Positions 1 to 64,000 of a stretch of DNA of 64,000 nucleotides are shown in pieces. Below the pieces are notes generated by a model, which saw only the letters and a program-made list of their open reading frames with translations, made no database searches and was not told the DNA's origin. The DNA comes from Leptospirales bacterium (lineage in GTDB: Bacteria > Spirochaetota > Leptospiria > Leptospirales > Leptospiraceae). The stretch spans positions 62,001 through 126,000 of the forward strand of contig JAAFIR010000004.1 in NCBI GenBank assembly GCA_013297885.1, written 5' to 3'. Numbering within the stretch: position 1 is the first letter of the stretch; every line of letters begins with the position of its first letter. The translations under genes and the position numbers were made by a program.

Positions 1-318
1 ATCAATGCTCCATTGTACACTTGTGAAGCTGTAATTACTGAATCACTTTTTTTAGTCAGAGGAACTACTGGACCAGAATCAATTTTGGAAATGATGGAAG
101 AAGGTCTAATTGAAATTTCTTTTGAGCTAAAAAATCATTTAAAAGAAATTAAAAACTTCATGAATAAATACAAAAAAGAAAAAGTATCATTTGCTGATGC
201 TTGTCTTGTAAAAATGTTGGAACAAAATAAGGGTTCGATAATTCTAACAGCTGATTCAGATTTTAAATACTATAAAATAAATAAAAATAAAAAAATAACA
301 GGAATATTTCCAAAATGA
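1..318 (-). other. no minus-strand gene under the first PIN gene (orientation note)
   Basis: Only the plus strand is coding here. The reading frame of the PIN-domain gene described in the next entry is open from base 1, so the gene enters the window from the left. Nothing on the minus strand of this stretch has a credible start, ribosome binding site or protein-like composition. Confidence 0.3.
1..318 (+). CDS. PIN-domain (VapC-like) nuclease, 5' end outside the window
   Basis: C-terminal 105 residues of a PIN-domain protein, a family of Mg2+-dependent ribonucleases usually acting as VapC toxins. The frame is open from base 1 (I-N-A-P-L-Y-T-C-E-A), so a start at the TTG at 13 is not needed and the gene is truncated by the window edge. 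Visible acidic PIN motifs are the FADACL block in the middle and the TADSDF block near the C-terminus. The stop overlaps the cysN start in an ATGA junction, so the two are probably cotranscribed. No antitoxin is visible; it may lie upstream. Family assignment is good; the toxin role is inference. Confidence 0.8.
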   Translation: MNAPLYTCEAVITESLFLVRGTTGPESILEMMEEGLIEISFELKNHLKEIKNFMNKYKKEKVSFADACLVKMLEQNKGSIILTADSDFKYYKINKNKKITGIFPK

Positions 319-1601
319 TAAATCAAGAAACCTATTTGAATATGGACATGTTGAGATTTTTAACTTGTGGCTCTGTGGATGACGGCAAAAGTACTTTAAT
401 CGGAAGACTTTTATTTGACTCAAAACAAATTTTTCAAGACCAACTAGATGCAATAGAAAAAAGTAGCGAAAGACGTGGAGATGGTTACACCAATTTAGCT
501 TTACTCACTGATGGATTAAAAGCAGAAAGAGAACAAGGAATCACAATTGATGTGGCATATAAATATTTTGCTACACCAAAAAGAAAATTTATCATTGCAG
601 ATACTCCAGGTCACATTCAATACACAAGAAATATGGTGACTGGGGCATCCACTGCAAATTTAGCAATAATATTAATTGATGCACGTAAAGGTTTAATTGA
701 ACAAACTTTTAGACATAGCTTTTTACTAGCACTTCTTGGAATTCCATACATTACAGTTTGTATAAACAAATTAGATTTAGTAGAATTTAAAGAAGAAGTA
801 TATGAAAAAATTAAATCAGATTATATACAATTTTTTGATAAATTAAAAAAAGTTTTTTCCGTAAAAGAAATCAAATTTATTCCCATCTCGGCTTTAAATG
901 GTGATAATGTTGTTACTCGCTCTGAAAATATGCCTTGGTATGAAGGTCAAACTTTAATTGAATATTTGGAATCTGTGGATATAGATAAATCACATAACTT
1001 TGATTATGCGAGATTTCCTGTTCAATGGGTAATTAGACCAATTTCAAATGAACACCATGATTACAGAGCTTATGCAGGAATGGTTTCTTCTGGGATATTT
1101 TCAAAGGGTGATAAAGTTACAATTTTACCTTCAAACATCACAACAAAAATCAAATCCATAGAAAAAGAAACTAAAGAACTAGAAAAAGCTTATCCACCTC
1201 ATTCAGTAGCAATTAGACTTGAAGACGAAGTGGATATTAGTCGTGGAGACATGATTGTCCAAGGAGATCTTCCAGAAGAAACAAATGAAGTGGAAGCATT
1301 TATTTGCTGGATGGACACAAAAAAATTTTCTGGTCAAACTAGATTTCTGCTTCAACACACAACTAATTTAGTAAAATGTTCTATCAAAGAAATTAAATAC
1401 AAAATAAACATAAACACTCTTGAAAAAGCTGAAGCTGATTCTCTTGAATTAAACGATATTGCAAGAGTTTTAATCAAAACTGCAAAACCAATTTTTATTG
1501 ATGATTATTCCAAAAATAGAAAAACTGGTTCGTTTATTTTACTTGATGAGTCAAGTAATATGACTTCTGCAGCTTGTATGATTTATAAAAATGAATTCTA
1601 A
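315..1601 (+). CDS. cysN: sulfate adenylyltransferase subunit 1 (GTPase subunit)
   Basis: CysN is the GTP-hydrolysing subunit of ATP sulfurylase; with CysD it makes adenosine 5'-phosphosulfate from ATP and sulfate in the cytoplasm. The G1 P-loop GSVDDGKSTLIGRLL is at residues 14-28, the switch region has EQGITIDVAY, G3 is DTPGHIQYTRNM, and G4 is NKLD. Beta-barrel domains follow, and the 428 residues fit CysN without a fused CysC kinase domain. The start ATG overlaps the PIN gene stop. The stop overlaps the next ATG (TAATG), so the SGNH gene downstream is translationally coupled. CysD is not in the window; it may lie to the left. Confidence 0.93.
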   Translation: MINQETYLNMDMLRFLTCGSVDDGKSTLIGRLLFDSKQIFQDQLDAIEKSSERRGDGYTNLALLTDGLKAEREQGITIDVAYKYFATPKRKFIIADTPGHIQYTRNMVTGASTANLAIILIDARKGLIEQTFRHSFLLALLGIPYITVCINKLDLVEFKEEVYEKIKSDYIQFFDKLKKVFSVKEIKFIPISALNGDNVVTRSENMPWYEGQTLIEYLESVDIDKSHNFDYARFPVQWVIRPISNEHHDYRAYAGMVSSGIFSKGDKVTILPSNITTKIKSIEKETKELEKAYPPHSVAIRLEDEVDISRGDMIVQGDLPEETNEVEAFICWMDTKKFSGQTRFLLQHTTNLVKCSIKEIKYKININTLEKAEADSLELNDIARVLIKTAKPIFIDDYSKNRKTGSFILLDESSNMTSAACMIYKNEF

Positions 1602-3256
1602 TGAAAAACTTAAAAATTTTATTTGCCCTGCTTTTTTTTATTGTTGGGATAGATGAAATTTTTTTTGGGAGACTCATTTGGTCTTTGCCAAATGAATCTC
1701 CATGGGGAACAAACCATTTTTTTAATTTTGTATATGAATTAAAAAAAATTGAAAATAAAGAAAAAACAAAAAAAAGAATTTTAGCAATTGGCAGTAGTGT
1801 AGCTTATTATTCAATTGATAAAAAAAAGTTTGAAACAGAATTTAAAAATAAATTCAACGAGGAGGTAGAGCTAGAATATTTATCTTATGCTGGGATGACT
1901 CCCCTTGATGCTTATCTATTAAAAGATAAAATCATTTCTTTAAAGCCTGATTTAGTTTTGTATTTAATAAATTTTATTGATTATCGGCTTCATCGTGCAG
2001 CAGTAATCAATCCAAACAAAACAATTTATGACACAAGTGATGAAGAGTTACTTTTAGATGCACTAAATTTTGGAGATGCACCTCAATCTAGATTTGCTTT
2101 TCCATTTGAAACATTTAAAGAGTTTTTTTGGGAAATACCACTTGATCGATCAAGCGACTACTTGGCTGCAACTTTATTTCGATTTTTTAGATACAGAGAA
2201 ATTTATTTACCCAATTTAAAAAACATTTTGAATCATCGTTTTAGTAGAAATACATCTTATCATGGTTATGCTGGAATTCAAATTCCAGAACGAGTAAATG
2301 CTCTTGGTTGGACTACAAAAGAATTTAGTTTTGAAACAAAAAAATATATGTATGAAGAAGGTTTTTATATTGAAGTAGTTTCTGAAATTCTAAAAAGTGG
2401 TAAACTAGAAATTTCTATCTTAGAAACAAAAAAGCCCTGCGAAATGGATAGTTCCGATCGAAGAGTCGAGGCACTTAAAAAAGATTGCTGCGTAAAAAAT
2501 AGTTGCCTCGACCGAAGCGATAGCGAAGTCGGAACTAGCCAGGTTTTTGGTGTAACCAAAAATTCGCCCAAAGTTTTACAAAAAATAGTGATTTCTAAAA
2601 CTGGTTGGACAAAAATTAAACTAGATTCAAAAATAAAAATTGGAAGTTTCGCAAAAGCAGTGTTAAGCGATTCTTGGATTCCAAATGAAGCCAGTGAAGA
2701 AAGAAAAGATTATTCTTATGATATTCTTGGTGTGAGACTTCAACAAACATTTGGACTAGAAAAACCTTTAAATGATATGCAATATGTAAGAGAAGAAAGA
2801 ATTGAAGATTTGAGATATTTAAATATGAATGAAGATGAGTATAAAAAATATTTTGAATATCGTTTGCTTTCCGATTTTGCAACTAGACCTGGAATTCGAT
2901 ATTTACTCGCACTACGAGATACAAAAATTAAATTAACAAGTGAAAAATTTAAACCTAAACTTCATTTTAATTTCTTAAAAAAATTTACTGATTATATGAA
3001 CCAAAATAAAATGAAATTGCTTTTAATCAATCATCCTGAAAATCCAATTTCACTTTCTTGGTATGAAAAATCTGATTGGTACAAAGAACATTTACTTTTT
3101 TTACATTCTCTAAATTCTGATTATGTAAGATTTGAAGACTATAGAAATGAACTTAAATCAATTGACTTTGCAGATTTTCATCATACAACTTACCAAGGAC
3201 TAGAGAAATTAAATCCAAAATTAGTGAATTCTACAGAAAAATTATTTAAAAAATAA
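1601..3256 (+). CDS. membrane-anchored SGNH/GDSL-like protein carrying an in-frame family-A repeat
   Basis: A 551-residue protein with one N-terminal hydrophobic segment (about residues 4-25) and an extracytoplasmic SGNH-like domain. Block I is ILAIGSSVAYYS near residues 60-71, and a block-V-like DFHHTTYQG lies near the C-terminus. Such proteins often modify surface glycans together with MBOAT acyltransferases. Coupling to cysN (TAATG) suggests a link to sulfate activation, but no sulfotransferase motif was seen. Residues about 280-324 are Cys-rich, unlike their surroundings, and are encoded by a family-A repeat on the opposite strand (2439-2570). Removing them leaves a smooth lysine-rich joint. 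Substrate unknown. Confidence 0.7.
   Translation: MKNLKILFALLFFIVGIDEIFFGRLIWSLPNESPWGTNHFFNFVYELKKIENKEKTKKRILAIGSSVAYYSIDKKKFETEFKNKFNEEVELEYLSYAGMTPLDAYLLKDKIISLKPDLVLYLINFIDYRLHRAAVINPNKTIYDTSDEELLLDALNFGDAPQSRFAFPFETFKEFFWEIPLDRSSDYLAATLFRFFRYREIYLPNLKNILNHRFSRNTSYHGYAGIQIPERVNALGWTTKEFSFETKKYMYEEGFYIEVVSEILKSGKLEISILETKKPCEMDSSDRRVEALKKDCCVKNSCLDRSDSEVGTSQVFGVTKNSPKVLQKIVISKTGWTKIKLDSKIKIGSFAKAVLSDSWIPNEASEERKDYSYDILGVRLQQTFGLEKPLNDMQYVREERIEDLRYLNMNEDEYKKYFEYRLLSDFATRPGIRYLLALRDTKIKLTSEKFKPKLHFNFLKKFTDYMNQNKMKLLLINHPENPISLSWYEKSDWYKEHLLFLHSLNSDYVRFEDYRNELKSIDFADFHHTTYQGLEKLNPKLVNSTEKLFKK
2439..2570 (-). repeat. family-A two-hairpin repeat, copy 1, inside a coding sequence
   Basis: Read on the minus strand the order is: 5' box TGGGCGAATTTTTGG (2570-2556); stem 1, TTTTTGGT/ACCAAAAA (2544-2551 and 2555-2562); middle box with CCTGGCT; stem 2 with arms GTTCCGA..GTCGAGGCA and TGCCTCGAC..GTCGGAAC (2451-2473 and 2504-2535); closing box CCATTTCGC (2447-2439). 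It matches the intergenic copies. The span is 132 bp, a multiple of three, and open in the host frame. Ends are approximate. Confidence 0.8.
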
Positions 3257-3471
3257 TCTTGTATAAAATTTATTTTAAGTTCTTCATTAAAGTTGAATTT
3301 ATTAATTGAATAAAATCTAATCGACATGTATCATAATTAAATTGCATATGAGCCTATTTAGACTTAGTAAATGCTATTTTGAATTATAAAAAATTAATTC
3401 TACTTGCAAAAAAAACTTGATAGAATAATTTAATAATATAAAACCCATTTAGTTTCCTATGAGGAGGAAAA

Positions 3472-4995
3472 ATGAAAAAAAAATTAACTCAACTTACAGC
3501 ATTTTTATTGATATTAGGTAGTTTCATTAATTGTGGTCTTTTTGGAATTGGTGAAGACAAGGATAATAATCAAAATCTATTACTAGGACTTGCATTGTTA
3601 AACTCAAGAAGTGGTGGTGGTGGAAATAACAACGCTATGTTTGTTGCATTTCCAGAAGTTCCAGCTTCAATAACTGCAACAAGTGCAGCTAGAGCCTCCA
3701 TCCAAGAAAACACAAAAGAACTTGCTACAAATGATTATAAATTCAGAAACTCAACAAATACTGCTTCAGTTGCTAGTGTTTATGATTTAGTTAGAATCAC
3801 TGCAAAATCGACTAGAGATATCTCAAAAAGTATTGGTGATTTAGTTGCTTCACTTGAAAAACTTGGAACGACTAATGTTCAAGCTACAAGTACTGGTGCT
3901 GCTGATGGTTGGGCAAATCAACCTGCAAAATTTAGATATGCTACTAGCACAACAATTATTTCAGGAAGAAAACTTGAAGTTTGGTGGAATGCCGCTCCTG
4001 CTCCTTACAGCAATAATAAAGCGATTGAAATGAATTTTACTGGAAGTTCTGCAAGTGGTGATATGTCCGGGTATATTTTTTGCAGATTTTTAGCTAAAAC
4101 TGGTGATGCTACATTAGGAAAAGCCTACATTAAATTTGATTACAAAGCTTCTTCTAAATTAAAAAGAATGGCTGTTATTATGCAAGATATCGGACCAACT
4201 TTTACTGACACTGCACATTTTTATGTCCAAGAAGAAAATGGCATAACTACTATGGATGGTGGATACTCAGTTGATAATTACAGTCCAAACTTAACAGGTG
4301 TTGTAGCTGCAAATAGAATTTATATTTTTAATGCTGCTGGTGATTCCTCAAAAGCTGTTATGAATGCTATGCTTCCACTCCAAACAGATACAACTGCTGT
4401 AAATTATCTAAATTTAACAAATGGAAATATTGGTCAAGTTTGGACAAATTTTATTTTAGCAAGTACAAATCTTACTGTGTTAAATACTATACCAGGTTGT
4501 ACAACAATCAGTGCAACAGGTTTAACAAGTGGAAATCCAACTGTTTCAGCTCCTTTAGCAAATTATTCAATAACTACTTTAAAAGCTTGTATGGATGCAA
4601 ATAATCCAGCAACCAATTTTAAAGATTTGTATTTTTTAACAAACATTAAAAACCCTGCATATTTTAATGCTTCTGGTTCAAATGCAACTTTATATGGAGT
4701 GGAAAGTTTAGATTTAGCTGATAGCAATAGAGCAGCATTTACCAATTTACAAGTATTGCTTTTAACAACAACTAGATCCTCTACAAGTCGTGAATACCAA
4801 GCAGATTTTTCTCCAACTGCAATTTCGAACTTGAACTTGTTTACAGGTGTAAACGTCCCTCAAGGAACTACCCCAAATACTTTCCCTTCCATTAATGCAA
4901 TGTGGGGTGGAAACACTGCTGGAACAGGAATATCAACTGCAAATGCAACTGCAAATACAGTAAATGGTTCTGCGGACAACACAGCTCCTTTCTAA
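3472..4995 (+). CDS. large surface lipoprotein, function unknown
   Basis: A 507-residue protein with a type II signal peptide: charged MKKK, hydrophobic core, and lipobox FINC with Cys at about residue 21. A Gly/Asn-rich linker (SGGGGNNN) at about residues 44-51 leads to a Ser/Thr/Asn/Ala-rich body of beta character typical of exported spirochaete lipoproteins. The Shine-Dalgarno GAGGAGG sits 5-6 nt before ATG, suggesting high expression. Four Cys remain in the mature part. The gene is monocistronic: 215 bp of AT-rich DNA precede it and a family-A repeat follows the stop. I recognise no named domain. Confidence 0.7.
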   Translation: MKKKLTQLTAFLLILGSFINCGLFGIGEDKDNNQNLLLGLALLNSRSGGGGNNNAMFVAFPEVPASITATSAARASIQENTKELATNDYKFRNSTNTASVASVYDLVRITAKSTRDISKSIGDLVASLEKLGTTNVQATSTGAADGWANQPAKFRYATSTTIISGRKLEVWWNAAPAPYSNNKAIEMNFTGSSASGDMSGYIFCRFLAKTGDATLGKAYIKFDYKASSKLKRMAVIMQDIGPTFTDTAHFYVQEENGITTMDGGYSVDNYSPNLTGVVAANRIYIFNAAGDSSKAVMNAMLPLQTDTTAVNYLNLTNGNIGQVWTNFILASTNLTVLNTIPGCTTISATGLTSGNPTVSAPLANYSITTLKACMDANNPATNFKDLYFLTNIKNPAYFNASGSNATLYGVESLDLADSNRAAFTNLQVLLLTTTRSSTSREYQADFSPTAISNLNLFTGVNVPQGTTPNTFPSINAMWGGNTAGTGISTANATANTVNGSADNTAPF

Positions 4996-5001
4996 AAATT
5001 T

Positions 5002-5167
5002 GGGCGATTCATTGCTCGGCTTCGTCTAATACTGATTAGGCGAAGCCGAGCAATGACCGAGCTTTTCGCTACTTCTTTAACAGTGGGTTTCAACCCACTG
5101 TACAGCTGGTAGCTACCAGCTGTCTATAGTAACCCACAGTTAAAGAAACGCTACAATCTCTATCGCT
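5002..5167 (+). repeat. family-A two-hairpin repeat, copy 2, with nested palindromes
   Basis: GGGCGA box at 5002-5007. Stem 1 is 16 bp perfect (5009-5024 with 5041-5056). The middle box CCGAGCTTTTCGCTAC is 5057-5072. Stem 2 is closed by TTCTTTAAC/GTTAAAGAA (5073-5081 with 5139-5147) and encloses two further palindromes, CAGTGGG..CCCACTG and ACAGCTGGTAG/CTACCAGCTGT. The closing box ACGCTACAATCTCTATCGCT is 5148-5167. It sits between two convergent lipoprotein genes, where it could also stop transcription. Confidence 0.85.
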
Positions 5168-5246
5168 TTTTTTGAAAAATCCAGTAGGTCTTGACCCACT
5201 GGACTGCAGACTGAATCGTACCCACAAATTAATAATTCATCATTAA

Positions 5247-7328
5247 CTAATACCCATTCAATTCGTATTTAAACAAATTTACATTTTTAATTGTTTTTGA
5301 ATTGTCCAAATTCGGGCAGTTTTTTGTAAAACTATTTGTGGTGCTTGCAGGAATCAAATTTCCATGACCTTGGTAGGAAGCGATATTTGGAGTGAATATA
5401 CAATCTTCATTTGATTCACAAATCCCGTTATCGTTACCAACACCATCAAACATTCTTTCGGAAGCATTTCTGAGGTATTGAATTGTTGTGCTATCTGACC
5501 AAGTGTGGACACCAAAAGAATTTCCATCTGGACAAGAATTTACATCTCGAATAGAAGAATCATTTTTGTTTAAAGACCAGTCCCAGATTCTGCACATACT
5601 TGCACCATTACAAAATCCTCTGTGATTTGCATGAGGAAAATTATTCGGATCATCTAACCCCCAAGCTCTAAATCGATTTTCAAAATTATGTCGATCAAGT
5701 ATAGTTGCAACTGCTCCAGTTGAGTGAGTATTTCTAGATTCAGAAGTAACTTTTCCCATATAAGCAGCAGATGCGTTGATATTTTTATTTGATGGAATTG
5801 ATAGTTCGCTTGGAGCGACTTTATCGCAAGAGTTATTGACTCCCATACTTGTTCCTCCAGCAGCAGAACAAATAGCTCCTGAACTAAAAAATAAATTACC
5901 GTTAAATTGAATATTTGAAGATCCTGAACCTATTTCTAAAAAAGGATTCGTTTGAGTAAAAAAATTTAATAAATTAACAAAAGTATTATTATTTGAAGCA
6001 GTTACCGTTAAACTTAAAGCGGAATTTGAAGTATTTGAAATTCCCGTGTTCATAAATGTGTTTTGGGAGGCACCATTCATAAAAACACTATCTGAAGATG
6101 CATTATTATTAGTATTAGTAGTATTTAAAAAAAACCCATTATCTCCAACTACTAAATTTGAATCATTTGCATTTGAAGTAGTAACACCATTTAAAATTGT
6201 GTCTGGTGCAGTACTATTAAAAAAAATTCCTGTTAGTCCATTAGAAAAAATAGAATTATAAACTATTGTTTTTTTAAGAGCTAATTCTAAAATTGTATTT
6301 GGGTTAGAAATATTTTGGAATCTAGAATTATGAATATAAATTCCAGCATCTCCAAGGTTTTGTAAATAAACTACGTTAGCCTGAATTGCAAAGTTTCTTA
6401 CTCCACTAAAATTTCTGAGCACCATAAATTTTCCGCCATTGCTATTATCTAATAATAAACCTTGGGCACTTTGGGTAAACTTTCCTTCTATCCAAATAAA
6501 ATGGCTATTTGAGCTAGTTTGAATATTTAATAAAACGAATGGAGCAGTATTATTCATTACATTTGCAGGATTCACTATTAGAGCCATATTCGTATTCGCA
6601 AAAGTATAATTGCCAGAAAAACTTGTATTGATGATATAAATTCTACCTTTAGTATTTAGTGTTCTTGGTCCAGGAATTGTAATTTCTTCAATTGCATTTG
6701 TCCACCATTTGGAAGTCACTGCTGTGGAGATTACTTGGCTTCCTTTGCGAACTGTAACTGAATTATCTCTCCACACTTTTCCAGTGAAGTCGATCAAGTC
6801 AGATAAGTTTTTATCTTCTTTGAGGCCAGTTGAATACACAAAAACTTTTCCAGATTGGATTCTACAAGTCCAGTTAAATGCTCCCAAATTATCTGTTGCA
6901 GTTACATCATTACAATCTGAAATATTTGTCATTTCAATTCTACGAATTTCTCCAGCATGAATGCAGCTATTGTACCAGCCAGTTTCAGTTCCATCACAGA
7001 GAGTTCCCACTTGTTCTAGTGAACTTGGAGAAGCCATATTTCGCCTTATATAATCCAACATATTTGGGGCAGAAGGATATGCTACACTCACAGTGGCAGA
7101 AATGGCTTGAATAGTAGATGAGCCAGTTGCTGTTCCTGAACCTGTTCCAGTAGAAGAACCACTTCCTGTCCCTGAACCATTTCTTGATCCATTCCCACTA
7201 TCTAATAAATTTAAAATAATTCCACCAAAACCCACACCATTTGGTCCATTAAAATCAAATATAGATTTTTTTGGATTTAAACAATTGATTTGAATTAAAA
7301 TTAAAAATAGTATAATTCTTTTTTTCAT
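5247..7328 (-). CDS. large lipoprotein with probable parallel beta-helix
   Basis: A 693-residue exported protein. The signal peptide MKKRIILFLILIQINC ends in a lipobox Cys at residue 16, followed by a low-complexity Gly/Ser/Thr linker (about residues 46-70, repeats of GSGTGSG). The middle (about residues 220-480) is rich in short hydrophobic-Asn-Ser strands such as NTILEL, TIVYNSIFSNGLTGIFFNS and NTFVNL, which resembles right-handed beta-helix proteins. The C-terminal part holds several Cys and His. Function unknown. It converges on the lipoprotein gene to its left across a family-A repeat. The fold is inferred from composition only. Confidence 0.65.
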   Translation of the reverse strand: MKKRIILFLILIQINCLNPKKSIFDFNGPNGVGFGGIILNLLDSGNGSRNGSGTGSGSSTGTGSGTATGSSTIQAISATVSVAYPSAPNMLDYIRRNMASPSSLEQVGTLCDGTETGWYNSCIHAGEIRRIEMTNISDCNDVTATDNLGAFNWTCRIQSGKVFVYSTGLKEDKNLSDLIDFTGKVWRDNSVTVRKGSQVISTAVTSKWWTNAIEEITIPGPRTLNTKGRIYIINTSFSGNYTFANTNMALIVNPANVMNNTAPFVLLNIQTSSNSHFIWIEGKFTQSAQGLLLDNSNGGKFMVLRNFSGVRNFAIQANVVYLQNLGDAGIYIHNSRFQNISNPNTILELALKKTIVYNSIFSNGLTGIFFNSTAPDTILNGVTTSNANDSNLVVGDNGFFLNTTNTNNNASSDSVFMNGASQNTFMNTGISNTSNSALSLTVTASNNNTFVNLLNFFTQTNPFLEIGSGSSNIQFNGNLFFSSGAICSAAGGTSMGVNNSCDKVAPSELSIPSNKNINASAAYMGKVTSESRNTHSTGAVATILDRHNFENRFRAWGLDDPNNFPHANHRGFCNGASMCRIWDWSLNKNDSSIRDVNSCPDGNSFGVHTWSDSTTIQYLRNASERMFDGVGNDNGICESNEDCIFTPNIASYQGHGNLIPASTTNSFTKNCPNLDNSKTIKNVNLFKYELNGY

Positions 7329-7518
7329 AAATATACTTCTAATAACAATTTCTTAAAGAAATTTTTTCAATCTTTTTTTTAATTTCGTAATTAAATAAGA
7401 AAATTTTGTTTTTTTGGTGAGTTTTTTTAATAAGACCAAAAAGATTGCAGCAAAAAAACTACTTTATTTTTTTCTTAAAATTAATCCACTTAAAACAAAA
7501 TAAAATATTTGACAAAGT

Positions 7519-8280
7519 TTAATTTAACTTTTGACTACTAGCTGAAGTAATCTCTAAAGTTTTTTGATTTTGTGTGTACATAATAATTTCAAAATTTTTG
7601 GGATTTTTTTCAAGTCCATTTAATTCTAGTTTGACGATTCCTGAATTTTTATTTTGAATTATTTTTTTAAATACTCGAACTACATTTTCATGATATAAAG
7701 TTCTACCTTGGTTTTCACCTTTTTTGACAACTGAAGTAAGTCCTTTTTCAACAAGAGCAATATTTAAAATAGAATTTTCTTCAATACATGAAATTTTGTA
7801 TTGAATTTCTAAAACATTTCCTTTTCTACTTGAATTCATTAAAATTCCTCCTTTTGTAAAATTTGAAATTTCTTTTTCAATAGATTTTAGTAGTGTTGTT
7901 TTATCTGAGCCAAGTATATCTATTTTCCCATTTAAGATTGCTTGAGGTGTATAATTTCTAGATTTAAAATGATCGGTATATTCATCTTGTCTATAATTGA
8001 ATTCTGAATTTCCAAAGGGGTCTTTCCAACCTATATAATCCCAATAAGTCACATGAAATGCAAGTGGATAAATATTTTTGGAAGATTCAAATTTACTAAA
8101 CTCGTTGATATTTTTTTCAGCAGGAGGACAACTAGAACAACCTTCAGAAGTGAATAACTCCACAACTGCAAAACCTTTATTAGTCGGTTTACATTCTTCA
8201 GAGAAAATATTTAAATTGTAAAAACAGATTAAAAAAAATAAAATAAATTTGAATTTTAAAATTTGATTTGGTTTGTTCAT
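7519..8280 (-). CDS. secreted DUF1223-family thioredoxin-like protein
   Basis: A 253-residue protein with an N-terminal signal segment (about residues 8-27). The signature VVELFTSEGCSSCPPAE at about residues 38-54 carries a CxxC-type pair and is the hallmark of DUF1223, a thioredoxin-fold family of exported proteins without a settled role. Further conserved blocks are HVTYWDYIGWKDPFG and YTPQAILNGK. The protein ends with a beta-rich domain (EIQYKI, LNIALVEKG, RVFKKI). Probably a monocistronic gene; 190 bp of T-rich sequence follow the next gene's start on the left-hand strand. No partner suggests a pathway. Confidence 0.85.
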   Translation of the reverse strand: MNKPNQILKFKFILFFLICFYNLNIFSEECKPTNKGFAVVELFTSEGCSSCPPAEKNINEFSKFESSKNIYPLAFHVTYWDYIGWKDPFGNSEFNYRQDEYTDHFKSRNYTPQAILNGKIDILGSDKTTLLKSIEKEISNFTKGGILMNSSRKGNVLEIQYKISCIEENSILNIALVEKGLTSVVKKGENQGRTLYHENVVRVFKKIIQNKNSGIVKLELNGLEKNPKNFEIIMYTQNQKTLEITSASSQKLN

Positions 8281-8384
8281 AAAAATCCTTTTATTTAAAT
8301 TAGATTTATTTGAATAAAAGTTACAATATTTTAGAAATTAGAATTTTGAAAACACCAAATAGAAAAATAGACAAATCACTCAAA

Positions 8385-8921
8385 TTATCTTTCGATAACG
8401 TCAACTGCTCCAAGTGTGATATTAATTTTTAGAGTTATCGCTTTTTGGTCATCACGATAGTTTTTGGTTTTATATACATTTCTGAAAAACGGAATGATTT
8501 TCATTCCATTTGGAAGAGTCACAACGCCTAAAGTTGGATAAATTAAAATGCGAATGGGAGCATCACCTTTGATGTAAATTGTGCTTTTTGCGAGAACTGT
8601 GTTGGTTTCGATAAATGTGTTTCCCACTCCAACTGGCATTGAAGTGAAATCATTTTCGCCATAACCAAGAAAAACATTGTATGTGTCTGAAGCTACAGTT
8701 GGGGAAAGAGGTGCACCTTTGCCAATGATGGTGTTACTTTCGGGTGCTCCACCAAACCTCCATTCGCTAAACATCAATTGAATTCCAACTACAGTGATAA
8801 AAAGAACTGCTGCTGGTTTATAAAAATCTTTTGTGAATCTGAAAAAAAATTTTAGAAAAAAGAATAACCCGACACCAAATAAAATGATTCCTATAATTGC
8901 TGGAGCTAAAGATAAATTCAT
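8385..8921 (-). CDS. small membrane protein with a possible LiaF-like 'toastrack' tail
   Basis: Two hydrophobic segments (about residues 6-25 and 35-52) are followed by a beta-rich soluble tail of about 120 residues. The tail ends in IKGDAPIRILIYP...KINITLGAVDVIER, which resembles the C-terminal beta domain of LiaF/DUF2154-type envelope-stress proteins. That is a resemblance, not a firm assignment. I place the start at ATG 8921 rather than the TTG two codons earlier. The 8922-9572 region upstream holds repeats only. Function unknown; the topology suggests inner membrane with the tail outside or in the cytoplasm. Confidence 0.55.
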   Translation of the reverse strand: MNLSLAPAIIGIILFGVGLFFFLKFFFRFTKDFYKPAAVLFITVVGIQLMFSEWRFGGAPESNTIIGKGAPLSPTVASDTYNVFLGYGENDFTSMPVGVGNTFIETNTVLAKSTIYIKGDAPIRILIYPTLGVVTLPNGMKIIPFFRNVYKTKNYRDDQKAITLKINITLGAVDVIER

Positions 8922-9002
8922 AACCAATTTTATTATCGGAGTTTTCTTAAAGCTTCGTTTAAAAATGGGGAATTCAAAATGAAAAATATTAAATTAAGAG
9001 TT

Positions 9003-9161
9003 GGGCGAATTTTTCCCAAAACTTTTCTGTGGAATTCTGAATTCTTTTTATTTGAGTGGGAAAAACCGAGCTTTACGCTACAATCTTTTGTGATAAATTT
9101 TAAATCAATGAAATTATTTAAATAACACAAAAGGATTTTCGCTTCTATCTCTTTCGCGTAG
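9003..9161 (+). repeat. family-A two-hairpin repeat, copy 3
   Basis: GGGCGA at 9003-9008. Stem 1 TTTTTCCCA/TGGGAAAAA runs from about 9010 to 9065. The middle box CCGAGCTTTACGCTACAATC begins at 9066. Stem 2 CTTTTGTG/CACAAAAG is 9085-9092 with 9126-9133. The closing box TTCTATCTCTTTCGC is 9143-9157. It lies in the 650-bp gap 8922-9572, which has no credible gene and also holds a family-B repeat and a terminator-like structure. Confidence 0.8.
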
Positions 9162-9237
9162 TATTGGAAAGTCTTTCCATTTTGAGAAACTGGTTTAATC
9201 TTTTTTGTTTTGTTTAATCTATCAGAATTGTAAAACT

Positions 9238-9280
9238 ATGTCGCATCGCAAAAAAGCGAACTAAACAGGAACTCCTTTTG
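9238..9280 (+). repeat. family-B short repeat, copy 1
   Basis: Pattern TATGTCGCATCGCAAAAAAG followed by CGAACTAAACAGGAACTCC and a T run. The same block recurs at 17413-17455, 30503-30545 (minus strand) and, shortened, at 33430-33464 and 45181-45206. Here it follows family-A copy 3 in the same orientation. Confidence 0.75.
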
Positions 9281-9348
9281 AAAATATTTCTCAAAGCAGT
9301 AGAAATTAGCGATACAAGTTTTTACACAGAAAAGTAGATCGACTCGGT

Positions 9349-9417
9349 GTCAATTTTTTTAGCAAATTCCAAACCTTCAAAACGGTTTGGAATTTTTTTT
9401 TGTCTAAAAAAATTGAC
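9349..9417 (+). terminator. nested inverted repeat with a strong terminator core
   Basis: The core hairpin ATTCCAAACC/GGTTTGGAAT (9366-9375 with 9384-9393) is followed by nine T, as in a rho-independent terminator on the plus strand. It is enclosed by an outer inverted repeat GTCAATTTTTTTAG/CTAAAAAAATTGAC (9349-9362 with 9404-9417). No plus-strand gene lies upstream, since the neighbours on both sides are on the minus strand. Confidence 0.65.
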
Positions 9418-9572
9418 AGAAGAGGAGAGCTCGTTTTGGTTCTAATAGTTCGATTCGAGAAAATTTTTTAAAATAAAAATTACGCTGTCAAAATTTAGGC
9501 ATTTAGAATCATAAATTAAAAATGCTAAATCTCTTTAGAAGATAAAAATGCAAAACTTCTATCATCTAACTT

Positions 9573-10703
9573 CTATCTTCTAGTGAGAACTTCAATCACT
9601 TTGTGAAATTGTTCTTTGGAGTTATAAATATGCGGAGCGAACCGAATTCTTCCAAGTCGCAAAGCACAAATGATTCCATTATCTTTGAGTGTTTGAATTT
9701 TTTTGTTTAAATCTAGACCATTTTTGGTCACTGATAGAATTCCAGTTTTTTCAGAAAAATTATCTTTTGAAATTTCAAATCCGTTTTCTTTGAGAAGTAC
9801 TCCAAAATAATCTACAAGTTCATAAATCCGATTTTGAACATTTTGAAAACCAATTTCGTTTAACATATTTAAGCTAGATTTAAAATAAACCCAATCGCTC
9901 ATAGAACTTGTGGAATATTCATATCTATCAGCACCTTTTTTCCAATCGGATTTATATGGCAAATATTCGTCAGCGTTGATTACAGAATTCTGTCCTTTAA
10001 AAATGGGAATTCGCTTTTCAAGATTTTCTTTTTTGTTATAAATCACACCAAGTCCGAGTGGACCTAGTAGCCATTTCCAAGCTGGAAAGACCATTGAAGA
10101 AATATTCATCTTTTTTACATCCACTGGAACAAGTCCAACACCTTGAGCACCGTCAATGATTAGCTCGATATTTTGAGACTTGCAATATTCACCAATTTGT
10201 GTAATTGGAAGAGGCATTCCAGTACACCAATGCACAAGTGAAATCGAAATGAGTTTTGTTTTTTTTGTAACAGTTGTGACCAAATTATGAAAAAATTTTT
10301 CTGGGTTATCTGCAAGTGGAATAAATTTTAATTTTACTCCATGACTTTGCCAATGTTCAAACGGATACACGTTGCTTGGATATTCATTTTCCATAAGCAA
10401 AATTTCATCGTCTTTTTCAAAACAAAATTCATGAGATAAAAAATTCATCCCTTCAGATGTATTATGTACAATTCCAATTTCATCTGGACTTGCAGAAATT
10501 AAATTTGCAATTGTTTCAGAAATATTTTTTTTGAGTTGAACATATTTTTCAACTTCTGTAAAAATTCCTTTTTGGGAATAAGCGTCTAAAAAATTTTTTA
10601 CAGAATCTAAAATTGGTTTTCCTGTTGGAGTTGTTCCGCAGTTATTTAACCAAATCAATTCTTTGTTTACTGGATAAAGATCATAGTATTTTTCCCAATT
10701 CAT
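9573..10703 (-). CDS. class-V aminotransferase (cysteine desulfurase-like PLP enzyme)
   Basis: A 376-residue PLP enzyme of the aminotransferase class V / SufS-like superfamily. It has an N-terminal LNNCGTTPTGKP substrate/PLP loop, VHNTSEGMNFLSHEF near residue 80, IIDGAQGVGLVPVD with the PLP-ring-binding Asp, and the Schiff-base Lys in FPAWKWLLGPLGLG. The length fits the family. The actual substrate cannot be read: nothing in the neighbourhood (no Suf/Isc genes) supports sulfur transfer, so a kynureninase-like or isopenicillin-epimerase-like role is equally possible. It overlaps the upstream thioesterase gene by 4 nt (ATGA), so the two are coupled. Confidence 0.85.
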   Translation of the reverse strand: MNWEKYYDLYPVNKELIWLNNCGTTPTGKPILDSVKNFLDAYSQKGIFTEVEKYVQLKKNISETIANLISASPDEIGIVHNTSEGMNFLSHEFCFEKDDEILLMENEYPSNVYPFEHWQSHGVKLKFIPLADNPEKFFHNLVTTVTKKTKLISISLVHWCTGMPLPITQIGEYCKSQNIELIIDGAQGVGLVPVDVKKMNISSMVFPAWKWLLGPLGLGVIYNKKENLEKRIPIFKGQNSVINADEYLPYKSDWKKGADRYEYSTSSMSDWVYFKSSLNMLNEIGFQNVQNRIYELVDYFGVLLKENGFEISKDNFSEKTGILSVTKNGLDLNKKIQTLKDNGIICALRLGRIRFAPHIYNSKEQFHKVIEVLTRR

Positions 10704-11209
10704 TTTCCAAATACCTCACTCGCAAAACTTTCTAAAAAACTATCTGGGATAATTTTTCTTTGTATCAATTGCTCTTTTGTTAGAAGCACAATATTTCCAA
10801 CAGATTTAGCACATAATTCCATTTTTTGGTTATAAAGCGAAGCTTCTACTTTTAGTTCTCTTTTTGAAACTTCTTCTAAAATTTTTCCTGTTAAATAAAT
10901 TTCATTTTCTACAAAAACAGGTTTTAAAAAATCCACTGAAATATTTTTGGTTAGCATAAAATGTTGTTTTAAATAAATCACAGTCCAAGCAAGAGTTTCA
11001 TCTAGTATTGTAGTGATGATTCCGCCATGAGTCAAATTGCTCCAACCACATAAAAAATTAGGAACGTTTAATTTTGAATAAACGATAGTCTCATCTGTAA
11101 AAAATTTCATTTTGAGTCCAGTTTCATGTGCTTGCCCACAAGCAAAACATTTTCCTTCTTTTTGATTTGGTATAAGTTTTAATTTTTCTAAATCTGGAAA
11201 CGAATTCAT
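10700..11209 (-). CDS. PaaI/YbgC-type hotdog-fold thioesterase
   Basis: A 169-residue protein of the hotdog acyl-CoA thioesterase superfamily. It has the N-terminal CFACGQAHETGLKMKF block common in PaaI-like thioesterases of the 4HBT group, then LTHGGIITTILDETLAWTVIY (hotdog helix with the conserved HGG and the acidic catalytic-region residue). The next strands are NISVDFLKPV and YLTGKILEEVSKRELKVEASLYN. It likely hydrolyses an acyl- or aryl-CoA in the cytoplasm. It is first in a two-gene operon with the class-V aminotransferase, with a 4-nt overlap. Confidence 0.85.
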   Translation of the reverse strand: MNSFPDLEKLKLIPNQKEGKCFACGQAHETGLKMKFFTDETIVYSKLNVPNFLCGWSNLTHGGIITTILDETLAWTVIYLKQHFMLTKNISVDFLKPVFVENEIYLTGKILEEVSKRELKVEASLYNQKMELCAKSVGNIVLLTKEQLIQRKIIPDSFLESFASEVFGK

Positions 11210-11309
11210 AAATTGATAATTTTAAAATTAGTTTTTAGGCATATTAAAATTTTTACATATTTAAATTCTTAAATCTTCAAATGGAAATTTTTAAATATAA
11301 TAATTTTAA

Positions 11310-12071
11310 CTAATTTACTTTTATTCTACAACTTCCTTTTCCTGAAGTCACAAAAAATTGTATTGTATAAGATTTTGAATTAATTGAAATATTTGGATTT
11401 AATACTAAATTACTTCCGTTTGATATAAATTCTCTAGGTGAACAAGTTTCTGAGAAAAGTAAAACTCTTTGAAGGCTGGCACAATAAATCGAAATTGTAT
11501 TATTAGCAATGTTGTTATCAATTGTTGAAAGTAAATCAGTTCTGAAAGTTTTTGTTTCAATTGAATCTTGTGTATAATCAAATGCAATTCCATTTTGAAG
11601 ATTTGTTTCTGCACCAAAAGAATTTTTATAGGGTAAATAGCAATTAATAAAAAAATCTTGAGATGTACAGTTGGGTCCTGTTCTTTTATCAGAACTATTG
11701 CATCTTCCTCCATTATTAGTTATTGAAAGTGGTCCAGAAGTTGCACCATCAGGAACGATTAGCCGCAATTCATTTTCATAAGCTGCTTCAACAGTGGCAG
11801 GGGTACCATTAAATAAAATTGTATTACCAGTAGTTGAAGCCATAAAATTTCTTCCTCTAACAATTACCTTTGTTGCAGGAAAAGTAGCAGCACCAAAATT
11901 TAAAACACTGGGAGTTGTGAAGCCAGGGTTACCAATTTTTGGTTCAACTGATTGAATTTGAGGTGAGAAAGGTGTTGGAGCTCCAACTAAAAATGAAAGC
12001 AAAGGACTAGTTGGCTTTGATTCATCTTTGCATTCTAGAAATATTAAAAAAAAAAGATATATTAATTTCAT
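11310..12071 (-). CDS. lipoprotein with an IPT/TIG immunoglobulin-like domain
   Basis: A 253-residue exported protein. The short signal peptide MKLIYLFFLIFLEC has its lipobox Cys at residue 14. Residues about 38-115 form an IPT/TIG beta domain: IQSVEPKIGNPG, VIVRGRNFM, NTILFNGTPATVEAAYENELRLIVPDGATSGPLSITNNGG. This is the typical 'G-x-N-F ... V-P-x-G-A-x-S-G' pattern. The C-terminal half contains six Cys and is not recognised. It is divergent from the lipoprotein gene at 12173 across about 100 bp of AT-rich DNA that probably holds both promoters. Confidence 0.8.
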   Translation of the reverse strand: MKLIYLFFLIFLECKDESKPTSPLLSFLVGAPTPFSPQIQSVEPKIGNPGFTTPSVLNFGAATFPATKVIVRGRNFMASTTGNTILFNGTPATVEAAYENELRLIVPDGATSGPLSITNNGGRCNSSDKRTGPNCTSQDFFINCYLPYKNSFGAETNLQNGIAFDYTQDSIETKTFRTDLLSTIDNNIANNTISIYCASLQRVLLFSETCSPREFISNGSNLVLNPNISINSKSYTIQFFVTSGKGSCRIKVN

Positions 12072-12172
12072 TTCAAAAGACTTTATAAGTTAAATTTATA
12101 ATAAATCAAGAATTTTATTTTTAGAAGTTAAAAAAATCTTGAATATTTTTTCAATTTAATTAGTTTAAAATA

Positions 12173-13666
12173 ATGAAGATGCGATTACTTCTTATTATTT
12201 TACTTTTGATTCAATTAAGTTGTGAAAAAAAAATTAATCCAAATATAAAATATGTTTTAGTAACTCCAAAACCTGAAACTGCCCAAATTATAATTCCTCC
12301 ATCTGTTCCTTCACCAAATATAGAAATTCTTATTGTTGAATCAAACAGTTCGACAGATTTATTCGAAGGCACTACAACTGATAGTTATACAATTCAATTA
12401 AAATCATTGCCAAGTGAGAATAAAGAGGTTAGAATTAATTTTGATCCAGTTCAGCTGATTATTAATGAAACTCAAACTAGTCCATTAGTGATTAATTTTA
12501 CAACTACAAATTGGAACACACCTCAAACCATTACTGTTAGAGCAGTATTTGATAATATTTTTGAAGGTCCAACGCGTTCAGTAATATTACATACTCAAAC
12601 TATTAACTCAGTATCATCAACTTCCCTTGGAACAATAATAGCAAATATAACAGATAATTCAGGCTCAAGACTCACAACATCCTTTCAATCAGGCACAATT
12701 ACATTAACAGCAATTTCAACTTCAATTAGTTTGACAACTCCTGTAAATATTTCAAAAGCATACGTAAATTGTAATTTTCAACTTGTTGCTTCTGGAGCTA
12801 ATCGAGCCACAACCTGCCAGCTGAATTCTACTGGAACAGCAGTTGAAATAACGACAGGAACAATTGCAAGTAATACAATTGTAAACTGGTATGTAGTAGA
12901 ATTTTCAATTGGTGCTCTTGTTCAAAGAAATGTTGCAAATTTTAGTTCTACAGATTTATCAAGAACGATTTCATTAAATTCAAGTGTTGATCAAAGTAGA
13001 ACATTTGTAATTGTTTATTCAAGAACAACAGATTCCTCAAATAATAATGACGAACAAAGAACAGTTATAGCTAAATTAACAAATCAAACTACTTTAAATT
13101 TAATAAGACAAGAAGCAGGTATGGCTTTAGAAGTTGAATGGCAAGTTGTTCAACTTGATGGGGCAAGAGTTCAAACTGGTGAATCAACAATTTCTAATTC
13201 TATGACAACAACTCAAGCTACAATTCAACCAATAAACTTGAATAATTCTTTTATAATTATAAATCAAAATGGAAGTGGAAATATTAATGGCATTGAAACT
13301 GATTTATATGTGCAAGCTAGCTTTATAGACTCTAGAAATATAAATTTTAAAAGAACAGGAAATCAAAACTCAGTAACAATTTCTTGGTTTGCAATTGAGA
13401 TGATAGATGGAACTACTGTTCAATCTGGAACAGTAATTATAACTCAAACCTCTACGTTTGGGCAAGTAAATTTGAACCAAGTTGAAATTGGAAAAACAAT
13501 GATAGTTATTTCTTATAGAGTAGAAACAGGTAATACACCTGAAGCTACTCAAGACTCTGGTACATTTTCTTCAATTTTTTTAAATTCAACTACAATCCAA
13601 TTTGATAGATTTCTTCAAGAAAATAATATATGTGAAATCACATGGTACGCTGTAAGTTATCAATAA
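12173..13666 (+). CDS. beta-rich surface lipoprotein, function unknown
   Basis: A 497-residue lipoprotein: MKMRLLLIILLLIQLSC with lipobox Cys at residue 17. Residues about 55-150 resemble the Calx-beta-adjacent repeat found in bacterial surface proteins (LFEGTTTDSYTIQLKSLP, TTTNWNTPQTITVRAV, IFEGPTRSVILHTQT). The rest is a series of similar beta sandwiches containing repeated 'I-x-W-x-x-V/I-E' strands: VNWYVVEFSIG, VEWQVVQLDGA, ISWFAIEMIDG and ITWYAVSYQ. That is a clear internal repeat of about 80-90 residues, four copies. Ligand unknown. It stands alone, divergent from the IPT/TIG lipoprotein. Confidence 0.7.
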   Translation: MKMRLLLIILLLIQLSCEKKINPNIKYVLVTPKPETAQIIIPPSVPSPNIEILIVESNSSTDLFEGTTTDSYTIQLKSLPSENKEVRINFDPVQLIINETQTSPLVINFTTTNWNTPQTITVRAVFDNIFEGPTRSVILHTQTINSVSSTSLGTIIANITDNSGSRLTTSFQSGTITLTAISTSISLTTPVNISKAYVNCNFQLVASGANRATTCQLNSTGTAVEITTGTIASNTIVNWYVVEFSIGALVQRNVANFSSTDLSRTISLNSSVDQSRTFVIVYSRTTDSSNNNDEQRTVIAKLTNQTTLNLIRQEAGMALEVEWQVVQLDGARVQTGESTISNSMTTTQATIQPINLNNSFIIINQNGSGNINGIETDLYVQASFIDSRNINFKRTGNQNSVTISWFAIEMIDGTTVQSGTVIITQTSTFGQVNLNQVEIGKTMIVISYRVETGNTPEATQDSGTFSSIFLNSTTIQFDRFLQENNICEITWYAVSYQ

Positions 13667-13737
13667 TTATTTTAATTTTAAATTTATCATTTAATTAAGT
13701 TGAGCTTATTTTGAGATAAATTTCATTATTGAAATTC

Positions 13738-13765
13738 TTGACATTGTACTAATGTTAAATTTTAT
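13738..13765 (+). promoter_or_regulatory. candidate promoter of rpmG
   Basis: TTGACA at 13738-13743 is a perfect -35 box. After 16 nt comes TTTTAT (13760-13765), a fair -10. It would start transcription only a few bases before the rpmG ATG at 13775, so either the leader is very short or the true -10 is different. Confidence 0.4.
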
Positions 13766-13774
13766 GGAAAAACT

Positions 13775-13936
13775 ATGAGAGAAATTATCAAATTAGGTTG
13801 TACAGGTTGTGAAATCCCAGGAAAATCAACATACTTTCTTACCAAAAACAAAAAGAGTAAGTCTGAAAAATTGATTACCAAAAAATTTTGTAAATTTTGT
13901 AAAAAACATGTTGATCATAAAGAGTCTAAAGTCTAA
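13775..13936 (+). CDS. rpmG: 50S ribosomal protein bL33
   Basis: A 53-residue protein, MREIIKLGCTGC..., that matches bacterial L33 along its length. It has the N-terminal REIIKL strand, the basic TKNKKSKSEKLITKKFC middle, and two CxxC pairs (Cys9/Cys12 and Cys39/Cys42), which make it the zinc-binding form. It is a component of the large ribosomal subunit near the E site. It is too short for many gene finders. The stop is 5 nt before the DksA-like gene, so the two are cotranscribed. Confidence 0.93.
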   Translation: MREIIKLGCTGCEIPGKSTYFLTKNKKSKSEKLITKKFCKFCKKHVDHKESKV

Positions 13937-13941
13937 GGTTC

Positions 13942-14430
13942 ATGCCAGCAAAAACAACAACTAAATCAAAAACAATTAAAAGTGTATCAAAGCCAAAAGT
14001 CACTAAAGATACAAAAATAATTATAGAATTAAAACAAGATCTAATTCAAAAGAGAAATGAATTATTGCAAAAATTAAATTCTTGGGAAGATAAAAGTTCT
14101 CCTTCTGGATTAAAAGAGCAAGGTGATTTAGTTGATATTGCAGCTGAAATAAATGATGATGTTTTAATTTCTGCAATGACAGAAAATGAAATTGATTTAC
14201 TTAAGCAAATTGAAGTTGCTTTAAGAAAAATTGAAATAGGTACTTATGGAATTTGTGAAGGCACTAAGAAAAAAATTCCAGTTGCAAGACTTAAGGCAAT
14301 TCCTTGGACACCTTTCACTGTTGAATACGCAGAAATTTATTCGAAGACAAAAGCAAAACTAAATTTTAGAACAAGTTCTTCTGATTCAGCTTATATGCCC
14401 CAAACAACTGATTTTGAAACAGCAGATTAA
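13942..14430 (+). CDS. DksA/TraR-family protein with a degraded zinc finger
   Basis: A 162-residue protein. A basic, Lys/Thr/Ser-rich N-terminal tail (residues 1-25) leads into the two-helix coiled coil of DksA-like RNA polymerase secondary-channel proteins (KQDLIQKRNELLQKLNSW ... DIAAEINDDVLISAMTENEIDLLKQIEVALRKIEIGTYGICE). The globular end GICEGTKKKIPVARLKAIPWTPFTVEYAE is the DksA_traR signature, but only one of the four zinc-ligand Cys remains. The coiled-coil tip lacks an obvious D-x-x-D-x-A of true DksA, so the ppGpp role is uncertain. In an operon with rpmG; convergent with the next gene (4-nt overlap). Confidence 0.85.
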   Translation: MPAKTTTKSKTIKSVSKPKVTKDTKIIIELKQDLIQKRNELLQKLNSWEDKSSPSGLKEQGDLVDIAAEINDDVLISAMTENEIDLLKQIEVALRKIEIGTYGICEGTKKKIPVARLKAIPWTPFTVEYAEIYSKTKAKLNFRTSSSDSAYMPQTTDFETAD

Positions 14431-15251
14431 CTTTTTGCACATCTAAAACCAAAATGATGATATTCTGGATAATTTTCAGGATTATGAGCTCTTCTTTTTG
14501 AACCCCTTGCATAGTTTTTATCCCAATACCAAGAACCACCTTTTAGAACTTTTTTGAATGATTGTTCACATTTGTTTTTTCCTGAACAAATTCCCTTTGG
14601 GTCTTTTCCAAAACATTCTTCCCCACATTTATCAAATGGAATATACCAATCTGACGTCCACTCCCAAGAATTTCCAGCAATATCATAAAGGCCATATCTT
14701 CCGATTGGTTTAGAAGCAACATCAGAAGTAGGGAGATCAATAGAATTGCCACAACCTTTTTTTTTGTTTTCTTCAATAACTGCTAGTTTACAATTTGCGA
14801 TCTCATTTCCCCAAGGATATATTTCTCCACTTTCTCCACGAGAAGCTTTTTCAAATTCTGATTCAGTGGGAAGTCTTTTTCCCATAAATTCACAATACTC
14901 TTTTGCAGTAAACCAGCTGACACCGGTGATTGGTTGTTTTGGATTTAAATAAGGTTTACCATATCTAGGGCCGATATAATTACAAGTTTTGTTTTTTAAA
15001 CACTCACGACATTTTCCAGCACTTGTACAATTAGCAAAATCTTCATTAGTCACTTCATAAATATCTAAATAAAATTCTGATAGATAAATTTTTGTTTCTG
15101 GTAATTCATCTTTTTCATGAATATTACTTCCTCTAATAAATTCTCCTGCTGGAATACAAGACATGTTTTTGTATTTATTTTCACATGATTTAACTGTTTG
15201 GTTTTTAATTTCTAAACATGATAAGATAACTAATAAAAGTAAATATTTCAT
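14427..15251 (-). CDS. formylglycine-generating-enzyme-like (SUMF1/FGE-sulfatase domain) lipoprotein
   Basis: A 274-residue exported protein; the short signal MKYLLLLVILSC suggests a lipobox with Cys at residue 12. The rest is one FGE/SUMF1-type domain: IPAGEFIRGSN, YLDIYEVTNEDF, PITGVSWFTAKEYCEFMGKRLPTESEFEKASRG, YPWGNE, GLYDIAGNSWEWTSDWY, VLKGGSWYWD and HFGFRCA. These mark the classical fold. The active-site Cys pair typical of true FGE is not evident, so it may be a binding or structural member (many spirochaete homologues are of unknown function). It ends tail to tail with the DksA-like gene. Confidence 0.85.
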   Translation of the reverse strand: MKYLLLLVILSCLEIKNQTVKSCENKYKNMSCIPAGEFIRGSNIHEKDELPETKIYLSEFYLDIYEVTNEDFANCTSAGKCRECLKNKTCNYIGPRYGKPYLNPKQPITGVSWFTAKEYCEFMGKRLPTESEFEKASRGESGEIYPWGNEIANCKLAVIEENKKKGCGNSIDLPTSDVASKPIGRYGLYDIAGNSWEWTSDWYIPFDKCGEECFGKDPKGICSGKNKCEQSFKKVLKGGSWYWDKNYARGSKRRAHNPENYPEYHHFGFRCAKS

Positions 15252-15480
15252 TTCTCAATAAATTTTTATTTCACTAATTTTGAAATCATTTTTTATGATT
15301 AAGTTCTTAGCTAAATGGCAGTATTCTACAATATTTTTTAAAAGATTTATTTACATTAAAAAAAGGTTCATAATTTTTAAAAATTCTAATTTACTTTAAT
15401 TTAAATAATTTCAGAAAAAATAATATCAAGATATTAATTCTTATTGAAAAATTATGTCTAAATGATTTTTATAGAATAAT

Positions 15481-16689
15481 ATGAATATTTTTTTAGAGAA
15501 AAAAATTACTGATGAAGGTTTGAGTGAATCAATTCTGAAAAGAGTTGAAATTTTAGAAAAATCTAAATCCTTATTTTTGAATTTACTTTCTCATCAATTA
15601 AGAACACCTTTAAATGGAATTATTGGAAATTTATCATTAATTAAAACAAATGAACTAAGTAAAGAACATGAAGAAATATTTAACCAAATAAAGTTTTCTT
15701 CAGAACAATTACAATCCTTTTTAGAAAGTATTATGGATTATTCATTAATTATTTCAAATCAAATTACAATTCAAAAAATGCCTTTTCAGTTTGAAAGAAT
15801 TTTTGATAATTTAAAAAAGTATTTTGAGATAAAGTTAAATGAAAAAAAACTTGATTTATTTTTTGAAATAAATCAAGTTCCGAATAGTCATTTTCTAGGA
15901 GATCAAAAAAGAATTTCTCAGATTTTGAAAAATATTATAGATAATGCGATTAAATTTTCAGAATTAAACTCTAAAATCGAAATAAATTTCAAACAAGCTA
16001 AAAAAGATTTAAATTTTTCTGAAATTGTTATTTCAGTAAAAGATTTTGGTTTTGGGATAAGCGAAGCAGAAAAAACAAAACTTTTTCAAAGTTTTAATAT
16101 ATCTGAAGCTAAAGAAAAAGGAATAGGCATAGGTTTATCCGTTGCACTAGCTTTAGCTAAATTAATGGATGGTGATATTTTTATTGAATCAGAAAAAAAA
16201 CTTGGTACAACTGTTCATGTTAAATTGAATTTAGAAGAAGTAAAGTTGGCTCCGTTACATGAAATAATAAATTCTAATGAAAATTTAAACTTAAATGACC
16301 AATTATTGGCAGAAAAAATTAATTTGAATATTCTTGTTGCTGAAGATAATACAATAAACCAAACTTTAATTTTAAATATGTTAAAAAAACTAGGTTATAA
16401 AGCACAACTTGCAAAAAATGGCAGAGAGTGTGTAGAAATTTTTCATGAAAATCCAAACATTAATTTTATATTTATGGATTTGGCGATGCCTGAATTAGAC
16501 GGACTTGAAGCAACAAAATTGATTTTAGCAGGTAGAGAAAATCCTCCCATTATTATCGCTATGACTGCTAACATTATGGATATGGAAAAAGATAATTGTC
16601 TAAAAATAGGTATGAATGATTTTATCCAAAAACCATTTAAAATAGCAACTATTATTGAAATGGTTGAAAAATGGTCTAAGCATAAATGA
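15481..16689 (+). CDS. hybrid histidine kinase with receiver domain, no sensor domain
   Basis: A 402-residue cytoplasmic kinase. About 30 residues precede the H box SHQLRTPLNGIIG (phospho-acceptor His at about residue 39). Then come the N box IIDNAIKFSE, G boxes KDFGFGIS and GIGIGLSVALALAKLMDG, and a C-terminal receiver domain (from about residue 281: NILVAEDNTINQ, phospho-acceptor Asp in FMDLAMPELDG, TAN, and Lys in QKPF). There is no transmembrane or PAS region, so a partner must supply the input. No Shine-Dalgarno is evident before ATG 15481. The preceding 230 bp are AT-rich and hold no extension of the frame that I can support. Confidence 0.88.
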   Translation: MNIFLEKKITDEGLSESILKRVEILEKSKSLFLNLLSHQLRTPLNGIIGNLSLIKTNELSKEHEEIFNQIKFSSEQLQSFLESIMDYSLIISNQITIQKMPFQFERIFDNLKKYFEIKLNEKKLDLFFEINQVPNSHFLGDQKRISQILKNIIDNAIKFSELNSKIEINFKQAKKDLNFSEIVISVKDFGFGISEAEKTKLFQSFNISEAKEKGIGIGLSVALALAKLMDGDIFIESEKKLGTTVHVKLNLEEVKLAPLHEIINSNENLNLNDQLLAEKINLNILVAEDNTINQTLILNMLKKLGYKAQLAKNGRECVEIFHENPNINFIFMDLAMPELDGLEATKLILAGRENPPIIIAMTANIMDMEKDNCLKIGMNDFIQKPFKIATIIEMVEKWSKHK

Positions 16690-16690
16690 G

Positions 16691-16723
16691 TTTTCGTTCA
16701 TAAGGATATATTTTGAACGAAAA
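16691..16723 (+). promoter_or_regulatory. hairpin with the Shine-Dalgarno in its loop
   Basis: Perfect 9-bp inverted repeat TTTTCGTTC/GAACGAAAA (16691-16699 with 16715-16723) around a 15-nt loop containing AAGGA (16702-16706). The TTG start (16713) overlaps the right arm and an ATG lies just after it at 16725. A similar arrangement precedes 25567. Confidence 0.5.
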
Positions 16724-17411
16724 AATGTTACCAATATTTACCTGTGTTTTTTGTTTTTTTTGCACTCCTGAAATTTATAAAGAGTCGCCAGGATTTTTGA
16801 AAGTCCACAACAAAGCTAAAACCCAATATGTAGTATTTCCAGAAAAAACCAAAAATTTAGGATTTAAAAAAGATTTTGATATAGATCCAAAAGAATTATT
16901 TCAATTTCAAAATTTAGTATCTTTAGAAATTCTAACTTCAAGTTTTGAAGATTTGACCGAAATTGGGCAGTTAGAAAATTTAGAATTTTTAAATTTAACA
17001 GGAACAAAAATCAATAAACTGGAAATGATTAAAAACTTAAAAAAAATACATACTTTGGTTTTAAACGAAACAGAAATTGATAATTTGAATGAGATTGGAG
17101 AGTTTAAAAAGATCACCAAACTTGGGTTATTCAAAACAAAGATCAGAGACTTGAGTTTTGGAAAATTTTTTCCCGAACTAAGAAATTTGGATATTAGAAA
17201 TACTGATGTAGGAAATTTAACAGGAATAGAGTCTTTAAAAAAATTAAGTTCATTGTTAATTGGAAATACAAAAATCAAAAATTTTATTGGATTAGAAAAA
17301 TTGGATAACTTAATTCAACTTGAAATAGATAATTTGGAAATTCCTGATGAAGAAATTTCTCGAATTAGAAAAATCCTTCCCTATTTAAAAATTACTCGTA
17401 GAAGATATTAA
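16713..17411 (+). CDS. leucine-rich-repeat lipoprotein
   Basis: A 232-residue protein. The TTG at 16713 has AAGGA 6 nt upstream; the alternative ATG at 16725 gives the signal MLPIFTCVFCFFC with a lipobox Cys. The mature part holds about seven LRRs of 20-23 residues (LVSLEILTSSFEDLTEIGQL, LEFLNLTGTKINKLEMIKNL, IHTLVLNETEIDNLNEIGEF and so on), of the short internalin-like type. Such proteins usually bind other proteins at the surface. It follows the histidine kinase gene by 23 nt. The family-B and family-A repeats start right after its stop. Confidence 0.8.
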   Translation: MNEKMLPIFTCVFCFFCTPEIYKESPGFLKVHNKAKTQYVVFPEKTKNLGFKKDFDIDPKELFQFQNLVSLEILTSSFEDLTEIGQLENLEFLNLTGTKINKLEMIKNLKKIHTLVLNETEIDNLNEIGEFKKITKLGLFKTKIRDLSFGKFFPELRNLDIRNTDVGNLTGIESLKKLSSLLIGNTKIKNFIGLEKLDNLIQLEIDNLEIPDEEISRIRKILPYLKITRRRY

Positions 17412-17412
17412 T

Positions 17413-17455
17413 TATGTCGTATTGTAAAAAAACGAACTTAAAAGGAACTCCTTTA
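17413..17455 (+). repeat. family-B short repeat, copy 2
   Basis: TATGTCGTATTGTAAAAAAA then CGAACTTAAAAGGAACTCC and CTTT, two bases after the LRR gene stop. The nearby family-A copy (17548-17686) is in the opposite orientation, unlike the other A-B pairs. Confidence 0.7.
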
Positions 17456-17547
17456 GAAAAAAAGTTTATCTCTCTTAGGTGCTGAGTCGATTTATAAGCA
17501 TTTTAACAAAAAAAATACACATTTAATATAAAAATTTTTGATTAATC

Positions 17548-17686
17548 TAGCGATAGAGATTCAAAAAGTCGCAAAGCGAGTCGCAAAGCGACCTAGCTTT
17601 TTGAAGCTCGGGTCTTTTTTTGAAGTTAGTTTTAAAAAAAATTACTAACTCTAGCTTTTTTTAAACTTCAAAAAAGACATCGCCCA
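17548..17686 (-). repeat. family-A two-hairpin repeat, copy 4
   Basis: On the minus strand: 5' box TGGGCGATG (17686-17678), stem 1 GTCTTTTTTGAAGTT/AACTTCAAAAAAAGAC (17664-17678 with 17612-17627), middle box CCGAGC, stem 2 TTCAAAAAG/CTTTTTGAA (17560-17568 with 17597-17605), closing box ATCTCTATCGCTAG. The stem-2 loop holds two tandem copies of GTCGCAAAGCGA. Confidence 0.8.
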
Positions 17687-17746
17687 TAAAACTATTTTGA
17701 ACTTGATTAATCTATAACCCATAATTTAATCAATCTCAGTTTAGTT

Positions 17747-19006
17747 ATGCAAAGTTTTTTTAAGAAATATTCTAGTTATTTTTTTTATGTATTATTTGGG
17801 ATTTTGGCGGTTCAAGGTTTTTTGAAGTCTGGAGAAAAATCAGATTTTGGGGATTATTTCCAAGCTTCAAAATATTTTTATGAAAAAAAAGATTTGTACA
17901 ATAAAAATTTTTTAAAATCTCTTCAAACAGAAATTAAACCAGAAGAAATTTTTAAAGCAGAAAATTTAGAAAAATTAGAAATGCTTAAAGGAAATGTGGG
18001 AACTTATATTTATCCACCAGTTTTTGCTTTTCTTTTGATCCCGCTTGGGTTCTTGGATTATTCAGTTGCATCAGCAATTTTTTTAGTAATCAATTTGGCA
18101 TTTTTGTATGGATGTTTTTATTATTTAAAATTAAATTTTGATTCTGAAAAATTTTCACAAATAAGTTTTTTAACTTTGTTAATCGGTTTTAAATTTTTTG
18201 AAAACCATGTAGCAAATAACCAAGTTGCTTTTGTACTATTATTTTTATGTATATATTCATTATTTTCTAAAAATGAAATTTTGTCTGGGCTTGCTATTGC
18301 AGTTGCAATTTGGATCAAACTTACTCCAGCAATTTTTTTAGTGTATTTTTTATTTCAAAAAGAATATAAAAAGATTTTTTATTGTGCCATTTTTGGTGTA
18401 CTGATTTTATTTTTGCCATCAATTTATTCTCATGATTATAATATTGCTTCTTTGATAGATTGGAAAGAATTAGTTTTGGATAAAGCAATGAAAAATCCTG
18501 AATTTCGTTCTTGGAAAAATAACCAAAGTTTGATATCTACTCTTGCAAAATATTTTTTACCAAATGCCGATTTATTAAATCAATCAGAACATGGGTTACC
18601 AATTTTAAATTTGAGTAAAGAAAGTTTAAAATTACTTTTTTATTTTTTATCTGCTTTAATATTTCTTCCAATAGGAATTTATTTTTTAAAAAATAAAAAC
18701 AAAGAAAAAATGATTTCGATTTTATTTATACTTTCTGTTGTTTTTTCAGGAATTTCTTGGATACATTCATTTGTGTTTTTATTATTTCCAATTTTTTATT
18801 TGCTAAAAATTTTTTTGGAAACAAAACAAGAAAAATATTTTAGTTATTTTTTCTATCTAGTTTTGATTTTATCTATATTTATAAATAAGAGTTTAATTGG
18901 ACAAAAAATGGAATCTAAGTTATTGATGTTCTCTTATTTACTTTATTTAAGTCTTGCTTATTTAAGTTTGGTTATAAAAATAAATACAAATAATGAAAGA
19001 AATTAA
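17747..19006 (+). CDS. GT87-type (DUF2029) polyprenyl-phosphate-dependent glycosyltransferase
   Basis: A 419-residue polytopic membrane protein with about ten transmembrane segments. The GT-C-type N-terminal loop DFGDYFQASKYFYEKKDLYN and the TYIYPPVFAFLLIPLGFL motif are typical of GT87/DUF2029 mannosyltransferase-like enzymes, which use lipid-linked sugars on the outer face of the membrane. ANNQVAFVLLFL, LAIAVAIWIKLTPAIFLVYF and WIHSFVFLLFP follow as in the family. It is the first gene of a five-gene operon and overlaps the GT4 gene by 14 nt. The sugar donor and acceptor cannot be read from sequence. Confidence 0.85.
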   Translation: MQSFFKKYSSYFFYVLFGILAVQGFLKSGEKSDFGDYFQASKYFYEKKDLYNKNFLKSLQTEIKPEEIFKAENLEKLEMLKGNVGTYIYPPVFAFLLIPLGFLDYSVASAIFLVINLAFLYGCFYYLKLNFDSEKFSQISFLTLLIGFKFFENHVANNQVAFVLLFLCIYSLFSKNEILSGLAIAVAIWIKLTPAIFLVYFLFQKEYKKIFYCAIFGVLILFLPSIYSHDYNIASLIDWKELVLDKAMKNPEFRSWKNNQSLISTLAKYFLPNADLLNQSEHGLPILNLSKESLKLLFYFLSALIFLPIGIYFLKNKNKEKMISILFILSVVFSGISWIHSFVFLLFPIFYLLKIFLETKQEKYFSYFFYLVLILSIFINKSLIGQKMESKLLMFSYLLYLSLAYLSLVIKINTNNERN

Positions 19007-20132
19007 ATACAAACCAAGAATTGCTGTTGATGCTAGACCACTTGCATATGGTCTAACTGGAAATTCAAGGTATTTATTTGAAGTTTTAAAAATTTTATTA
19101 ATAGATAATTCATATTTTGAATATGTATTTTATTCCAACAAAGAAATTCATTCCAATTTTTTACCTTTCCTTCAAGAGAAAAAAGTAAAAATTTTAATAA
19201 AGCCAATAAATGGATTTATTTGGTTAAATTTTTATTTGCCATTTGTGTTAAAACAAGATCGAGTGGATTTATTTTGGGGAACATTACAACTTTTGCCTTT
19301 CCTACCCTACTCTATCCCATCAGTTGTAAATTACCACGACTTAAATTTTATCTCAGCGCCTGAAACAATGTCAAAAGCAAATTACTTTCAACATCGTTTC
19401 TTTTCTCCCATTACAATTTCTAAAGCAGATAAAATTTTTTGCCTTTCAGAAAATACAAAAAAAGATATTTGTAATTTTAATACAAGTTCAATTAATAAGC
19501 TAAAAGTAATTTATCCAGGTGTGAATAAAAAGACCTCCACCAAAATGGATTTTAAAATTGATGGAGATTATATTTTAACTGTAGGAACTCTTGAGCCTAG
19601 AAAGAATTTACAAACAATAGTAACTGCTTTTTTAGAAATCAAAAAAGAATTTCCTGAATTTAAACTCAAATTAGTTTTGGCAAGTAGAGTTGGTATTGGT
19701 TGGGGACAAGAAGAACTCACAGAAAAATTAAGATCAGATGAATACAAAAACCTAGGAATTCAATTAGTTGAAAATCCATCCGATGAAGTTTTGGAAAAAC
19801 TTTATAAAGAATCAGCTTTTTTTGTTTTTCCATCTATTCATGAGGGATTTGGTTTGCCCTTACTTGAAGCTTTAGTTGAACAAAAAATTTGTATTGCTTC
19901 AGATATTCCTGTATTTAAAGAAGTTCTTCATCCTGAAGTTGATTTTTTAGTAAAAAGTCTTGATGTTTATGCTTGGAAAGATGCAATTTTAAAACTAGCA
20001 GGTCAAAAAAATTGGAAAAGAAAAATTATTTGGGATGAAAAAAAGTGGACATGGCTTGAAACAGCAAAAAAGATTGAAGAAAGTATTCTTTTGCTTTGGC
20101 ATAAAAAATTAGAGAAAAACCATGCAGTTTAA
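18993..20132 (+). CDS. glycosyltransferase family 4 (GT-B fold)
   Basis: A 379-residue cytoplasmic or membrane-associated glycosyltransferase. The N-terminal ARPLAYGLTGNSRYLFEVLK binds the acceptor region. The C-terminal Rossmann domain opens with YILTVGTLEPRKNLQTIVTAF and carries the GT4 E-x7-E type site VFPSIHEGFGLPLLEALVE. Homologues transfer mannose, rhamnose or similar sugars from nucleotide donors during O-antigen or exopolysaccharide synthesis. It overlaps both neighbours (14 and 11 nt), so is surely cotranscribed with the GT87 and MBOAT genes. Confidence 0.92.
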   Translation: MKEIKYKPRIAVDARPLAYGLTGNSRYLFEVLKILLIDNSYFEYVFYSNKEIHSNFLPFLQEKKVKILIKPINGFIWLNFYLPFVLKQDRVDLFWGTLQLLPFLPYSIPSVVNYHDLNFISAPETMSKANYFQHRFFSPITISKADKIFCLSENTKKDICNFNTSSINKLKVIYPGVNKKTSTKMDFKIDGDYILTVGTLEPRKNLQTIVTAFLEIKKEFPEFKLKLVLASRVGIGWGQEELTEKLRSDEYKNLGIQLVENPSDEVLEKLYKESAFFVFPSIHEGFGLPLLEALVEQKICIASDIPVFKEVLHPEVDFLVKSLDVYAWKDAILKLAGQKNWKRKIIWDEKKWTWLETAKKIEESILLLWHKKLEKNHAV

Positions 20133-21627
20133 TTCCATTCATTTTATTATTTTCTTTTTTATCACAATTCTTTTAGGTAATATTCTAAAAAATAAAGTAC
20201 AAAAATTTTTTTTACTTATTGCAAGTATTTATTTTTACACAGTCTCAAATACTTACTTTTTAGCTTTGTTGATTTTATCCACGTTGATAGATTATATTGC
20301 AGCAATTTTAATTGATAATCCAGAAAGAAAAGAAAGAACCAGAAAAATTTTATTATTAGTTTCAATTATTTTTAATCTATTCATATTGGGTTATTTTAAA
20401 TATGCTTATTTTATTTCAGAAATTCTTAGCTTTATTTTTCAAACTGAATTTAGAACTTACAATTTAGTTGCGTCTAGTATCAATTTTTTAAATTCGTTTC
20501 CAATTTTTAAAACCTCACTTGGATTTTTAGGATTTGAAAATTCAGCATTAGATGTTTACAAAGACAAAATAATTCTACCAGTTGGAATTTCTTTTTATAC
20601 TTTTCAATCTATGTCTTATACAGTTGATGTTTATCGAAAACAAATTTCAGCACGTAAATCTTTTATTGATTTTTCATTTTATGTAGCATTTTTTCCTCAA
20701 CTTGTTGCTGGTCCAATTGTTAGAGCCACAACATTTTTTAGAGATTTGGAAGTTCGTTTATCTGTGTTAAACGAAGATATTCAAATTGCATTTACTAGAA
20801 TTTTAATTGGGTTTATGAGAAAATTAGTTTTTGCGGATAATCTTGGAGTCATGGTAAATCATGTTTTTGCAAATTACCAAACTCTAAATGCAGTGGAAAT
20901 TTGGACTGGAGCAATTGGATTTTGTTGGCAGATATATTTTGATTTTGCAGGTTATACTGATATTGCAATTGGAATTGCAAGACTATTCGGTTTTAAATTT
21001 GATCCAAATTTTAATTTTCCAATGACAATGAAAAATATCACAGACCATTGGACTAAATGGCATATTTCATTTTCTACTTGGATAAGAGACTATATTTATA
21101 TTCCTCTTGGTGGTTCAAGAGGGTCTAGCTTTGTAGTATATCGGAATATTTTTATTACTTGGTTATTTGGTGGAGTGTGGCATGGTGCTGATTTCCATTT
21201 TGTCTCTTGGGGAGTTTGGCAAGCGTTGATGTTATCCATCCATAGACTTTTTGTTCAAACTAAAATTAGAGAATATTTTGTGAACTTAGATTCTAAAATT
21301 TACAAGTTCTCTTCTTTTTTATTTACAAGTTTTTGTCTTGGATTTGGATTTGTAATGTTTAGAGCTGAGAATATGACAAAAGTAAAAGCGATGTGTAAGT
21401 CAATGTTACTTTTAGATTTAGAAAAAAATCCTGTTGATTCTTGGACAAATTCAAATTATGCTTTAATGTTGGTAATATGTTATTTAGCTAGTTATATTTT
21501 TTCAAAAAGGAACATAGAAGCGATGTCAGTCATGGAAAATAAATTAATGTATGCAAACATTACTGCAATATTTTTAATTTTATTTTTTGGAACTGAATCT
21601 CAAACTTTTATGTATTTTGTATTTTAA
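20122..21627 (+). CDS. MBOAT-family O-acyltransferase (AlgI-like), first of two
   Basis: A 501-residue integral membrane protein of the membrane-bound O-acyltransferase family, which moves acyl groups across the membrane onto glycans. Landmarks are GISFYTFQSMSYTVDVYR, FFPQLVAGPIVRATTFF, FDFAGYTDIAIGIARLFGF, HWTKWHISFSTWIRDYIYIPLGGSRG and the catalytic His in FGGVWHGADFHFVSWG. The length and about eleven hydrophobic segments fit AlgI/DltB relatives. Its stop overlaps the ATG of the SGNH partner by one base (TAATG), the usual AlgI-AlgJ/X-like pairing. Confidence 0.92.
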   Translation: MQFNSIHFIIFFFITILLGNILKNKVQKFFLLIASIYFYTVSNTYFLALLILSTLIDYIAAILIDNPERKERTRKILLLVSIIFNLFILGYFKYAYFISEILSFIFQTEFRTYNLVASSINFLNSFPIFKTSLGFLGFENSALDVYKDKIILPVGISFYTFQSMSYTVDVYRKQISARKSFIDFSFYVAFFPQLVAGPIVRATTFFRDLEVRLSVLNEDIQIAFTRILIGFMRKLVFADNLGVMVNHVFANYQTLNAVEIWTGAIGFCWQIYFDFAGYTDIAIGIARLFGFKFDPNFNFPMTMKNITDHWTKWHISFSTWIRDYIYIPLGGSRGSSFVVYRNIFITWLFGGVWHGADFHFVSWGVWQALMLSIHRLFVQTKIREYFVNLDSKIYKFSSFLFTSFCLGFGFVMFRAENMTKVKAMCKSMLLLDLEKNPVDSWTNSNYALMLVICYLASYIFSKRNIEAMSVMENKLMYANITAIFLILFFGTESQTFMYFVF

Positions 21628-22871
21628 TGAAAACAGAATTTTATTTATTTTTTAAAGACAAACGGTTTTATATTCCACTAATTTTATTAATTTTATTTGA
21701 AATTTTTTTTCCAACAAAGTTATACAAACCCCTACTAAAAAAGAATTCTTATGCAGCAAATATCAATAATATTCTTGGTCATGCAATTGAGAAAAAAAAT
21801 ATTCATAATCCAGACATATTACTACTTGGAACTTCTGTTGCATACCAAGGACTAAATGTGAGAATTCTTCAAGAAAAGATAAATTCTACTGGTTACAAAA
21901 TTCAAACAGCTGCAATTCCCGGTTCAGAATTAATTGTTCAAGATTTAGCAGTTGATAAAATTTTACCTGAGTTTGATAATTTGAAATTAATTATTTATGT
22001 GGGTGAAATTACAATGCCTTGGGTGAGCCAAAAAAATCTTTCTCTTCCAACACTTGCAATGCTTGGAGAGTTTGAAAAGAAAAAAGTTTTTTCTAATTTA
22101 ATTGAATTTGAATATGAATCTGAAGTTTTTAATTTAAAAGATGATGGAAGTTTGAATTACAAAAATGATTCTTGGTTAGATAAATTACAAAGGCAAACTT
22201 TAATTCACAAAATTGATTATGAAGATTGGGCATTTTTATCATTTGATTCAATAAAATATAGAAGAGATATTGGACATTTTTTAGTAAATCCAGCAATAAG
22301 AATTCGATATTTAAGAAATAAAATTTCAAAACCAAATGAAAATTTTTATGAATATGAAAATACGAAAACTGAAAAGATGAGCTCTTATAAATTTAAAGAT
22401 CTTGAAGATTGTTTTATTCGATCTGATGTAAAACAAAACAAAGATCCAATCCCATTAGGTTCAGATTTTGAACATAAAAAAGCAATTTATCAAACTTGTG
22501 CTTTATCAAAATATACAACAACAGCACAAAATCGTAATAAAGAAACGGAACTATATTTCAAAAGACTTTCTTCAATTTATGAACAAATTAAAAAGAAAAA
22601 TATTAAAATTATAAATATATTTGCACCTTATTCCAGAGTGATTGATAATAATTTAGGTGGAGCAGGAAGGATCAAAGTTTGGCAAGAAGAATTAAAAAAA
22701 ATAAATGGTGAAGATGCTGAGTTAATAGATTTTAGATATATTTTTGATAATAAAGATTCTGATGAATTTTGTTATGATGTGATTCATTTAAATGGTGAAG
22801 GTGTAAAACAATTTTCAAATGAACTAGGTGAATATTTGAATAAAAATGTAGAAAGGTTCATAAAAAAATGA
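21627..22871 (+). CDS. membrane-anchored SGNH-like acyltransferase/esterase partner of MBOAT
   Basis: A 414-residue protein with one N-terminal anchor (about residues 12-28) and a periplasmic SGNH-like domain. Block I is DILLLGTSVAYQG (Ser at about residue 70). The catalytic dyad region is CYDVIHLNGEGVKQFSNEL near the C-terminus (Asp and His in D-V-I-H). In alginate and peptidoglycan O-acetylation the MBOAT protein passes acetyl to such a protein, which places it on the glycan. It sits between the two MBOAT genes with 1- and 4-nt overlaps, so it probably serves one or both. Confidence 0.85.
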   Translation: MKTEFYLFFKDKRFYIPLILLILFEIFFPTKLYKPLLKKNSYAANINNILGHAIEKKNIHNPDILLLGTSVAYQGLNVRILQEKINSTGYKIQTAAIPGSELIVQDLAVDKILPEFDNLKLIIYVGEITMPWVSQKNLSLPTLAMLGEFEKKKVFSNLIEFEYESEVFNLKDDGSLNYKNDSWLDKLQRQTLIHKIDYEDWAFLSFDSIKYRRDIGHFLVNPAIRIRYLRNKISKPNENFYEYENTKTEKMSSYKFKDLEDCFIRSDVKQNKDPIPLGSDFEHKKAIYQTCALSKYTTTAQNRNKETELYFKRLSSIYEQIKKKNIKIINIFAPYSRVIDNNLGGAGRIKVWQEELKKINGEDAELIDFRYIFDNKDSDEFCYDVIHLNGEGVKQFSNELGEYLNKNVERFIKK

Positions 22872-24271
22872 TTTTTACTTCTTTTAGTTTTTTAGTTTTT
22901 TTTGTTTTAGTTTATTTAATTTATTGGTCAACTCCAAGTCAAAAAGGGAAAGAAATCATACTGTTAATTTCATCCATTTTTTTTTATGCAACTTGGAGTC
23001 TTGGATTTTTATTTCATTTTTTGTTTTTTATTGGGCTTAATTATTATTTCCTTATTTCACTCTTAAAAAACAGATCCAAAAAATTAATTACTATTGCTGT
23101 AGTAATTAATTTAATCAATTTAGGTTTATTTAAATATTTTTATTTTTTTACAAATAGTTTTTATTCTTTAAGTGGAATTCAATATTTTTATAATTTAGAA
23201 AATTCTTTATCATTTAAGATTATTTTGCCTCTTGCAATTAGTTTTTATTCATTTCAGATTTTAGCTTTTTTAATTGATGTTTATCGGGGTAAGGAAACAA
23301 AACTTGTAAGTTTATTTGAGTTCAGTTTGTTTATATTATTTTTTCCTCAACTAATTGCAGGTCCAATTATGAGAACAAATGAGTTTATTCCTGAGTTAAA
23401 AAATATCCAAGCAAAAAAAGAATATATAAATCCAGGAATATTTTTGATTGCAGTAGGAGTGATAAAAAAAGTTTTACTTGCTGATAATTTATCTTTACTT
23501 GTAGATCCTGTTTGGGCAAATTTATCAGAATATTCAACTTCTGCAGTAATACTTGCTTCTGTTGGTTTTACTTGGCAGATTTATTGTGATTTTTCTGGAT
23601 ACACTGATATAGCAAGAGGTTGTGCATATCTTCTGGGTTTTAAAATTCCTGAAAATTTCTTGTCTCCTTTTTTAGCAAATTCAATGAGAGAAGCTTGGCA
23701 GAGATGGCATATTACACTTTCTACATGGCTTCGAGATTATATTTATTTTTCTCTTGGTGGAAATAAAATTTCTGAAACAAGAACTTACATAAATCAACTT
23801 CTCACTTTTACACTTGGTGGATTATGGCATGGTGCAAATTTTACTTATATATTCTGGGGATTTTTTCATGGTGCAGTGTTAGTAATAGAAAGTATTTTTC
23901 AAAAAAGAGGGTGGTATATAAATTCTGATAATTTTTTAATCAAAACAATTTCAAAAATTTATACATTTCATGTTTTCTTATTTGGTGCAATCATGTTTAG
24001 AGCAACTGACCTTAGTAATTTAATTTTGGCATTTAAAAAATATTTTGGATTTGAAAGCGGAAAAATAATGTTAAGCGAAAATGAGACAAATACGATCATT
24101 GGGCTTTGTTTTATAACTTTAATTATTCAAATCATTCATTATTACCAAAATTTTCCTAGTTGGATTTTGAATAAAAGTAAAATTTTAATTCCAGTATTTT
24201 GTTTATTGGTATTTTATTTGGTGAGTTTGTATTCTAGATCAGGAAAGCAGTTTATATATTATACTTTTTAG
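22868..24271 (+). CDS. MBOAT-family O-acyltransferase (AlgI-like), second of two
   Basis: A 467-residue polytopic protein with the same motif order as the gene at 20122: AISFYSFQILAFLIDVYRG, FFPQLIAGPIMRTNEF, CDFSGYTDIARGCAYLLGF, AWQRWHITLSTWLRDYIYFSLGGNK and LGGLWHGANFTYIFWG with the catalytic His. The two MBOATs are clearly diverged, so they are not a recent duplication. Two acyltransferases with one SGNH protein suggest two acylation positions or two acyl groups on one surface glycan. It is the last gene of the glycan operon. Confidence 0.92.
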   Translation: MIFTSFSFLVFFVLVYLIYWSTPSQKGKEIILLISSIFFYATWSLGFLFHFLFFIGLNYYFLISLLKNRSKKLITIAVVINLINLGLFKYFYFFTNSFYSLSGIQYFYNLENSLSFKIILPLAISFYSFQILAFLIDVYRGKETKLVSLFEFSLFILFFPQLIAGPIMRTNEFIPELKNIQAKKEYINPGIFLIAVGVIKKVLLADNLSLLVDPVWANLSEYSTSAVILASVGFTWQIYCDFSGYTDIARGCAYLLGFKIPENFLSPFLANSMREAWQRWHITLSTWLRDYIYFSLGGNKISETRTYINQLLTFTLGGLWHGANFTYIFWGFFHGAVLVIESIFQKRGWYINSDNFLIKTISKIYTFHVFLFGAIMFRATDLSNLILAFKKYFGFESGKIMLSENETNTIIGLCFITLIIQIIHYYQNFPSWILNKSKILIPVFCLLVFYLVSLYSRSGKQFIYYTF

Positions 24272-24480
24272 ATGAAATGCTCCAAGTGATGACTGCAATT
24301 AAGCCTCGGTTGACTAGACCAAGAATCACTTGAAGCGGTGAAACATTTTAGATTTGCTTTAAGGAAAAATCAAAAAGCAAAATAATTTGATTTCAACCTA
24401 AAACAGAGCCACCTCACCAGTCGCTTTTAAATAATTAATCACTAGACCACCTCCTTATGTGTAAATCCAAACTAACATAC
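24272..24480. other. structured, higher-G+C intergenic region; candidate noncoding RNA, strand unclear
   Basis: This 200-bp stretch is less AT-rich than its surroundings and full of inverted repeats: CAAGTGAT/ATCACTTG (24283-24290 with 24325-24332), TTTTAG/CTAAAA (24346-24351 with 24398-24403) and AAATCAAA/TTTGATTT (24367-24374 with 24387-24394). The direct repeat ACTAGACC occurs at 24313 and 24441. It matches none of the common RNAs I checked by eye (tmRNA, RNase P RNA, small SRP RNA, 6S RNA, tRNA). No rho-independent terminator marks its end on either strand. Confidence 0.35.
24398..24442 (-). CDS. possible 14-residue leader-type peptide
   Basis: On the minus strand AAGGAGGTGG (24456-24447), nearly a full complement to the 3' end of 16S rRNA, is followed 4 nt later by GTG at 24442 and an open frame of 14 codons (V/M-I-N-Y-L-K-A-T-G-E-V-A-L-F) ending in TAG. 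The TAG lies at the base of a hairpin. It starts about 60 bp after the argB stop on the same strand, so it could be cotranscribed. No known peptide is recognised. Confidence 0.3.
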   Translation of the reverse strand: MINYLKATGEVALF

Positions 24481-24504
24481 ATAAAAAAATAGTCTAGAAA
24501 AAAA

Positions 24505-25389
24505 TTATTTTTCAATCAATGTACCAAGCCCTTCATCGGTAAATAATTCCAATAATAAAGAATGTTCAACTCTCCCATCTATTATATGAGTTTTGTTTAC
24601 ACCAGAACGAATTGCCGCCAAACAGCATTCTACCTTTGGAATCATACCTCCGGAAATTTCACCTTTATCAATATAAGATAAAATTTCTTTTTCAGAAAGT
24701 TTATTTGCTAATTTTTTTTGAATCAGAACACCTTCAGTGTCAGTAAGTAAAATTAATTTTTCTGCTTTTAAGTTTGATGCTATTTCCCCTGCCATAGTAT
24801 CAGCATTTATGTTTAATGCTAAACCGTTTTTATCTTCAGCAACTGGAGAAATCACAGGAATAATACCTGATGAAATCAGAGAGTTTAAAAATTCAGTTTT
24901 GACAGAAATAATTTTACCCACAAGTCCAACATCAAATAATTCAATATTGCCATTTTCATCTTTCACTTCAATTTTTTGAATTTCGCCAAGAGCAAAATTT
25001 CCATCACGTCCTGAAATACCAACTGCAACTCCACCTTTTGAATTTATCAAACTTGTAATTTGTTTATTCAATTTACCTGATAAAACCATTTCTACTACTT
25101 CCATAGTCTTTTCGTCTGTAACTCTATGTCCTTTGACAAACTGAATTGGCAATTTCAAAATATCCAAAATTTGGTTAATTTCAGGACCACCCCCATGAAC
25201 AATTACTGGATTCATTCCAATATATTTTAATAAAACAACATCTTTTGCAAATGATTCTTTTAGTTCAGGCTTTGTCATTGCTGCCCCACCATATTTGATG
25301 ACAATTGTTTTGTTTGCAAAAGTTTTGATGTAAGGTAACGACTCTAATAGATGATTAATTCTAGAAATTCTTTCTTCCATAAAAGTCAT
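24505..25389 (-). CDS. argB: acetylglutamate kinase
   Basis: A 294-residue amino-acid kinase that phosphorylates N-acetyl-L-glutamate, the second step of arginine synthesis, in the cytoplasm. Motifs are VIKYGGAAM (phosphate binding, about residues 26-34), [50 protein letters not shown] and [18 protein letters not shown]. The last is the typical ArgB C-terminal signature, ending [25 protein letters not shown]. The N-terminal helix before the first strand is the kind seen in arginine-inhibited hexameric ArgB. No other arg gene is nearby. I choose the ATG at 25389; an ATG three codons later is possible. Confidence 0.95.
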
Positions 25390-25530
25390 AATTATGAAAA
25401 AAAGCTTTTAAGAAATCTATTTTTTTAACAAAAAGAAATGCAAAAAATTTGATAATCAAGTTTACAACTTTTTTTAAAAAATCCTCAAGCAAACCAAAAA
25501 AATGATTGAACTTTAAAAGGCTAATTAGTC

Positions 25531-25567
25531 TAATAAAAAGCCCGTTTAGAGGAGGAGCTTTTTATTA
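25531..25567 (+). promoter_or_regulatory. perfect 11-bp hairpin holding the Shine-Dalgarno of tatT in its loop
   Basis: TAATAAAAAGC/GCTTTTTATTA (25531-25541 with 25557-25567) encloses a 15-nt loop ending in AGGAGGA. The A of the start ATG is the last paired base. Folding would expose the Shine-Dalgarno but hold the start codon at the stem foot, so it may tune translation of the transporter operon. Confidence 0.6.
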
Positions 25568-26481
25568 TGCAAAGTTTAAAATCTATCAATTTTAAAACAT
25601 TTATTCTATTTTTGGGGATATTATTATCCACTACTTTTTGTGGTACTTCAAGAGAAGTAGCCATTTCCGATTCCAATTTAGTTCGTTCAACTACCAATCA
25701 AGTCCCAGCTGATTTCCAAAAACAATGGGAAAAAAGACATATTGAAGCAGAATTAAAAGGTATCATCACAAAATTAGATCAACTTACTAAAGATAATCCT
25801 TCAAGTTACGAACTATTAATTATGGCTTCAAGAGCAAATTACATTATGGGTGATGGTCCACTCTATTTAAAAATGACTGAAGAAAATGAATCAGCAATTA
25901 AAGAAGAGCAAAAAAAATTCTATGATGCATCTATTTCTTATGCAGAAAAAGCAATGGCTCTTGATTCAAATTTTAGAAAAGCAGTAGTTGGTGGTGCAAA
26001 AGTTGAACTAGCAATTGAAAATCTTGGAAAAGATTATATTGATTCTATTTATTGGAGATATGCTGCACTTGCTCGTTGGTCTAGACTTGAAGGAACTGTT
26101 ACTCTTTTAAAAAATAAAGGTAAATTTGCACAAATGGTAAAAAGAATCGAAGCTCTTGATCCAAATTATTTCTTCGGTGCAGTATACAGATTTTATGGTG
26201 GTTCAGAAACATTAACACCAGGTGGAAGTATGACTAAAGGAAAAGAAAATTTTGAAAAAGCAATCAAAGTAGAAAATAACTTTTTTGGAAATCATGTCCT
26301 ATTTGCCGATGTTTGGGCTTCAAAAAAAAGAGATGGAAAATTATTCGATAAAGAACTTAACTTTGTTATAAATGCAAAACCAGAAGTTTTAGGAAAACCA
26401 GAATGGGTTCCAGAACAAATCATAGAGCAAATGAAAGCTAAAAAAATTATAACAGAAAAAGATCAAAGAAATATAGAGTAG
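25567..26481 (+). CDS. tatT: TatT-like TPR lipoprotein of a TRAP (TPAT) transporter
   Basis: A 304-residue lipoprotein (lipobox TTFC, Cys at about residue 26) that precedes dctPQM. Length, position, all-helical TPR-like sequence (YELLIMASRANYIMGDG, ISYAEKAMALDSNFRKAVVGGAKVEL, FFGAVYRFYGG) and the sequence EKAIKVENNFFGNHVLFAD match the TatT family described in Treponema pallidum. There TatT forms a trimer that binds the periplasmic P subunit. The Shine-Dalgarno GAGGAGGA lies in a hairpin loop before the ATG. The first gene of the transporter operon; 10 nt before dctP. Confidence 0.85.
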   Translation: MQSLKSINFKTFILFLGILLSTTFCGTSREVAISDSNLVRSTTNQVPADFQKQWEKRHIEAELKGIITKLDQLTKDNPSSYELLIMASRANYIMGDGPLYLKMTEENESAIKEEQKKFYDASISYAEKAMALDSNFRKAVVGGAKVELAIENLGKDYIDSIYWRYAALARWSRLEGTVTLLKNKGKFAQMVKRIEALDPNYFFGAVYRFYGGSETLTPGGSMTKGKENFEKAIKVENNFFGNHVLFADVWASKKRDGKLFDKELNFVINAKPEVLGKPEWVPEQIIEQMKAKKIITEKDQRNIE

Positions 26482-26491
26482 AGGATAAACC

Positions 26492-27493
26492 ATGATAAAC
26501 ATGAAACAAATTACATTATTTAGTATTTTTGCTTTTGCAGTAAGTACGCTTTCTGCACAAGTTGAAGTTAAACTAGGAACTGTTGCTCCAACTGGTACAC
26601 CTTGGGCAGCAGAATTAAACGCAATTAAAAAAAGAGTTGAAGCTGAAAGTAACAAAGCTATTAAGATGAGAATTTATCTTGGTGGTCAGCTTGGTGGAGA
26701 AAATGAAATTCTACAAGGAATCAGAAAAGGTAGAATTCAAGGTGGTGGTTTAACAGCTGGAGCAGTTGCTTCAGTAGTTCCAGAAATGGACATGCTTGAA
26801 GTTCCTTACCTTTTTGATTCTTCAAAACAAGCAGACTGTGTTTTAGACAATCATTTACTTGAACCATTTAAACAATTATTTGATGAAAAAGGTTTGATTT
26901 TTGTATCTTGGGCAGAAAACGGTTATAGAAATATTGGAACAAAAACTAAAGAAATCAAAACTCCTGCAGATTTAAAAGGGGTTAAAATTAGGTCTCAAGA
27001 ATCAAAAATCCATTTAGAATTCTGGAAAAAAATTGGTGCTAGTCCAGTTCCAATAGCTATTCCAGAAGTACTTCCTTCTTTACAAACAGGTGTTGTTGAT
27101 GGTTTTGATAACACAGCTCTAATGACTTTAGCTGCTGAATGGCAAACTGCTATTAAATTCTATACTGTAACTGAGCATATTTATCAACCAGCTGTTGTAG
27201 TTTATTCAAAACAATTTTATGATAAAGTTCCAGATGACCAAAAGAAAATCTTAATTGGACAAGGCAATGGTCAAGCAGCTGGTGCACGTGCAGCAGTTAG
27301 AAGACTTAGTGCAAGTTTAATTAAAGCTCTTGAAGAAAATTCAGTTACGATCAACAAACTTTCTGAAGGTGAAAAAGGTGCTTTCAAAACTGCATCTGCT
27401 GGAATCGGTGAGCTAATGGTTGGTAAAATTGGTGGAAAAGCTTCAATGATTTTTAACAAAATTAAAGAAGCAAAAGGTTCTTGTGGTAAATAG
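26492..27493 (+). CDS. dctP: TRAP transporter periplasmic substrate-binding protein (DctP family)
   Basis: A 333-residue secreted solute-binding protein (signal peptide ending near AVSTLSA-Q). Family blocks are VKLGTVAPTGTPWAAELNAIKKRVE, GENEILQGIRKGRIQGGGLT, PADLKGVKIRSQESKIHLEFWKKIG with the Arg that pairs with substrate carboxylates, and PSLQTGVVDGFDNT. It captures an organic acid-like ligand for the DctQM permease. The exact substrate is unknown; lipid-like ligands were proposed for the Treponema system. GAGGA 6 nt before ATG supports this start. Confidence 0.93.
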   Translation: MINMKQITLFSIFAFAVSTLSAQVEVKLGTVAPTGTPWAAELNAIKKRVEAESNKAIKMRIYLGGQLGGENEILQGIRKGRIQGGGLTAGAVASVVPEMDMLEVPYLFDSSKQADCVLDNHLLEPFKQLFDEKGLIFVSWAENGYRNIGTKTKEIKTPADLKGVKIRSQESKIHLEFWKKIGASPVPIAIPEVLPSLQTGVVDGFDNTALMTLAAEWQTAIKFYTVTEHIYQPAVVVYSKQFYDKVPDDQKKILIGQGNGQAAGARAAVRRLSASLIKALEENSVTINKLSEGEKGAFKTASAGIGELMVGKIGGKASMIFNKIKEAKGSCGK

Positions 27494-27500
27494 GTAAAAT

Positions 27501-28049
27501 ATGACTTCTCTTATTAGTTCTTCTTTGATTGTTTTAGGGAAAATAGAGAAAGTAGTTGCAGCGATTTGTATCGCTGCACTAACTTTATTAATGGTTGTTG
27601 ATGTGGGCAAAAGAGAATTCGTTGGTGAAGGCATTGCTTGGGCACAAAAACTCGCACTCTATTTTATGATTTGGGCAGGACTACTTGGTGCTGCATTAAC
27701 CTCCCAAAAAGGTGGACATTTAAGACCAGAAATTGCTGATAAAGTCTGGCCTCAATCTTTACATCCTGTTTTAAAAACAATTGAACAATTTTTAGTTGCA
27801 ATGTTCTGTTTAGGAATGGGTTGGGTAGCATTAGAATTTGTAATTGAAAGTCACAAACTTGGTGACATCAATCCAGTTACGGATATTTCTTTATGGATGG
27901 TGCAAGCAGTTATTCCTTATGCACTTTTTTCAATGGGTATAAGACATTTAATTTATACTTTTTTTACTGAGTTAAGACCTAAAAACTTAAATGAAGCCGA
28001 AGAAGCTTTAGCCGCTGAGAAAGAACTTCTCAAGCAGGAGGCAGAATAA
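27501..28049 (+). CDS. dctQ: TRAP transporter small permease subunit (DctQ family)
   Basis: A 182-residue protein with four transmembrane segments, as expected for DctQ, which assists the DctM channel. The REF motif (VDVGKREFVGEGIAWAQKL) and the block MIWAGLLGAALTSQKGGHLRPEI are the usual DctQ landmarks. The C-terminal 20 residues are charged and alanine-rich. It lies 7 nt after dctP and overlaps dctM by one base (TAATG), so stoichiometric coupling is likely. Confidence 0.9.
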   Translation: MTSLISSSLIVLGKIEKVVAAICIAALTLLMVVDVGKREFVGEGIAWAQKLALYFMIWAGLLGAALTSQKGGHLRPEIADKVWPQSLHPVLKTIEQFLVAMFCLGMGWVALEFVIESHKLGDINPVTDISLWMVQAVIPYALFSMGIRHLIYTFFTELRPKNLNEAEEALAAEKELLKQEAE

Positions 28050-29650
28050 TGGAAGGTTTAGGTTTAGTTCTACTTTTACTTGCAATGGTTTTACTTGGGC
28101 AGCCATTATTTGTTATGATGGGTGCAGTAACAGGCTATTGCTTTTTATTCATGGGCGATGGAAACATGAAAGGTATCATAGAGGATGTATTCTATGCTGC
28201 TGATAAAGAAATTTTACTAGCAATTCCATTATTTATTTTAGCTGGAAATTTAATGACACATGGCTCGATTGCAAGAAGATTGATAAGACTTGGAGCAAGT
28301 TTAACTGCCCCAATTCCGTCAGGTCTTGCGGTTGCTGCAGTTATATCATGTGGAATTTTTGCAGCCATTTCTGGTTCATCTCCAGTAACACTAATTGCAA
28401 TTGGTGGAATCATGTATCCTGCTTTAAAAAAAGCTGGTTATGATCCAAACTTTGCTATGGGGATTTTATCTTCAGGTGGAACATTAGGAATTATCATCCC
28501 TCCAAGTATCCCAATGATTATTTATGCAATTATGGTTGGAGTATCTGTAATGGATTTATTCATTGCTGGTGTTGGACCTGGTTTACTTCTTTTAACTGCA
28601 CTTATCATTTATTCAGTGGTTCGTGGTTGGGGAATGCAAAGGGGAAAATGGGAATCAAAAGAAATTCTAAGCTCTATTAAAGAAGGTGTTTTAGCTTTAA
28701 TGATGCCTGGAGTTATCTTAGGTGGAATTTATTCCGGATTTTTTACTGCTACTGAATCAGCAGCAGTTGCTGTTTTATATGCAATTTTAGTTGAAGTTTT
28801 AATTCATAGAGATTTAAAAATTTCGAAGTTACCAGAAATTTTAACTGAAAGTGCTGAAATGCTTGGAACTTTATTCCTCATTTTATTACTTGCAGTTAGT
28901 TTAAATAAATTTATGACTTTCGAAAATATTCCTCAAACTCTTGTGGAAAAACTTTCAGAGCTAATTTCATCAAAAGTAACTTTCTTAATTGGTGTAAACA
29001 TTCTTCTTTTGATTGTTGGTTGTGTAATGGATATTATGAGTGCAATTTTAGTTCTTGCTCCCTTACTTGCTCCAATGGCAGTTCATTATGGAATTAACCC
29101 AATTCATTTTGGGATAATCATGATTGTGAACTTAGAGATTGGTTATATCACCCCTCCAGTTGGTGTAAACTTATTCGTGGCTTCAAGTATATTCAAAGAA
29201 CCTCTTGGTAGAGTTATTAAAGCTGTGAGTCCACTTGTGATTGTTTTTATCGTTTGTCTTGGTTTAGTCACTGCAATTCCTGAAATAGCATTATTTGCCG
29301 TAAAAGATGGCGGTAAAAGCAGAAAAGTAATGATTCCAGATCAACCAAAAGAATCTGCTTTAATTCCACTTAGCACTGAGCAAAAAAAATTCATAGGTAG
29401 ATGGACTTCTGAAGAAACTGGAACAATTGAAATCACAGAAGAAGGTGCAATCTCATTAAATCCACCTATTGGAAAAAAAGGTGACAACGTTCTTCCAAAA
29501 GTTGACTCTGCAGCTGTTGAAATTTTACCAGACAAAATCACTGTAAAATCTGATGCAGTAACAAAGGAGTTCAAAATTGATGAAGCTCCAAAAGAAAAAG
29601 ATGACCCGAAAAAAATGAAACTAAATGGTGTTGAATACACACTAGAATAG
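28049..29650 (+). CDS. dctM: TRAP transporter large permease subunit (DctM family) with a C-terminal extension
   Basis: A 533-residue permease. Residues 1-415 form the usual twelve-helix DctM core, with LLAIPLFILAGNLMTHG, AISGSSPVTLIAIGGIMYPALKKAGYD, GGTLGIIIPPSIPMIIYAIM, GFFTATESAAVAVLYA and NLEIGYITPPVGVNLFVASSIF. About 113 extra residues follow the last helix. They include a beta-rich stretch FIGRWTSEETGTIEITEEGAISLN and end VEYTLE, with no membrane segment. Ordinary DctM proteins end near residue 430, so this is a fused soluble domain, likely on the periplasmic or cytoplasmic face. Last gene of the operon. Confidence 0.92.
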   Translation: MEGLGLVLLLLAMVLLGQPLFVMMGAVTGYCFLFMGDGNMKGIIEDVFYAADKEILLAIPLFILAGNLMTHGSIARRLIRLGASLTAPIPSGLAVAAVISCGIFAAISGSSPVTLIAIGGIMYPALKKAGYDPNFAMGILSSGGTLGIIIPPSIPMIIYAIMVGVSVMDLFIAGVGPGLLLLTALIIYSVVRGWGMQRGKWESKEILSSIKEGVLALMMPGVILGGIYSGFFTATESAAVAVLYAILVEVLIHRDLKISKLPEILTESAEMLGTLFLILLLAVSLNKFMTFENIPQTLVEKLSELISSKVTFLIGVNILLLIVGCVMDIMSAILVLAPLLAPMAVHYGINPIHFGIIMIVNLEIGYITPPVGVNLFVASSIFKEPLGRVIKAVSPLVIVFIVCLGLVTAIPEIALFAVKDGGKSRKVMIPDQPKESALIPLSTEQKKFIGRWTSEETGTIEITEEGAISLNPPIGKKGDNVLPKVDSAAVEILPDKITVKSDAVTKEFKIDEAPKEKDDPKKMKLNGVEYTLE

Positions 29651-29692
29651 TTTTTTACTCTCGTTTATTTGGTAATTTTACAGACCATTTTT

Positions 29693-29851
29693 GGGCGAGT
29701 CCTTCCATTTGAAGCAATCTGCTTTCTGCACACTGCTTCAAATGAAAGGTCAGGCTTTCCTCTTTTGTCAAAAATTTGTTCACCCTGGTTATGTGAAGTA
29801 ATTAGCCAAGCTATACAAATTTTTGACATCGAGTCAATCCTTCTCGCTTTT
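29693..29851 (+). repeat. family-A two-hairpin repeat, copy 5
   Basis: GGGCGA at 29693-29698. Stem 1 of 16 bp with one mismatch (29701-29716 with 29734-29749). Middle box CAGGCTTTCCTCT (29751-29763). Stem 2 GTCAAAAATTTGT/ACAAATTTTTGAC (about 29767-29779 with 29815-29827). Closing box GTCAATCCTTCTCGCTTT (29833-29850). It sits between the convergent dctM and TipAS genes; the short frame across it is not a gene. Confidence 0.85.
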
Positions 29852-29877
29852 GTTGTGAAAAAAATCAGTTCTATTTC

Positions 29878-30384
29878 TTAATTTTTTCTCACAAAATAGT
29901 CAATAGAATCCTTCATAAACCTTGCAAATTCTGGATAAGCTTTTCCTTCAATTAAAGTATATCTTTCATCGAGAGTATAAAGTTCTCCTAGACCTTTAAA
30001 TTGATTTTTTAAATCATCTTTTGAATCTTTTTTACCCCAAATTTCTTTTATAATTTGAAAAAAGTTTCCAATTTCTTCTTGGACTTTTTTGGAATCAATT
30101 TTTTCTTCTTTTAGATTAAATAATAAACTCCAAGAAGTTTTCATTTTATGAAATAATTCTTCTCTGTTTTTTTTGGAGAGTTTTTTTAAATAATTTTCGG
30201 ACTTATTAAAATCATTTCCCCAATTCTGAATTGATTCATTTCGATAAGTTGAACCAAATTCTTTTGGTAATCCTTCATAAATTTCTTCATGTGCCATTTG
30301 ACCAAGCTCATCATATAGATGTAATGTTTTGATACTTACCCCAGCAAGTTTACTTAATTCTTTTACAGTATAATACTTCATCAT
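29878..30384 (-). CDS. TipAS-type antibiotic-binding domain with a truncated MerR HTH
   Basis: A 168-residue protein. Residues 1-27 (MMKYYTVKELSKLAGVSIKTLHLYDELG) are the start of a MerR winged HTH. From about residue 28 the sequence goes directly into a TipAS ligand-binding domain (EEIYEGLPKEFGSTYRNESIQNWG ... LGELYTLDERYTLIEGKAYPEFARFMKDSIDYF). The rest of the HTH, the wing and the long dimer helix (about 80 residues) are missing, without a frameshift. The protein probably cannot bind DNA like TipAL. Its TipAS part could still bind thiopeptide-like compounds. Known TipAS-only forms arise by internal start; here the HTH stub is kept. Confidence 0.8.
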   Translation of the reverse strand: MMKYYTVKELSKLAGVSIKTLHLYDELGQMAHEEIYEGLPKEFGSTYRNESIQNWGNDFNKSENYLKKLSKKNREELFHKMKTSWSLLFNLKEEKIDSKKVQEEIGNFFQIIKEIWGKKDSKDDLKNQFKGLGELYTLDERYTLIEGKAYPEFARFMKDSIDYFVRKN

Positions 30385-30502
30385 GATTTCATTTTCGAGC
30401 CTTCCCTAAGGGGAGAGTCAAATCATTTTTTTGTATTTTCACGTTTTGTAAAATTTATAACAACCCTTAACTCGCTAGCCTTTTTGCTAAATTCTCCAAA
30501 AC

Positions 30503-30545
30503 AAAAGGAGTTCCTGTTTTGTTCGCTTTTTTGCAATACGACATA
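30503..30545 (-). repeat. family-B short repeat, copy 3
   Basis: On the minus strand TATGTCGTATTGCAAAAAAG then CGAACAAAACAGGAACTCC and CTTTT. It is the best-conserved copy. It follows family-A copy 6 in the same orientation. The gap 30385-30885 holds these two repeats and the promoter region of the ahcY operon; no gene is supported in it. Confidence 0.75.
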
Positions 30546-30634
30546 ATTTTTCAATAAAAGAAAATCTCCTCCACAAAAAAATTTCCCCAACACGGTTATG
30601 CAAAATTCCATCAATACCAATAAGTTTTTCAAAA

Positions 30635-30791
30635 CTAGCGAAATGGGATTGAAGCGTTTCTCCATCCAAAGCATTTATATAAAACCTTCTGTTCTAATGC
30701 GATTTCCTCGGATGGAGAAGTAGCGAAAAGCCCGTTTTTTTAAAAGTAAGGACTTAATGAATTAAGACCTTACTTTTAAAAAATTCGCCCA
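30635..30791 (-). repeat. family-A two-hairpin repeat, copy 6
   Basis: On the minus strand: TGGGCGAA (30791-30784), stem 1 of about 20 bp built on AAAAGTAAGG and CCTTACTTTT, middle box CGGGCTTTTCGCTAC, stem 2 CTTCTCCATCC/GGATGGAGAA, closing box CAATCCCATTTCGCTAG (about 30651-30635). The first 65 bases nearly equal those of copy 7, on the other side of the ahcY operon and inverted. Confidence 0.85.
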
Positions 30792-30899
30792 CCTCACCCA
30801 AAATAATTTAAGTTGGAGTATTTTAAAGTTAATCCCATCTCCAAGAGTTGCACTGAGCTTGCTGAAGTGTTAAAAAACTTAGAGAATGAAAAATTATTC

Positions 30900-30928
30900 T
30901 TGCATATATCAAGATATATTGATATATG
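30900..30928 (+). promoter_or_regulatory. candidate promoter with overlapping operator of the ArsR-ahcY operon
   Basis: TTGCAT (30900-30905) and TATATG (30923-30928) are spaced by 17 nt. An inverted repeat ATATATCAA/TTGATATAT (30904-30912 with 30919-30927, 6-nt spacer) fills the space between them and covers the -10. An ArsR-type dimer bound here would block RNA polymerase. Transcription would start near 30935, just before the ATG at 30940. Confidence 0.5.
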
Positions 30929-30939
30929 GTTATATAGAT

Positions 30940-31914
30940 ATGTTAATCGCATCAAGACAAACAATTTCTAGAAAATTGATTCTAAATGCAATCAAGGCAC
31001 TCGCTGATGAAACTAGAATTCGCATTTTAAATTTGCTTTCATTTGGTGCATTAAACGTAAATGAAATTGTGGATGTTTTAGAAATGGGACAATCTAGAAT
31101 TTCTCGTCATTTAAAAATTTTGTCCGATGCAAGCCTCGTACAGTCAAATCGTGAAGGCACTTGGGTATATTATTCACTCACTGAACAAGCATCATTTTCA
31201 TTTGACTTAAAAGAATTAATTTTATCCTATAAAGAAGATTTACCAAATAGAGAATCTGACCAACAAAAAGTTTCTTACTTATTTAAAAATCGTGAAGAAA
31301 AATCTAGTTCCTATTTTGACAAAGTGGCAAAGAACTATGAAAATTTACAAAAACAAGTTTTAAATCCAGAAGTGTATAGAAAACAAATTATATCTTATTT
31401 ACCATCAAAACTGAACACGATTTTAGATCTTGGTTGTGGCACCGGTGAACTATTTCCATACCTTCTAAAAAAATCAAAATCTGTTCTCGGAATAGATTCC
31501 TCTTCCGAAATGATTCGAGAAGCAAAATCAAATTTTTCCAAAAATAAAAATATCAAATTGATAGAGTCTCCTCTTGAAACAATTCCAGTTCAAAAAAATT
31601 CTGCAGATGCAGTGATTGCTTCGATGGTGCTTCATCATATTTCCAATCCACCACTTGTTTTATCAGAAGCAAATCGTGTGCTAAAAGAAAACGGCACACT
31701 TTGTATTGTGGATTTAAAAAAACACGACAAAGAATTTATGCGAGATAATTTTTCAGATTTGTGGCTTGGTTTTGAATTGCCACTTCTCAAAAATTGGCTC
31801 AGCACAAATGGATTTATATTTATAGAATCAAGCGAAATCAAAACTAGTTCAGATTTTACAATCTTAACTATCAAGGCAAACAAAAAAGGAGGACTAAATG
31901 TCCGTAGCAACTAA
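30940..31914 (+). CDS. ArsR-family regulator fused to a SAM-dependent methyltransferase
   Basis: From ATG 30940 a 324-residue protein. Residues about 8-85 are an ArsR winged HTH ([55 protein letters not shown]). Residues about 125-310 are a class I methyltransferase (SAM-binding [42 protein letters not shown]). The frame is open 18 codons further to ATG 30886, but that part holds the candidate promoter/operator, so I prefer 30940. It overlaps ahcY by 17 nt. I infer a regulator sensing SAM or SAH, like SahR, another ArsR protein that controls ahcY. Confidence 0.85.
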
Positions 31915-33211
31915 AACTGAAGATTACAAAGTAAAAGATATGTCCCTTGCAGATTGGGGAAGAGAAGAGATCATCTTAGCTGAAAAAGAAATGCCAGGCT
32001 TAATGGCGATCAGAAAAGAATACGCTTCTAAAAAACCTCTAGCTGGTGCAAGAATTTCTGGTTCATTACACATGACAATTCAAACAGCAGTATTAATAGA
32101 AACTCTTGTGGAACTTGGTGCAGAAGTTAGATGGGCATCTTGTAATATTTTTTCAACTCAAGACCAAGCAGCAGCTGCAATTGCAAAAGCTGGAATTCCA
32201 GTATTTGCTTGGAAAGGTGAAACTGAAGAAGAATATTGGTGGTGTACTGAACAAACTATTTTTTTTGGAGATGGCAAAGGACCAAATATGATTTTGGATG
32301 ATGGTGGCGATTTAACTTATCATATCCACACAAAATATCCAGAACTATTAAAAGACATCAAAGGTGTTTCAGAAGAAACAACTACAGGTGTTGTGCAGCT
32401 TATGAAAATGTTAAAAAGTGGAGAATTAAAAATTCCTGCTATCAACGTAAACGATTCTGTAACAAAATCAAAATTTGACAACTTATATGGATGTCGTGAA
32501 TCTCTTGCTGAAGCAATCAAAAGAGCAACTGATGTGATGTTAGCTGGTAAACTTGCAATTGTTGCTGGTTATGGTGATGTTGGAAAAGGTTCTGCAGCTT
32601 CATTAAGAAATTATGGTTGCCGAGTTATCATTACTGAAATCGATCCAATTTGTGCGTTACAAGCAGCAATGGAAGGTTACCAAGTATTAAGAATGGAAGA
32701 CATCATTGACAAAGCAGACATCGTTGTAACAGCAACTGGGAACAACGACATTGTTACTTTAGAGCACATGAAATCAATGAAAGATTGTGCAATTCTATGT
32801 AACATTGGTCACTTTGACACTGAAATCCAAATGGCTCGTTTAAATTCAATGCAAGGTTTAACTAAAAAAGAAATCAAACCTCAAGTTGATAAATATACTT
32901 TCCCAGATGGAAAATCACTTATCATTTTAGCAGAAGGAAGACTTGTAAATTTAGGTTGTGGAACTGGACATCCTTCATTTGTGATGTCAAATTCTTTTTC
33001 AAACCAAGTTCTAGCTCAAATCGAACTATACACAAACACTTCAAAATATCCAGTAGGTGTGTATCGTTTACCAAAAGAATTAGATGAAAAAGTTGCAGCA
33101 TTCCATTTGGAGCAAATTGGTGTTAGGTTGACAAAACTAACTAAAGACCAAGCAGATTATTTAGGTGTAACACCTGAAGGTCCATACAAACCAGAACATT
33201 ATAGATATTAG
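31898..33211 (+). CDS. ahcY: adenosylhomocysteinase (SAH hydrolase)
   Basis: A 437-residue NAD-dependent enzyme that splits S-adenosylhomocysteine into homocysteine and adenosine, clearing the inhibitor of methyltransferases. Motifs are [82 protein letters not shown], the NAD fold [19 protein letters not shown], and the C-terminal [20 protein letters not shown]...[17 protein letters not shown]. Lys and Tyr of that end contact NAD of the neighbouring subunit. The Shine-Dalgarno AAGGAGG lies inside the end of the upstream gene. It is coupled to the ArsR-methyltransferase. Confidence 0.97.
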
Positions 33212-33266
33212 TTTAGTGTTCATCGCTTCGCTCATAATTAGGAATGAATAATGAAAAATTATGAAT

Positions 33267-33391
33267 GGGGCGAATTTTTTAAAAGTAAGGTCTTAATTTA
33301 TTAAGCCCTTACTTTTAAAAAAACAGGCTCTCGCTCTGGTCAAAATTTTTTATTCAAAAAATTTTGACCCTGCTTCGATCCTTTTCGCATT
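33267..33391 (+). repeat. family-A two-hairpin repeat, copy 7
   Basis: GGGCGA at 33268-33273. Stem 1 TTTTTTAAAAGTAAGG../..CTTACTTTTAAAAAA (about 33275-33295 with 33301-33322). Middle box ACAGGCTCTCGCTC. Stem 2 GGTCAAAATTTTTT/AAAAAATTTTGACC. Closing box CTTCGATCCTTTTCGCA (33373-33389). It starts about 55 bp after the ahcY stop and could act as its terminator. The gap 33212-33713 otherwise holds a family-B copy and T-rich DNA with no gene. Confidence 0.85.
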
Positions 33392-33429
33392 GCACCCAAA
33401 AATTTTCCTAGTATGAGAATTTTACCGAT

Positions 33430-33464
33430 TTTGCAAAATACCGAACAAAACAGGAACTCCTTTG
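33430..33464 (+). repeat. family-B short repeat, copy 4 (shortened)
   Basis: TTTGCAAAATACCGAAC followed by AAAACAGGAACTCCTTTG. It lacks the TATGTCG head of the longer copies. It lies 40 bp after family-A copy 7 in the same orientation. Confidence 0.65.
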
Positions 33465-33713
33465 ATTAAGAATGAAGATTTTTTTGTCAAAATTGTTTTT
33501 TTTTAAGTGAAACTCATTTTTACGAACTAAACTATTAAGAGCAATTTAGGATTTTTTTTTGAAAAAATATTTCATAATTTTGAAAACTTAATTATTTTGT
33601 AATTTAAAAAATAAAATAATTTTTTCAGAGGAATTAGCTTTCTAAAATTTAGTCTTTATTTAATACCTTCAATTTTCAAAAGGTAATAATTTTAACAGTG
33701 CGAAAAATAAGAA

Positions 33714-34420
33714 ATGAAAAATAAATTTGAAAAAGGCATTTTAACAAATGGTGGATTTTATTTAGGTGAAAAAATTAATACAAATTTTCATTCTCATTTT
33801 GCATATATATTTATATTTTCCAATGACAAACAAACCAAAATCATTACAAAAAATAAAACTTATTCCTGTCCAGTTTTAATAAATAAAAATTTAACAAAAA
33901 AAATCATCTCCCCACCAAATTCAAAACAATTATTTATTTATATTGACCCGTTTTCAAAATATGGTTTATATCTAACACAATTATTTTCTAAAAAAGAAAT
34001 TTTAAAATTAGACGAATACAATTTTTTGAATCAAAATTTAATTCTAGAAAAAGAAATTAATATTTTTTTGGAAAATTTTTTTGATACTTCAAAATGGAAA
34101 ACAAAAAAATGGATAACCGAATCATTAGTTTAGTTTTTTTGATAAAAGAGAAAATTTTAAAGGAAGAAAAAATAAATTTGGAACAAATCTCCCTAGAATT
34201 AAAAATTTCAAAAAGCAGATTATTACATTTAATTAAACAAGAAACAGGAATAACATACAGAAAAATAATTTTGCATTATCGTTTAGTTTTTGCGATGAAA
34301 TATTCCAGTTCAATGAATTTATCAAGAGCAGCTTTAAAAGCAGGTTTTGTGGATATATCTCATTTTTCAAATTATTATAAATCTACTTTTGGAATAAAAC
34401 CAATCCTCACAATCAAATAG
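33714..34420 (+). pseudogene. AraC-family regulator interrupted by a -1 frameshift at an A7 run
   Basis: The first frame (33714-34133, 139 codons) encodes an N-terminal cupin-like domain (FHSHFAYIFIFSND, KNKTYSCPVLIN). The second frame (ATG 34094 to 34420) encodes a full AraC C-terminal double HTH (INLEQISLELKISKSRLLHLIKQETGITYRKIILHYRL ... LSRAALKAGFVDISHFSNYYKSTFGIKP). The switch falls at ACA-AAA-AAA-TGG, where A AAA AAA (34103-34109) is in phase for -1 slippage and would yield one chain of about 235 residues, the usual AraC length. It may be a true frameshift mutation, a slippage-controlled gene, or a base-calling error. Confidence 0.75.
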
Positions 34421-34496
34421 CTAATTTATACAACTTTATTCTGGTAATAAATAATTTTATGAATTGAAAATTATCCTCAATTCATAAAAAAGAGTT

Positions 34497-34901
34497 ATGA
34501 ATAAAATTGTACCTTATCTAATCATTCTGAATCATTGCACTGAAGCAATTGAATTGTATGTAAAAGCATTTTCAGCTGAAATTAAAATTAAACAAAAATA
34601 TTCAGAAACAGAATATGAAGTTTCACAAAACTATAAAAATTCAATTGCACATGCTGAAATCATTTGTAATGAATTTCATTAGATGTTAAGTGATGGTTTT
34701 CCTGAAAAAGAAATTCCAATTGGAGAAAATATTGCACTCAGTGTTAGATTTAATTCAAAAGAAAAACAAGAATTTGCTTTTTCAGTTTTAAAAGAAAATG
34801 GAACTGTAACAATGGAATTTTCTGAGACTTCCATCAATTCAAGACTTGGAACATTAATAGATAAATTTGGGATTCATTGGTATTTGAATTTTTCTTTGTA
34901 G
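34497..34901 (+). pseudogene. PhnB/VOC-family protein broken by an in-frame TAG
   Basis: Two pieces in the same frame (34497-34682 and 34683-34901), separated only by TAG at 34680-34682. Together, about 134 residues match the PhnB-like glyoxalase/VOC family: PYLIILNHCTEAIELYVKAFSAE at the start, SIAHAEIICNEFH-stop-MLSDGFPE in the middle where homologues read a hydrophobic residue, and LGTLIDKFGIHWYLNF at the end. A single-base change from TTG or CAG would explain the stop. It lies just after the broken AraC gene, so the two were probably one module that is decaying. The internal ATG right after the stop has no ribosome binding site. Confidence 0.75.
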
Positions 34902-34966
34902 ATTATCTAAAGTAAAATCCTTTTATAGGATTTGACAAACTCAATTCTAAAATTATTTTAAATATC

Positions 34967-35539
34967 ATGCAATTAATGAGTAAAAATCCAATTTTAGCAT
35001 TAATCCTTCTCTTAACAATCTTCATTTTTTTCTTCAATTGTAAATCAACTGAACATGCAACTCGTTTAGAAAAATGGAGTTGGATGATGGAACAAGAAAA
35101 AGAGATTTTTCAAGACTCCATTTCAGAATTTGGAAAATTAAAACCACTTGTAGAAAGAAAAAATCCTGGGAATGAAATTGTTTATGATGAATATTTACTT
35201 ATAATATATTCAACTGAAAACTTTGCTGATGAAATTTGTAAAACTTTAAAAGAAGCCAAATTAATTAAAGATACTCATTATATTTTGAATAATGATAAAG
35301 AAGATAAAATTCCTTGTTTTGATGAGTTTGCAACGGCACTAGATTTTCAAATTTCAAATTATGAAGAACTCCATCAATATTTTATGAAAAAAGAACTTAA
35401 ATTTAATACAAAAGACATTAAAGAACTTTGTAAAAAATTCAAATGTGATCGTGAACCAAATAGGAAAGAGCTCCAAGACAATGCTAAATTATTAATTGAA
35501 GAGTTGAAACTTTATCGCAGCAAAATCAGATTAAATTAA
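34967..35539 (+). CDS. small lipoprotein, function unknown
   Basis: A 190-residue protein whose N-terminus MSKNPILALILLLTIFIFFFNC is a lipoprotein signal (lipobox Cys at about residue 25 of the longest frame). The mature part is helical, charged and holds four further Cys, two of them in ELCKKFKCD near the C-terminus. Start: ATG 34967 gives MQLM; the second ATG at 34976 is equally possible. No domain is recognised and no neighbour suggests a role. It ends 2 nt from the convergent antitoxin gene. Confidence 0.65.
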   Translation: MQLMSKNPILALILLLTIFIFFFNCKSTEHATRLEKWSWMMEQEKEIFQDSISEFGKLKPLVERKNPGNEIVYDEYLLIIYSTENFADEICKTLKEAKLIKDTHYILNNDKEDKIPCFDEFATALDFQISNYEELHQYFMKKELKFNTKDIKELCKKFKCDREPNRKELQDNAKLLIEELKLYRSKIRLN

Positions 35540-35541
35540 CT

Positions 35542-35808
35542 CTATTTCAATTTCCCAGTTACATATTGGTGTAAAACGCTAGTGACCAAAGTTTGATATG
35601 GAATTCCAATTTCAAATGCTTTTGTTTTTAAAAGTTGCATATCTCTACTTGCAATTCGGATGTTCATTCTTTTATTTTTTAGAAGAGAATTTTTCGCTGC
35701 TGATTTTAATTTTTTTAAAATGAGAGTTTTATTTGCAACAGGTTTCCATTCATCTTTGTTGATGGAACTTTCTAGTTCTTTTTCTTTTTTGGTAAGTTTA
35801 AATTTCAT
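35542..35808 (-). CDS. RHH/CopG-type antitoxin without visible toxin
   Basis: An 88-residue protein. The C-terminal half (KRMNIRIASRDMQLLKTKAFEIGIPYQTLVTSVLHQYVTGKL) is a ribbon-helix-helix module of the kind fused to or paired with BrnT/RelE-like toxins. The N-terminal 45 residues are charged (LTKKEKELESSINKDEWKPV) and likely bind the toxin. I choose ATG 35808, which has AAGGAA 6 nt upstream, over the TTG at 35823. The 100 bp upstream are a promoter, not a toxin gene, and the downstream neighbour is a convergent lipoprotein gene, so the antitoxin is orphaned. Confidence 0.8.
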   Translation of the reverse strand: MKFKLTKKEKELESSINKDEWKPVANKTLILKKLKSAAKNSLLKNKRMNIRIASRDMQLLKTKAFEIGIPYQTLVTSVLHQYVTGKLK

Positions 35809-35831
35809 CTTATGTTCCTTCAATCAATAGT

Positions 35832-35859
35832 TTTGTAGGCTCTGTGTGCCTTTTGTCAA
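35832..35859 (-). promoter_or_regulatory. promoter of the orphan antitoxin gene
   Basis: On the minus strand TTGACA (35859-35854), 16 nt, then TACAAA (35837-35832). Transcription would begin about 17 nt before the ATG at 35808, leaving room for the Shine-Dalgarno AAGGAA. Close to consensus at -35. Confidence 0.5.
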
Positions 35860-35911
35860 TATATTTTTTGAACCAGAAAAAAGTTTAATTGATAAATTGA
35901 AATTTTGGTGA

Positions 35912-37315
35912 TTAATATCTTACTTTTTTCTTAAAAACAAATTCTGCTTCTTCATAACTTTTTACATATTCTTTTGGAATACTTTTATCAAAAAAACGAG
36001 ATATTAAAATATTATTCTCTAGAATTTTAATTTGAATAAAAACTTCATTCGTATATTCAATAAATTTTACAATTGAATTATCTCCTCCATATGGACTTTG
36101 AGTTATTGAACAATTTGGTAAAGAAGTGTATAAATAAAATGATTTATCTTTTGAAGAGTATTTTGCATTTTCATAATTGATTCTACATTTTTCATCAACT
36201 GACCAATAGAAATTATAATTTTGATTCCCTAATTCAAAAAATTGAATTTTACCTTCTAATAAAAAATAAAATCTAGCACCAGTAAAAATACAACAACATT
36301 GACAAGTTTGAAATTTAGTTATTAATATTCGATCTTTTTCAAAATAAATTCCTTCACTCATGACTTCATTTTTTTCAAACTCAATTTTTTTTGATTCATT
36401 AAGTAAATAAAAATAATTCTCTCCTATATCACATTCATCTTTAGGTTTAGTTTTATAAACATTCCTAAAAGTATATCCGTTTGTTAAAAGTTCGTTTCCA
36501 TGAGAAAGATTATTTGGTAAACTTAATTGTTTTAAACTTGAAGAATTTAATAAATTTGGTTTTTCAAATAAAGTATAAAAAGTTTCTTCAAGTGAATCTC
36601 TTTTTAATGAATCTTTGTTTTTTCCAATTGCAACAAATCCAGAAAATATCCAACCTTTTTTGGAATTGTATTCAGTATAAATCCAATATCCTTTTTTATC
36701 TGAAATTTTTTGAACTTGGTTGTCTTTTCCCAAAACTTCACCAATAAAATGAAGTGGAATCAAATCCAGCTGTTTAGATTTTTGTGTTGGTCTTTCTCTG
36801 AGTATCAAACCAGATGCTGTTAAAATTCTATAATATTCCACTTGATTTTTTATTAAAACATCATAAGATTTAATATAACCTTTTTGGCTTTGATCATATT
36901 CTATATTATAAACATCAGAATTATAACCTGATTTAAAAACAACTTCTGTTGCAAATGGAACTTTTTTTATCAAATTTTTTAATTCTTTATCAGAATAAAT
37001 TTCTGCTCCATCAATATTGTTCACTTGAAGATAAATTATTTTGGGACTATCTTCAACAAAACTAACTTCAACAAATTCATTTTCTTCTTCAGATAAAACT
37101 TTATAAAAATTTTTATCAAACTTTATAACAGGATTTGGTTTAACTTCTAAAATAGAACCATAAGGATAATTTATTTCATTTGGATATTTTAAGTCTGTTG
37201 TGTATTCATTTATCTTGTAACTAGAAATTCCTTCAAATTGATTTACATATACTTTTTTCTTTTGGCAGTTAAATAAAATAAAAATCAGACTTAATAAAAT
37301 TAATTTTTTGTTCAC
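35912..37315 (-). CDS. lipoprotein with a bacterial SH3 domain
   Basis: A 467-residue lipoprotein (MNKKLILLSLIFILFNC, lipobox Cys at residue 17). Residues about 155-230 form an SH3-like beta barrel of the bacterial SH3_3 type (YRILTASGLILRERPTQKSKQLDLIPLHFIGEVLG ... GYWIYTEYNSKKGWIFSGFVAIG), usually a binder of cell-wall glycan or peptides. The C-terminal half is beta-rich with a Cys cluster FQTCQCCCIFTGA that could bind metal or form disulfides. A related layout is common in Leptospira lipoproteins. Monocistronic. Confidence 0.7.
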   Translation of the reverse strand: MNKKLILLSLIFILFNCQKKKVYVNQFEGISSYKINEYTTDLKYPNEINYPYGSILEVKPNPVIKFDKNFYKVLSEEENEFVEVSFVEDSPKIIYLQVNNIDGAEIYSDKELKNLIKKVPFATEVVFKSGYNSDVYNIEYDQSQKGYIKSYDVLIKNQVEYYRILTASGLILRERPTQKSKQLDLIPLHFIGEVLGKDNQVQKISDKKGYWIYTEYNSKKGWIFSGFVAIGKNKDSLKRDSLEETFYTLFEKPNLLNSSSLKQLSLPNNLSHGNELLTNGYTFRNVYKTKPKDECDIGENYFYLLNESKKIEFEKNEVMSEGIYFEKDRILITKFQTCQCCCIFTGARFYFLLEGKIQFFELGNQNYNFYWSVDEKCRINYENAKYSSKDKSFYLYTSLPNCSITQSPYGGDNSIVKFIEYTNEVFIQIKILENNILISRFFDKSIPKEYVKSYEEAEFVFKKKVRY

Positions 37316-37468
37316 AAATTTATAAATAAGTTTTGAGCCAAGTATTCAAGTATTTTTAAAAACTAGTTTTTCATTTTTTTAGTTTTATCTCAATATTTTA
37401 TTATAGAAAATCTTTTTTGACAGGTTTTGTTTTTTTAAGTTAAATATATTTTATTGAAGCGAGAAGAA

Positions 37469-37572
37469 TGATCGAATTTATTAAAAATGAAAAATGGTTT
37501 CGATTACAAATCTTATTTCTATATGCTCTAGCGAACGGGATTGTAGCGTTTCTGAATAGCCTCGTGTTTTAA
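37469..37572 (+). pseudogene. possible gene fragment cut by a family-A repeat
   Basis: ATG 37469 opens a 34-codon frame. The first 20 residues (M-I-E-F-I-K-N-E-K-W-F-R-L-Q-I-L-F-L-Y-A) look like the start of a membrane protein. The frame then runs into the closing box of family-A copy 8 (from 37528) and stops at 37572. It may be the remnant of a gene into which the repeat inserted, or chance. No strong Shine-Dalgarno. Confidence 0.25.
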
Positions 37573-37604
37573 CACAAGGTTTCAGAAGTAGCCGAAAGCA
37601 CGCT
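37528..37604 (-). repeat. family-A two-hairpin repeat, copy 8 (first hairpin degraded)
   Basis: On the minus strand the middle box GCGTGCTTTCGGCTAC (37603-37588), stem 2 TTCTGAA/TTCAGAA with an inner CCTTGTGTT/AACACGAGG hairpin, and the closing box CGCTACAATCCCGTTCGCTAG (about 37548-37528, given with its last base) are clear. The 5' box and stem 1, expected at 37605-37755, are not convincing. The 37316-37824 gap has no intact gene. Confidence 0.65.
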
Positions 37605-37824
37605 TTTTTGTAAATGTAGAATTAAAAATGAGAAATTAAAAATAAAGTTTAACTCATTAAATTTTATATTATTCATTTTCCTTTCTCAAGCCATTCTTCG
37701 CTAACCCTCAAATATATACTTTTTTCTGCTAAGCAGAAAAGAAAAATTCGCGAAAAAAAATAAATAGGAGAATTAAAAAAAATATGGTTATTTAATTTTT
37801 AGACTTAAAAAAAATTGAAATTGA

Positions 37825-39030
37825 ATGAATAAAACAAAACCACCATATCTCACATTAGCTTTAATTTTTTTTTCTATGTTACCAGTTACAATGATTGTTC
37901 CAGTTTTTAAAGACATCATTAAAGATAAATTAGGTGGAGATAATTTAATGGTATCGTTTTTTATGAGTTATGCGATGCTCGGATCTTTTTTATTTTCACC
38001 AGTAGCTGGGTATTTTTCAGATAAATTTAAAAATCGAAGCTTGTTTATTTCCATTTTCTCATTTATTGATGCAATTTGTTTTTTTTTATTAGCAAATTCA
38101 GAATCCATGTTCAGTTTACAATTGATACGATTTGTTGAAGGTGCTTCACATATTTTTGTAATTGGATTATTGCTCGCATTGACTTCAGATCGAGAAAATG
38201 ATTCTGAGAATAAAACTTTTTACAAAAAAGGAATTCTGCTGGGTATCGCAGGGATGTTGTTAAGTCTTGGAGTTGGAGTAGGTTCACCACTTGGAATTCT
38301 CGGAAAAAAAAATCCCCTACTCCCATTTTATGTGGCAAGTGGACTCATGATGACAATTTCATTTGTGAGTTTTTTCTTTTTAAAAGATTATGAATTTTAT
38401 TTTCATGAAAAAATAAATTTTACAAAATGGAAAGAAGCATTCAAAAAAAATAAATTTATTTTGATTCCATATTCTTATAATTTTATTGATAGATTCACTG
38501 TTGGATTTTTTGTTACAAGTTTTAATTTGAGGCTAAGAGAACATTATTCACTTTCCGCTGGTGAAGTTGGTTTGTATTTATCAGCAGTTTTAATTCCAAT
38601 GAGTCTTTTGTCTTATCCATTTGCAGTCTTATCAAAAAAACTAGGAAGTTTTAATTTAATGATGTCTGGTTCACTTATTTATGGAATTAGTCTCGCTATA
38701 TCTGGAGGAATTGAATCCAAACAAATTTTACTTTTAGTTTTAATATTAACTGGACTTGGTGCAGGTGTGATGTTTGTTCCATCAATGATATTTTGTTCTG
38801 AGCTTGCCCCAAAAGGTTTTAACGCATCTGTGATTTCTGGTTTTACAGGAGTTGGTTCTATAGGATTTATGTTTGGACCAATTGTTGCAGCATTATTAGA
38901 AATTTATTTTAAAGCAAATTTTCCAGAGCAGAATTATTTTTTTATGTTGTCTATTTTTTTTGGTAGCTTAGAAATTTTAGTTGTGCTAGCAACTTTTCCT
39001 TTTTATAAAAAAATTAAGGAGAACTCATGA
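37825..39030 (+). CDS. major facilitator superfamily transporter
   Basis: A 401-residue protein with twelve hydrophobic segments. The MFS signature loop between segments 2 and 3 reads AGYFSDKFKNRSLF, and a second copy-like loop SKKLGSFNLM follows segment 8. VPVFKDIIKDKLGG after the first helix and VEGASHIFVIGLLLAL in the fourth are as in drug/metabolite efflux MFS proteins of the DHA1 type. The substrate cannot be predicted. Its stop overlaps the start of a 57-residue membrane protein by 4 nt (ATGA), so the two are coupled, and a methyltransferase gene overlaps that one. Confidence 0.88.
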   Translation: MNKTKPPYLTLALIFFSMLPVTMIVPVFKDIIKDKLGGDNLMVSFFMSYAMLGSFLFSPVAGYFSDKFKNRSLFISIFSFIDAICFFLLANSESMFSLQLIRFVEGASHIFVIGLLLALTSDRENDSENKTFYKKGILLGIAGMLLSLGVGVGSPLGILGKKNPLLPFYVASGLMMTISFVSFFFLKDYEFYFHEKINFTKWKEAFKKNKFILIPYSYNFIDRFTVGFFVTSFNLRLREHYSLSAGEVGLYLSAVLIPMSLLSYPFAVLSKKLGSFNLMMSGSLIYGISLAISGGIESKQILLLVLILTGLGAGVMFVPSMIFCSELAPKGFNASVISGFTGVGSIGFMFGPIVAALLEIYFKANFPEQNYFFMLSIFFGSLEILVVLATFPFYKKIKENS

Positions 39031-39200
39031 GCTATCAAATTCAAATTTATTTAGTTTATACAATTGTAGTAATAGTATTTTTTTTATTTACAAAACCATT
39101 TTGGGAATTTTTATTTTCTTTGTTTCAAAAAAAAGAAAAAGCAGAAATTAAAAAAAATATTTACGAACATAATTGTGGAAAATGCAAAATAAAAAATTAA
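39027..39200 (+). CDS. 57-residue membrane protein ending in a CxxC motif
   Basis: ATG 39027 overlaps the MFS stop and is preceded by AAGGAG (39016-39021) at good spacing. Residues 8-32 form one membrane helix (YLVYTIVVIVFFLFTKPFWEFLF). A basic tail follows that ends NIYEHNCGKCKIKN. The single helix with a Cys pair at the C-terminus recalls the small Cys-rich membrane proteins found beside metal transporters (for example FeoB-associated ones), but no homology is proven. It overlaps the following methyltransferase gene by about 19 nt. Confidence 0.65.
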   Translation: MSYQIQIYLVYTIVVIVFFLFTKPFWEFLFSLFQKKEKAEIKKNIYEHNCGKCKIKN

Positions 39201-39820
39201 AATTTTTTGATGAAAACTATTGGAAGATGTATGAACCAATTCTTGGTGCTTCCATAGATGGAGTTGATAATGCAGAAGAATATGCAAATTATATTAAGTC
39301 TTGTTTAGATTTAGCAGAAGTTGATGTTCGATCAATTATGGATTTTGGATTTGGAAATGGAATTTTGTTTTCAAAAATTTTAGAAAAATTTAAGTCAAAA
39401 TATTCATTTGGAATTGAACCATCTAGACATATTTTTGAAATTAGCAAAAAAAATAAAACTTTTAAAAAATACAAAACGATTTTAAGTCAAGATAAAATTC
39501 AAAATGTTAGAATTCTTAAAAAATTTGAATTAGGAATTTGTAATTCAGTTTTTCAATATATTTCAACACCAATTGTCCCCAAAATGTTTAAGAAAATTTC
39601 TAAAAATATTCATTATCTATATTTTACAGTGCCAACAATTGAAGATTATAAGATAATGAACGAAGAATTAAATTTTCAAGATGAATTTGCTATCCAAAGA
39701 AGTAAAAAATTTTATTTAGAATCATTAAAACCTTACTTTAGAATAGTTTCGTATAATCTTTTAGAAAGTAAAGTTCTTCAAAAAGAATCTAGATTTCCTT
39801 ACGAATTATTTATAAATTAA
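39182..39820 (+). CDS. SAM-dependent methyltransferase (class I-like)
   Basis: A 212-residue protein from ATG 39182 (a TTG three codons earlier is also open). The SAM-binding motif I is VRSIMDFGFGNGILFSKIL at about residues 39-57, with FGFGNG in place of the usual G-x-G-x-G. GIEPSRHIFEISKK follows as motif II with the acidic residue contacting the ribose. LGICNSVFQYI resembles motif IV. The substrate is unknown. It is last in the MFS - CxxC peptide - methyltransferase operon and lies 45 bp before the metallo-beta-lactamase-fold gene. Confidence 0.75.
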   Translation: MQNKKLKFFDENYWKMYEPILGASIDGVDNAEEYANYIKSCLDLAEVDVRSIMDFGFGNGILFSKILEKFKSKYSFGIEPSRHIFEISKKNKTFKKYKTILSQDKIQNVRILKKFELGICNSVFQYISTPIVPKMFKKISKNIHYLYFTVPTIEDYKIMNEELNFQDEFAIQRSKKFYLESLKPYFRIVSYNLLESKVLQKESRFPYELFIN

Positions 39821-39865
39821 AAAAAATTCTTTCAAAATAATTTCCAGTTTCAAACATTGAATCTT

Positions 39866-40915
39866 ATGAAAGTAACTGCACTCGGAGTGAACTCCGCTTT
39901 TGCCATTGGCAAATTTGATCAAGTAGTTGAAACAGAAATTTTAGAACAAAAACTCGAATTTGCAGTTAAGAAGGCAAAAGATAATCATAGTAGTTTAACA
40001 CTTGGTGAAATAAAAAAAATAATTCGTGAGAATTCTAAACGTTCTTATTTTCCAAAGTTTCAAAGTAATTTTCTTTTAGAGTTTGAGACTAAAGGAAAAA
40101 TCAAAGACAATACCTATAAATTAGTTTTGGATTTTGGTTCAGATATTCGTCATTCACTAGCAAACATTGGACTAAAGATGGGAGATATAGATGGTTTTTA
40201 TTGTTCACATCCTCACGCAGATCACATTGGCGGGATAGAAGGAATTGCACTCTCAACTGTTTTTAATCCATATTGGAATAATAAAAAAACAGAGTGGCTT
40301 CAAAAACAAAAAACCAGAAGAGATGAAGATTCAAATAAACCAGTTGAACTTGATTTAGTAACAGATAGACTTTATAAAAAAGAAAAAATTCCTTCCACTT
40401 GTAAACCAGATATTTGGGGTCATAGAGAAGTTTTGGATTCACTCTGGGATGCAGCAAGACCTGGACTAGATACATTACAAGGTGTAAAAAATGTTTCCTT
40501 AGAAACTTTTTTTAATCCAATAGTCATGTCAAAAAGTATGGAATACCAAATTCAAGAACATGAAACAACTTGGACTTTTTATACTGTTGAATCAACCCAC
40601 GTCGTGGGCGGTACTTCTTATATGCCATCATTTGGTTTGATGTTTGAATCTGAAAAAAAGAAAATATATTTTCCCACTGATACTCTATACATAATGCCTC
40701 CAATCATGAAACCTTTTTACGAATCGGCAGATATAATTTATCATGATTGTGAAACTGGTCCAAAAAGTGGTGTTCACTCACATATTGAAGAAATTCGCAA
40801 AATTGATTCCCATATTAAAAAGAAATGTTATCTTTATCATTTTACAGAAGAGCCTGAAGTTGAACAAGGTGAATTCCTCGGTGTATTAAAAGAAGGTGAA
40901 GTCCATAATTACTAA
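39866..40915 (+). CDS. metallo-beta-lactamase-fold hydrolase
   Basis: A 349-residue protein. The MBL metal motif is SHPHADHIGGIEG (His-x-His-x-Asp-His at about residues 112-117), followed by ESTHVVGGTSYMPSFGLMFE, YFPTDTLYIMPPIM with the bridging Asp, and YHDCETGPKSGVHSHIEEI. The core DFGSDIRHSLANIGLKMGDIDGFYCSHPHADH resembles RNase Z-like and phosphodiesterase-like branches rather than beta-lactamases, so a nucleic acid or cyclic-nucleotide substrate is possible. I choose ATG 39866 over the TTG at 39857 because MKVTALGVNSA starts the first strand. Confidence 0.85.
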   Translation: MKVTALGVNSAFAIGKFDQVVETEILEQKLEFAVKKAKDNHSSLTLGEIKKIIRENSKRSYFPKFQSNFLLEFETKGKIKDNTYKLVLDFGSDIRHSLANIGLKMGDIDGFYCSHPHADHIGGIEGIALSTVFNPYWNNKKTEWLQKQKTRRDEDSNKPVELDLVTDRLYKKEKIPSTCKPDIWGHREVLDSLWDAARPGLDTLQGVKNVSLETFFNPIVMSKSMEYQIQEHETTWTFYTVESTHVVGGTSYMPSFGLMFESEKKKIYFPTDTLYIMPPIMKPFYESADIIYHDCETGPKSGVHSHIEEIRKIDSHIKKKCYLYHFTEEPEVEQGEFLGVLKEGEVHNY

Positions 40916-41037
40916 TCTTTGCTTTTTTTGATTTTAACTAAACCAATTTTTTTATCAGCGACAAAAAAGCTTAATTTATTATCTCTTCCTGTTTCTTTAA
41001 AACCTAGGGCAAGCAATTTTTGCAAAAATTTGCCCAA
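40912..41037 (-). CDS. possible small basic protein, weakly supported
   Basis: On the minus strand a frame from TTG 41037 encodes about 41 residues (LGKFLQKLLALGFKETGRDN... IGLVKIKKSKD) with protein-like composition. It ends tail to tail with the MBL gene, overlapping its stop by a few bases, an arrangement seen for real genes elsewhere in this window. No Shine-Dalgarno or ATG supports the start, so it may be the 3' remnant of a longer gene or a chance frame. Confidence 0.25.
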   Translation of the reverse strand: MGKFLQKLLALGFKETGRDNKLSFFVADKKIGLVKIKKSKD

Positions 41038-41103
41038 AAAAATGAATCTTGATTTTTCTTGACAGGCTAGTTTAATTATGACGTAATGAATTTGGAGAAT
41101 TAA

Positions 41104-41400
41104 ATGAATCAATTTATGATAGAAATGAATTTGCCTGAACATATTAATGACGAATTCATAGGACTCATTCCATCACATAGAGCACATGTCAATAGATTAC
41201 TAGCCAGAGGTATAGTTCTAAGCTATTCTCTTTCTTTAGATCGAAAAAAAATCTGGACTGTTCTCACTGGTCGTAATGAAGCTGAGATTGAAAGAATTCT
41301 ACAAAATTTTCCAATCATCAATTGGCTTAGTTATGACATTCATGAGTTAGCGTTTAACAATAATATGACTCAAATACTCCCAAAATTTTCTCTTAATTAG
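41104..41400 (+). CDS. muconolactone-isomerase/YCII-like ferredoxin-fold protein
   Basis: A 98-residue protein that resembles the muconolactone delta-isomerase-like and YCII small alpha/beta-barrel families: MNQFMIEMNLPEHINDEFIGLIPSHRAHVNRLLARGIVLSYSLSLDRKKIWTVLTG has the 'strand - helix with H-x-x-x-x-x-L-x-x-x-G - strand' order. AEIERILQNFPIINWLSYDIHEL is the second helix and strand. Such proteins may be enzymes or just ligand binders; the role is not clear. GGAG lies 6 nt before the ATG. It is followed 6 nt later by the DUF2505-like gene, so the two form an operon. Confidence 0.7.
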   Translation: MNQFMIEMNLPEHINDEFIGLIPSHRAHVNRLLARGIVLSYSLSLDRKKIWTVLTGRNEAEIERILQNFPIINWLSYDIHELAFNNNMTQILPKFSLN

Positions 41401-41406
41401 GTTCTT

Positions 41407-41895
41407 ATGAAATACACAGTTACTCACAAATTTAATGTCTCTCTTTCTGATTTACTCAAAGCTCGCGAAGATCGTTACAAACATTTAGATAAATTTCCTG
41501 ATTTAAAAAATGTTACTTTATTAGAAGAAAAAAAAGAAGGCAAAATGATTTTTCAAAAAAGAAAAGTTTCCCTTGCTTCTTCTTTACCTGCAGTTCTAAC
41601 TACACTTTTAGAAGATGCTTCATTACTTGAAGAATCTTCTTTTGATACTGAATCAAACACACATGAATTTAAAATTTTTCCTCCAAAAAATCCAAACGTA
41701 GTTACAATTTCCGGTAAATCAATTTACCGCACAACCTCAGATGGATTTTCTGAAAGAGCTTATGATGTGGAAGTGAAGTCTGGGATTTTATTTGTTGGAA
41801 CTGTTATCGAAAAAGCAATTGAAGAAATTCACAAACACTCTTTGGAAAAAGATAAAAATTCTATTCAAAGATTTTTAGACGAAAAACCAGTTTAA
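41407..41895 (+). CDS. DUF2505-like (SRPBCC fold) protein
   Basis: A 162-residue protein with the pattern of DUF2505: MKYTVTHKFNVSLSDLLKAREDRYKHLDKFPDLKNVTLLEEKKEGKMIFQKRKV, then a hydrophobic-acidic middle (LLEDASLLEESSF), SIYRTTSDGFSERAYDVEVKSG and a C-terminal amphipathic helix. It is probably a START-like ligand-binding fold. No signal peptide, so cytoplasmic. It is the second gene of a two-gene operon. A hairpin with a G+C-rich stem follows within 70 bp. Confidence 0.7.
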   Translation: MKYTVTHKFNVSLSDLLKAREDRYKHLDKFPDLKNVTLLEEKKEGKMIFQKRKVSLASSLPAVLTTLLEDASLLEESSFDTESNTHEFKIFPPKNPNVVTISGKSIYRTTSDGFSERAYDVEVKSGILFVGTVIEKAIEEIHKHSLEKDKNSIQRFLDEKPV

Positions 41896-41923
41896 TTACT
41901 CACCTTTCGCACTCCGTGCTACA

Positions 41924-41966
41924 TGGTGATGTCTTGGGATACCCCTAACGGGGGGTTTGCTGTCGC
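41924..41966 (+). other. short G+C-rich hairpin region after the DUF2505-like gene
   Basis: GCAC/GTGC around TCC and then ACCCC/GGGGT (about 41940-41955) form two small hairpins in otherwise AT-rich DNA. No T run follows, so it is a weak terminator candidate. Its G+C bias resembles the repeat elements, but none of the family-A boxes is present. Confidence 0.3.
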
Positions 41967-42058
41967 AGACTATTAGATTTATTTGAAAATATTTTTTTTC
42001 AATTTATTTTTTTATTGAAAAATTTAAAATTAAAAATTTGCATAAGGTAAGTTAATTA

Positions 42059-43534
42059 ATGAGCAAGATTAGAATTGGTGTGATTGCAGCAGCAGGAAAA
42101 GGCACAAGAGCCTATCCTCGCACTAATTTTATTCCCAAACCTCTTTTTAAAATTGAAAACAAATCTATTCTTTGTCGTAATATTGAATTACTGCAGGATA
42201 AATTTAAAATTCAAAAAGTTTATATTTTAGTTGGACATTTAAAAGAACAAGTTATTGAAGAAGTAGAATGTTTAAGATACCTTTTTCCAAAATTAGTTTT
42301 GGAAACTGCTGAGTGGACAACAAAAGGTTTGGCTTCTGATGTTGCTTCTCTAGAATCGAAAATTCATGAACCATTTGTTTTGATTTTAGGTGATGAATAT
42401 TATTATAAAACCAATCATGAAAAACTTTTACAAACATTTATTCAGAACAAAAAATTAACCGCTACCATCGCACTTCTTCGCACTTCGATCAAATCTAAAA
42501 TTAGAAAAAATTATTCTGTTGAGCTTGATGGAAAAAAAATTAAATCTTTAATTGAAAAACCAGAAGATCCGCCAAATGATTTACTCGGACTTGGGTCTTA
42601 TTTGTTCACTCCAAAATTTTTTGAATACTTTAAAAAAACTCCTCCTGCAAAAAAATCAGGTGTGGTGGAAATTACTGAAGTCATTGACTTAATGGCTCAC
42701 GAAACTAAAGAAGTTTATGCAACTGAAGTTAAATGTGAATACTTTAATATCAATTCCATGCAAGATTATCATTCTGCTGTTTATGAAGTGAGAAATGATT
42801 TATTTGAAAATTATAAAATTTCGTTAATCATTCCAACTCACAATAATGAACGTTCAATTGCAGATGTGATTTTAGACTTTAAACCAAAAGTTCATGAAAT
42901 TTTAATCGTAGATGCTGAATCCACAGATAACACTGTTGATATTGCAAAATCATTTAAATCAAAAGTAGAACATTATTTTTATGACACAAAAAAAGAATAC
43001 GAAGGGATTCAAATACGACAGGGATTTAGTAGAATCACTGGTGATATTGCAATTGTAGTTTCTCCTGATGGAAGTTTTCGATCTAAAGATTTACCAAAAC
43101 TATTGGAATACCTAAAAGATTCAGACATGGTAATCGGCACAAGAACAACTAGACAAATGATTGAACAAGGCTCAAATCTCAAACCACTTCCTCGTTTTAT
43201 AAATTTATTAATGGGAAAATTAGTGGAATCTTTTTGGTGGAACCAAGAACCAAGATTTACAGACGTGGATTGTAAATATTTTGCAATTTGGAAAGATTCG
43301 TATAACAGAATTAAACCAGAACTAAATGTAAAAGGAAAATTTTTTACAGTAGAGATGATGATTGAAATGGTTCGAGCCCATCTTCGTTGTATTGAAATTC
43401 CTGTTTCCTATTATAAACAAGTTGAAACAATCGAGTACAAATGGAAAGATGCATTTACAGATGCAATCGAAATTTTTAAAATTGCTTTCTCCAAAAAAAG
43501 AGAAGATTGGCGAAACAATAAAACTGAGGAGTAG
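42059..43534 (+). CDS. nucleotidyltransferase fused to a family-2 glycosyltransferase
   Basis: A 491-residue bifunctional protein. Residues 1-240 are a sugar-1-phosphate nucleotidyltransferase (IRIGVIAAAGKGTRAYPRTNFIPKPLFKI, the G-x-G-x-R-x-x-P...PKP signature, and LGDEYYYKT with the metal-binding Asp). Residues about 258-470 are a GT2 glycosyltransferase of the dolichol-phosphate-mannose type (KISLIIPTHNNERSIADVI, EILIVDAESTDNTV, SPDGSFRSKDLPKL with a DxS variant). This suggests one chain that activates a sugar and moves it, perhaps to a lipid carrier. The SDR gene follows 4 nt later with a GAGGAG Shine-Dalgarno at the junction. Confidence 0.88.
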   Translation: MSKIRIGVIAAAGKGTRAYPRTNFIPKPLFKIENKSILCRNIELLQDKFKIQKVYILVGHLKEQVIEEVECLRYLFPKLVLETAEWTTKGLASDVASLESKIHEPFVLILGDEYYYKTNHEKLLQTFIQNKKLTATIALLRTSIKSKIRKNYSVELDGKKIKSLIEKPEDPPNDLLGLGSYLFTPKFFEYFKKTPPAKKSGVVEITEVIDLMAHETKEVYATEVKCEYFNINSMQDYHSAVYEVRNDLFENYKISLIIPTHNNERSIADVILDFKPKVHEILIVDAESTDNTVDIAKSFKSKVEHYFYDTKKEYEGIQIRQGFSRITGDIAIVVSPDGSFRSKDLPKLLEYLKDSDMVIGTRTTRQMIEQGSNLKPLPRFINLLMGKLVESFWWNQEPRFTDVDCKYFAIWKDSYNRIKPELNVKGKFFTVEMMIEMVRAHLRCIEIPVSYYKQVETIEYKWKDAFTDAIEIFKIAFSKKREDWRNNKTEE

Positions 43535-43537
43535 AGA

Positions 43538-44566
43538 ATGAAAGTTTTAGTAACAGGTGGATGTGGTTTTTTAGGCTCACATGTTTGTGATTTTTTTTTG
43601 GAAAAAGGTTGGGAAGTTCAAAGTTACGATTCCATGACCAAATATGAATTAAAAAGAACTGGTTACGGAACAGATGCAACCAGAGAATACAACTGGAATT
43701 ATCTCAAAAACAAAGGTGTCGAAATGGTAAAAGGCGACATCAGAAATTTAGAACACTTACTAGACAGATCTACAAATTGTGACTACATTGTACACACTGC
43801 AGCACAACCTGCAATGACAATTTCTTGGGAAGACCCAGAACTTGATTTTTCTACAAATGTGCTTGGAACATTCAACGTGCTTGAAGCAGCTCGCAAAAGA
43901 AAAATTCCAGTTGTGAACACAAGCTCAATTCATGTGTACGGAAATTCAATTAACGATTCACTTAAAGAATCTGAAACTTCATACACTCGCGAGCCAATTG
44001 AAATCCCTGAAACACAGGCCACAATGATTGGAAAAATTTCTCCACTTCATGCTTCCAAGATGAGTGCAGAACATTATGTACAAACTTATCGTGACATGTA
44101 TGACGTAAAAGCTGCAAGTTTTAGATTTACAGGAATATATGGCGAGCGTCAATTTGGCGGAGAAGATCATGGCTGGGTTGCAAATTTTGCAATTCGATCT
44201 GTGTTTGGTTTGCCATTAAGAATTTTTGGAACTGGAAAACAAGCCAGAGATATTTTGTATGCTAGAGATGGTGCAGAAAGTTATTTTAATTTTTTCCAAA
44301 ATCAAATTCCAGGAACATACAATATTGGTGGTGCAACAGGAAATAAAATCTCTCTACTTGAATGTATTTATATGATTGGAGAAATTTTGGGGAAAAAACA
44401 AGAAATCCTTTTTGAAACTGAAAGACCTGGTGACATGCGATATTTTGTGTGCGACATTAATCTTGCACGCAAGTTCGGTTTTAATCCAAAAACAAAACCA
44501 AAAGAAGGCGTTACAAAACTAATCAAATGGATTGATGAAAACAAATCTATATTCGAGATCAAATGA
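43538..44566 (+). CDS. SDR-family NAD(P)-dependent nucleotide-sugar epimerase/dehydratase, atypical active site
   Basis: A 342-residue extended SDR. KVLVTGGCGFLGSHVCDFF is the NAD-binding G-x-x-G-x-x-G; the specificity loop has VVNTSSIHVYG with the active-site Ser. The catalytic Y-x-x-x-K position reads SPLHASKMSAEHY, in which Leu170 occupies the usual Tyr place before Lys174. SFRFTGIYGERQFGGEDHGWV and RDILYARDGAESYF follow as in CDP-paratose/UDP-sugar 2-epimerase-like proteins. If the Tyr is truly gone, catalysis may differ. It overlaps the next gene by 4 nt and lies with the nucleotidyltransferase-GT2 fusion, so it probably shapes the sugar used by it. Confidence 0.85.
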   Translation: MKVLVTGGCGFLGSHVCDFFLEKGWEVQSYDSMTKYELKRTGYGTDATREYNWNYLKNKGVEMVKGDIRNLEHLLDRSTNCDYIVHTAAQPAMTISWEDPELDFSTNVLGTFNVLEAARKRKIPVVNTSSIHVYGNSINDSLKESETSYTREPIEIPETQATMIGKISPLHASKMSAEHYVQTYRDMYDVKAASFRFTGIYGERQFGGEDHGWVANFAIRSVFGLPLRIFGTGKQARDILYARDGAESYFNFFQNQIPGTYNIGGATGNKISLLECIYMIGEILGKKQEILFETERPGDMRYFVCDINLARKFGFNPKTKPKEGVTKLIKWIDENKSIFEIK

Positions 44567-45003
44567 AAGTCATTCAATCAATTAGAATTATTTTTATCGC
44601 CCAAATAATGGGTGTTTGCCTTTTCGCTGGAGTTTCGTTTTTGAATGGGACAAAAGCAGATCCAACAATTCTCAACTGGATAGGAATTGGAAGCACCCTA
44701 CTCTCTTTGGCTCTTTCTCAAATACTGCCAAGTAAAATTTTTGCTGAAAGAATTTCCAAAGCAAGAGATCAAATCATTGAAGAGAAAATGAAAATTTACC
44801 AAACTTACAAAATAGTCCAAGTTTCGATTTTAGAATATGCTGCATTGTTTAATGTAGCGATGTTTTTTATGACAAAGTTTGATTATAATTTATATGCAGC
44901 TTCAATTTCTGTGGGTATGATTATTTTTAATTTTCCAAAAAAATCTGATATTGCCCAAATATTTCAATTGAATGATAGAGAGCAAAGAGAATTGAATTTG
45001 TAA
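44563..45003 (+). CDS. small integral membrane protein, function unknown
   Basis: A 146-residue protein with four predicted membrane helices (about residues 6-24, 36-54, 88-106 and 112-130) and a charged helical loop between helices 2 and 3 (AERISKARDQIIEEKMKIYQTYK). It resembles other unannotated four-helix proteins of spirochaetes. Translation is coupled to the SDR gene by a 4-nt overlap. It could help to place the product of the sugar genes in the membrane, but no evidence shows it. Confidence 0.6.
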   Translation: MKVIQSIRIIFIAQIMGVCLFAGVSFLNGTKADPTILNWIGIGSTLLSLALSQILPSKIFAERISKARDQIIEEKMKIYQTYKIVQVSILEYAALFNVAMFFMTKFDYNLYAASISVGMIIFNFPKKSDIAQIFQLNDREQRELNL

Positions 45004-45010
45004 TTTTTCT

Positions 45011-45172
45011 TTTGGGGAATTTTTTTACAAAACTTGTTTTTAAACAATTGTTGTAAAAAAACCGGGCTTTTCGCTTCGGTCAAAAAATTTCTTTTTGACT
45101 TTAAAAGCTTTGAACATCCTCCAGCAGAATGTAGAAATTTTTTTGACCCCACTTCAATCCCTTTCCCTAGCG
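45011..45172 (+). repeat. family-A two-hairpin repeat, copy 9
   Basis: A worn 5' box (TTTGGGGAATTTTTTT, C lost from GGGCGAA). Stem 1 TTTTTTACAA/TTGTAAAAAA (45021-45030 with 45051-45060). Middle box ACCGGGCTTTTCGCTT (45061-45076). Stem 2 GGTCAAAAAATTTC/GAAATTTTTTTGACC (about 45078-45092 with 45134-45148). Closing box CTTCAATCCCTTTCCCTAGCG (about 45152-45172; last base included). Confidence 0.85.
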
Positions 45173-45180
45173 TTGAATAA

Positions 45181-45206
45181 AAACGAAATTAGCAGGAATT
45201 TTCTTT
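45181..45206 (+). repeat. family-B short repeat, copy 5 (degraded)
   Basis: AAACGAAATTAGCAGGAATTTTCTTT keeps the CGAA and CAGGAA-TTTC-TTT pattern of the family with several changes. It follows family-A copy 9 by 9 bp in the same orientation, which is why I accept it. Confidence 0.45.
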
Positions 45207-45301
45207 AAAATAATATCCCAAATTATATACACAAATTTTAATTTAAGAATCTCTCAGCTATTGCTTGACAGAAAAAACATAAGTTTAATTGTTAATTATC
45301 A

Positions 45302-45808
45302 ATGTTATCCAAAGATTCCAAAGTTATCAATGTTGGTATTTCTGATTTATCAATAGGTAAATCACCAAACATTTTAAGAACCACTCTTGGTTCATGTGTT
45401 GGAATTGTTCTTTATAGTCCAGAAGCAAAAATTGGAGCAATATCTCATATCATGTTAGCTCGTGATCCAATGGGAAAAGATAAACTAAAAAATCCAGGTA
45501 AATATGGTGAAACAGCTCTACCTTTATTAATTAAAATGATGGAAGATGAAGGATGTAAACTCGGCACTTATTCTGCTAGAATATTTGGAGGTGCTTCAAT
45601 GTTTAAAAATATTACCTCTTCATTTTTGAACAATATAGGTGAAGGGAATATACAAATTGTAAAAGAATTTTTAGGTCAAAGAAAAATTCCAATTATCATT
45701 GAGGATTTAGGTGGACATGATGGTAGAACAATCAGCTTGTATTTAGATGATGGCAGAGTTCTGTTAAAAAAAGCTGGAACAGAAAAATTTTTGTATAAGG
45801 TGAAATAG
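45302..45808 (+). CDS. cheD: chemoreceptor glutamine deamidase CheD
   Basis: A 168-residue protein of the CheD family, which deamidates Gln in methyl-accepting chemotaxis proteins and interacts with CheC or the receptors. [28 protein letters not shown] holds the catalytic Cys (at T-x-G-S-C) and His (at S-H-I-M-L) of the family; [11 protein letters not shown] is the third block. The gene lies 6 nt before an HDOD gene, and no other che gene is in view. TTGACA at 45264-45269 may be part of its promoter. Confidence 0.93.
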
Positions 45809-45814
45809 GTAGTC

Positions 45815-46666
45815 ATGAAAGAACAAATTGATCAAGTCTTAAATGATATTAACAAACTTCCCCCGATGTCAAATGTGGTTTTAAAAATTATGACATTGCT
45901 TCAGAATCCTTCAGTATCCATTCAGGAAGTTGCTAATGAAATTTCAAAAGATCCAGTTATCACAGCATCAATAATCAAATTATCCAATTCCGCATATTAC
46001 CGTGCAAGTAAACCAATTCGTACAGTTTCTGAATCTTTGATGACACTTGGAATAAAAACTGTTAAAGAAATTGTTTTACTTACTGCTACAAAAAAGATTT
46101 TAAATAAAGATTTAACTTCTTATCAATTGGATGCTGAAGCAATGTGGCTTCATTCTTTAATTGTAGCTGAATTATCAGCAAGAATTTCAATTGCAAAAAA
46201 AACGAATATTCCTCGCGATTTAGCATTCACATCGGGTTTGCTACACGATATTGGAAAAGTAATTTTAGCACAATTTTTCCCAATGAAAATGATCGAAATT
46301 AAAAATGCTGTGAAAGATTCTTTTAGAGCATTTACTGATATTGAAAAAGAATTTTTAGGTTATGACCATCAAGAAGTTGGTAGAAAAGCTTTAGAGACCT
46401 GGAATTTTCCAGAAGAATTAAAAGAAGTCGTTTCATGTCATCATAATTTTGATGATTCAAAAAAATTTCCTAAACTTGTAGCTTGTGTTCACGTAGCAAA
46501 TCATTTAGCAGTTATTTCTGGAATTGGAATTGATATTGGTGGACTTTCTCATGAAATTTCAAAACCAGCTCTTGATTTACTTGGAATTACAGACCAAGAA
46601 TTAGAAATTTATTTTACAAATATTCCTGAAATCCAAAAAGCAATTACAGAATTAGTTTCAGTATGA
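45815..46666 (+). CDS. HDOD-domain signalling protein
   Basis: A 283-residue protein dominated by an HDOD domain, a degenerate relative of the HD phosphohydrolases used as a scaffold in motility and cyclic-dinucleotide circuits. [49 protein letters not shown] is the N-terminal bundle; [16 protein letters not shown] retains an HD pair. The position after cheD suggests a role in chemotaxis or motility signalling. It starts 6 nt after cheD and overlaps the shikimate kinase gene by 4 nt, so all three are cotranscribed. Confidence 0.9.
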
Positions 46667-47187
46667 ACATTGCCTTAATTGGTCCTAGAGGAGTTGGTAA
46701 GTCAAAAATTTCTAGAAAATTATCTAAATTAGTTTTGATGCCAGTTGTTTCTACAGATATGATTGCAGTATATGAAACTGGAATTTCAATTAATGAACAG
46801 ATAAAAAAAGCAAATGGGAAATGGTCTGAATTTAGAGAACTTGAATTCCAAATTTTATCTAAATTAAAAAATTCTAGAAATATAATTTTAGATTGTGGTG
46901 GCGGGATTTTATTTGATGTTGATATAAATGGAAATGAGTTTTATTCAGAAAAAAAAGTTTCACTACTAAAATCTTTTTCAAAAGTAATTTGCCTTAATCA
47001 AAGTTTAGAATATTTAATTGAAAAAGTAATTAACGATGGTGAAAGACCAGAGCTAAGCAAAATCAATTCTTATAGAGAAGTTCTTTTGAGAAGACTACCC
47101 TACTACAAACAAGCTTCTGATATTTTTTTAGAAATTGATGAAATAGATGTTAAAGATGTTGCAAAAAAAATTTCAAACTTAATTTAA
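46663..47187 (+). CDS. aroK: shikimate kinase
   Basis: A 174-residue P-loop kinase, [15 protein letters not shown] at residues 7-21 (Walker A) and [18 protein letters not shown] (shikimate-binding Asp). [11 protein letters not shown] supplies the Gly-rich substrate loop, and GERPEL the lid with its Arg. Length and motif order fit AroK/AroL, which phosphorylates shikimate in chorismate synthesis. The operon with HDOD and cheD is unusual for an aromatic-pathway gene, but it probably reflects translational coupling rather than function. Confidence 0.88.
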
Positions 47188-47206
47188 TTTTTTTTGTTTC
47201 AAAACT

Positions 47207-48079
47207 TTAACCCTCTGATATCAAATTTGAATCTTCTAGTTTCTTTTTTACTATTATCGCAGCTTTTGTAATAATTTCTTTCCGTTTTGAATATTTATTT
47301 TTTAAATGAATATCATAATTTAAAACAAATGCAATTATTATTAGTGATAAAGGATATGCTGAAGTTAGAATAATTAATGGCACACCAATATGATAAATAT
47401 TATAAACATTGAATAAATTTGCAATTTGGAATAGTAAATAAGATAAAAATATACTCAAACTAAGAAAAGCCAAAATTAATAAAATAGAAAAACCTAACAA
47501 AGTGAAATTTTTTGCAGTTCTCCCGCTTGTTAGTAAAAATGAAGAACGCATTGCATCTCTAGCATTATAATCTGCATCAATAACAAAAAAAGGAGAATAA
47601 ATTAATCTTGAAACTAAAATAAAAAACAAAACTACTCCCAATAAAATTCTAATTTGCATAATTTTATCAAAGTCTTGAATAGATGAAGTAATTTTGATTA
47701 ATAAAATGTATAAAACATAATATAAAGTTAGAATAATAAAAATTTGAATAAATCGTTTATGGCCAATAAATAAATATTTTATATTTACAGGCAAATCTCT
47801 AACTAGACGGAGATAATATCTAATAAAACCAGAAATAAAATATGACAAAAAAGGAATTGAACCAAATCCTAAAATCATATCTTGATTTTCACGATCAAAT
47901 ACTAAATTTAAAATTGGAAACATCAAGGCTATATAAATTGAAGTTAAAATGACAATAAATAGTGTTGTAAAACAAAAAGTTTGTATTAAATTTTTATGAG
48001 AAATTTTAATAGATTCTTTAAGGTAGTTTGTAAAAATTTGGGCTGGTGTAAATAATTTAACCAATACTTTCTGGTTCAT
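47207..48079 (-). CDS. polytopic membrane protein, function unknown
   Basis: A 290-residue protein with about six hydrophobic segments (starting near residues 32, 70, 108, 140, 195 and 230). The block FVIDADYNARDAMRSSFLLTSGRTAKNFTLLGFSILLIL resembles the glycerophosphodiesterase-associated membrane domain / DUF975-like family, whose roles are unclear. The first 30 residues are amphipathic and cytoplasmic. It is convergent with the aroK gene, with 19 bp between the stops. Confidence 0.65.
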   Translation of the reverse strand: MNQKVLVKLFTPAQIFTNYLKESIKISHKNLIQTFCFTTLFIVILTSIYIALMFPILNLVFDRENQDMILGFGSIPFLSYFISGFIRYYLRLVRDLPVNIKYLFIGHKRFIQIFIILTLYYVLYILLIKITSSIQDFDKIMQIRILLGVVLFFILVSRLIYSPFFVIDADYNARDAMRSSFLLTSGRTAKNFTLLGFSILLILAFLSLSIFLSYLLFQIANLFNVYNIYHIGVPLIILTSAYPLSLIIIAFVLNYDIHLKNKYSKRKEIITKAAIIVKKKLEDSNLISEG

Positions 48080-48130
48080 AAGATGAGAATTTGTTTGTGG
48101 GAAAATTAATCAATCCTCTTTATAAAAAAA

Positions 48131-48165
48131 CAAAAAAAACAGTGGCTTTAACACCACTGTAAAAA
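48131..48165 (-). terminator. rho-independent terminator after the gene at 48191-49108
   Basis: On the minus strand ACAGTGG/CCACTGT (48160-48154 with 48145-48139) is followed by at least seven T. The plus strand also shows A/T runs on both sides, but no plus-strand gene ends here. Confidence 0.75.
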
Positions 48166-48190
48166 AGGGATTCTGGAAGTTAATGGAAAA

Positions 48191-49108
48191 CTAAAAGCTG
48201 CTGGCTAAAAATTTATCTTCATATTGAAGTATTGATGAAATTTCATTTTCAATTTGGTTGAGTTTCTTTTGTGTTTTAGAAATCGAAGCCTGAATAGAAA
48301 ATATCTTTTCACGATTTACTGAGAAATTTTTTCTTTCAAAAATATAAACTGGCATATAATGACCAAAACTATCTCTACCATCAATTCTTTTTAAAAAAGT
48401 TAAATCATCAGCAATTACATGTTTAAATTCAGAATTTTTTGGTGAAACAATATCTTTTTTCTTTGGGTTCTTAAGAACAATTACTCCATTATTTACAAAA
48501 CCATCTGATGGAATTTTACTGGAAGTGTCAGGAATTGCAGATCCAAAGATAATCAAAGATTTATCTCCTTCTTCTGCAACTTTTCCAATAATTTTATATG
48601 AAATTGGAGTAAGTTTTTCTAATTGTTTTTTGTCTGAAAAAAGTTTAGATTCCAAAATTGCTTTTTCGGTATTCAGTTGTTTATGCTTAAAAAAAACATT
48701 ATTAGAGCTTAAATCTTTACTGAATTCTTTTTTATTTTTTAGTTTTTGGATATGAACAAAATCAATTGATCCAAGGAATTTAGGTTTACCCCCACAAATA
48801 TCCTCATATAAAACTAAAAATTCTTTAAATTCAGAACGGTCTTTGATAAATAAAGCAGAATCAAAAAAGTTTTTTGGAACTTGTCTTTTTTGTCCATTTT
48901 TATTCAAAACCGCAATTTCTTCAAACCCAGAAGACTTCAAAATGGATCGAGCTGGCAATTTTAACTCTGAAAGATTACCAAAGTTCGGACAGATTTTTGA
49001 ATTAGAGATATAGGTTCTTGGAACTAGTCCCATAAAATGGGTTATTAAAAAAAGAGTCCCTAGCAATATCATGCTTTTAACGATGAGTGAAGTGTAATTT
49101 GGTTTCAT
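48191..49108 (-). CDS. membrane-anchored protein with soluble beta-rich domain, function unknown
   Basis: A 305-residue protein with one N-terminal membrane segment (about residues 9-28) and a large charged domain outside it. AGGAG 6 nt before ATG supports the start. Recognisable features are LKLPARSILKSSGFEEIAVLNKNGQKRQVPKN (two short beta strands), an acidic-basic middle, and a C-terminal coiled coil (REKIFSIQASISKTQKKLNQIENEISSILQ). No named family matches. It is followed by a terminator, so it forms its own transcript. Confidence 0.6.
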   Translation of the reverse strand: MKPNYTSLIVKSMILLGTLFLITHFMGLVPRTYISNSKICPNFGNLSELKLPARSILKSSGFEEIAVLNKNGQKRQVPKNFFDSALFIKDRSEFKEFLVLYEDICGGKPKFLGSIDFVHIQKLKNKKEFSKDLSSNNVFFKHKQLNTEKAILESKLFSDKKQLEKLTPISYKIIGKVAEEGDKSLIIFGSAIPDTSSKIPSDGFVNNGVIVLKNPKKKDIVSPKNSEFKHVIADDLTFLKRIDGRDSFGHYMPVYIFERKNFSVNREKIFSIQASISKTQKKLNQIENEISSILQYEDKFLASSF

Positions 49109-49281
49109 GTGCGTTCTCCTAATAATTCAAAGTATAAAAATTGTCCCGACAAATTAAAACTATTTTATAAAAAAAATTTCACTTAACAAATTTTAATTTG
49201 TATTACACGGCTATATTATATTTAAGTAAAATTTTGTATAGCAAAATATATAAAAAAATTATTAAATAGGAGACATAAGAA

Positions 49282-49614
49282 ATGGAACTATCTAAAATAA
49301 ACAAACTAAATCCCACACTTTTTCTTGAAAAAACCAAAGAGGTTTTAAAAAAATACGACAAGGATATAATCAAAATTATTTTAATTGAAACTTATATCAA
49401 AAAAAGAAAAATGAAAAAAAATCTTACACCAAAAAATGTTTATAATATAATTAAAAATCGCTTCGAAAAAGAAAATTTACGGGTTTTACATTTTGATTTA
49501 TTAATCGAAGAGGCTGTGGAATACATAAATGATTCAGTTTTAGTTCATAGTTCAAGAAAAGAAAAAAAAGAAAAAAGAAAAGTTCTATTCCAAAAAAAAC
49601 AAAGAATTTTATAG
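49282..49614 (+). CDS. small basic helical protein, function unknown
   Basis: A 110-residue protein with very high Lys content and no signal or membrane segment. Residues 9-60 look helical (LFLEKTKEVLKKYDKDIIKIILIETYIKKRKM), and the end is extremely basic (SSRKEKKEKRKVLFQKKQRIL), suggesting nucleic-acid binding. TAGGAG lies 9 nt before ATG. The pattern of a helical domain plus basic tail could suit a nucleoid or ribosome-associated factor. Transcribed away from the gene at 48191. Confidence 0.6.
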   Translation: MELSKINKLNPTLFLEKTKEVLKKYDKDIIKIILIETYIKKRKMKKNLTPKNVYNIIKNRFEKENLRVLHFDLLIEEAVEYINDSVLVHSSRKEKKEKRKVLFQKKQRIL

Positions 49615-49675
49615 TTTTATTTTTTAAAATTAATTAGTATTTCTATCATTTCACTTTTCGCTTGTTTATTCTAAT

Positions 49676-49814
49676 ATGGACGATGTCAATTATAGAGGAT
49701 AAAAATTTGAAGTTAAAAATTTTATCCTCTATAATTGACCCGAGCTTCAAAATGCTTGGTCACTTCGCCCTTTGGGCGGTGACTCTCTCTGAGACATTTT
49801 GAATCTCTATCGCT
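49676..49814 (+). repeat. family-A two-hairpin repeat, copy 10
   Basis: A 5' box TGGACGATGTC. Stem 1 is a 22-bp arm (about 49685-49706 with 49717-49739) built on TCAATTATAGAGGATAAA. Middle box CCCGAGC. Stem 2 TTCAAAATG/CATTTTGAA (49746-49754 with 49795-49803) with an inner GTCAC../..GTGAC hairpin containing CGCCC/GGGCG. Closing box TCTCTATCGCT (49804-49814). The rest of the gap 49615-50200 is AT-rich, and I see no gene in it. Confidence 0.85.
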
Positions 49815-50200
49815 TGTATTGAAAAAAAAATTAGATATATTTCAAACCTAAACTAGTTCATCTTTTAACATCATACAACAAATATTCTTTAAGATAACAT
49901 ATTTTATTTATGAATAACTCGAACTTTTAAATTGATTACTTCCTAAGAATATTTAGAAATAAAAAGATATATAGAATTTAAAAATGATGAATCTGTTTTA
50001 TAAGAATTAATTGAGCCAATTTTTTATATAGAGGAAATTTATTAAAAATTTGAATTTGAAAAGTAATTACATAGCTAAATATCAAATATTTTAATAAAAT
50101 TAAAATACTAAAATCAAAATTAAAATATAGAATCTTACATTAATTAAATTGACAATCAGTATCCCAGAATAAAATTAAGAAATTAAATAAGAGGTTTGCT

Positions 50201-50671
50201 TTGGAAAAAAACGAAGAACTATTAAAAAAAATTTATCTATTCTCAAAATTTACAGATTCAGAATTAACAACTTTAGCTTCCAAAACAAAAAGAGTATCTG
50301 TTGCTCAAGGACATGCTGTTTTTAATGAAGGCAACAAAGCCAGTTCAATTTATTTAATTATTTCCGGAACTCTAAAAGTTACTACAAATACTTCTGATGG
50401 AGATGATATTAAAATCACTACAATTTCAATTGGTGAACATTTAGGCGAGTTGCCATTTGTTGATGGTGAAAACAGATCTGCAACTGCTGAAGCAACAGAA
50501 AAAACTGAACTATTAGAAATTCCTTATGATGATTTAAGATTTGTACTTTTAAATAACTCAGAAATGGAATTAAAATTTTACAAAGAACTTTCTCATTTTC
50601 TAGTTGGTCGTGTGAGAGTTTTAACTACTGATGTAACAAAAGCTAGAGAAATTAAAAAAAGATTCGCTTAA
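50201..50671 (+). CDS. cyclic-nucleotide-binding (CRP-like) domain protein without HTH
   Basis: A 156-residue protein that is essentially one cNMP-binding beta barrel. FSKFTDSELTTLASKTKRVSVAQGHAVFNEGNKASSIYLIISGTLKV is the N-terminal strand set; LGELPFVDGENRSATAEA is the phosphate-binding cassette with the expected Glu and Arg. No DNA-binding domain follows, so it must act through a partner. TTG 50201 has GAGG at 50190-50193. It converges on the transglycosylase gene with 0 bp between the stops. Confidence 0.88.
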   Translation: MEKNEELLKKIYLFSKFTDSELTTLASKTKRVSVAQGHAVFNEGNKASSIYLIISGTLKVTTNTSDGDDIKITTISIGEHLGELPFVDGENRSATAEATEKTELLEIPYDDLRFVLLNNSEMELKFYKELSHFLVGRVRVLTTDVTKAREIKKRFA

Positions 50672-51268
50672 TTATCTCAACTCGTCTATGTAAGAATTTA
50701 CTTTTTTTACATAGTCTTTTGTTTCTTGGTAAGGGGGAATGCCTTTGAATTTTTTTACTGCACCTGGTCCAGCGTTATAAGCAGCAATTGCTAAATCTTT
50801 TTTCTTAAAAGTTTTTAACATATCTTTTAGATATTTTGCCCCACCTTTGATATTTTGATGTGGATCATAAGAATTTTCAACACCTAAAAGTTCAGCTGTT
50901 GCTGGCATCAATTGCATTAAACCTTTTGCACCTTTTGGAGAAGTTGCTTTTGGGTTAAAATTTGATTCTGCTTTTATTACTGCTCTAACTAAATTTTCAT
51001 CTAAGCCGTTCTTTTTTGATTCCACTTCAATCATTTCGTCAATTGTTTTTAGTTTTGATAATTGAGAAATTTTTTCAGGTTTTATTTCTTTTGGAATTTC
51101 TGGTTGTTTTATATCTTGGATTTCTTTTTTTAATTCTTTTGAAAAATTAGAATCTTCTTTTTTTTTAATTTCTTCTGAGAATTTTTTTTCAATTGAACCA
51201 CTAAATTCTTCAATTTCTTTCATTCTTGAAAAAACATTTTGAATAGATTCAATAGAATTTAGATTCAT
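50672..51268 (-). CDS. SLT-type lytic transglycosylase, no signal peptide seen
   Basis: A 198-residue protein. The N-terminal 75 residues are charged, with no signal peptide, and hold KEIQDIKQPEIPKEIKPEKISQL. The C-terminal 110 residues are a goose-lysozyme-like SLT domain: LVRAVIKAESNFNPKATSPKGAKGLMQLMPATAELLGV with the catalytic Glu in AESN, YDPHQNIKGGAKYLKDML and AIAAYNAGPGAVKKFKG. It cleaves peptidoglycan glycan strands. Lack of a signal could mean export with flagellar or other machinery, as for rod-cap-associated lytic enzymes. Confidence 0.9.
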   Translation of the reverse strand: MNLNSIESIQNVFSRMKEIEEFSGSIEKKFSEEIKKKEDSNFSKELKKEIQDIKQPEIPKEIKPEKISQLSKLKTIDEMIEVESKKNGLDENLVRAVIKAESNFNPKATSPKGAKGLMQLMPATAELLGVENSYDPHQNIKGGAKYLKDMLKTFKKKDLAIAAYNAGPGAVKKFKGIPPYQETKDYVKKVNSYIDELR

Positions 51269-51407
51269 ATAATAAATTTCGGAGAAAATTTTAAGTTTTT
51301 TGATTTTTTTTTCTTAAACTTGCAAAAAAAAAATTTTATTTTGTTAATCATAATGTGGGTAAAGAAATTTCTCTTGAAATTAAACATCTTGAATAAAACT
51401 AAGAGTG

Positions 51408-51923
51408 ATGTCTAGAGAAAAAGAATTTATATCAAGAATTTATGAAAAGTACAATCATCAAATTTTTGTTTTTTTGATGAAATACAATCATGATTTTGAT
51501 ATTGCTAGTGATTTGATGCAAGATACTTTTGTAAGTTTTTTTGAAAAGTATCAAAACTCAAATCTTAACGATACTGATAGTTTGAAATTATTATATAGAA
51601 TTTCAAGAAATAACTCTATAAATTATCAGAATAAATTATCCACAAAAAAAGAAAAAGTTGTTTCATTGGAGAGCTATAAAGTAGAGAAAACTTCTTTTGT
51701 TGAAGAAGAAGAACTAAAGGATATGGAACAAAGGCTATATTCTTGTTTAAAACTTTTGCCTGAGGAACAAAAAACTGCTTTTTTGCTAAGAAATATTGAG
51801 GAGTTAAAATTGGAAGAAATTTCAGAAATTATGAATATTTCCATTTCAACAGCTTCAAGATTGGTTGTAAAAGCTACTTCTAAATTATTAGAATTAGCTA
51901 AAGAAAAAGGAATTTTAATTTAA
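51408..51923 (+). CDS. ECF-type RNA polymerase sigma factor
   Basis: A 171-residue sigma-70-like factor with region 2 (HQIFVFLMKYNHDFDIASDLMQDTFVSFFEKYQ, residues about 12-45) and region 4 (LPEEQKTAFLLRNIEELKLEEISEIMNISISTASRLVVKATSKL). Regions 1 and 3 are missing, as in ECF sigmas. I choose ATG 51408; a GTG is one codon earlier. The FecR-domain gene follows 10 nt later and probably acts as its anti-sigma/sensor partner. Confidence 0.92.
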   Translation: MSREKEFISRIYEKYNHQIFVFLMKYNHDFDIASDLMQDTFVSFFEKYQNSNLNDTDSLKLLYRISRNNSINYQNKLSTKKEKVVSLESYKVEKTSFVEEEELKDMEQRLYSCLKLLPEEQKTAFLLRNIEELKLEEISEIMNISISTASRLVVKATSKLLELAKEKGILI

Positions 51924-51933
51924 GGAAGTCAAC

Positions 51934-53043
51934 ATGGGTGAAGAATATTCTGATTACGAAAAGAAAGTTCATGATGCAATTTTTGAGAACAGCCAAAATG
52001 AGTATTCTGATGAAATTAAAAAGTTAAATCGCTTATTTGCGAATGAAATCAAAATTTCTTCAAAATTAAAATCAAAAGATGAATTTATTGAAGAATTCGA
52101 TAAAGTGAAAATTTTTAAAAAATCTAATACAAAGGTGATCTATATGAATAAAGTATTGATAGGTGCTGCAGCTGCAGTAATTTTATTAGTTGGTGGTTAT
52201 TTTGGGTTTGCTTCTTCAAAACAAGAAGTTCAAGTTTCAAATCAAAATGAGCTAAAAGCTAAAGTTGTGTTTGTGATTGGTGATGTAAAAGTAAAAAACA
52301 ATTTGAATGATGCTGGAACTAAACCAGAAGTAGGTGTCCTGCTCTCTAAAAATCAAATTTTAATTACTGGAGAAAAAGGAACTGCTGATTTACAATTTAG
52401 CAATAATTCTACACTAAGAATCAGACCTAATTCAGAAATCAGTATCAAAAATCTTTTAGAACAAGACGGCAAGCTTACTGAAGAAGTTAATTTAAAAAAA
52501 GGATCAGCTATTGCTAATATCAATAAGCAAAAACAAACTGATAATTTTAATATTGTAACTCCAACTGTAATTGCTGGTGTAAGAGGAACAAGATTTTTAA
52601 TTATTGTAGATCCTGATAAAAATAAAGATGAAGTTACAAAAGTTTCTGTACTCGATGGTAGTGTTGGAATCACTAAGCATAAAGATGAAGTTCCTTTATC
52701 AACTGAGCCAATTGTAATCATTGATGGCAAAGAATCTGCACAAGAAATTTCAAGAGGTGGAGACTTCAAAAAATCTTCTTTAACTACTCCCGATAAAGAC
52801 ATTATTGAAGGAAAAGATTCAATTGATTCTGAAGATTCAAACAGCTCATTAAGTAATGAAACTGAAGGAAGTTTATTTAAAAAATATGGCAGACTAGAAA
52901 TTCTTTCTCTAGATGGTGGTGCAAAAATTACTGGTGTAATTACTTCAATGAATGATGCTGAATTTACAGTTCATACAGTAAAAGGTTTTGTAAAAGTTGA
53001 TAGAAAAAAAGTAATTTCACACGATTCTAAACAATTAAAATAA
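51934..53043 (+). CDS. FecR-domain membrane protein, likely sigma regulator
   Basis: A 369-residue protein. A cytoplasmic N-terminus of about 69 residues holds amphipathic helices, as in anti-sigma factors. The membrane helix is IGAAAAVILLVGGYFGFA (about residues 73-91). The outer part has a FecR beta domain: VFVIGDVKVKNN, NQILITGEKGTADLQFSNNSTLRIRPNSEISI, NLKKGSAIANINK, NIVTPTVIAGVRGTRFLIIVD. A Ser/Glu/Asp-rich linker and a small C-terminal module (ILSLDGGAKITGVITSMND) follow. It is cotranscribed with the ECF sigma gene. No TonB receptor is nearby, so the signal is unknown. Confidence 0.88.
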   Translation: MGEEYSDYEKKVHDAIFENSQNEYSDEIKKLNRLFANEIKISSKLKSKDEFIEEFDKVKIFKKSNTKVIYMNKVLIGAAAAVILLVGGYFGFASSKQEVQVSNQNELKAKVVFVIGDVKVKNNLNDAGTKPEVGVLLSKNQILITGEKGTADLQFSNNSTLRIRPNSEISIKNLLEQDGKLTEEVNLKKGSAIANINKQKQTDNFNIVTPTVIAGVRGTRFLIIVDPDKNKDEVTKVSVLDGSVGITKHKDEVPLSTEPIVIIDGKESAQEISRGGDFKKSSLTTPDKDIIEGKDSIDSEDSNSSLSNETEGSLFKKYGRLEILSLDGGAKITGVITSMNDAEFTVHTVKGFVKVDRKKVISHDSKQLK

Positions 53044-53064
53044 TTTAACCCTTCTCTACTCCAT

Positions 53065-53099
53065 AGCCGATGGAAATCTATCCATCGGCTTTTCTTTTT
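53065..53099 (+). terminator. rho-independent terminator of the sigma-FecR operon
   Basis: AGCCGATGG/CCATCGGCT (53065-53073 with 53082-53090) with an 8-nt loop and TTTCTTTTT after the stem. It is the clearest terminator in the window. On the minus strand it reaches into the 3' end of the UDPGP gene (stop at 53098), so it probably stops both transcripts. Confidence 0.9.
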
Positions 53100-54507
53100 A
53101 AAACTTCACTTCTTCATTTTCAAAATTTGTTTTATTTAAACTAGAAATTTTTTGAAGCTTTCCTGTTTCATTTATAAAACCCACTTTTCCAACAAGATTT
53201 ATTTCCACATCAAATTCAACTTCACCTTTGACAGTGAGAGATTCAGAAAATTTGAGTGAAGGATACGCTTTAAAAAGGGAATCAAAGTCTTTAATTTTTT
53301 TGTAAAATTTCTCATCTAAGCTAACTAAATTTTCTGAGAAATTTTTTGACTTTCTTTCAGCAGACATTGTAAGTGAAAAATCTTCATTTAAAGTGTATGC
53401 ATCTGATCTGCGGATTAAATAATCTTCACATTTTTTTACAGGAGCAAAACGATCACGAGGAATGATAATTCCTTTTGTATTTGTAAAACTTCCTATTGCA
53501 GATCCCATTGCAGTTTCAAGTTGAAGAACATCAATTCCATCAACAGTTTTTGGATTTACAATTAAAGATAGATTTGGAATTTTTTCATCTAAAAGTTTTG
53601 AAAGAGATTTTAAATTGATCCAAAGATTATTTGTGGAGAAAGTTCTAAATTTTCCCATTCCCGAAAATTCGTGTTCATTTTCTTTTGGAACTTGTGCTGT
53701 TTCTAAAAGTTCTAAACCCATAAATTTTCCATCTACCATTTTTCTATAAATCGCTCCACCTTTTGTGTCTGCTAGAGTTTTTGGAGTCATCTCCATCGCA
53801 AAATCAAGGTTAGACGATGAAAAATATTCCAAAATAGAAGGCTCAATAGTTGCCCCTAAATTATCACCATTTGAAATAAATGCATATTCATAACCAGCAT
53901 CAATTAAATTTTTTAGTATACCAGTTTGTTTTAGTGATAAATAAATATCGCCGTGACCAGGTGGACACCAATCTTCTTTTTCATCTTTTAATTGAATTGG
54001 CTCATAATTTTCTTTTTTGATTCGAGGAACTTTATTTTGCAAAAATGTAGTTGTGATTTTTTGAGTTAGACCAGATTTTTTAATTTCTTCTAAGGAATCA
54101 GTTTGGGTATTATAAGAGTCCATTAAGATCAAAGGAATTTCAACACCAAATTTTTTTCTCATATATAAAATTTGTTCAGAAACAATATTTAAAAAAGAGC
54201 GATTGTTTTTAATTGGAATAAGTGACTTTGCTTTTTCAAGTCCCATTGAAGTTCCGAGTCCACCGTTTAATTTGATTACTACTAATTTTGAAAGAGAAGA
54301 TTTGTTTGGCGGAAATTTTTTTTGAAGTTCTGTTAACTCAATTTCATCTGTTTTTGGATCAAGGTCACCAATAGTTTCCCATTTTACTTTTCCAGTTTCA
54401 CCTTGTTTAACTTTTTCAATTTTGGATAAAAAATCTTTTATTAAATCTTCGCTCAAATTTGCTGAACGCATTTTTTCGGTAACAAGAGTGATATAATTCT
54501 GAGACAT
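53098..54507 (-). CDS. UTP-glucose-1-phosphate uridylyltransferase, UDPGP (eukaryotic-type) family
   Basis: A 469-residue enzyme that makes UDP-glucose from UTP and glucose-1-phosphate. KLVVIKLNGGLGTSMGLEKAKSLIPIKN is the nucleotide-binding L-x-G-G-x-G-T-x-M-G loop; WCPPGHGDIYLSL is the substrate-binding C-P-P-G-H-G-D block; YAFISNGDNLGA follows. This is the UDPGP family common in eukaryotes and found in some bacteria, not the GalU family. The C-terminal 80 residues form a beta-helix-like dimer region. UDP-glucose would feed glycan synthesis. The small gene at 54532 follows on the same strand upstream, 24 bp away. Confidence 0.93.
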   Translation of the reverse strand: MSQNYITLVTEKMRSANLSEDLIKDFLSKIEKVKQGETGKVKWETIGDLDPKTDEIELTELQKKFPPNKSSLSKLVVIKLNGGLGTSMGLEKAKSLIPIKNNRSFLNIVSEQILYMRKKFGVEIPLILMDSYNTQTDSLEEIKKSGLTQKITTTFLQNKVPRIKKENYEPIQLKDEKEDWCPPGHGDIYLSLKQTGILKNLIDAGYEYAFISNGDNLGATIEPSILEYFSSSNLDFAMEMTPKTLADTKGGAIYRKMVDGKFMGLELLETAQVPKENEHEFSGMGKFRTFSTNNLWINLKSLSKLLDEKIPNLSLIVNPKTVDGIDVLQLETAMGSAIGSFTNTKGIIIPRDRFAPVKKCEDYLIRRSDAYTLNEDFSLTMSAERKSKNFSENLVSLDEKFYKKIKDFDSLFKAYPSLKFSESLTVKGEVEFDVEINLVGKVGFINETGKLQKISSLNKTNFENEEVKF

Positions 54508-54531
54508 GTAAAATTCCTATGAGTTTATTTT

Positions 54532-54861
54532 TTAAAGTTCGCCTAATTCAATTCGATATAAATTTTGTTTTGGATTAAAAATGAGTTTTACTTCAATTTG
54601 TTTTCCATCATCTAAAATTTTTTCTTTTCCATCTTCAAATTCACGATTTGCAATGTAAACTAAAAAAGTATAAAGATATTCATTAGATTTTAAAAATACT
54701 ATTCCTTTTTTCAAAACATCTTTTTTGATGATTTTTTGTATGGAAACAGGATAAGTAGCGTCCCAAGTTTCCAAAAACTTAGAATCAATTTTTGAATAGG
54801 GAATTGGTTTTTCAGAAAACAAAAACAAACAAAAAAAGAAATAAACCAATATAAGTTTCAT
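54532..54861 (-). CDS. small exported protein, function unknown
   Basis: A 109-residue protein with a signal peptide of about 16 residues (MKLILVYFFFCLFLFS) and a beta-rich mature part (FLETWDATYPVSIQKIIKKDVLKKGIVFLKSNEYLYTFLVYIANREF ... IEVKLIFNPKQNLYRIELGEL). No Cys in the mature part. It precedes the UDPGP gene in the same direction with 24 bp between them, so they may share a transcript. No family recognised. Confidence 0.6.
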   Translation of the reverse strand: MKLILVYFFFCLFLFSEKPIPYSKIDSKFLETWDATYPVSIQKIIKKDVLKKGIVFLKSNEYLYTFLVYIANREFEDGKEKILDDGKQIEVKLIFNPKQNLYRIELGEL

Positions 54862-54912
54862 CTCTAATATAAAAAATGAGTTTTTACAATTGTCAAGTAA
54901 AGTAAAATAATT

Positions 54913-55290
54913 TCATTTTGGCTCTTTAAATAAAACATTTTTTGATTCACATAATTTTTTTAAATTTTTATCTCTAGTCCAAATTTTATGTGCATTCATT
55001 TTAGCTGAGGCATAAATCCCTAAGTCAATTAAACTTAAACCTTTACCGAATAGTTTTTCTTTTTCTAAAAATGTAAAAATAATTTCTAAATTGATCAATT
55101 TGGAAGTTTCTAAACTAGAATAAGTCTCAATGAATTCTGATCTACTAGGAATTGAACCACATCGCAATTCTCCTTCAATCCAAATATGTTTTAAAACTAA
55201 TTTATCTGAAATCATTTTTTGAATTGGAAAAGTATATTCTTTTCCGTTTAGAAAATCTATCCAAATATTTGTATCTATTAAAACTTTCAT
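54913..55290 (-). CDS. vapC: VapC-type PIN ribonuclease toxin
   Basis: A 125-residue PIN protein, full length. LIDTNIWIDFLNG carries the first acidic residue (Asp at about 6); EGELRCGSIPSR the second (Glu at about 41); LSLIDLGIYASAKM the third (Asp) and WTRDKNLKKL the fourth. It cuts tRNA or rRNA when free of its antitoxin. The start overlaps the vapB stop by 4 nt, so the pair is a type II toxin-antitoxin operon. Confidence 0.92.
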   Translation of the reverse strand: MKVLIDTNIWIDFLNGKEYTFPIQKMISDKLVLKHIWIEGELRCGSIPSRSEFIETYSSLETSKLINLEIIFTFLEKEKLFGKGLSLIDLGIYASAKMNAHKIWTRDKNLKKLCESKNVLFKEPK

Positions 55291-55487
55291 TTCTTAGCAA
55301 TTCTATCTCTTTTGACATATTTAGCATTTCCTTTTGAAGAGCCAAAAAGATTAGAAAGTTTTTCTAGATTATCATGTCTGATAAGTTCTTCTAAACTAAA
55401 TTTAATCAATTTTGTTTTTTCTTTAATACCCGTAATCCTAGTTGCTTCTTCAAGTAAATCTACTGGAATTATCAATGTTGTCCTCAT
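55287..55487 (-). CDS. vapB: VapB-type antitoxin
   Basis: A 66-residue protein starting at ATG 55487, with GGAGG 5 nt upstream; the frame opens at a TTG four codons earlier. MRTTLIIPVDLLEEATRITGIKEKTKLIKFSLEELIRHD is the ribbon-helix-helix DNA-binding module of the VapB/DUF2191 family. The C-terminal LSNLFGSSKGNAKYVKRDRIAKK binds the toxin. It probably represses its own promoter through the palindrome at 55507-55521. Confidence 0.88.
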   Translation of the reverse strand: MRTTLIIPVDLLEEATRITGIKEKTKLIKFSLEELIRHDNLEKLSNLFGSSKGNAKYVKRDRIAKK

Positions 55488-55506
55488 ATAAACCTCCAAT
55501 TTTAAA

Positions 55507-55521
55507 CATATAAATTATATG
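55507..55521 (-). promoter_or_regulatory. palindromic operator candidate of vapBC
   Basis: CATATAA/TTATATG around a single base (15 bp, perfect arms), 20-34 bp upstream of the vapB ATG. Short AT-rich palindromes at this position are typical VapB binding sites. The -10 is likely within or just beside it. Confidence 0.5.
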
Positions 55522-55585
55522 ATAAGATATGCTAATATATATGCAACAAAATTTTGTTATGAATAGTTAGATACTTGAACGACCT

Positions 55586-55605
55586 ATTCTCTCGTAAGAG
55601 AGAAT
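55586..55605. repeat. small perfect hairpin between vapB and the next repeat
   Basis: ATTCTCTC/GAGAGAAT around GTAA. It is followed by a G-rich stretch and another hairpin (GGCTTTCGCTTCGCT / AGCGAAGCC, about 55633-55663), perhaps a piece of a further repeat. Confidence 0.45.
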
Positions 55606-55671
55606 GGATTTTGGGGGGTGGGAGTGAAAGTGGGCTTTCGCTTCGCTGGCAGCAGAGCGAAGCCAAAAGTT

Positions 55672-55848
55672 AGGGATTGAAACGGTGTCAAAAAATTTTC
55701 AGGTCACTGAGAAGCTCAGAAAGAGCTTATCAAAGTGACCGAAATTTTTTGACATGAGTTGAAAGCCCGACCATTTAATGAATGAATAGTTGCAAATTAT
55801 TTGCTCTTCGATATTTATCATTCTTCATTCATTAAATGGGAACTCCCA
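55672..55848 (-). repeat. family-A two-hairpin repeat, copy 11
   Basis: On the minus strand: worn 5' box TTTGGGAGTTCCC (about 55852-55840), stem 1 CCATTTAATGAATGAA/TTCATTCATTAAATGG (55823-55838 with 55771-55786), middle box CGGGCTTTCAACTC (55769-55756), stem 2 ATGTCAAAAAATTTC/GAAAATTTTTTGACA (55755-55741 with 55699-55685) with an inner GGTCACT/AGTGACC, closing box GTTTCAATCCCT (55683-55672). The gap 55500-55931 otherwise holds no gene. Confidence 0.85.
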
Positions 55849-55931
55849 AATTTATTTGAAAAATTTTTATTTAGTTAAAATTTGCTTGTTTTTATTGACT
55901 TATTTCAAACTACTTACATTCGAGAGTAAAA

Positions 55932-56879
55932 ATGAGTTCTGAATTTAAAGATTTACAAAATAAAATAGAAAAATTAGAATTTGAAAATTCACAACTTAAA
56001 GATGAATTATTTGCAGTTCAAAATTCTCTTTATCTCCAACATACTATTGCAAAATTAAACTATCATGTAAAATTAAAACGTGATGAAATCAAAGCAAAAG
56101 AATTAACATCAGGAATGAATGAAAAACAAGGTTCCCTTTTTGAAATTAAAAATCAAATTCGTAAATACGCTCCCATATTAGGTCTTGATCCTGATGCAAT
56201 TCGTATTATTGTTACTGAAGCCATTCAAAATATTATAGAACATGGTTATGGTTCATTTGCAGATATTGAATTAGAAATTAATAATCTAGTTGAAAATCCA
56301 TATTTTAAAATTTCTTTTAAACATGAAATGGAGCCTGGAAAAAAATATACTCTTTACCAAATAGAAGAAAATGCAAAAAAAGGTGATATTACCTCTGAAG
56401 CATTTGATTGGAACAATCCAAGAGGTAGAGGTGAGTATATGATGAAAGAACTCACTGATGAAAGACAGATCATTAATGGTATTGAGTTAAATGAGGCAGG
56501 AAAAAAAGTTCATTACTTCAAAAGAGTTTTAATCAATTATAAAAACCCAAAAGGCAACAGAATAGAAACATCATTTGATGAAATCAAAGATGAAATTGAT
56601 AAATTAGATGACGATGAAGTTGTTTGTTATTTTCATATTGATCACCAAAAAAATGAAATTGATTCAGTGACTATAATTAGTAAATCTGAAAATGATAACT
56701 CAATAAAAAGAATCATGAATGAAGCTTCTTTTCAACTATCAAATATAGATACTCTCTCTAAAACTTCTTTTTCATCATTTAAAACAGAAAAAAAGGTAAA
56801 TGAAGTTGAAATTAACGAACTATTTAGCAAAGTTAGAAAAACGATCTCAGCAGAAGTGAATTTTAAAAATAAAATTTGA
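55932..56879 (+). CDS. RsbW-like ATPase (anti-sigma/regulatory GHKL fold) with coiled coil
   Basis: A 315-residue cytoplasmic protein. Residues 1-40 are a coiled coil (LQNKIEKLEFENSQLKDELFAVQNS). Residues about 70-195 form a GHKL ATPase domain like serine-kinase anti-sigma factors: the N box EAIQNIIEHGYGS, and the G-x-G-containing NPRGRGEYMMKELTDE. The C-terminal 110 residues (DEIKDEIDKLDDDEVVCYFHIDHQKNEIDSVTIISKSEN) are not recognised. No anti-anti-sigma or PP2C gene is near. It ends 91 bp before the HU gene. Confidence 0.8.
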   Translation: MSSEFKDLQNKIEKLEFENSQLKDELFAVQNSLYLQHTIAKLNYHVKLKRDEIKAKELTSGMNEKQGSLFEIKNQIRKYAPILGLDPDAIRIIVTEAIQNIIEHGYGSFADIELEINNLVENPYFKISFKHEMEPGKKYTLYQIEENAKKGDITSEAFDWNNPRGRGEYMMKELTDERQIINGIELNEAGKKVHYFKRVLINYKNPKGNRIETSFDEIKDEIDKLDDDEVVCYFHIDHQKNEIDSVTIISKSENDNSIKRIMNEASFQLSNIDTLSKTSFSSFKTEKKVNEVEINELFSKVRKTISAEVNFKNKI

Positions 56880-56970
56880 AAAAAAAGAGTTTAAAAAATT
56901 TATGTCTAATCCGATTGTTAAGTTATATATCGGACTAGTTTTAAGTTCATTGTAAAGGAAAAACTAAAAT

Positions 56971-57282
56971 ATGGCTGTTACCGGCAAACCTACTCCAATT
57001 AAAAAATCGCAACTCATTACTGAGCTTTCAGAGAGTTTAGAAGTTTCAAAAAAAGATGCAAATACTTTTTTAGAAAAATTTATTGATCTGGCTTATAAAG
57101 AAACTAAGAAAAATGGTGCATTTGTAATTCCTGGTCTTGGTAAATTGATTCTCAGAAGAACAAAAAAAAGAAAAGGAAGAAATCCTGCAACAGGACAAGA
57201 AATCGAAATACCAGCAAAAACTGTTGTGAAATTTTCTGTTTCTAAACTTTGCAAAGAAGCAATCGTTCCTACTAAAAAATAA
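56971..57282 (+). CDS. HU/IHF-family DNA-binding protein
   Basis: A 103-residue protein: KKSQLITELSESLEVSKKDANTFLEKFIDLAYKETKKNGAFVIPGLGKLILRRTKKRKGRNPATGQEIEIPAKTVVKFSVSKLCKEAI. This is the full HU fold, with helix-turn-helix dimer core, G-x-G-K-L strand, and the DNA-bending arm with GRNPATGQ around the intercalating Pro. A 10-residue N-terminal extension (AVTGKPTPIKK) and a Lys-rich tail are modest additions. AAAGGAAAA lies 7-8 nt before ATG. It helps to pack the nucleoid. Confidence 0.95.
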   Translation: MAVTGKPTPIKKSQLITELSESLEVSKKDANTFLEKFIDLAYKETKKNGAFVIPGLGKLILRRTKKRKGRNPATGQEIEIPAKTVVKFSVSKLCKEAIVPTKK

Positions 57283-57287
57283 TTTCT

Positions 57288-57719
57288 TTGGCAACCTATC
57301 CATTCTTACCTTTAAAAGACCATCTTTTGGGTATTGCAATGGGTAAGGTTTGGGAAGAATCTGATTCACTTGACGTTTTAAATGATTCTATTATTTCCCA
57401 TCTCCCACTGAATGTTACAAATTTTATTTGTAGCAACAAGGGGGACAAAATGTTATTTCTAGATTTATATCCTTCTAAATTCAGAAAATATATTGAAAAA
57501 GATAAATTAGATTTACTTTATCTTGATTTTGAACATTTAATTAAACAAAATCAGAAATTAGATATTGCATTTGATTTATTAGAATGGCTTTTTTTGGGAT
57601 TTGAGAGAAACGATATAAACTTTAAACTTTTAAATATCATTACCAATCATAAAATAAATTTCAAAGAAGATTTTTTAATAAAGTTAAAACTTTCTTATGA
57701 AAAAGAAGCTACTGCTTAG
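57288..57719 (+). CDS. small cytoplasmic protein, function unknown
   Basis: A 143-residue frame from TTG 57288, 5 nt after the HU stop, without a clear Shine-Dalgarno; an ATG at 57339 is the alternative start (126 residues). No signal or membrane segment. The sequence is helical and acidic-basic mixed (FRKYIEKDKLDLLYLDFEHLIKQNQKLDIAFDLLEWLFLGFERND). I recognise no family. It is likely read from the HU transcript. Confidence 0.5.
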   Translation: MATYPFLPLKDHLLGIAMGKVWEESDSLDVLNDSIISHLPLNVTNFICSNKGDKMLFLDLYPSKFRKYIEKDKLDLLYLDFEHLIKQNQKLDIAFDLLEWLFLGFERNDINFKLLNIITNHKINFKEDFLIKLKLSYEKEATA

Positions 57720-57768
57720 AAAAAAATACATCTCAAATTTGACTTGTATCAAAATTATATCTTGTTCA

Positions 57769-58422
57769 TTAATCAAAAATACTTGGTGGTTTTCCATTTT
57801 CAATTTCAAAAATTGAATCTAATTTTATTTTATCAGAATATTTTAATTTTATAGTAGAATCAACAGATTCCAGAATTTCTAATTCATTTTTCAAGAAAAC
57901 AGCTTTTGATTTTTTTCTTAACTTCCTTGCTTCAACACTCCATCCATAAAATTCAGAATCTAAAAAAATTATTTTTGCAAAAATTGTATCATTCTTATTT
58001 GAGATAGGTCTGCTAAATAATAATTTAATTTCTTTATCAAAAATTGATTCTAAAATAAATTCGTTTCCTTTTTTTTGTAATTTTAATGCTATATGGTCAC
58101 AGTCAACTGAACGAAAAAGAGTCCATCTTTGACCTAATTTTTTTGAAGCATATACGGAACAAATTTCAGGTTTTAAAATATAGTCTTCATCTGAAATTTT
58201 TTGAATTTTTCCATTAATTCTGGTTTCTTCCCATAACTTTATTTGGTTAAAATTGATAATGGATAAAATAAATTTCTCATCATTGATAGATTTTTTTAAA
58301 TACAAACTTTGATAGCTAAAACCATTCTGAAAAACTTCTTTTTCACTAAACCAAGATCCAGAATTTAAAAATTCATTAGCATATAAATTTATAAAAAATA
58401 AAAAAAAATAAAAAACTTTCAT
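57769..58422 (-). CDS. exported beta-rich protein, function unknown
   Basis: A 217-residue protein with a signal peptide (MKVFYFFLFFINLYANE, cleavage near residue 15) and a mature part with many alternating strands (SFYSKINDEKFILSIINFNQIKLWEETRINGKIQKISDEDYIL; VEARKLRKKSKAVFLKNELEILESVDSTIKLKYSDKIKLDSIFEIENG). It holds two Cys (EICSVY and VDCDHIAL), which may pair. It is divergent from the M30-type peptidase gene. Confidence 0.6.
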   Translation of the reverse strand: MKVFYFFLFFINLYANEFLNSGSWFSEKEVFQNGFSYQSLYLKKSINDEKFILSIINFNQIKLWEETRINGKIQKISDEDYILKPEICSVYASKKLGQRWTLFRSVDCDHIALKLQKKGNEFILESIFDKEIKLLFSRPISNKNDTIFAKIIFLDSEFYGWSVEARKLRKKSKAVFLKNELEILESVDSTIKLKYSDKIKLDSIFEIENGKPPSIFD

Positions 58423-58598
58423 ATTTGAATCAAATTCTATCCTTTATTCCTTGACAATCTTTTCATAGTCAAAATCTAATTTTGATTGATAATCTTTTGT
58501 CTAAATCAATTTTTGGTTACTTCTTAATTGTAGTTTATTAGCATGACAATAAATTGTTAAATGAGAATTTTATTTTATTATATCTAAAAGGTTTAATT

Positions 58599-60059
58599 TT
58601 GAAGTTAATTCTAATTTTATTGTTTTTTATCAAATGTAGTCTTCCTAATGGAAGTTTAAACTCAAGATTTAGTACACTGGGTAAAAATACAAATTTCTTT
58701 TTATCCATTTTTGCAATTAATGAAGCAAACAGTTTTGATTGTAAAAATACACCAAACTCTTTTTGGGCTAGGAATTTACTAACTACATCTGGTGCATCCT
58801 ATTGTGTTGAAACTACTTTAGTTGGAAGTTCTTCGGTAGTTGAATTGTATTTAGAAAAAAACTTAGTAACTGATTTAAACTATTTTCAAATAGTCCTAGC
58901 TTTTAGTAGAATATTAGAAATTGAGAAAGAAACAATTTCTGAACCTAGTGATATAAACAAGGATGGTAAAATTTCAATTGTTATTTTAGACATTAAAGAT
59001 GGTGCAACTCCTAGTTCTGGATTTATAGCAGGTTATGTTGATCCAATAAATTTTTTTATTGACAACCCTGCTTTTTCTAGCCGTTCCAATGAAAGAGAAA
59101 TTTTATTTATGGATGGAGTTGAACTTGTGAATTTAAGAAGAAGAGATTTGAGCCAGGGTAGAGCAGATACTTTTCTATCAACTTTAGCACATGAATTACA
59201 ACATCTAATTCGATTCCCAATTTCAAATGGAATTGATGATGTATGGATTGATGAAGGAACTAGTGAATTAATTTCTGATATCACGGGTTATGGTCCACAA
59301 ACATCAAGAATTAATTGTTTTAAAGGTGATGTATCTTCTTCTATATCTTGTTCTGGGGGTGTTGGGGCTTTAAGTTCAAACTCTCCTTCACTACTCAACT
59401 GGAGAGGAACTTTAAAGAACTATGCATTTTCATATTCTTTTATGAAATATTTATATTCTGTTGCTGGAACTAACGAAGCTTCTCGGAGAACTTTTCTGAA
59501 AAATTCAGTTATCGGGATTCAAAATACTAGAGCAACAAACATTCTAGGTCTAATGAATATTTTTAAGAATTCGAATAATTTTAATTCTAACTTACTAAGC
59601 TCAGAAGCCGATATTGTATTTAAAAGATTATTTGGAAATTTTATGGCTCTTTCTGTTGGTTATAATAATTTAAATACTAGTTATTTTGGGAATAGTAATA
59701 TAGTAAGTTTAGAATCAATCAGGTCAACATATCCATTACCAACCGATTTAAACAGTCTTGCAACACCTATTCCATTTTCTGCAGTGAGTGACGCAACAAG
59801 TTTTAATTTATCTGCAGGTCAAGTTCTTAGAGTAAATGGTACAACATCTGGAATAACAAATAACCAAACAGATTTTATTGCTATTCAAGGGACTACAAGC
59901 TATTTAGTAATGAATGCTTCAACTGTAACAGGTAATTCGAATACAGTAAATATAAATATTCATGATACTAAAGAAAAAATTTGTCCACACGATTTTTTTC
60001 AAAATGAGTTTTTAAAATTTAATAAAATAAAAAATTTAAAAAGTTTAATTCAAAAATGA
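58599..60059 (+). CDS. lipoprotein metallopeptidase, M30/hyicolysin-like
   Basis: From TTG 58599, with AAAGG 8-9 nt upstream, a 486-residue protein with signal M(L)KLILILLFFIKC and lipobox Cys at residue 12 or so. The frame is open 15 codons further upstream but that would spoil the signal. The catalytic site is THELQHLIRFP-like: STLAHELQHLI (H-E-x-x-H), followed by VWIDEGTSELISDITGYG with the W-x-x-E-G-x-x-E of gluzincin-like M30 enzymes. ISIVILDIKDG and GYVDPINFF fit the family. It likely degrades proteins at the cell surface. It overlaps the next gene by 4 nt. Confidence 0.85.
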   Translation: MKLILILLFFIKCSLPNGSLNSRFSTLGKNTNFFLSIFAINEANSFDCKNTPNSFWARNLLTTSGASYCVETTLVGSSSVVELYLEKNLVTDLNYFQIVLAFSRILEIEKETISEPSDINKDGKISIVILDIKDGATPSSGFIAGYVDPINFFIDNPAFSSRSNEREILFMDGVELVNLRRRDLSQGRADTFLSTLAHELQHLIRFPISNGIDDVWIDEGTSELISDITGYGPQTSRINCFKGDVSSSISCSGGVGALSSNSPSLLNWRGTLKNYAFSYSFMKYLYSVAGTNEASRRTFLKNSVIGIQNTRATNILGLMNIFKNSNNFNSNLLSSEADIVFKRLFGNFMALSVGYNNLNTSYFGNSNIVSLESIRSTYPLPTDLNSLATPIPFSAVSDATSFNLSAGQVLRVNGTTSGITNNQTDFIAIQGTTSYLVMNASTVTGNSNTVNINIHDTKEKICPHDFFQNEFLKFNKIKNLKSLIQK

Positions 60060-60709
60060 TTAAATTTTTTTTTCTTTTTGCGGTTAGTTTATTTTCTGAT
60101 AAAATACCAGAAATAATTTTAGATGCTTCTAAAAACTATTTAAAAGAAAAAGAATCTATAAAGAATTACAAATCCACTCAAAATTTAGTTTCTACAATTA
60201 TTTCTAATCAAGGAAAAGTTATAGAGAAACGATTCCAAACAGGGATTTATCTTTCGAATGGAGAGTATACTTATATTACTCATGAACTAGAATTAAATGG
60301 AGTTAAACAAATTTTGAATAAAGAATTAGTTGAAAAATCTACTAAAGGGGATTTTGATTGGCTAACAAAAGAAGGATTGGATACACATAACTTTTTGGAA
60401 AACGATTCAGATATTTATATAAAAAAAATTTTAGTTAGTCCTAAAATTTTAAAACCAAATTATTATCGAGGACAGATTTGGTTTGATTCCAAAACAAAAA
60501 GAATTATTAAAATAATAAAAGAACCAATTATCAAAAGAAAAGGAATTGAAAAATACTTTTTAGAATTAAAATTTGAAAAGATTTATCCTTATCAAATGCC
60601 TTCTAGCACAAAACTGATTTCTAGTTACAATTTTGGGCATGGTTTGAATAAAATTGATATAGAAATTGAATATTTGAACTATGAGTTTAATTTAAAAAAC
60701 CAAAAATAA
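60056..60709 (+). CDS. LolA-like outer-membrane lipoprotein-sorting or binding protein
   Basis: A 217-residue exported protein with a signal of about 14 residues (MIKFFFLFAVSLFS). The mature sequence has the open beta-barrel pattern of LolA/LolB-like proteins (LKEKESIKNYKSTQNLVSTIISNQGKVIEKRFQTGIYLSNGEYTYI; YYRGQIWFDSKTKRIIKIIKEPI; YQMPSSTKLISSYNF). The RGQIWFDSKTKRIIKI block is the usual 'V-W-I-D-x-K-x-x-x-P' region. It is translationally coupled to the peptidase gene, so it could carry or bind its lipoprotein product. Confidence 0.6.
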   Translation: MIKFFFLFAVSLFSDKIPEIILDASKNYLKEKESIKNYKSTQNLVSTIISNQGKVIEKRFQTGIYLSNGEYTYITHELELNGVKQILNKELVEKSTKGDFDWLTKEGLDTHNFLENDSDIYIKKILVSPKILKPNYYRGQIWFDSKTKRIIKIIKEPIIKRKGIEKYFLELKFEKIYPYQMPSSTKLISSYNFGHGLNKIDIEIEYLNYEFNLKNQK

Positions 60710-60752
60710 TATTTGCAAATTTTAGCTCATTTGTCTTTTTTGATATTAAACT

Positions 60753-61964
60753 ATGTCTCAAACAAAATTAGCAATTCCGCTTGGAGAATCAGGTTCATTA
60801 ATTTATTTAGATAACGATTTGGAAAGTTTTTTAAATAAATCTGAAAAGAAAATCGATGAGCTCTCAAAGAAAAAAATTTCCAATATTTATTTTTTTGAAT
60901 TAAGTAGTTTTTTAACTTCAAAGCTTAAAGAAAATTTCCAGAACATTAATTTTCATGAGGTTGAAAAGGAAATTCCTTTTTTTGATAAAATTTTAATATC
61001 AAATTATGAAAAAAATATTCTTGTTTTATTTGAAAAAAATTTAACTGCTCCTATTTTATTTTTAGGAAAAATACTATTAGCCAATGACCCTAGTTTAGAT
61101 TTTAAAATTTTAACACATTATTTAGAAATTAATTTTCCAAATACAAGTTTTCATTCAGAATTGAAAGAATTTTCTGATAAATTAGATAATTCTCATTATC
61201 ATATAAAAAAAGAAGATATAAAAAATTTAAAATTGCTTAAACAGGATGAAATTCATAAGCCAGAGATTTTTTTTGAAACTGAATACAATCTCAATGCTCT
61301 TGATACTGAACCATCAGATGAGTCCATGTTCGCCACAAATCCTAGAATTGAATTTAATTTATCATCATTAAAAGAAATTACAGAGGAAGAATTTAATGTT
61401 GGAAGTTTTACTGACGAATCAAATGCTTTAGATATAAATTTATCTTCAGAGTTAAACTTTATTGATTCTATTGAAGAAACAAAATCTGAAATTGAAATAG
61501 AAACAATTCCTTTAGAACCTTCCAAAGAAATAGATTTTAATGAGATAGTTAATCAAGAAATTGAAAGAGAAGAAGAAGAACACTCATTTGTATTTGGGAA
61601 TTCTTCATTAAAAATTGATGATTTTCAAAAGGATGATAATGAAGAAAATTTCAAGGATTTAAGTAATATTATTGAAGGTGATCTAGATGAAAAATTTGAA
61701 TTTAATACAGGAATAGAAGAGCTGAGTATTGAAAATGAAAAAATATTAAATATTCAAAAATTCGATTTGAGTTTTCCAAAATCGGTAGAAGAAAAAGATA
61801 TTAAAATTCAAAAATTAAAATCATTACAACCTGAATTTGATCCAACACATACATTTATTTCTAAAAGAATTCATGATGTAATTTTAAAAGAAGTTCTGAG
61901 TGATGAAGAACCAAAATTACAAACTATATCTCAAAGTTTTAAAGGAATTCAATTAGAAGATTGA
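60753..61964 (+). CDS. large acidic cytoplasmic protein, function unknown
   Basis: A 403-residue protein with no signal or membrane segment. Residues 1-140 look like a small folded domain (LAIPLGESGSLIYLDNDLESFL, ILISNYEKNILVLFEKNLTAPILFLGKILLA). The rest is strongly acidic and low-complexity, with long Glu/Asp-rich runs (EIEIETIPLEPSKEIDFNEIVNQEIEREEEEHSF), likely disordered. It ends with ILKEVLSDEEPKLQTISQSFKGIQLED. The layout resembles a scaffold or regulator. It ends in a 16-nt convergent overlap with the DUF1574 gene. Confidence 0.55.
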   Translation: MSQTKLAIPLGESGSLIYLDNDLESFLNKSEKKIDELSKKKISNIYFFELSSFLTSKLKENFQNINFHEVEKEIPFFDKILISNYEKNILVLFEKNLTAPILFLGKILLANDPSLDFKILTHYLEINFPNTSFHSELKEFSDKLDNSHYHIKKEDIKNLKLLKQDEIHKPEIFFETEYNLNALDTEPSDESMFATNPRIEFNLSSLKEITEEEFNVGSFTDESNALDINLSSELNFIDSIEETKSEIEIETIPLEPSKEIDFNEIVNQEIEREEEEHSFVFGNSSLKIDDFQKDDNEENFKDLSNIIEGDLDEKFEFNTGIEELSIENEKILNIQKFDLSFPKSVEEKDIKIQKLKSLQPEFDPTHTFISKRIHDVILKEVLSDEEPKLQTISQSFKGIQLED

Positions 61965-63010
61965 TTTTTTTTTCTCAAATACAATTTATCCATTATAAAT
62001 CTCATTGTAGGTTTGTAACAATCTTTTGAGAAATGCCCCCCATCAACAAATGAATTGCAATAATAGTCTTCAGAATTTCCTAAATCAAATAAATCATAAC
62101 CATATTTTTTATTTAATAGATCAACATTAATTTTCCAGTTTTGTACATGATATTTTGTTGAAATATCTTCTCGCATAAAAGTTTGCATAGATAATGAACT
62201 TTGCGGCCAAATAAAAACTGTATTTAATTGATTAGATTTTAAATCATTTAAAATTTTTTCATAAAAGAAATACTGCATTTCTGAAGGTTTATAATTTGAA
62301 AAAAGCCAAGAAATTGTTCTTTCAGAAGTAGCTTCCAAAATCCCAAAATCTTTTTCTACAAAATCGCCGATTAAATTTTTAGAATGGCCTTTGTCTTTAA
62401 TTAAAATATCTCTTAATTTATGCCCTTCATTTATTAAAATTTGAAAAGTAGGGTTTGTAAATCTTTTATAAGCTACATCTAGGTAAGGTTTATTTTTACT
62501 AGATGCGAATAAATGTTTTGCTAAATAGAAACTCAGAATATCTTTTCCAAAAATAGAAGCATATCTGAAGATAAAACTTGGACTAAAACTATAAGTCAAA
62601 TTAGAATTTTTAAATACTGGTGAATTTGAGTTAAATTGATTTGGATCAGACTCGATTATTAGATAATCGGGTTTAATTCCAGCATTCAAAATTTTTTCCA
62701 AAAAATAATAATAATATGCAGGAGTGGTCACTGCTGAAGAAAAATTGTATATATCGATATTTGGATAATCGTCAACCAATTCCTGGTGATTAAAATATAA
62801 AAGTCTAGAAGAGCCAAGAATTATCATCAGTTTTTTATCAGAATTACGTTTTGTTAATTCTTCAAATAAGTCTTCCCTTGTCTCATAAAAAATATTTGTA
62901 AAGTCAGACTTGATATAAGATTTGATTTTTTCAAAAAGAAAAATTTTATCAAATAAAAATAGAATAAAAAAAATAACAATTGGATAAATTAAAAATGGCT
63001 TAGTTCTCAT
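61949..63010 (-). CDS. DUF1574-like SGNH membrane protein, first of two
   Basis: A 353-residue protein from ATG 63010, which has AGTAGGGGAT just upstream and overlaps the previous stop by 11 nt; the longest frame would begin at 63058. One N-terminal membrane helix (about residues 5-24) leads to an SGNH-like domain: block I LMIILGSSRLLYFNHQEL, KPDYLIIESDPNQFN, TVFIWPQSSLSMQ and the Asp/His region DGGHFSKDCYKP. This matches DUF1574, a multi-copy family known mainly from Leptospira and linked to surface glycan modification. Confidence 0.8.
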   Translation of the reverse strand: MRTKPFLIYPIVIFFILFLFDKIFLFEKIKSYIKSDFTNIFYETREDLFEELTKRNSDKKLMIILGSSRLLYFNHQELVDDYPNIDIYNFSSAVTTPAYYYYFLEKILNAGIKPDYLIIESDPNQFNSNSPVFKNSNLTYSFSPSFIFRYASIFGKDILSFYLAKHLFASSKNKPYLDVAYKRFTNPTFQILINEGHKLRDILIKDKGHSKNLIGDFVEKDFGILEATSERTISWLFSNYKPSEMQYFFYEKILNDLKSNQLNTVFIWPQSSLSMQTFMREDISTKYHVQNWKINVDLLNKKYGYDLFDLGNSEDYYCNSFVDGGHFSKDCYKPTMRFIMDKLYLRKKNQSSN

Positions 63011-64000
63011 ATCCCCTACTCGCATATTCAAAGATTTTTGGAAGTAAAATGTTTTCATATTCAGAATTTAATTTCTCAGAACCTTCCGTTGTATAATGAA
63101 TTCCTTCTCCAAATAAATTTACAGGATAACTAACTTCAGGAAACTCTAAATAATAAATATTCTTTTTATCAGAAAATTCTTTTTTTAACTCAGAATAAAT
63201 TTTTGAGAGAGTCTTAGTTGAATATAATTTGTCTGCTTTTGGTAATACCAAAATTATCACTGGAATTTTTTCTGAATGTGCATAACTAACAAATTTTTCA
63301 AGTGGAGAAAAAGTAAATGGATTTTCTTCTTTATCTAAAGCTTCAAATAATCCTTTATAACCTTCTTTTCGTTGCTTTTCATCAGCAAGAAAAAAATCTC
63401 CCAAATTAATTTGTCCGTTATTTTGTGATGTAAGTTTAACAATCATATTGTTTTGGGTAATATGAAAACTTTCTTTTTTTGTAATAGTTTCTAGCTTTAA
63501 TCCATTTAAAAACTCTCTAATTCCAATTCTAAATTTAAAAGTATAAAACAAGTTTGGAATATATTCTTTGGTGATAAATAATAATTCAAATCCAGAATAT
63601 TGTTCAAATGATTCTTCATAAGAAAATAAGTTTAATAAACGATGTTTGTATGTTTGCCAAATTTCTTTATTTGCATCAAATCTTTGGTTTTTTGCAATTT
63701 GAAATTGTTCCATATCAATTGCCCATACTACAGCTTTTGGTTTTTCTTTGTGATTTTGAATATATTTTTTTAAGAAAAATTCTACATATCTAGGCCCTGC
63801 TGCAGGAAGAGAAAAATTATAAACTGATAAATCTTTTTTAGCTTTTGAAAAACCTTTTAAGGATAAGGATCTACTATCACCATACAATAGTATATTGTAA
63901 TTTTGATTTTTATCTTCTGCAATTGCTCTTTTATAATAAGTAAAAAAAGATCCCCCGGTTTCAAGATATTCTAGATTTGGAATAAGTCTTAAAACGATTT
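63000..64000 (-). CDS. DUF1574-like SGNH protein, 5' end outside the window
   Basis: The frame is open from 64000 to the stop at 63000 (at least 333 residues); the start lies beyond the window. It reads I-V-L-R-L-I-P-N-L-E-Y-L-E-T-G-G at the edge, then NILLYGDSRSLSLKGFSK, the SGNH block I with its Ser. Later, VVWAIDMEQFQIAKNQ, IPVIILVLPKADKLY and the Asp/His region GEGIHYTTEGSEKLNSEYENILLPKIF complete the fold. It is the upstream partner of the gene at 61949, 11-nt overlap, and clearly related to it. Confidence 0.82.
   Translation of the reverse strand, partial: IVLRLIPNLEYLETGGSFFTYYKRAIAEDKNQNYNILLYGDSRSLSLKGFSKAKKDLSVYNFSLPAAGPRYVEFFLKKYIQNHKEKPKAVVWAIDMEQFQIAKNQRFDANKEIWQTYKHRLLNLFSYEESFEQYSGFELLFITKEYIPNLFYTFKFRIGIREFLNGLKLETITKKESFHITQNNMIVKLTSQNNGQINLGDFFLADEKQRKEGYKGLFEALDKEENPFTFSPLEKFVSYAHSEKIPVIILVLPKADKLYSTKTLSKIYSELKKEFSDKKNIYYLEFPEVSYPVNLFGEGIHYTTEGSEKLNSEYENILLPKIFEYASRGYEN

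Follow-up and report, generated by a model that had tools for sequence, protein, structure and literature searches.

A probable frameshift pseudogene of an AraC-type regulator, broken at an A7 run in an AT-rich, spirochaete-like bacterium

Reading frames broken at a run of A are known from several kinds of system. The locus described here shares with the frameshift pseudogenes found at A/T homopolymers of AT-rich bacteria a one-base break at an A run, a single lesion and clean halves on both sides, and it is also like them in that the gene is accessory, intact homologues exist elsewhere and a second broken gene lies beside it. This class of feature is already well known, and its cause here is probably an ordinary one. 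With the −1 frameshifting sites of the dnaX and IS3/IS911 type, which use A_AAA_AAG or, in some IS elements, A_AAA_AAA, the locus shares a heptamer of the form X_XXZ_ZZN in the right phase. In contrast to those sites, its A7 run comes without an upstream Shine-Dalgarno (SD) element, a downstream structure or a conserved frame split, and the motif belongs to the background of the genome. Genes rescued by transcriptional slippage (Shigella mxiE, Citrobacter rodentium tssM and the poly-A genes of endosymbionts) likewise have a slippage-bridgeable break at an A run, but the run here is 7 and not 9 or more. The heptamer itself is capable of shifting, as A_AAA_AAA in an E. coli reporter cassette gave 10% frameshifting (PMC3711429). 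The dnaX gene of the present genome is a 516-aa open frame.

The features of the locus are listed below; positions are those of the window, by which we mean the whole 64-kb stretch of DNA analysed.

33224–33463, + strand: intergenic, dispersed repeat lying 5′ of the broken regulator gene
33714–34133, + strand: ORF1, 139 aa, N-terminal part of a short AraC-family regulator; residues ~15–113 align with the N-termini of homologues
34085–34133, + strand: −1 joining stretch of 49 nt, the sole place where a −1 shift can link both frames
34094–34420, + strand: ORF2, 108 aa from the ATG at 34094, C-terminal half with the AraC helix-turn-helix (HTH) domain, in the −1 frame, recognised by profile match
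34103–34109, + strand: A7 run, in phase with ORF1 as A_AAA_AAA, the most probable place of the indel
34497–34901, + strand: VOC/YjdN-like gene, the next one downstream, broken by one in-frame TAG at 34680–34682

The frame of ORF1 reads ACA AAA AAA TGG at 34101–34112 and the A count is exactly 7, which confirms in the sequence the in-phase A_AAA_AAA that the first-pass annotation had placed at this position. The ORF2 frame has an upstream stop at 34082–34084, so the −1 joining is limited to 34085–34133, and this stretch contains no run of five or more A or T apart from the A7. A −1 shift at the A7 gives a fused product of 132 + 103 = 235 aa, the last seven residues of ORF1 lying past the run and out of frame. 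ORF2 matches HTH_18 with an E-value of 1.7e-13 (profile positions 4–74 of 80) and HTH_AraC with 7.7e-11; the frames together with these matches confirm the earlier statement that the shift leads from ORF1 into the AraC HTH domain. The same annotation took 235 residues for a normal family length, which is plausible, yet it is at the short end in comparison with homologues of ~243–281 aa. It also expected a run of six A and a run of eight A each to restore one frame; only one of these lengths joins the frames, while the other meets a stop. The C-terminal domain with two helix-turn-helix motifs that marks an AraC-family regulator is thus present on ORF2, but the N-terminal domain is not in the same polypeptide, as it is in the homologues, since the break separates the two halves. 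Both ORFs are otherwise open and carry this single lesion; therefore, either the frame was lost very recently or the product continues to be of use.

Comparison with intact proteins shows that ORF1 and ORF2 once formed a single AraC-type gene. Intact homologues, L018, L003 and L008 among them, match residues ~15–113 of ORF1 with their N-termini, and the fused 235 aa align at residues ~15–230 with intact proteins, among them L003 (E 2.5e-25) and L026 (E 4e-21), the latter being a protein from a Flavobacteriales MAG and a full-length homologue at 30%. All 15 aligned homologues, which are ~243–281 aa long apart from one of 316 aa with a far-upstream start, read continuously and without a gap through the junction at residue 132/133; it is on this continuity that the view of a single original gene is based, and the earlier claim of one AraC-type gene broken at the A7 is borne out by it. 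The junction sits in the linker, directly ahead of the conserved D-x-R-I/V segment that opens the HTH module. None of the listed matches from other genomes has an internal stop, and the break is confined to this genome; a frame split together with the motif is thus not conserved among the homologues. No close ortholog in which conservation of the A7 could be followed was found in three genus mates, four further family genomes and 393 phylum genomes.

The gene next downstream is broken as well. With X put in place of its stop codon, the VOC/YjdN-like gene matches NCBIfam NF007537 (E 2e-11) and Pfam 3-dmu-9_3-mt (E 2e-8); both of its parts are otherwise intact, and its relatives are open and continuous. 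This VOC-family gene is dead or dying by way of a nonsense codon. The lesion is a substitution, and therefore neither homopolymer slippage nor a reading error explains it.

How unusual is the heptamer at the break? In an AT-rich genome a slippery heptamer may give a false lead, and the proper control is its in-phase frequency in the intact genes of the same genome. The sample for this comparison consisted of the 64-kb window and 240 kb of further stretches (L070–L081), 304 kb in all with a GC content of 27.5%, holding 227 intact ORFs and 239 kb of coding sequence. Of the 52 intact ORFs of 150 aa or longer in the window, 37 carry in-phase A_AAA_AAA, 71 copies in total (1.37 per kb). The whole sample has 357, spread over 164 of its 227 intact ORFs, so about three in four intact genes carry one. 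Shuffling synonymous codons within genes gave an expectation of 331 ± 11 against the 357 observed (z +2.3), i.e. no avoidance, and 6.0% of 49-nt codon-aligned segments from intact genes hold an in-phase A_AAA_AAA. Lysine codons are AAA in 93% of cases (6996 vs 545 in the sample), and such motifs therefore arise freely. The heptamer at the break of the AraC-type gene is genome background and not rare.

Longer runs behave differently. The 239 kb of coding sequence hold 321 A7, 174 A8 and 59 A9 or longer runs; the last are depleted relative to synonymous shuffles (59 vs 87, z −6.1), and therefore the length at which selection acts is greater than 7. Nine nucleotides is also the run length at which selection becomes visible in many bacteria (PMC1088944). 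Whereas A7 is underrepresented in all frames in the enterobacteria of PMC4066793, here the in-phase A_AAA_AAA is unavoided and A9 or longer runs are avoided. Across the 304-kb sample, coding A7 and A8 runs are commoner than synonymous shuffles predict and A9 or longer runs are rarer; A_AAA_AAA in the −1 slippery phase is not avoided, although mild depletion is seen in both remaining phases.

The locus is probably a recently frameshifted accessory gene for an AraC-family regulator of ~235 aa, of mutational and not purpose-built origin. The A run at the inter-domain linker would have changed in length, most likely by replication slippage, and this change would have shifted the HTH domain into another frame. 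The host gene would be an unneeded, acquired regulator, and the result a young pseudogene in a decaying accessory segment. What the sequences show is the broken frame, the homology that spans it, the intact genes of relatives, how common the motif is, the second lesion and the lack of stimulators; the mechanism of the mutation, its direction and the loss of function are inferred. The gene is disrupted relative to intact homologues and has decay nearby, the combination by which a pseudogene is recognised; the broken VOC gene, a MerR-TipAS gene short of most of its middle and a broken AAA_14/DUF4143 gene belong to this decay. The gene would be a pseudogene without a functional product. The A7 may let a small fraction of ribosomes make the full-length protein, as in any gene, and selection for this is not indicated. 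Given the 10% shift of A_AAA_AAA in the reporter, transcription of the gene, if it occurs, is likely to yield some fused protein. The four causes that had been listed unranked in the first-pass annotation can thus be separated to some extent: a mutational origin is the best supported of them, and programmed frameshifting is not supported.

The other causes were weighed on the same evidence. A sequencing or assembly error, in which the A run was miscounted and the real gene is intact, would account for a single-base discrepancy at a homopolymer between two otherwise clean frames; however, intact ORFs of the window read in frame through more than 100 A7–A9 runs, so the assembly cannot be called homopolymer-poor, and a miscount leaves the TAG in the adjacent VOC gene unexplained. 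We consider such an error unlikely. It is quite unlikely, too, that the regulator persists at low output or in a switchable form, with ribosome slippage at the A7 or a reversible change of run length yielding a small or variable amount of the full-length protein, in a genome that tolerates in-phase A_AAA_AAA in most of its genes. Another proposal is phase variation, in which slipped-strand changes in run length would alternately activate and silence the regulator. A/T tracts of 7 or more are recognised as substrates for it (PMC3711429), this run lies at the inter-domain linker and one length change joins the frames. Nevertheless, hundreds of intact genes have equal or longer A runs, depletion begins only at A9 or longer, which leaves A7 outside the hypermutable class of this genome, the neighbouring VOC gene is broken too, and a break at the position of the A7 is absent from the relatives compared, all of which makes phase variation very unlikely.

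A further reading is that A_AAA_AAA serves for programmed −1 ribosomal frameshifting, or for transcriptional slippage, which would fix the proportion of full-length regulator to N-terminal fragment. The heptamer at 34103–34109 is in the correct phase for it, though so is that in 6% of comparable segments, and the reporter value cited above attests its capacity to shift; on the other hand, heptamers show low unstimulated shifting in E. coli (PMC4066793), where A_AAA_AAA is also much less shift-prone than A_AAA_AAG (PMC5009743). Neither an SD-like nor a structural stimulator accompanies the A7. None of the kinds of SD-like element examined in PMC4066793 occurs 6–17 nt upstream of the run, and the downstream stimulator structure that the first-pass annotation had suggested looking for was sought and not found, shuffled sequences folding at least as well as the downstream one (z +1.22 for 98 nt and +0.81 for 61 nt). 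The motif is ubiquitous and unavoided in the intact genes of this genome, and no homologue has the frame split. As for transcriptional slippage, 7 A is short of the approximately 9 or more A/T at which it is expected; selection becomes visible at a run length of 9 in many bacteria (PMC1088944), and in the present genome at 9 or more. We therefore regard a programmed or transcriptional bypass as highly improbable. The two halves could instead be made as two proteins, the HTH half serving as a stand-alone regulator of SoxS/MarA size through coupled or internal initiation at the ATG at 34094 or 34109. Both ATG codons of ORF2 do lie within the overlap and ORF2 is of SoxS-like size, but no Shine-Dalgarno motif precedes either codon, and the intact relatives make one protein. 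Such an arrangement is extremely improbable.

The recent frameshift that we favour lies in a variable segment downstream of ahcY, in which, judging from the genomes compared, the regulator gene is accessory. It was not found in three genus mates (G001–G003), which gave weak HTH matches only; in genus mates the genes found after the methyltransferase–ahcY pair are not those of this segment but VapC and metH, joined in G003 by a ferredoxin-type gene. The interval from ahcY to the regulator gene consists partly of the dispersed repeat. A consensus scan revealed no promoter excess and no terminator.

Several further observations concern the surroundings. Copies of the repeat lie at 33268–33329 and 30729–30790, and at 33402–33463 and 30504–30565, i.e. 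on either side of the methyltransferase–ahcY pair in inverted orientation. Part of the repeat is a near-perfect palindrome (TTTTTTAAAAGTAAGG...CCTTACTTTTAAAAAA), to which Rfam, searched over 33000–35000, returned only sub-threshold microRNA-like matches. The region 33212–33713 has ~60 partial matches in its own genome and very few in the genus mates. A MerR-TipAS gene nearby upstream (29878–30384, − strand) has a 26-residue MerR match directly before the TipAS domain and is without most of the span from the start of the helix-turn-helix to that domain; it has probably suffered an internal deletion. A CopG/BrnA-like antitoxin-type ORF at 35542–35823 (− strand) of the window gave a weak match. 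In the adjacent 20 kb of the same genome, an AAA_14/DUF4143 ATPase gene (L070 1839–2442, C53:43839-44442) lies in two frames with its middle mostly missing and is a further broken accessory gene.
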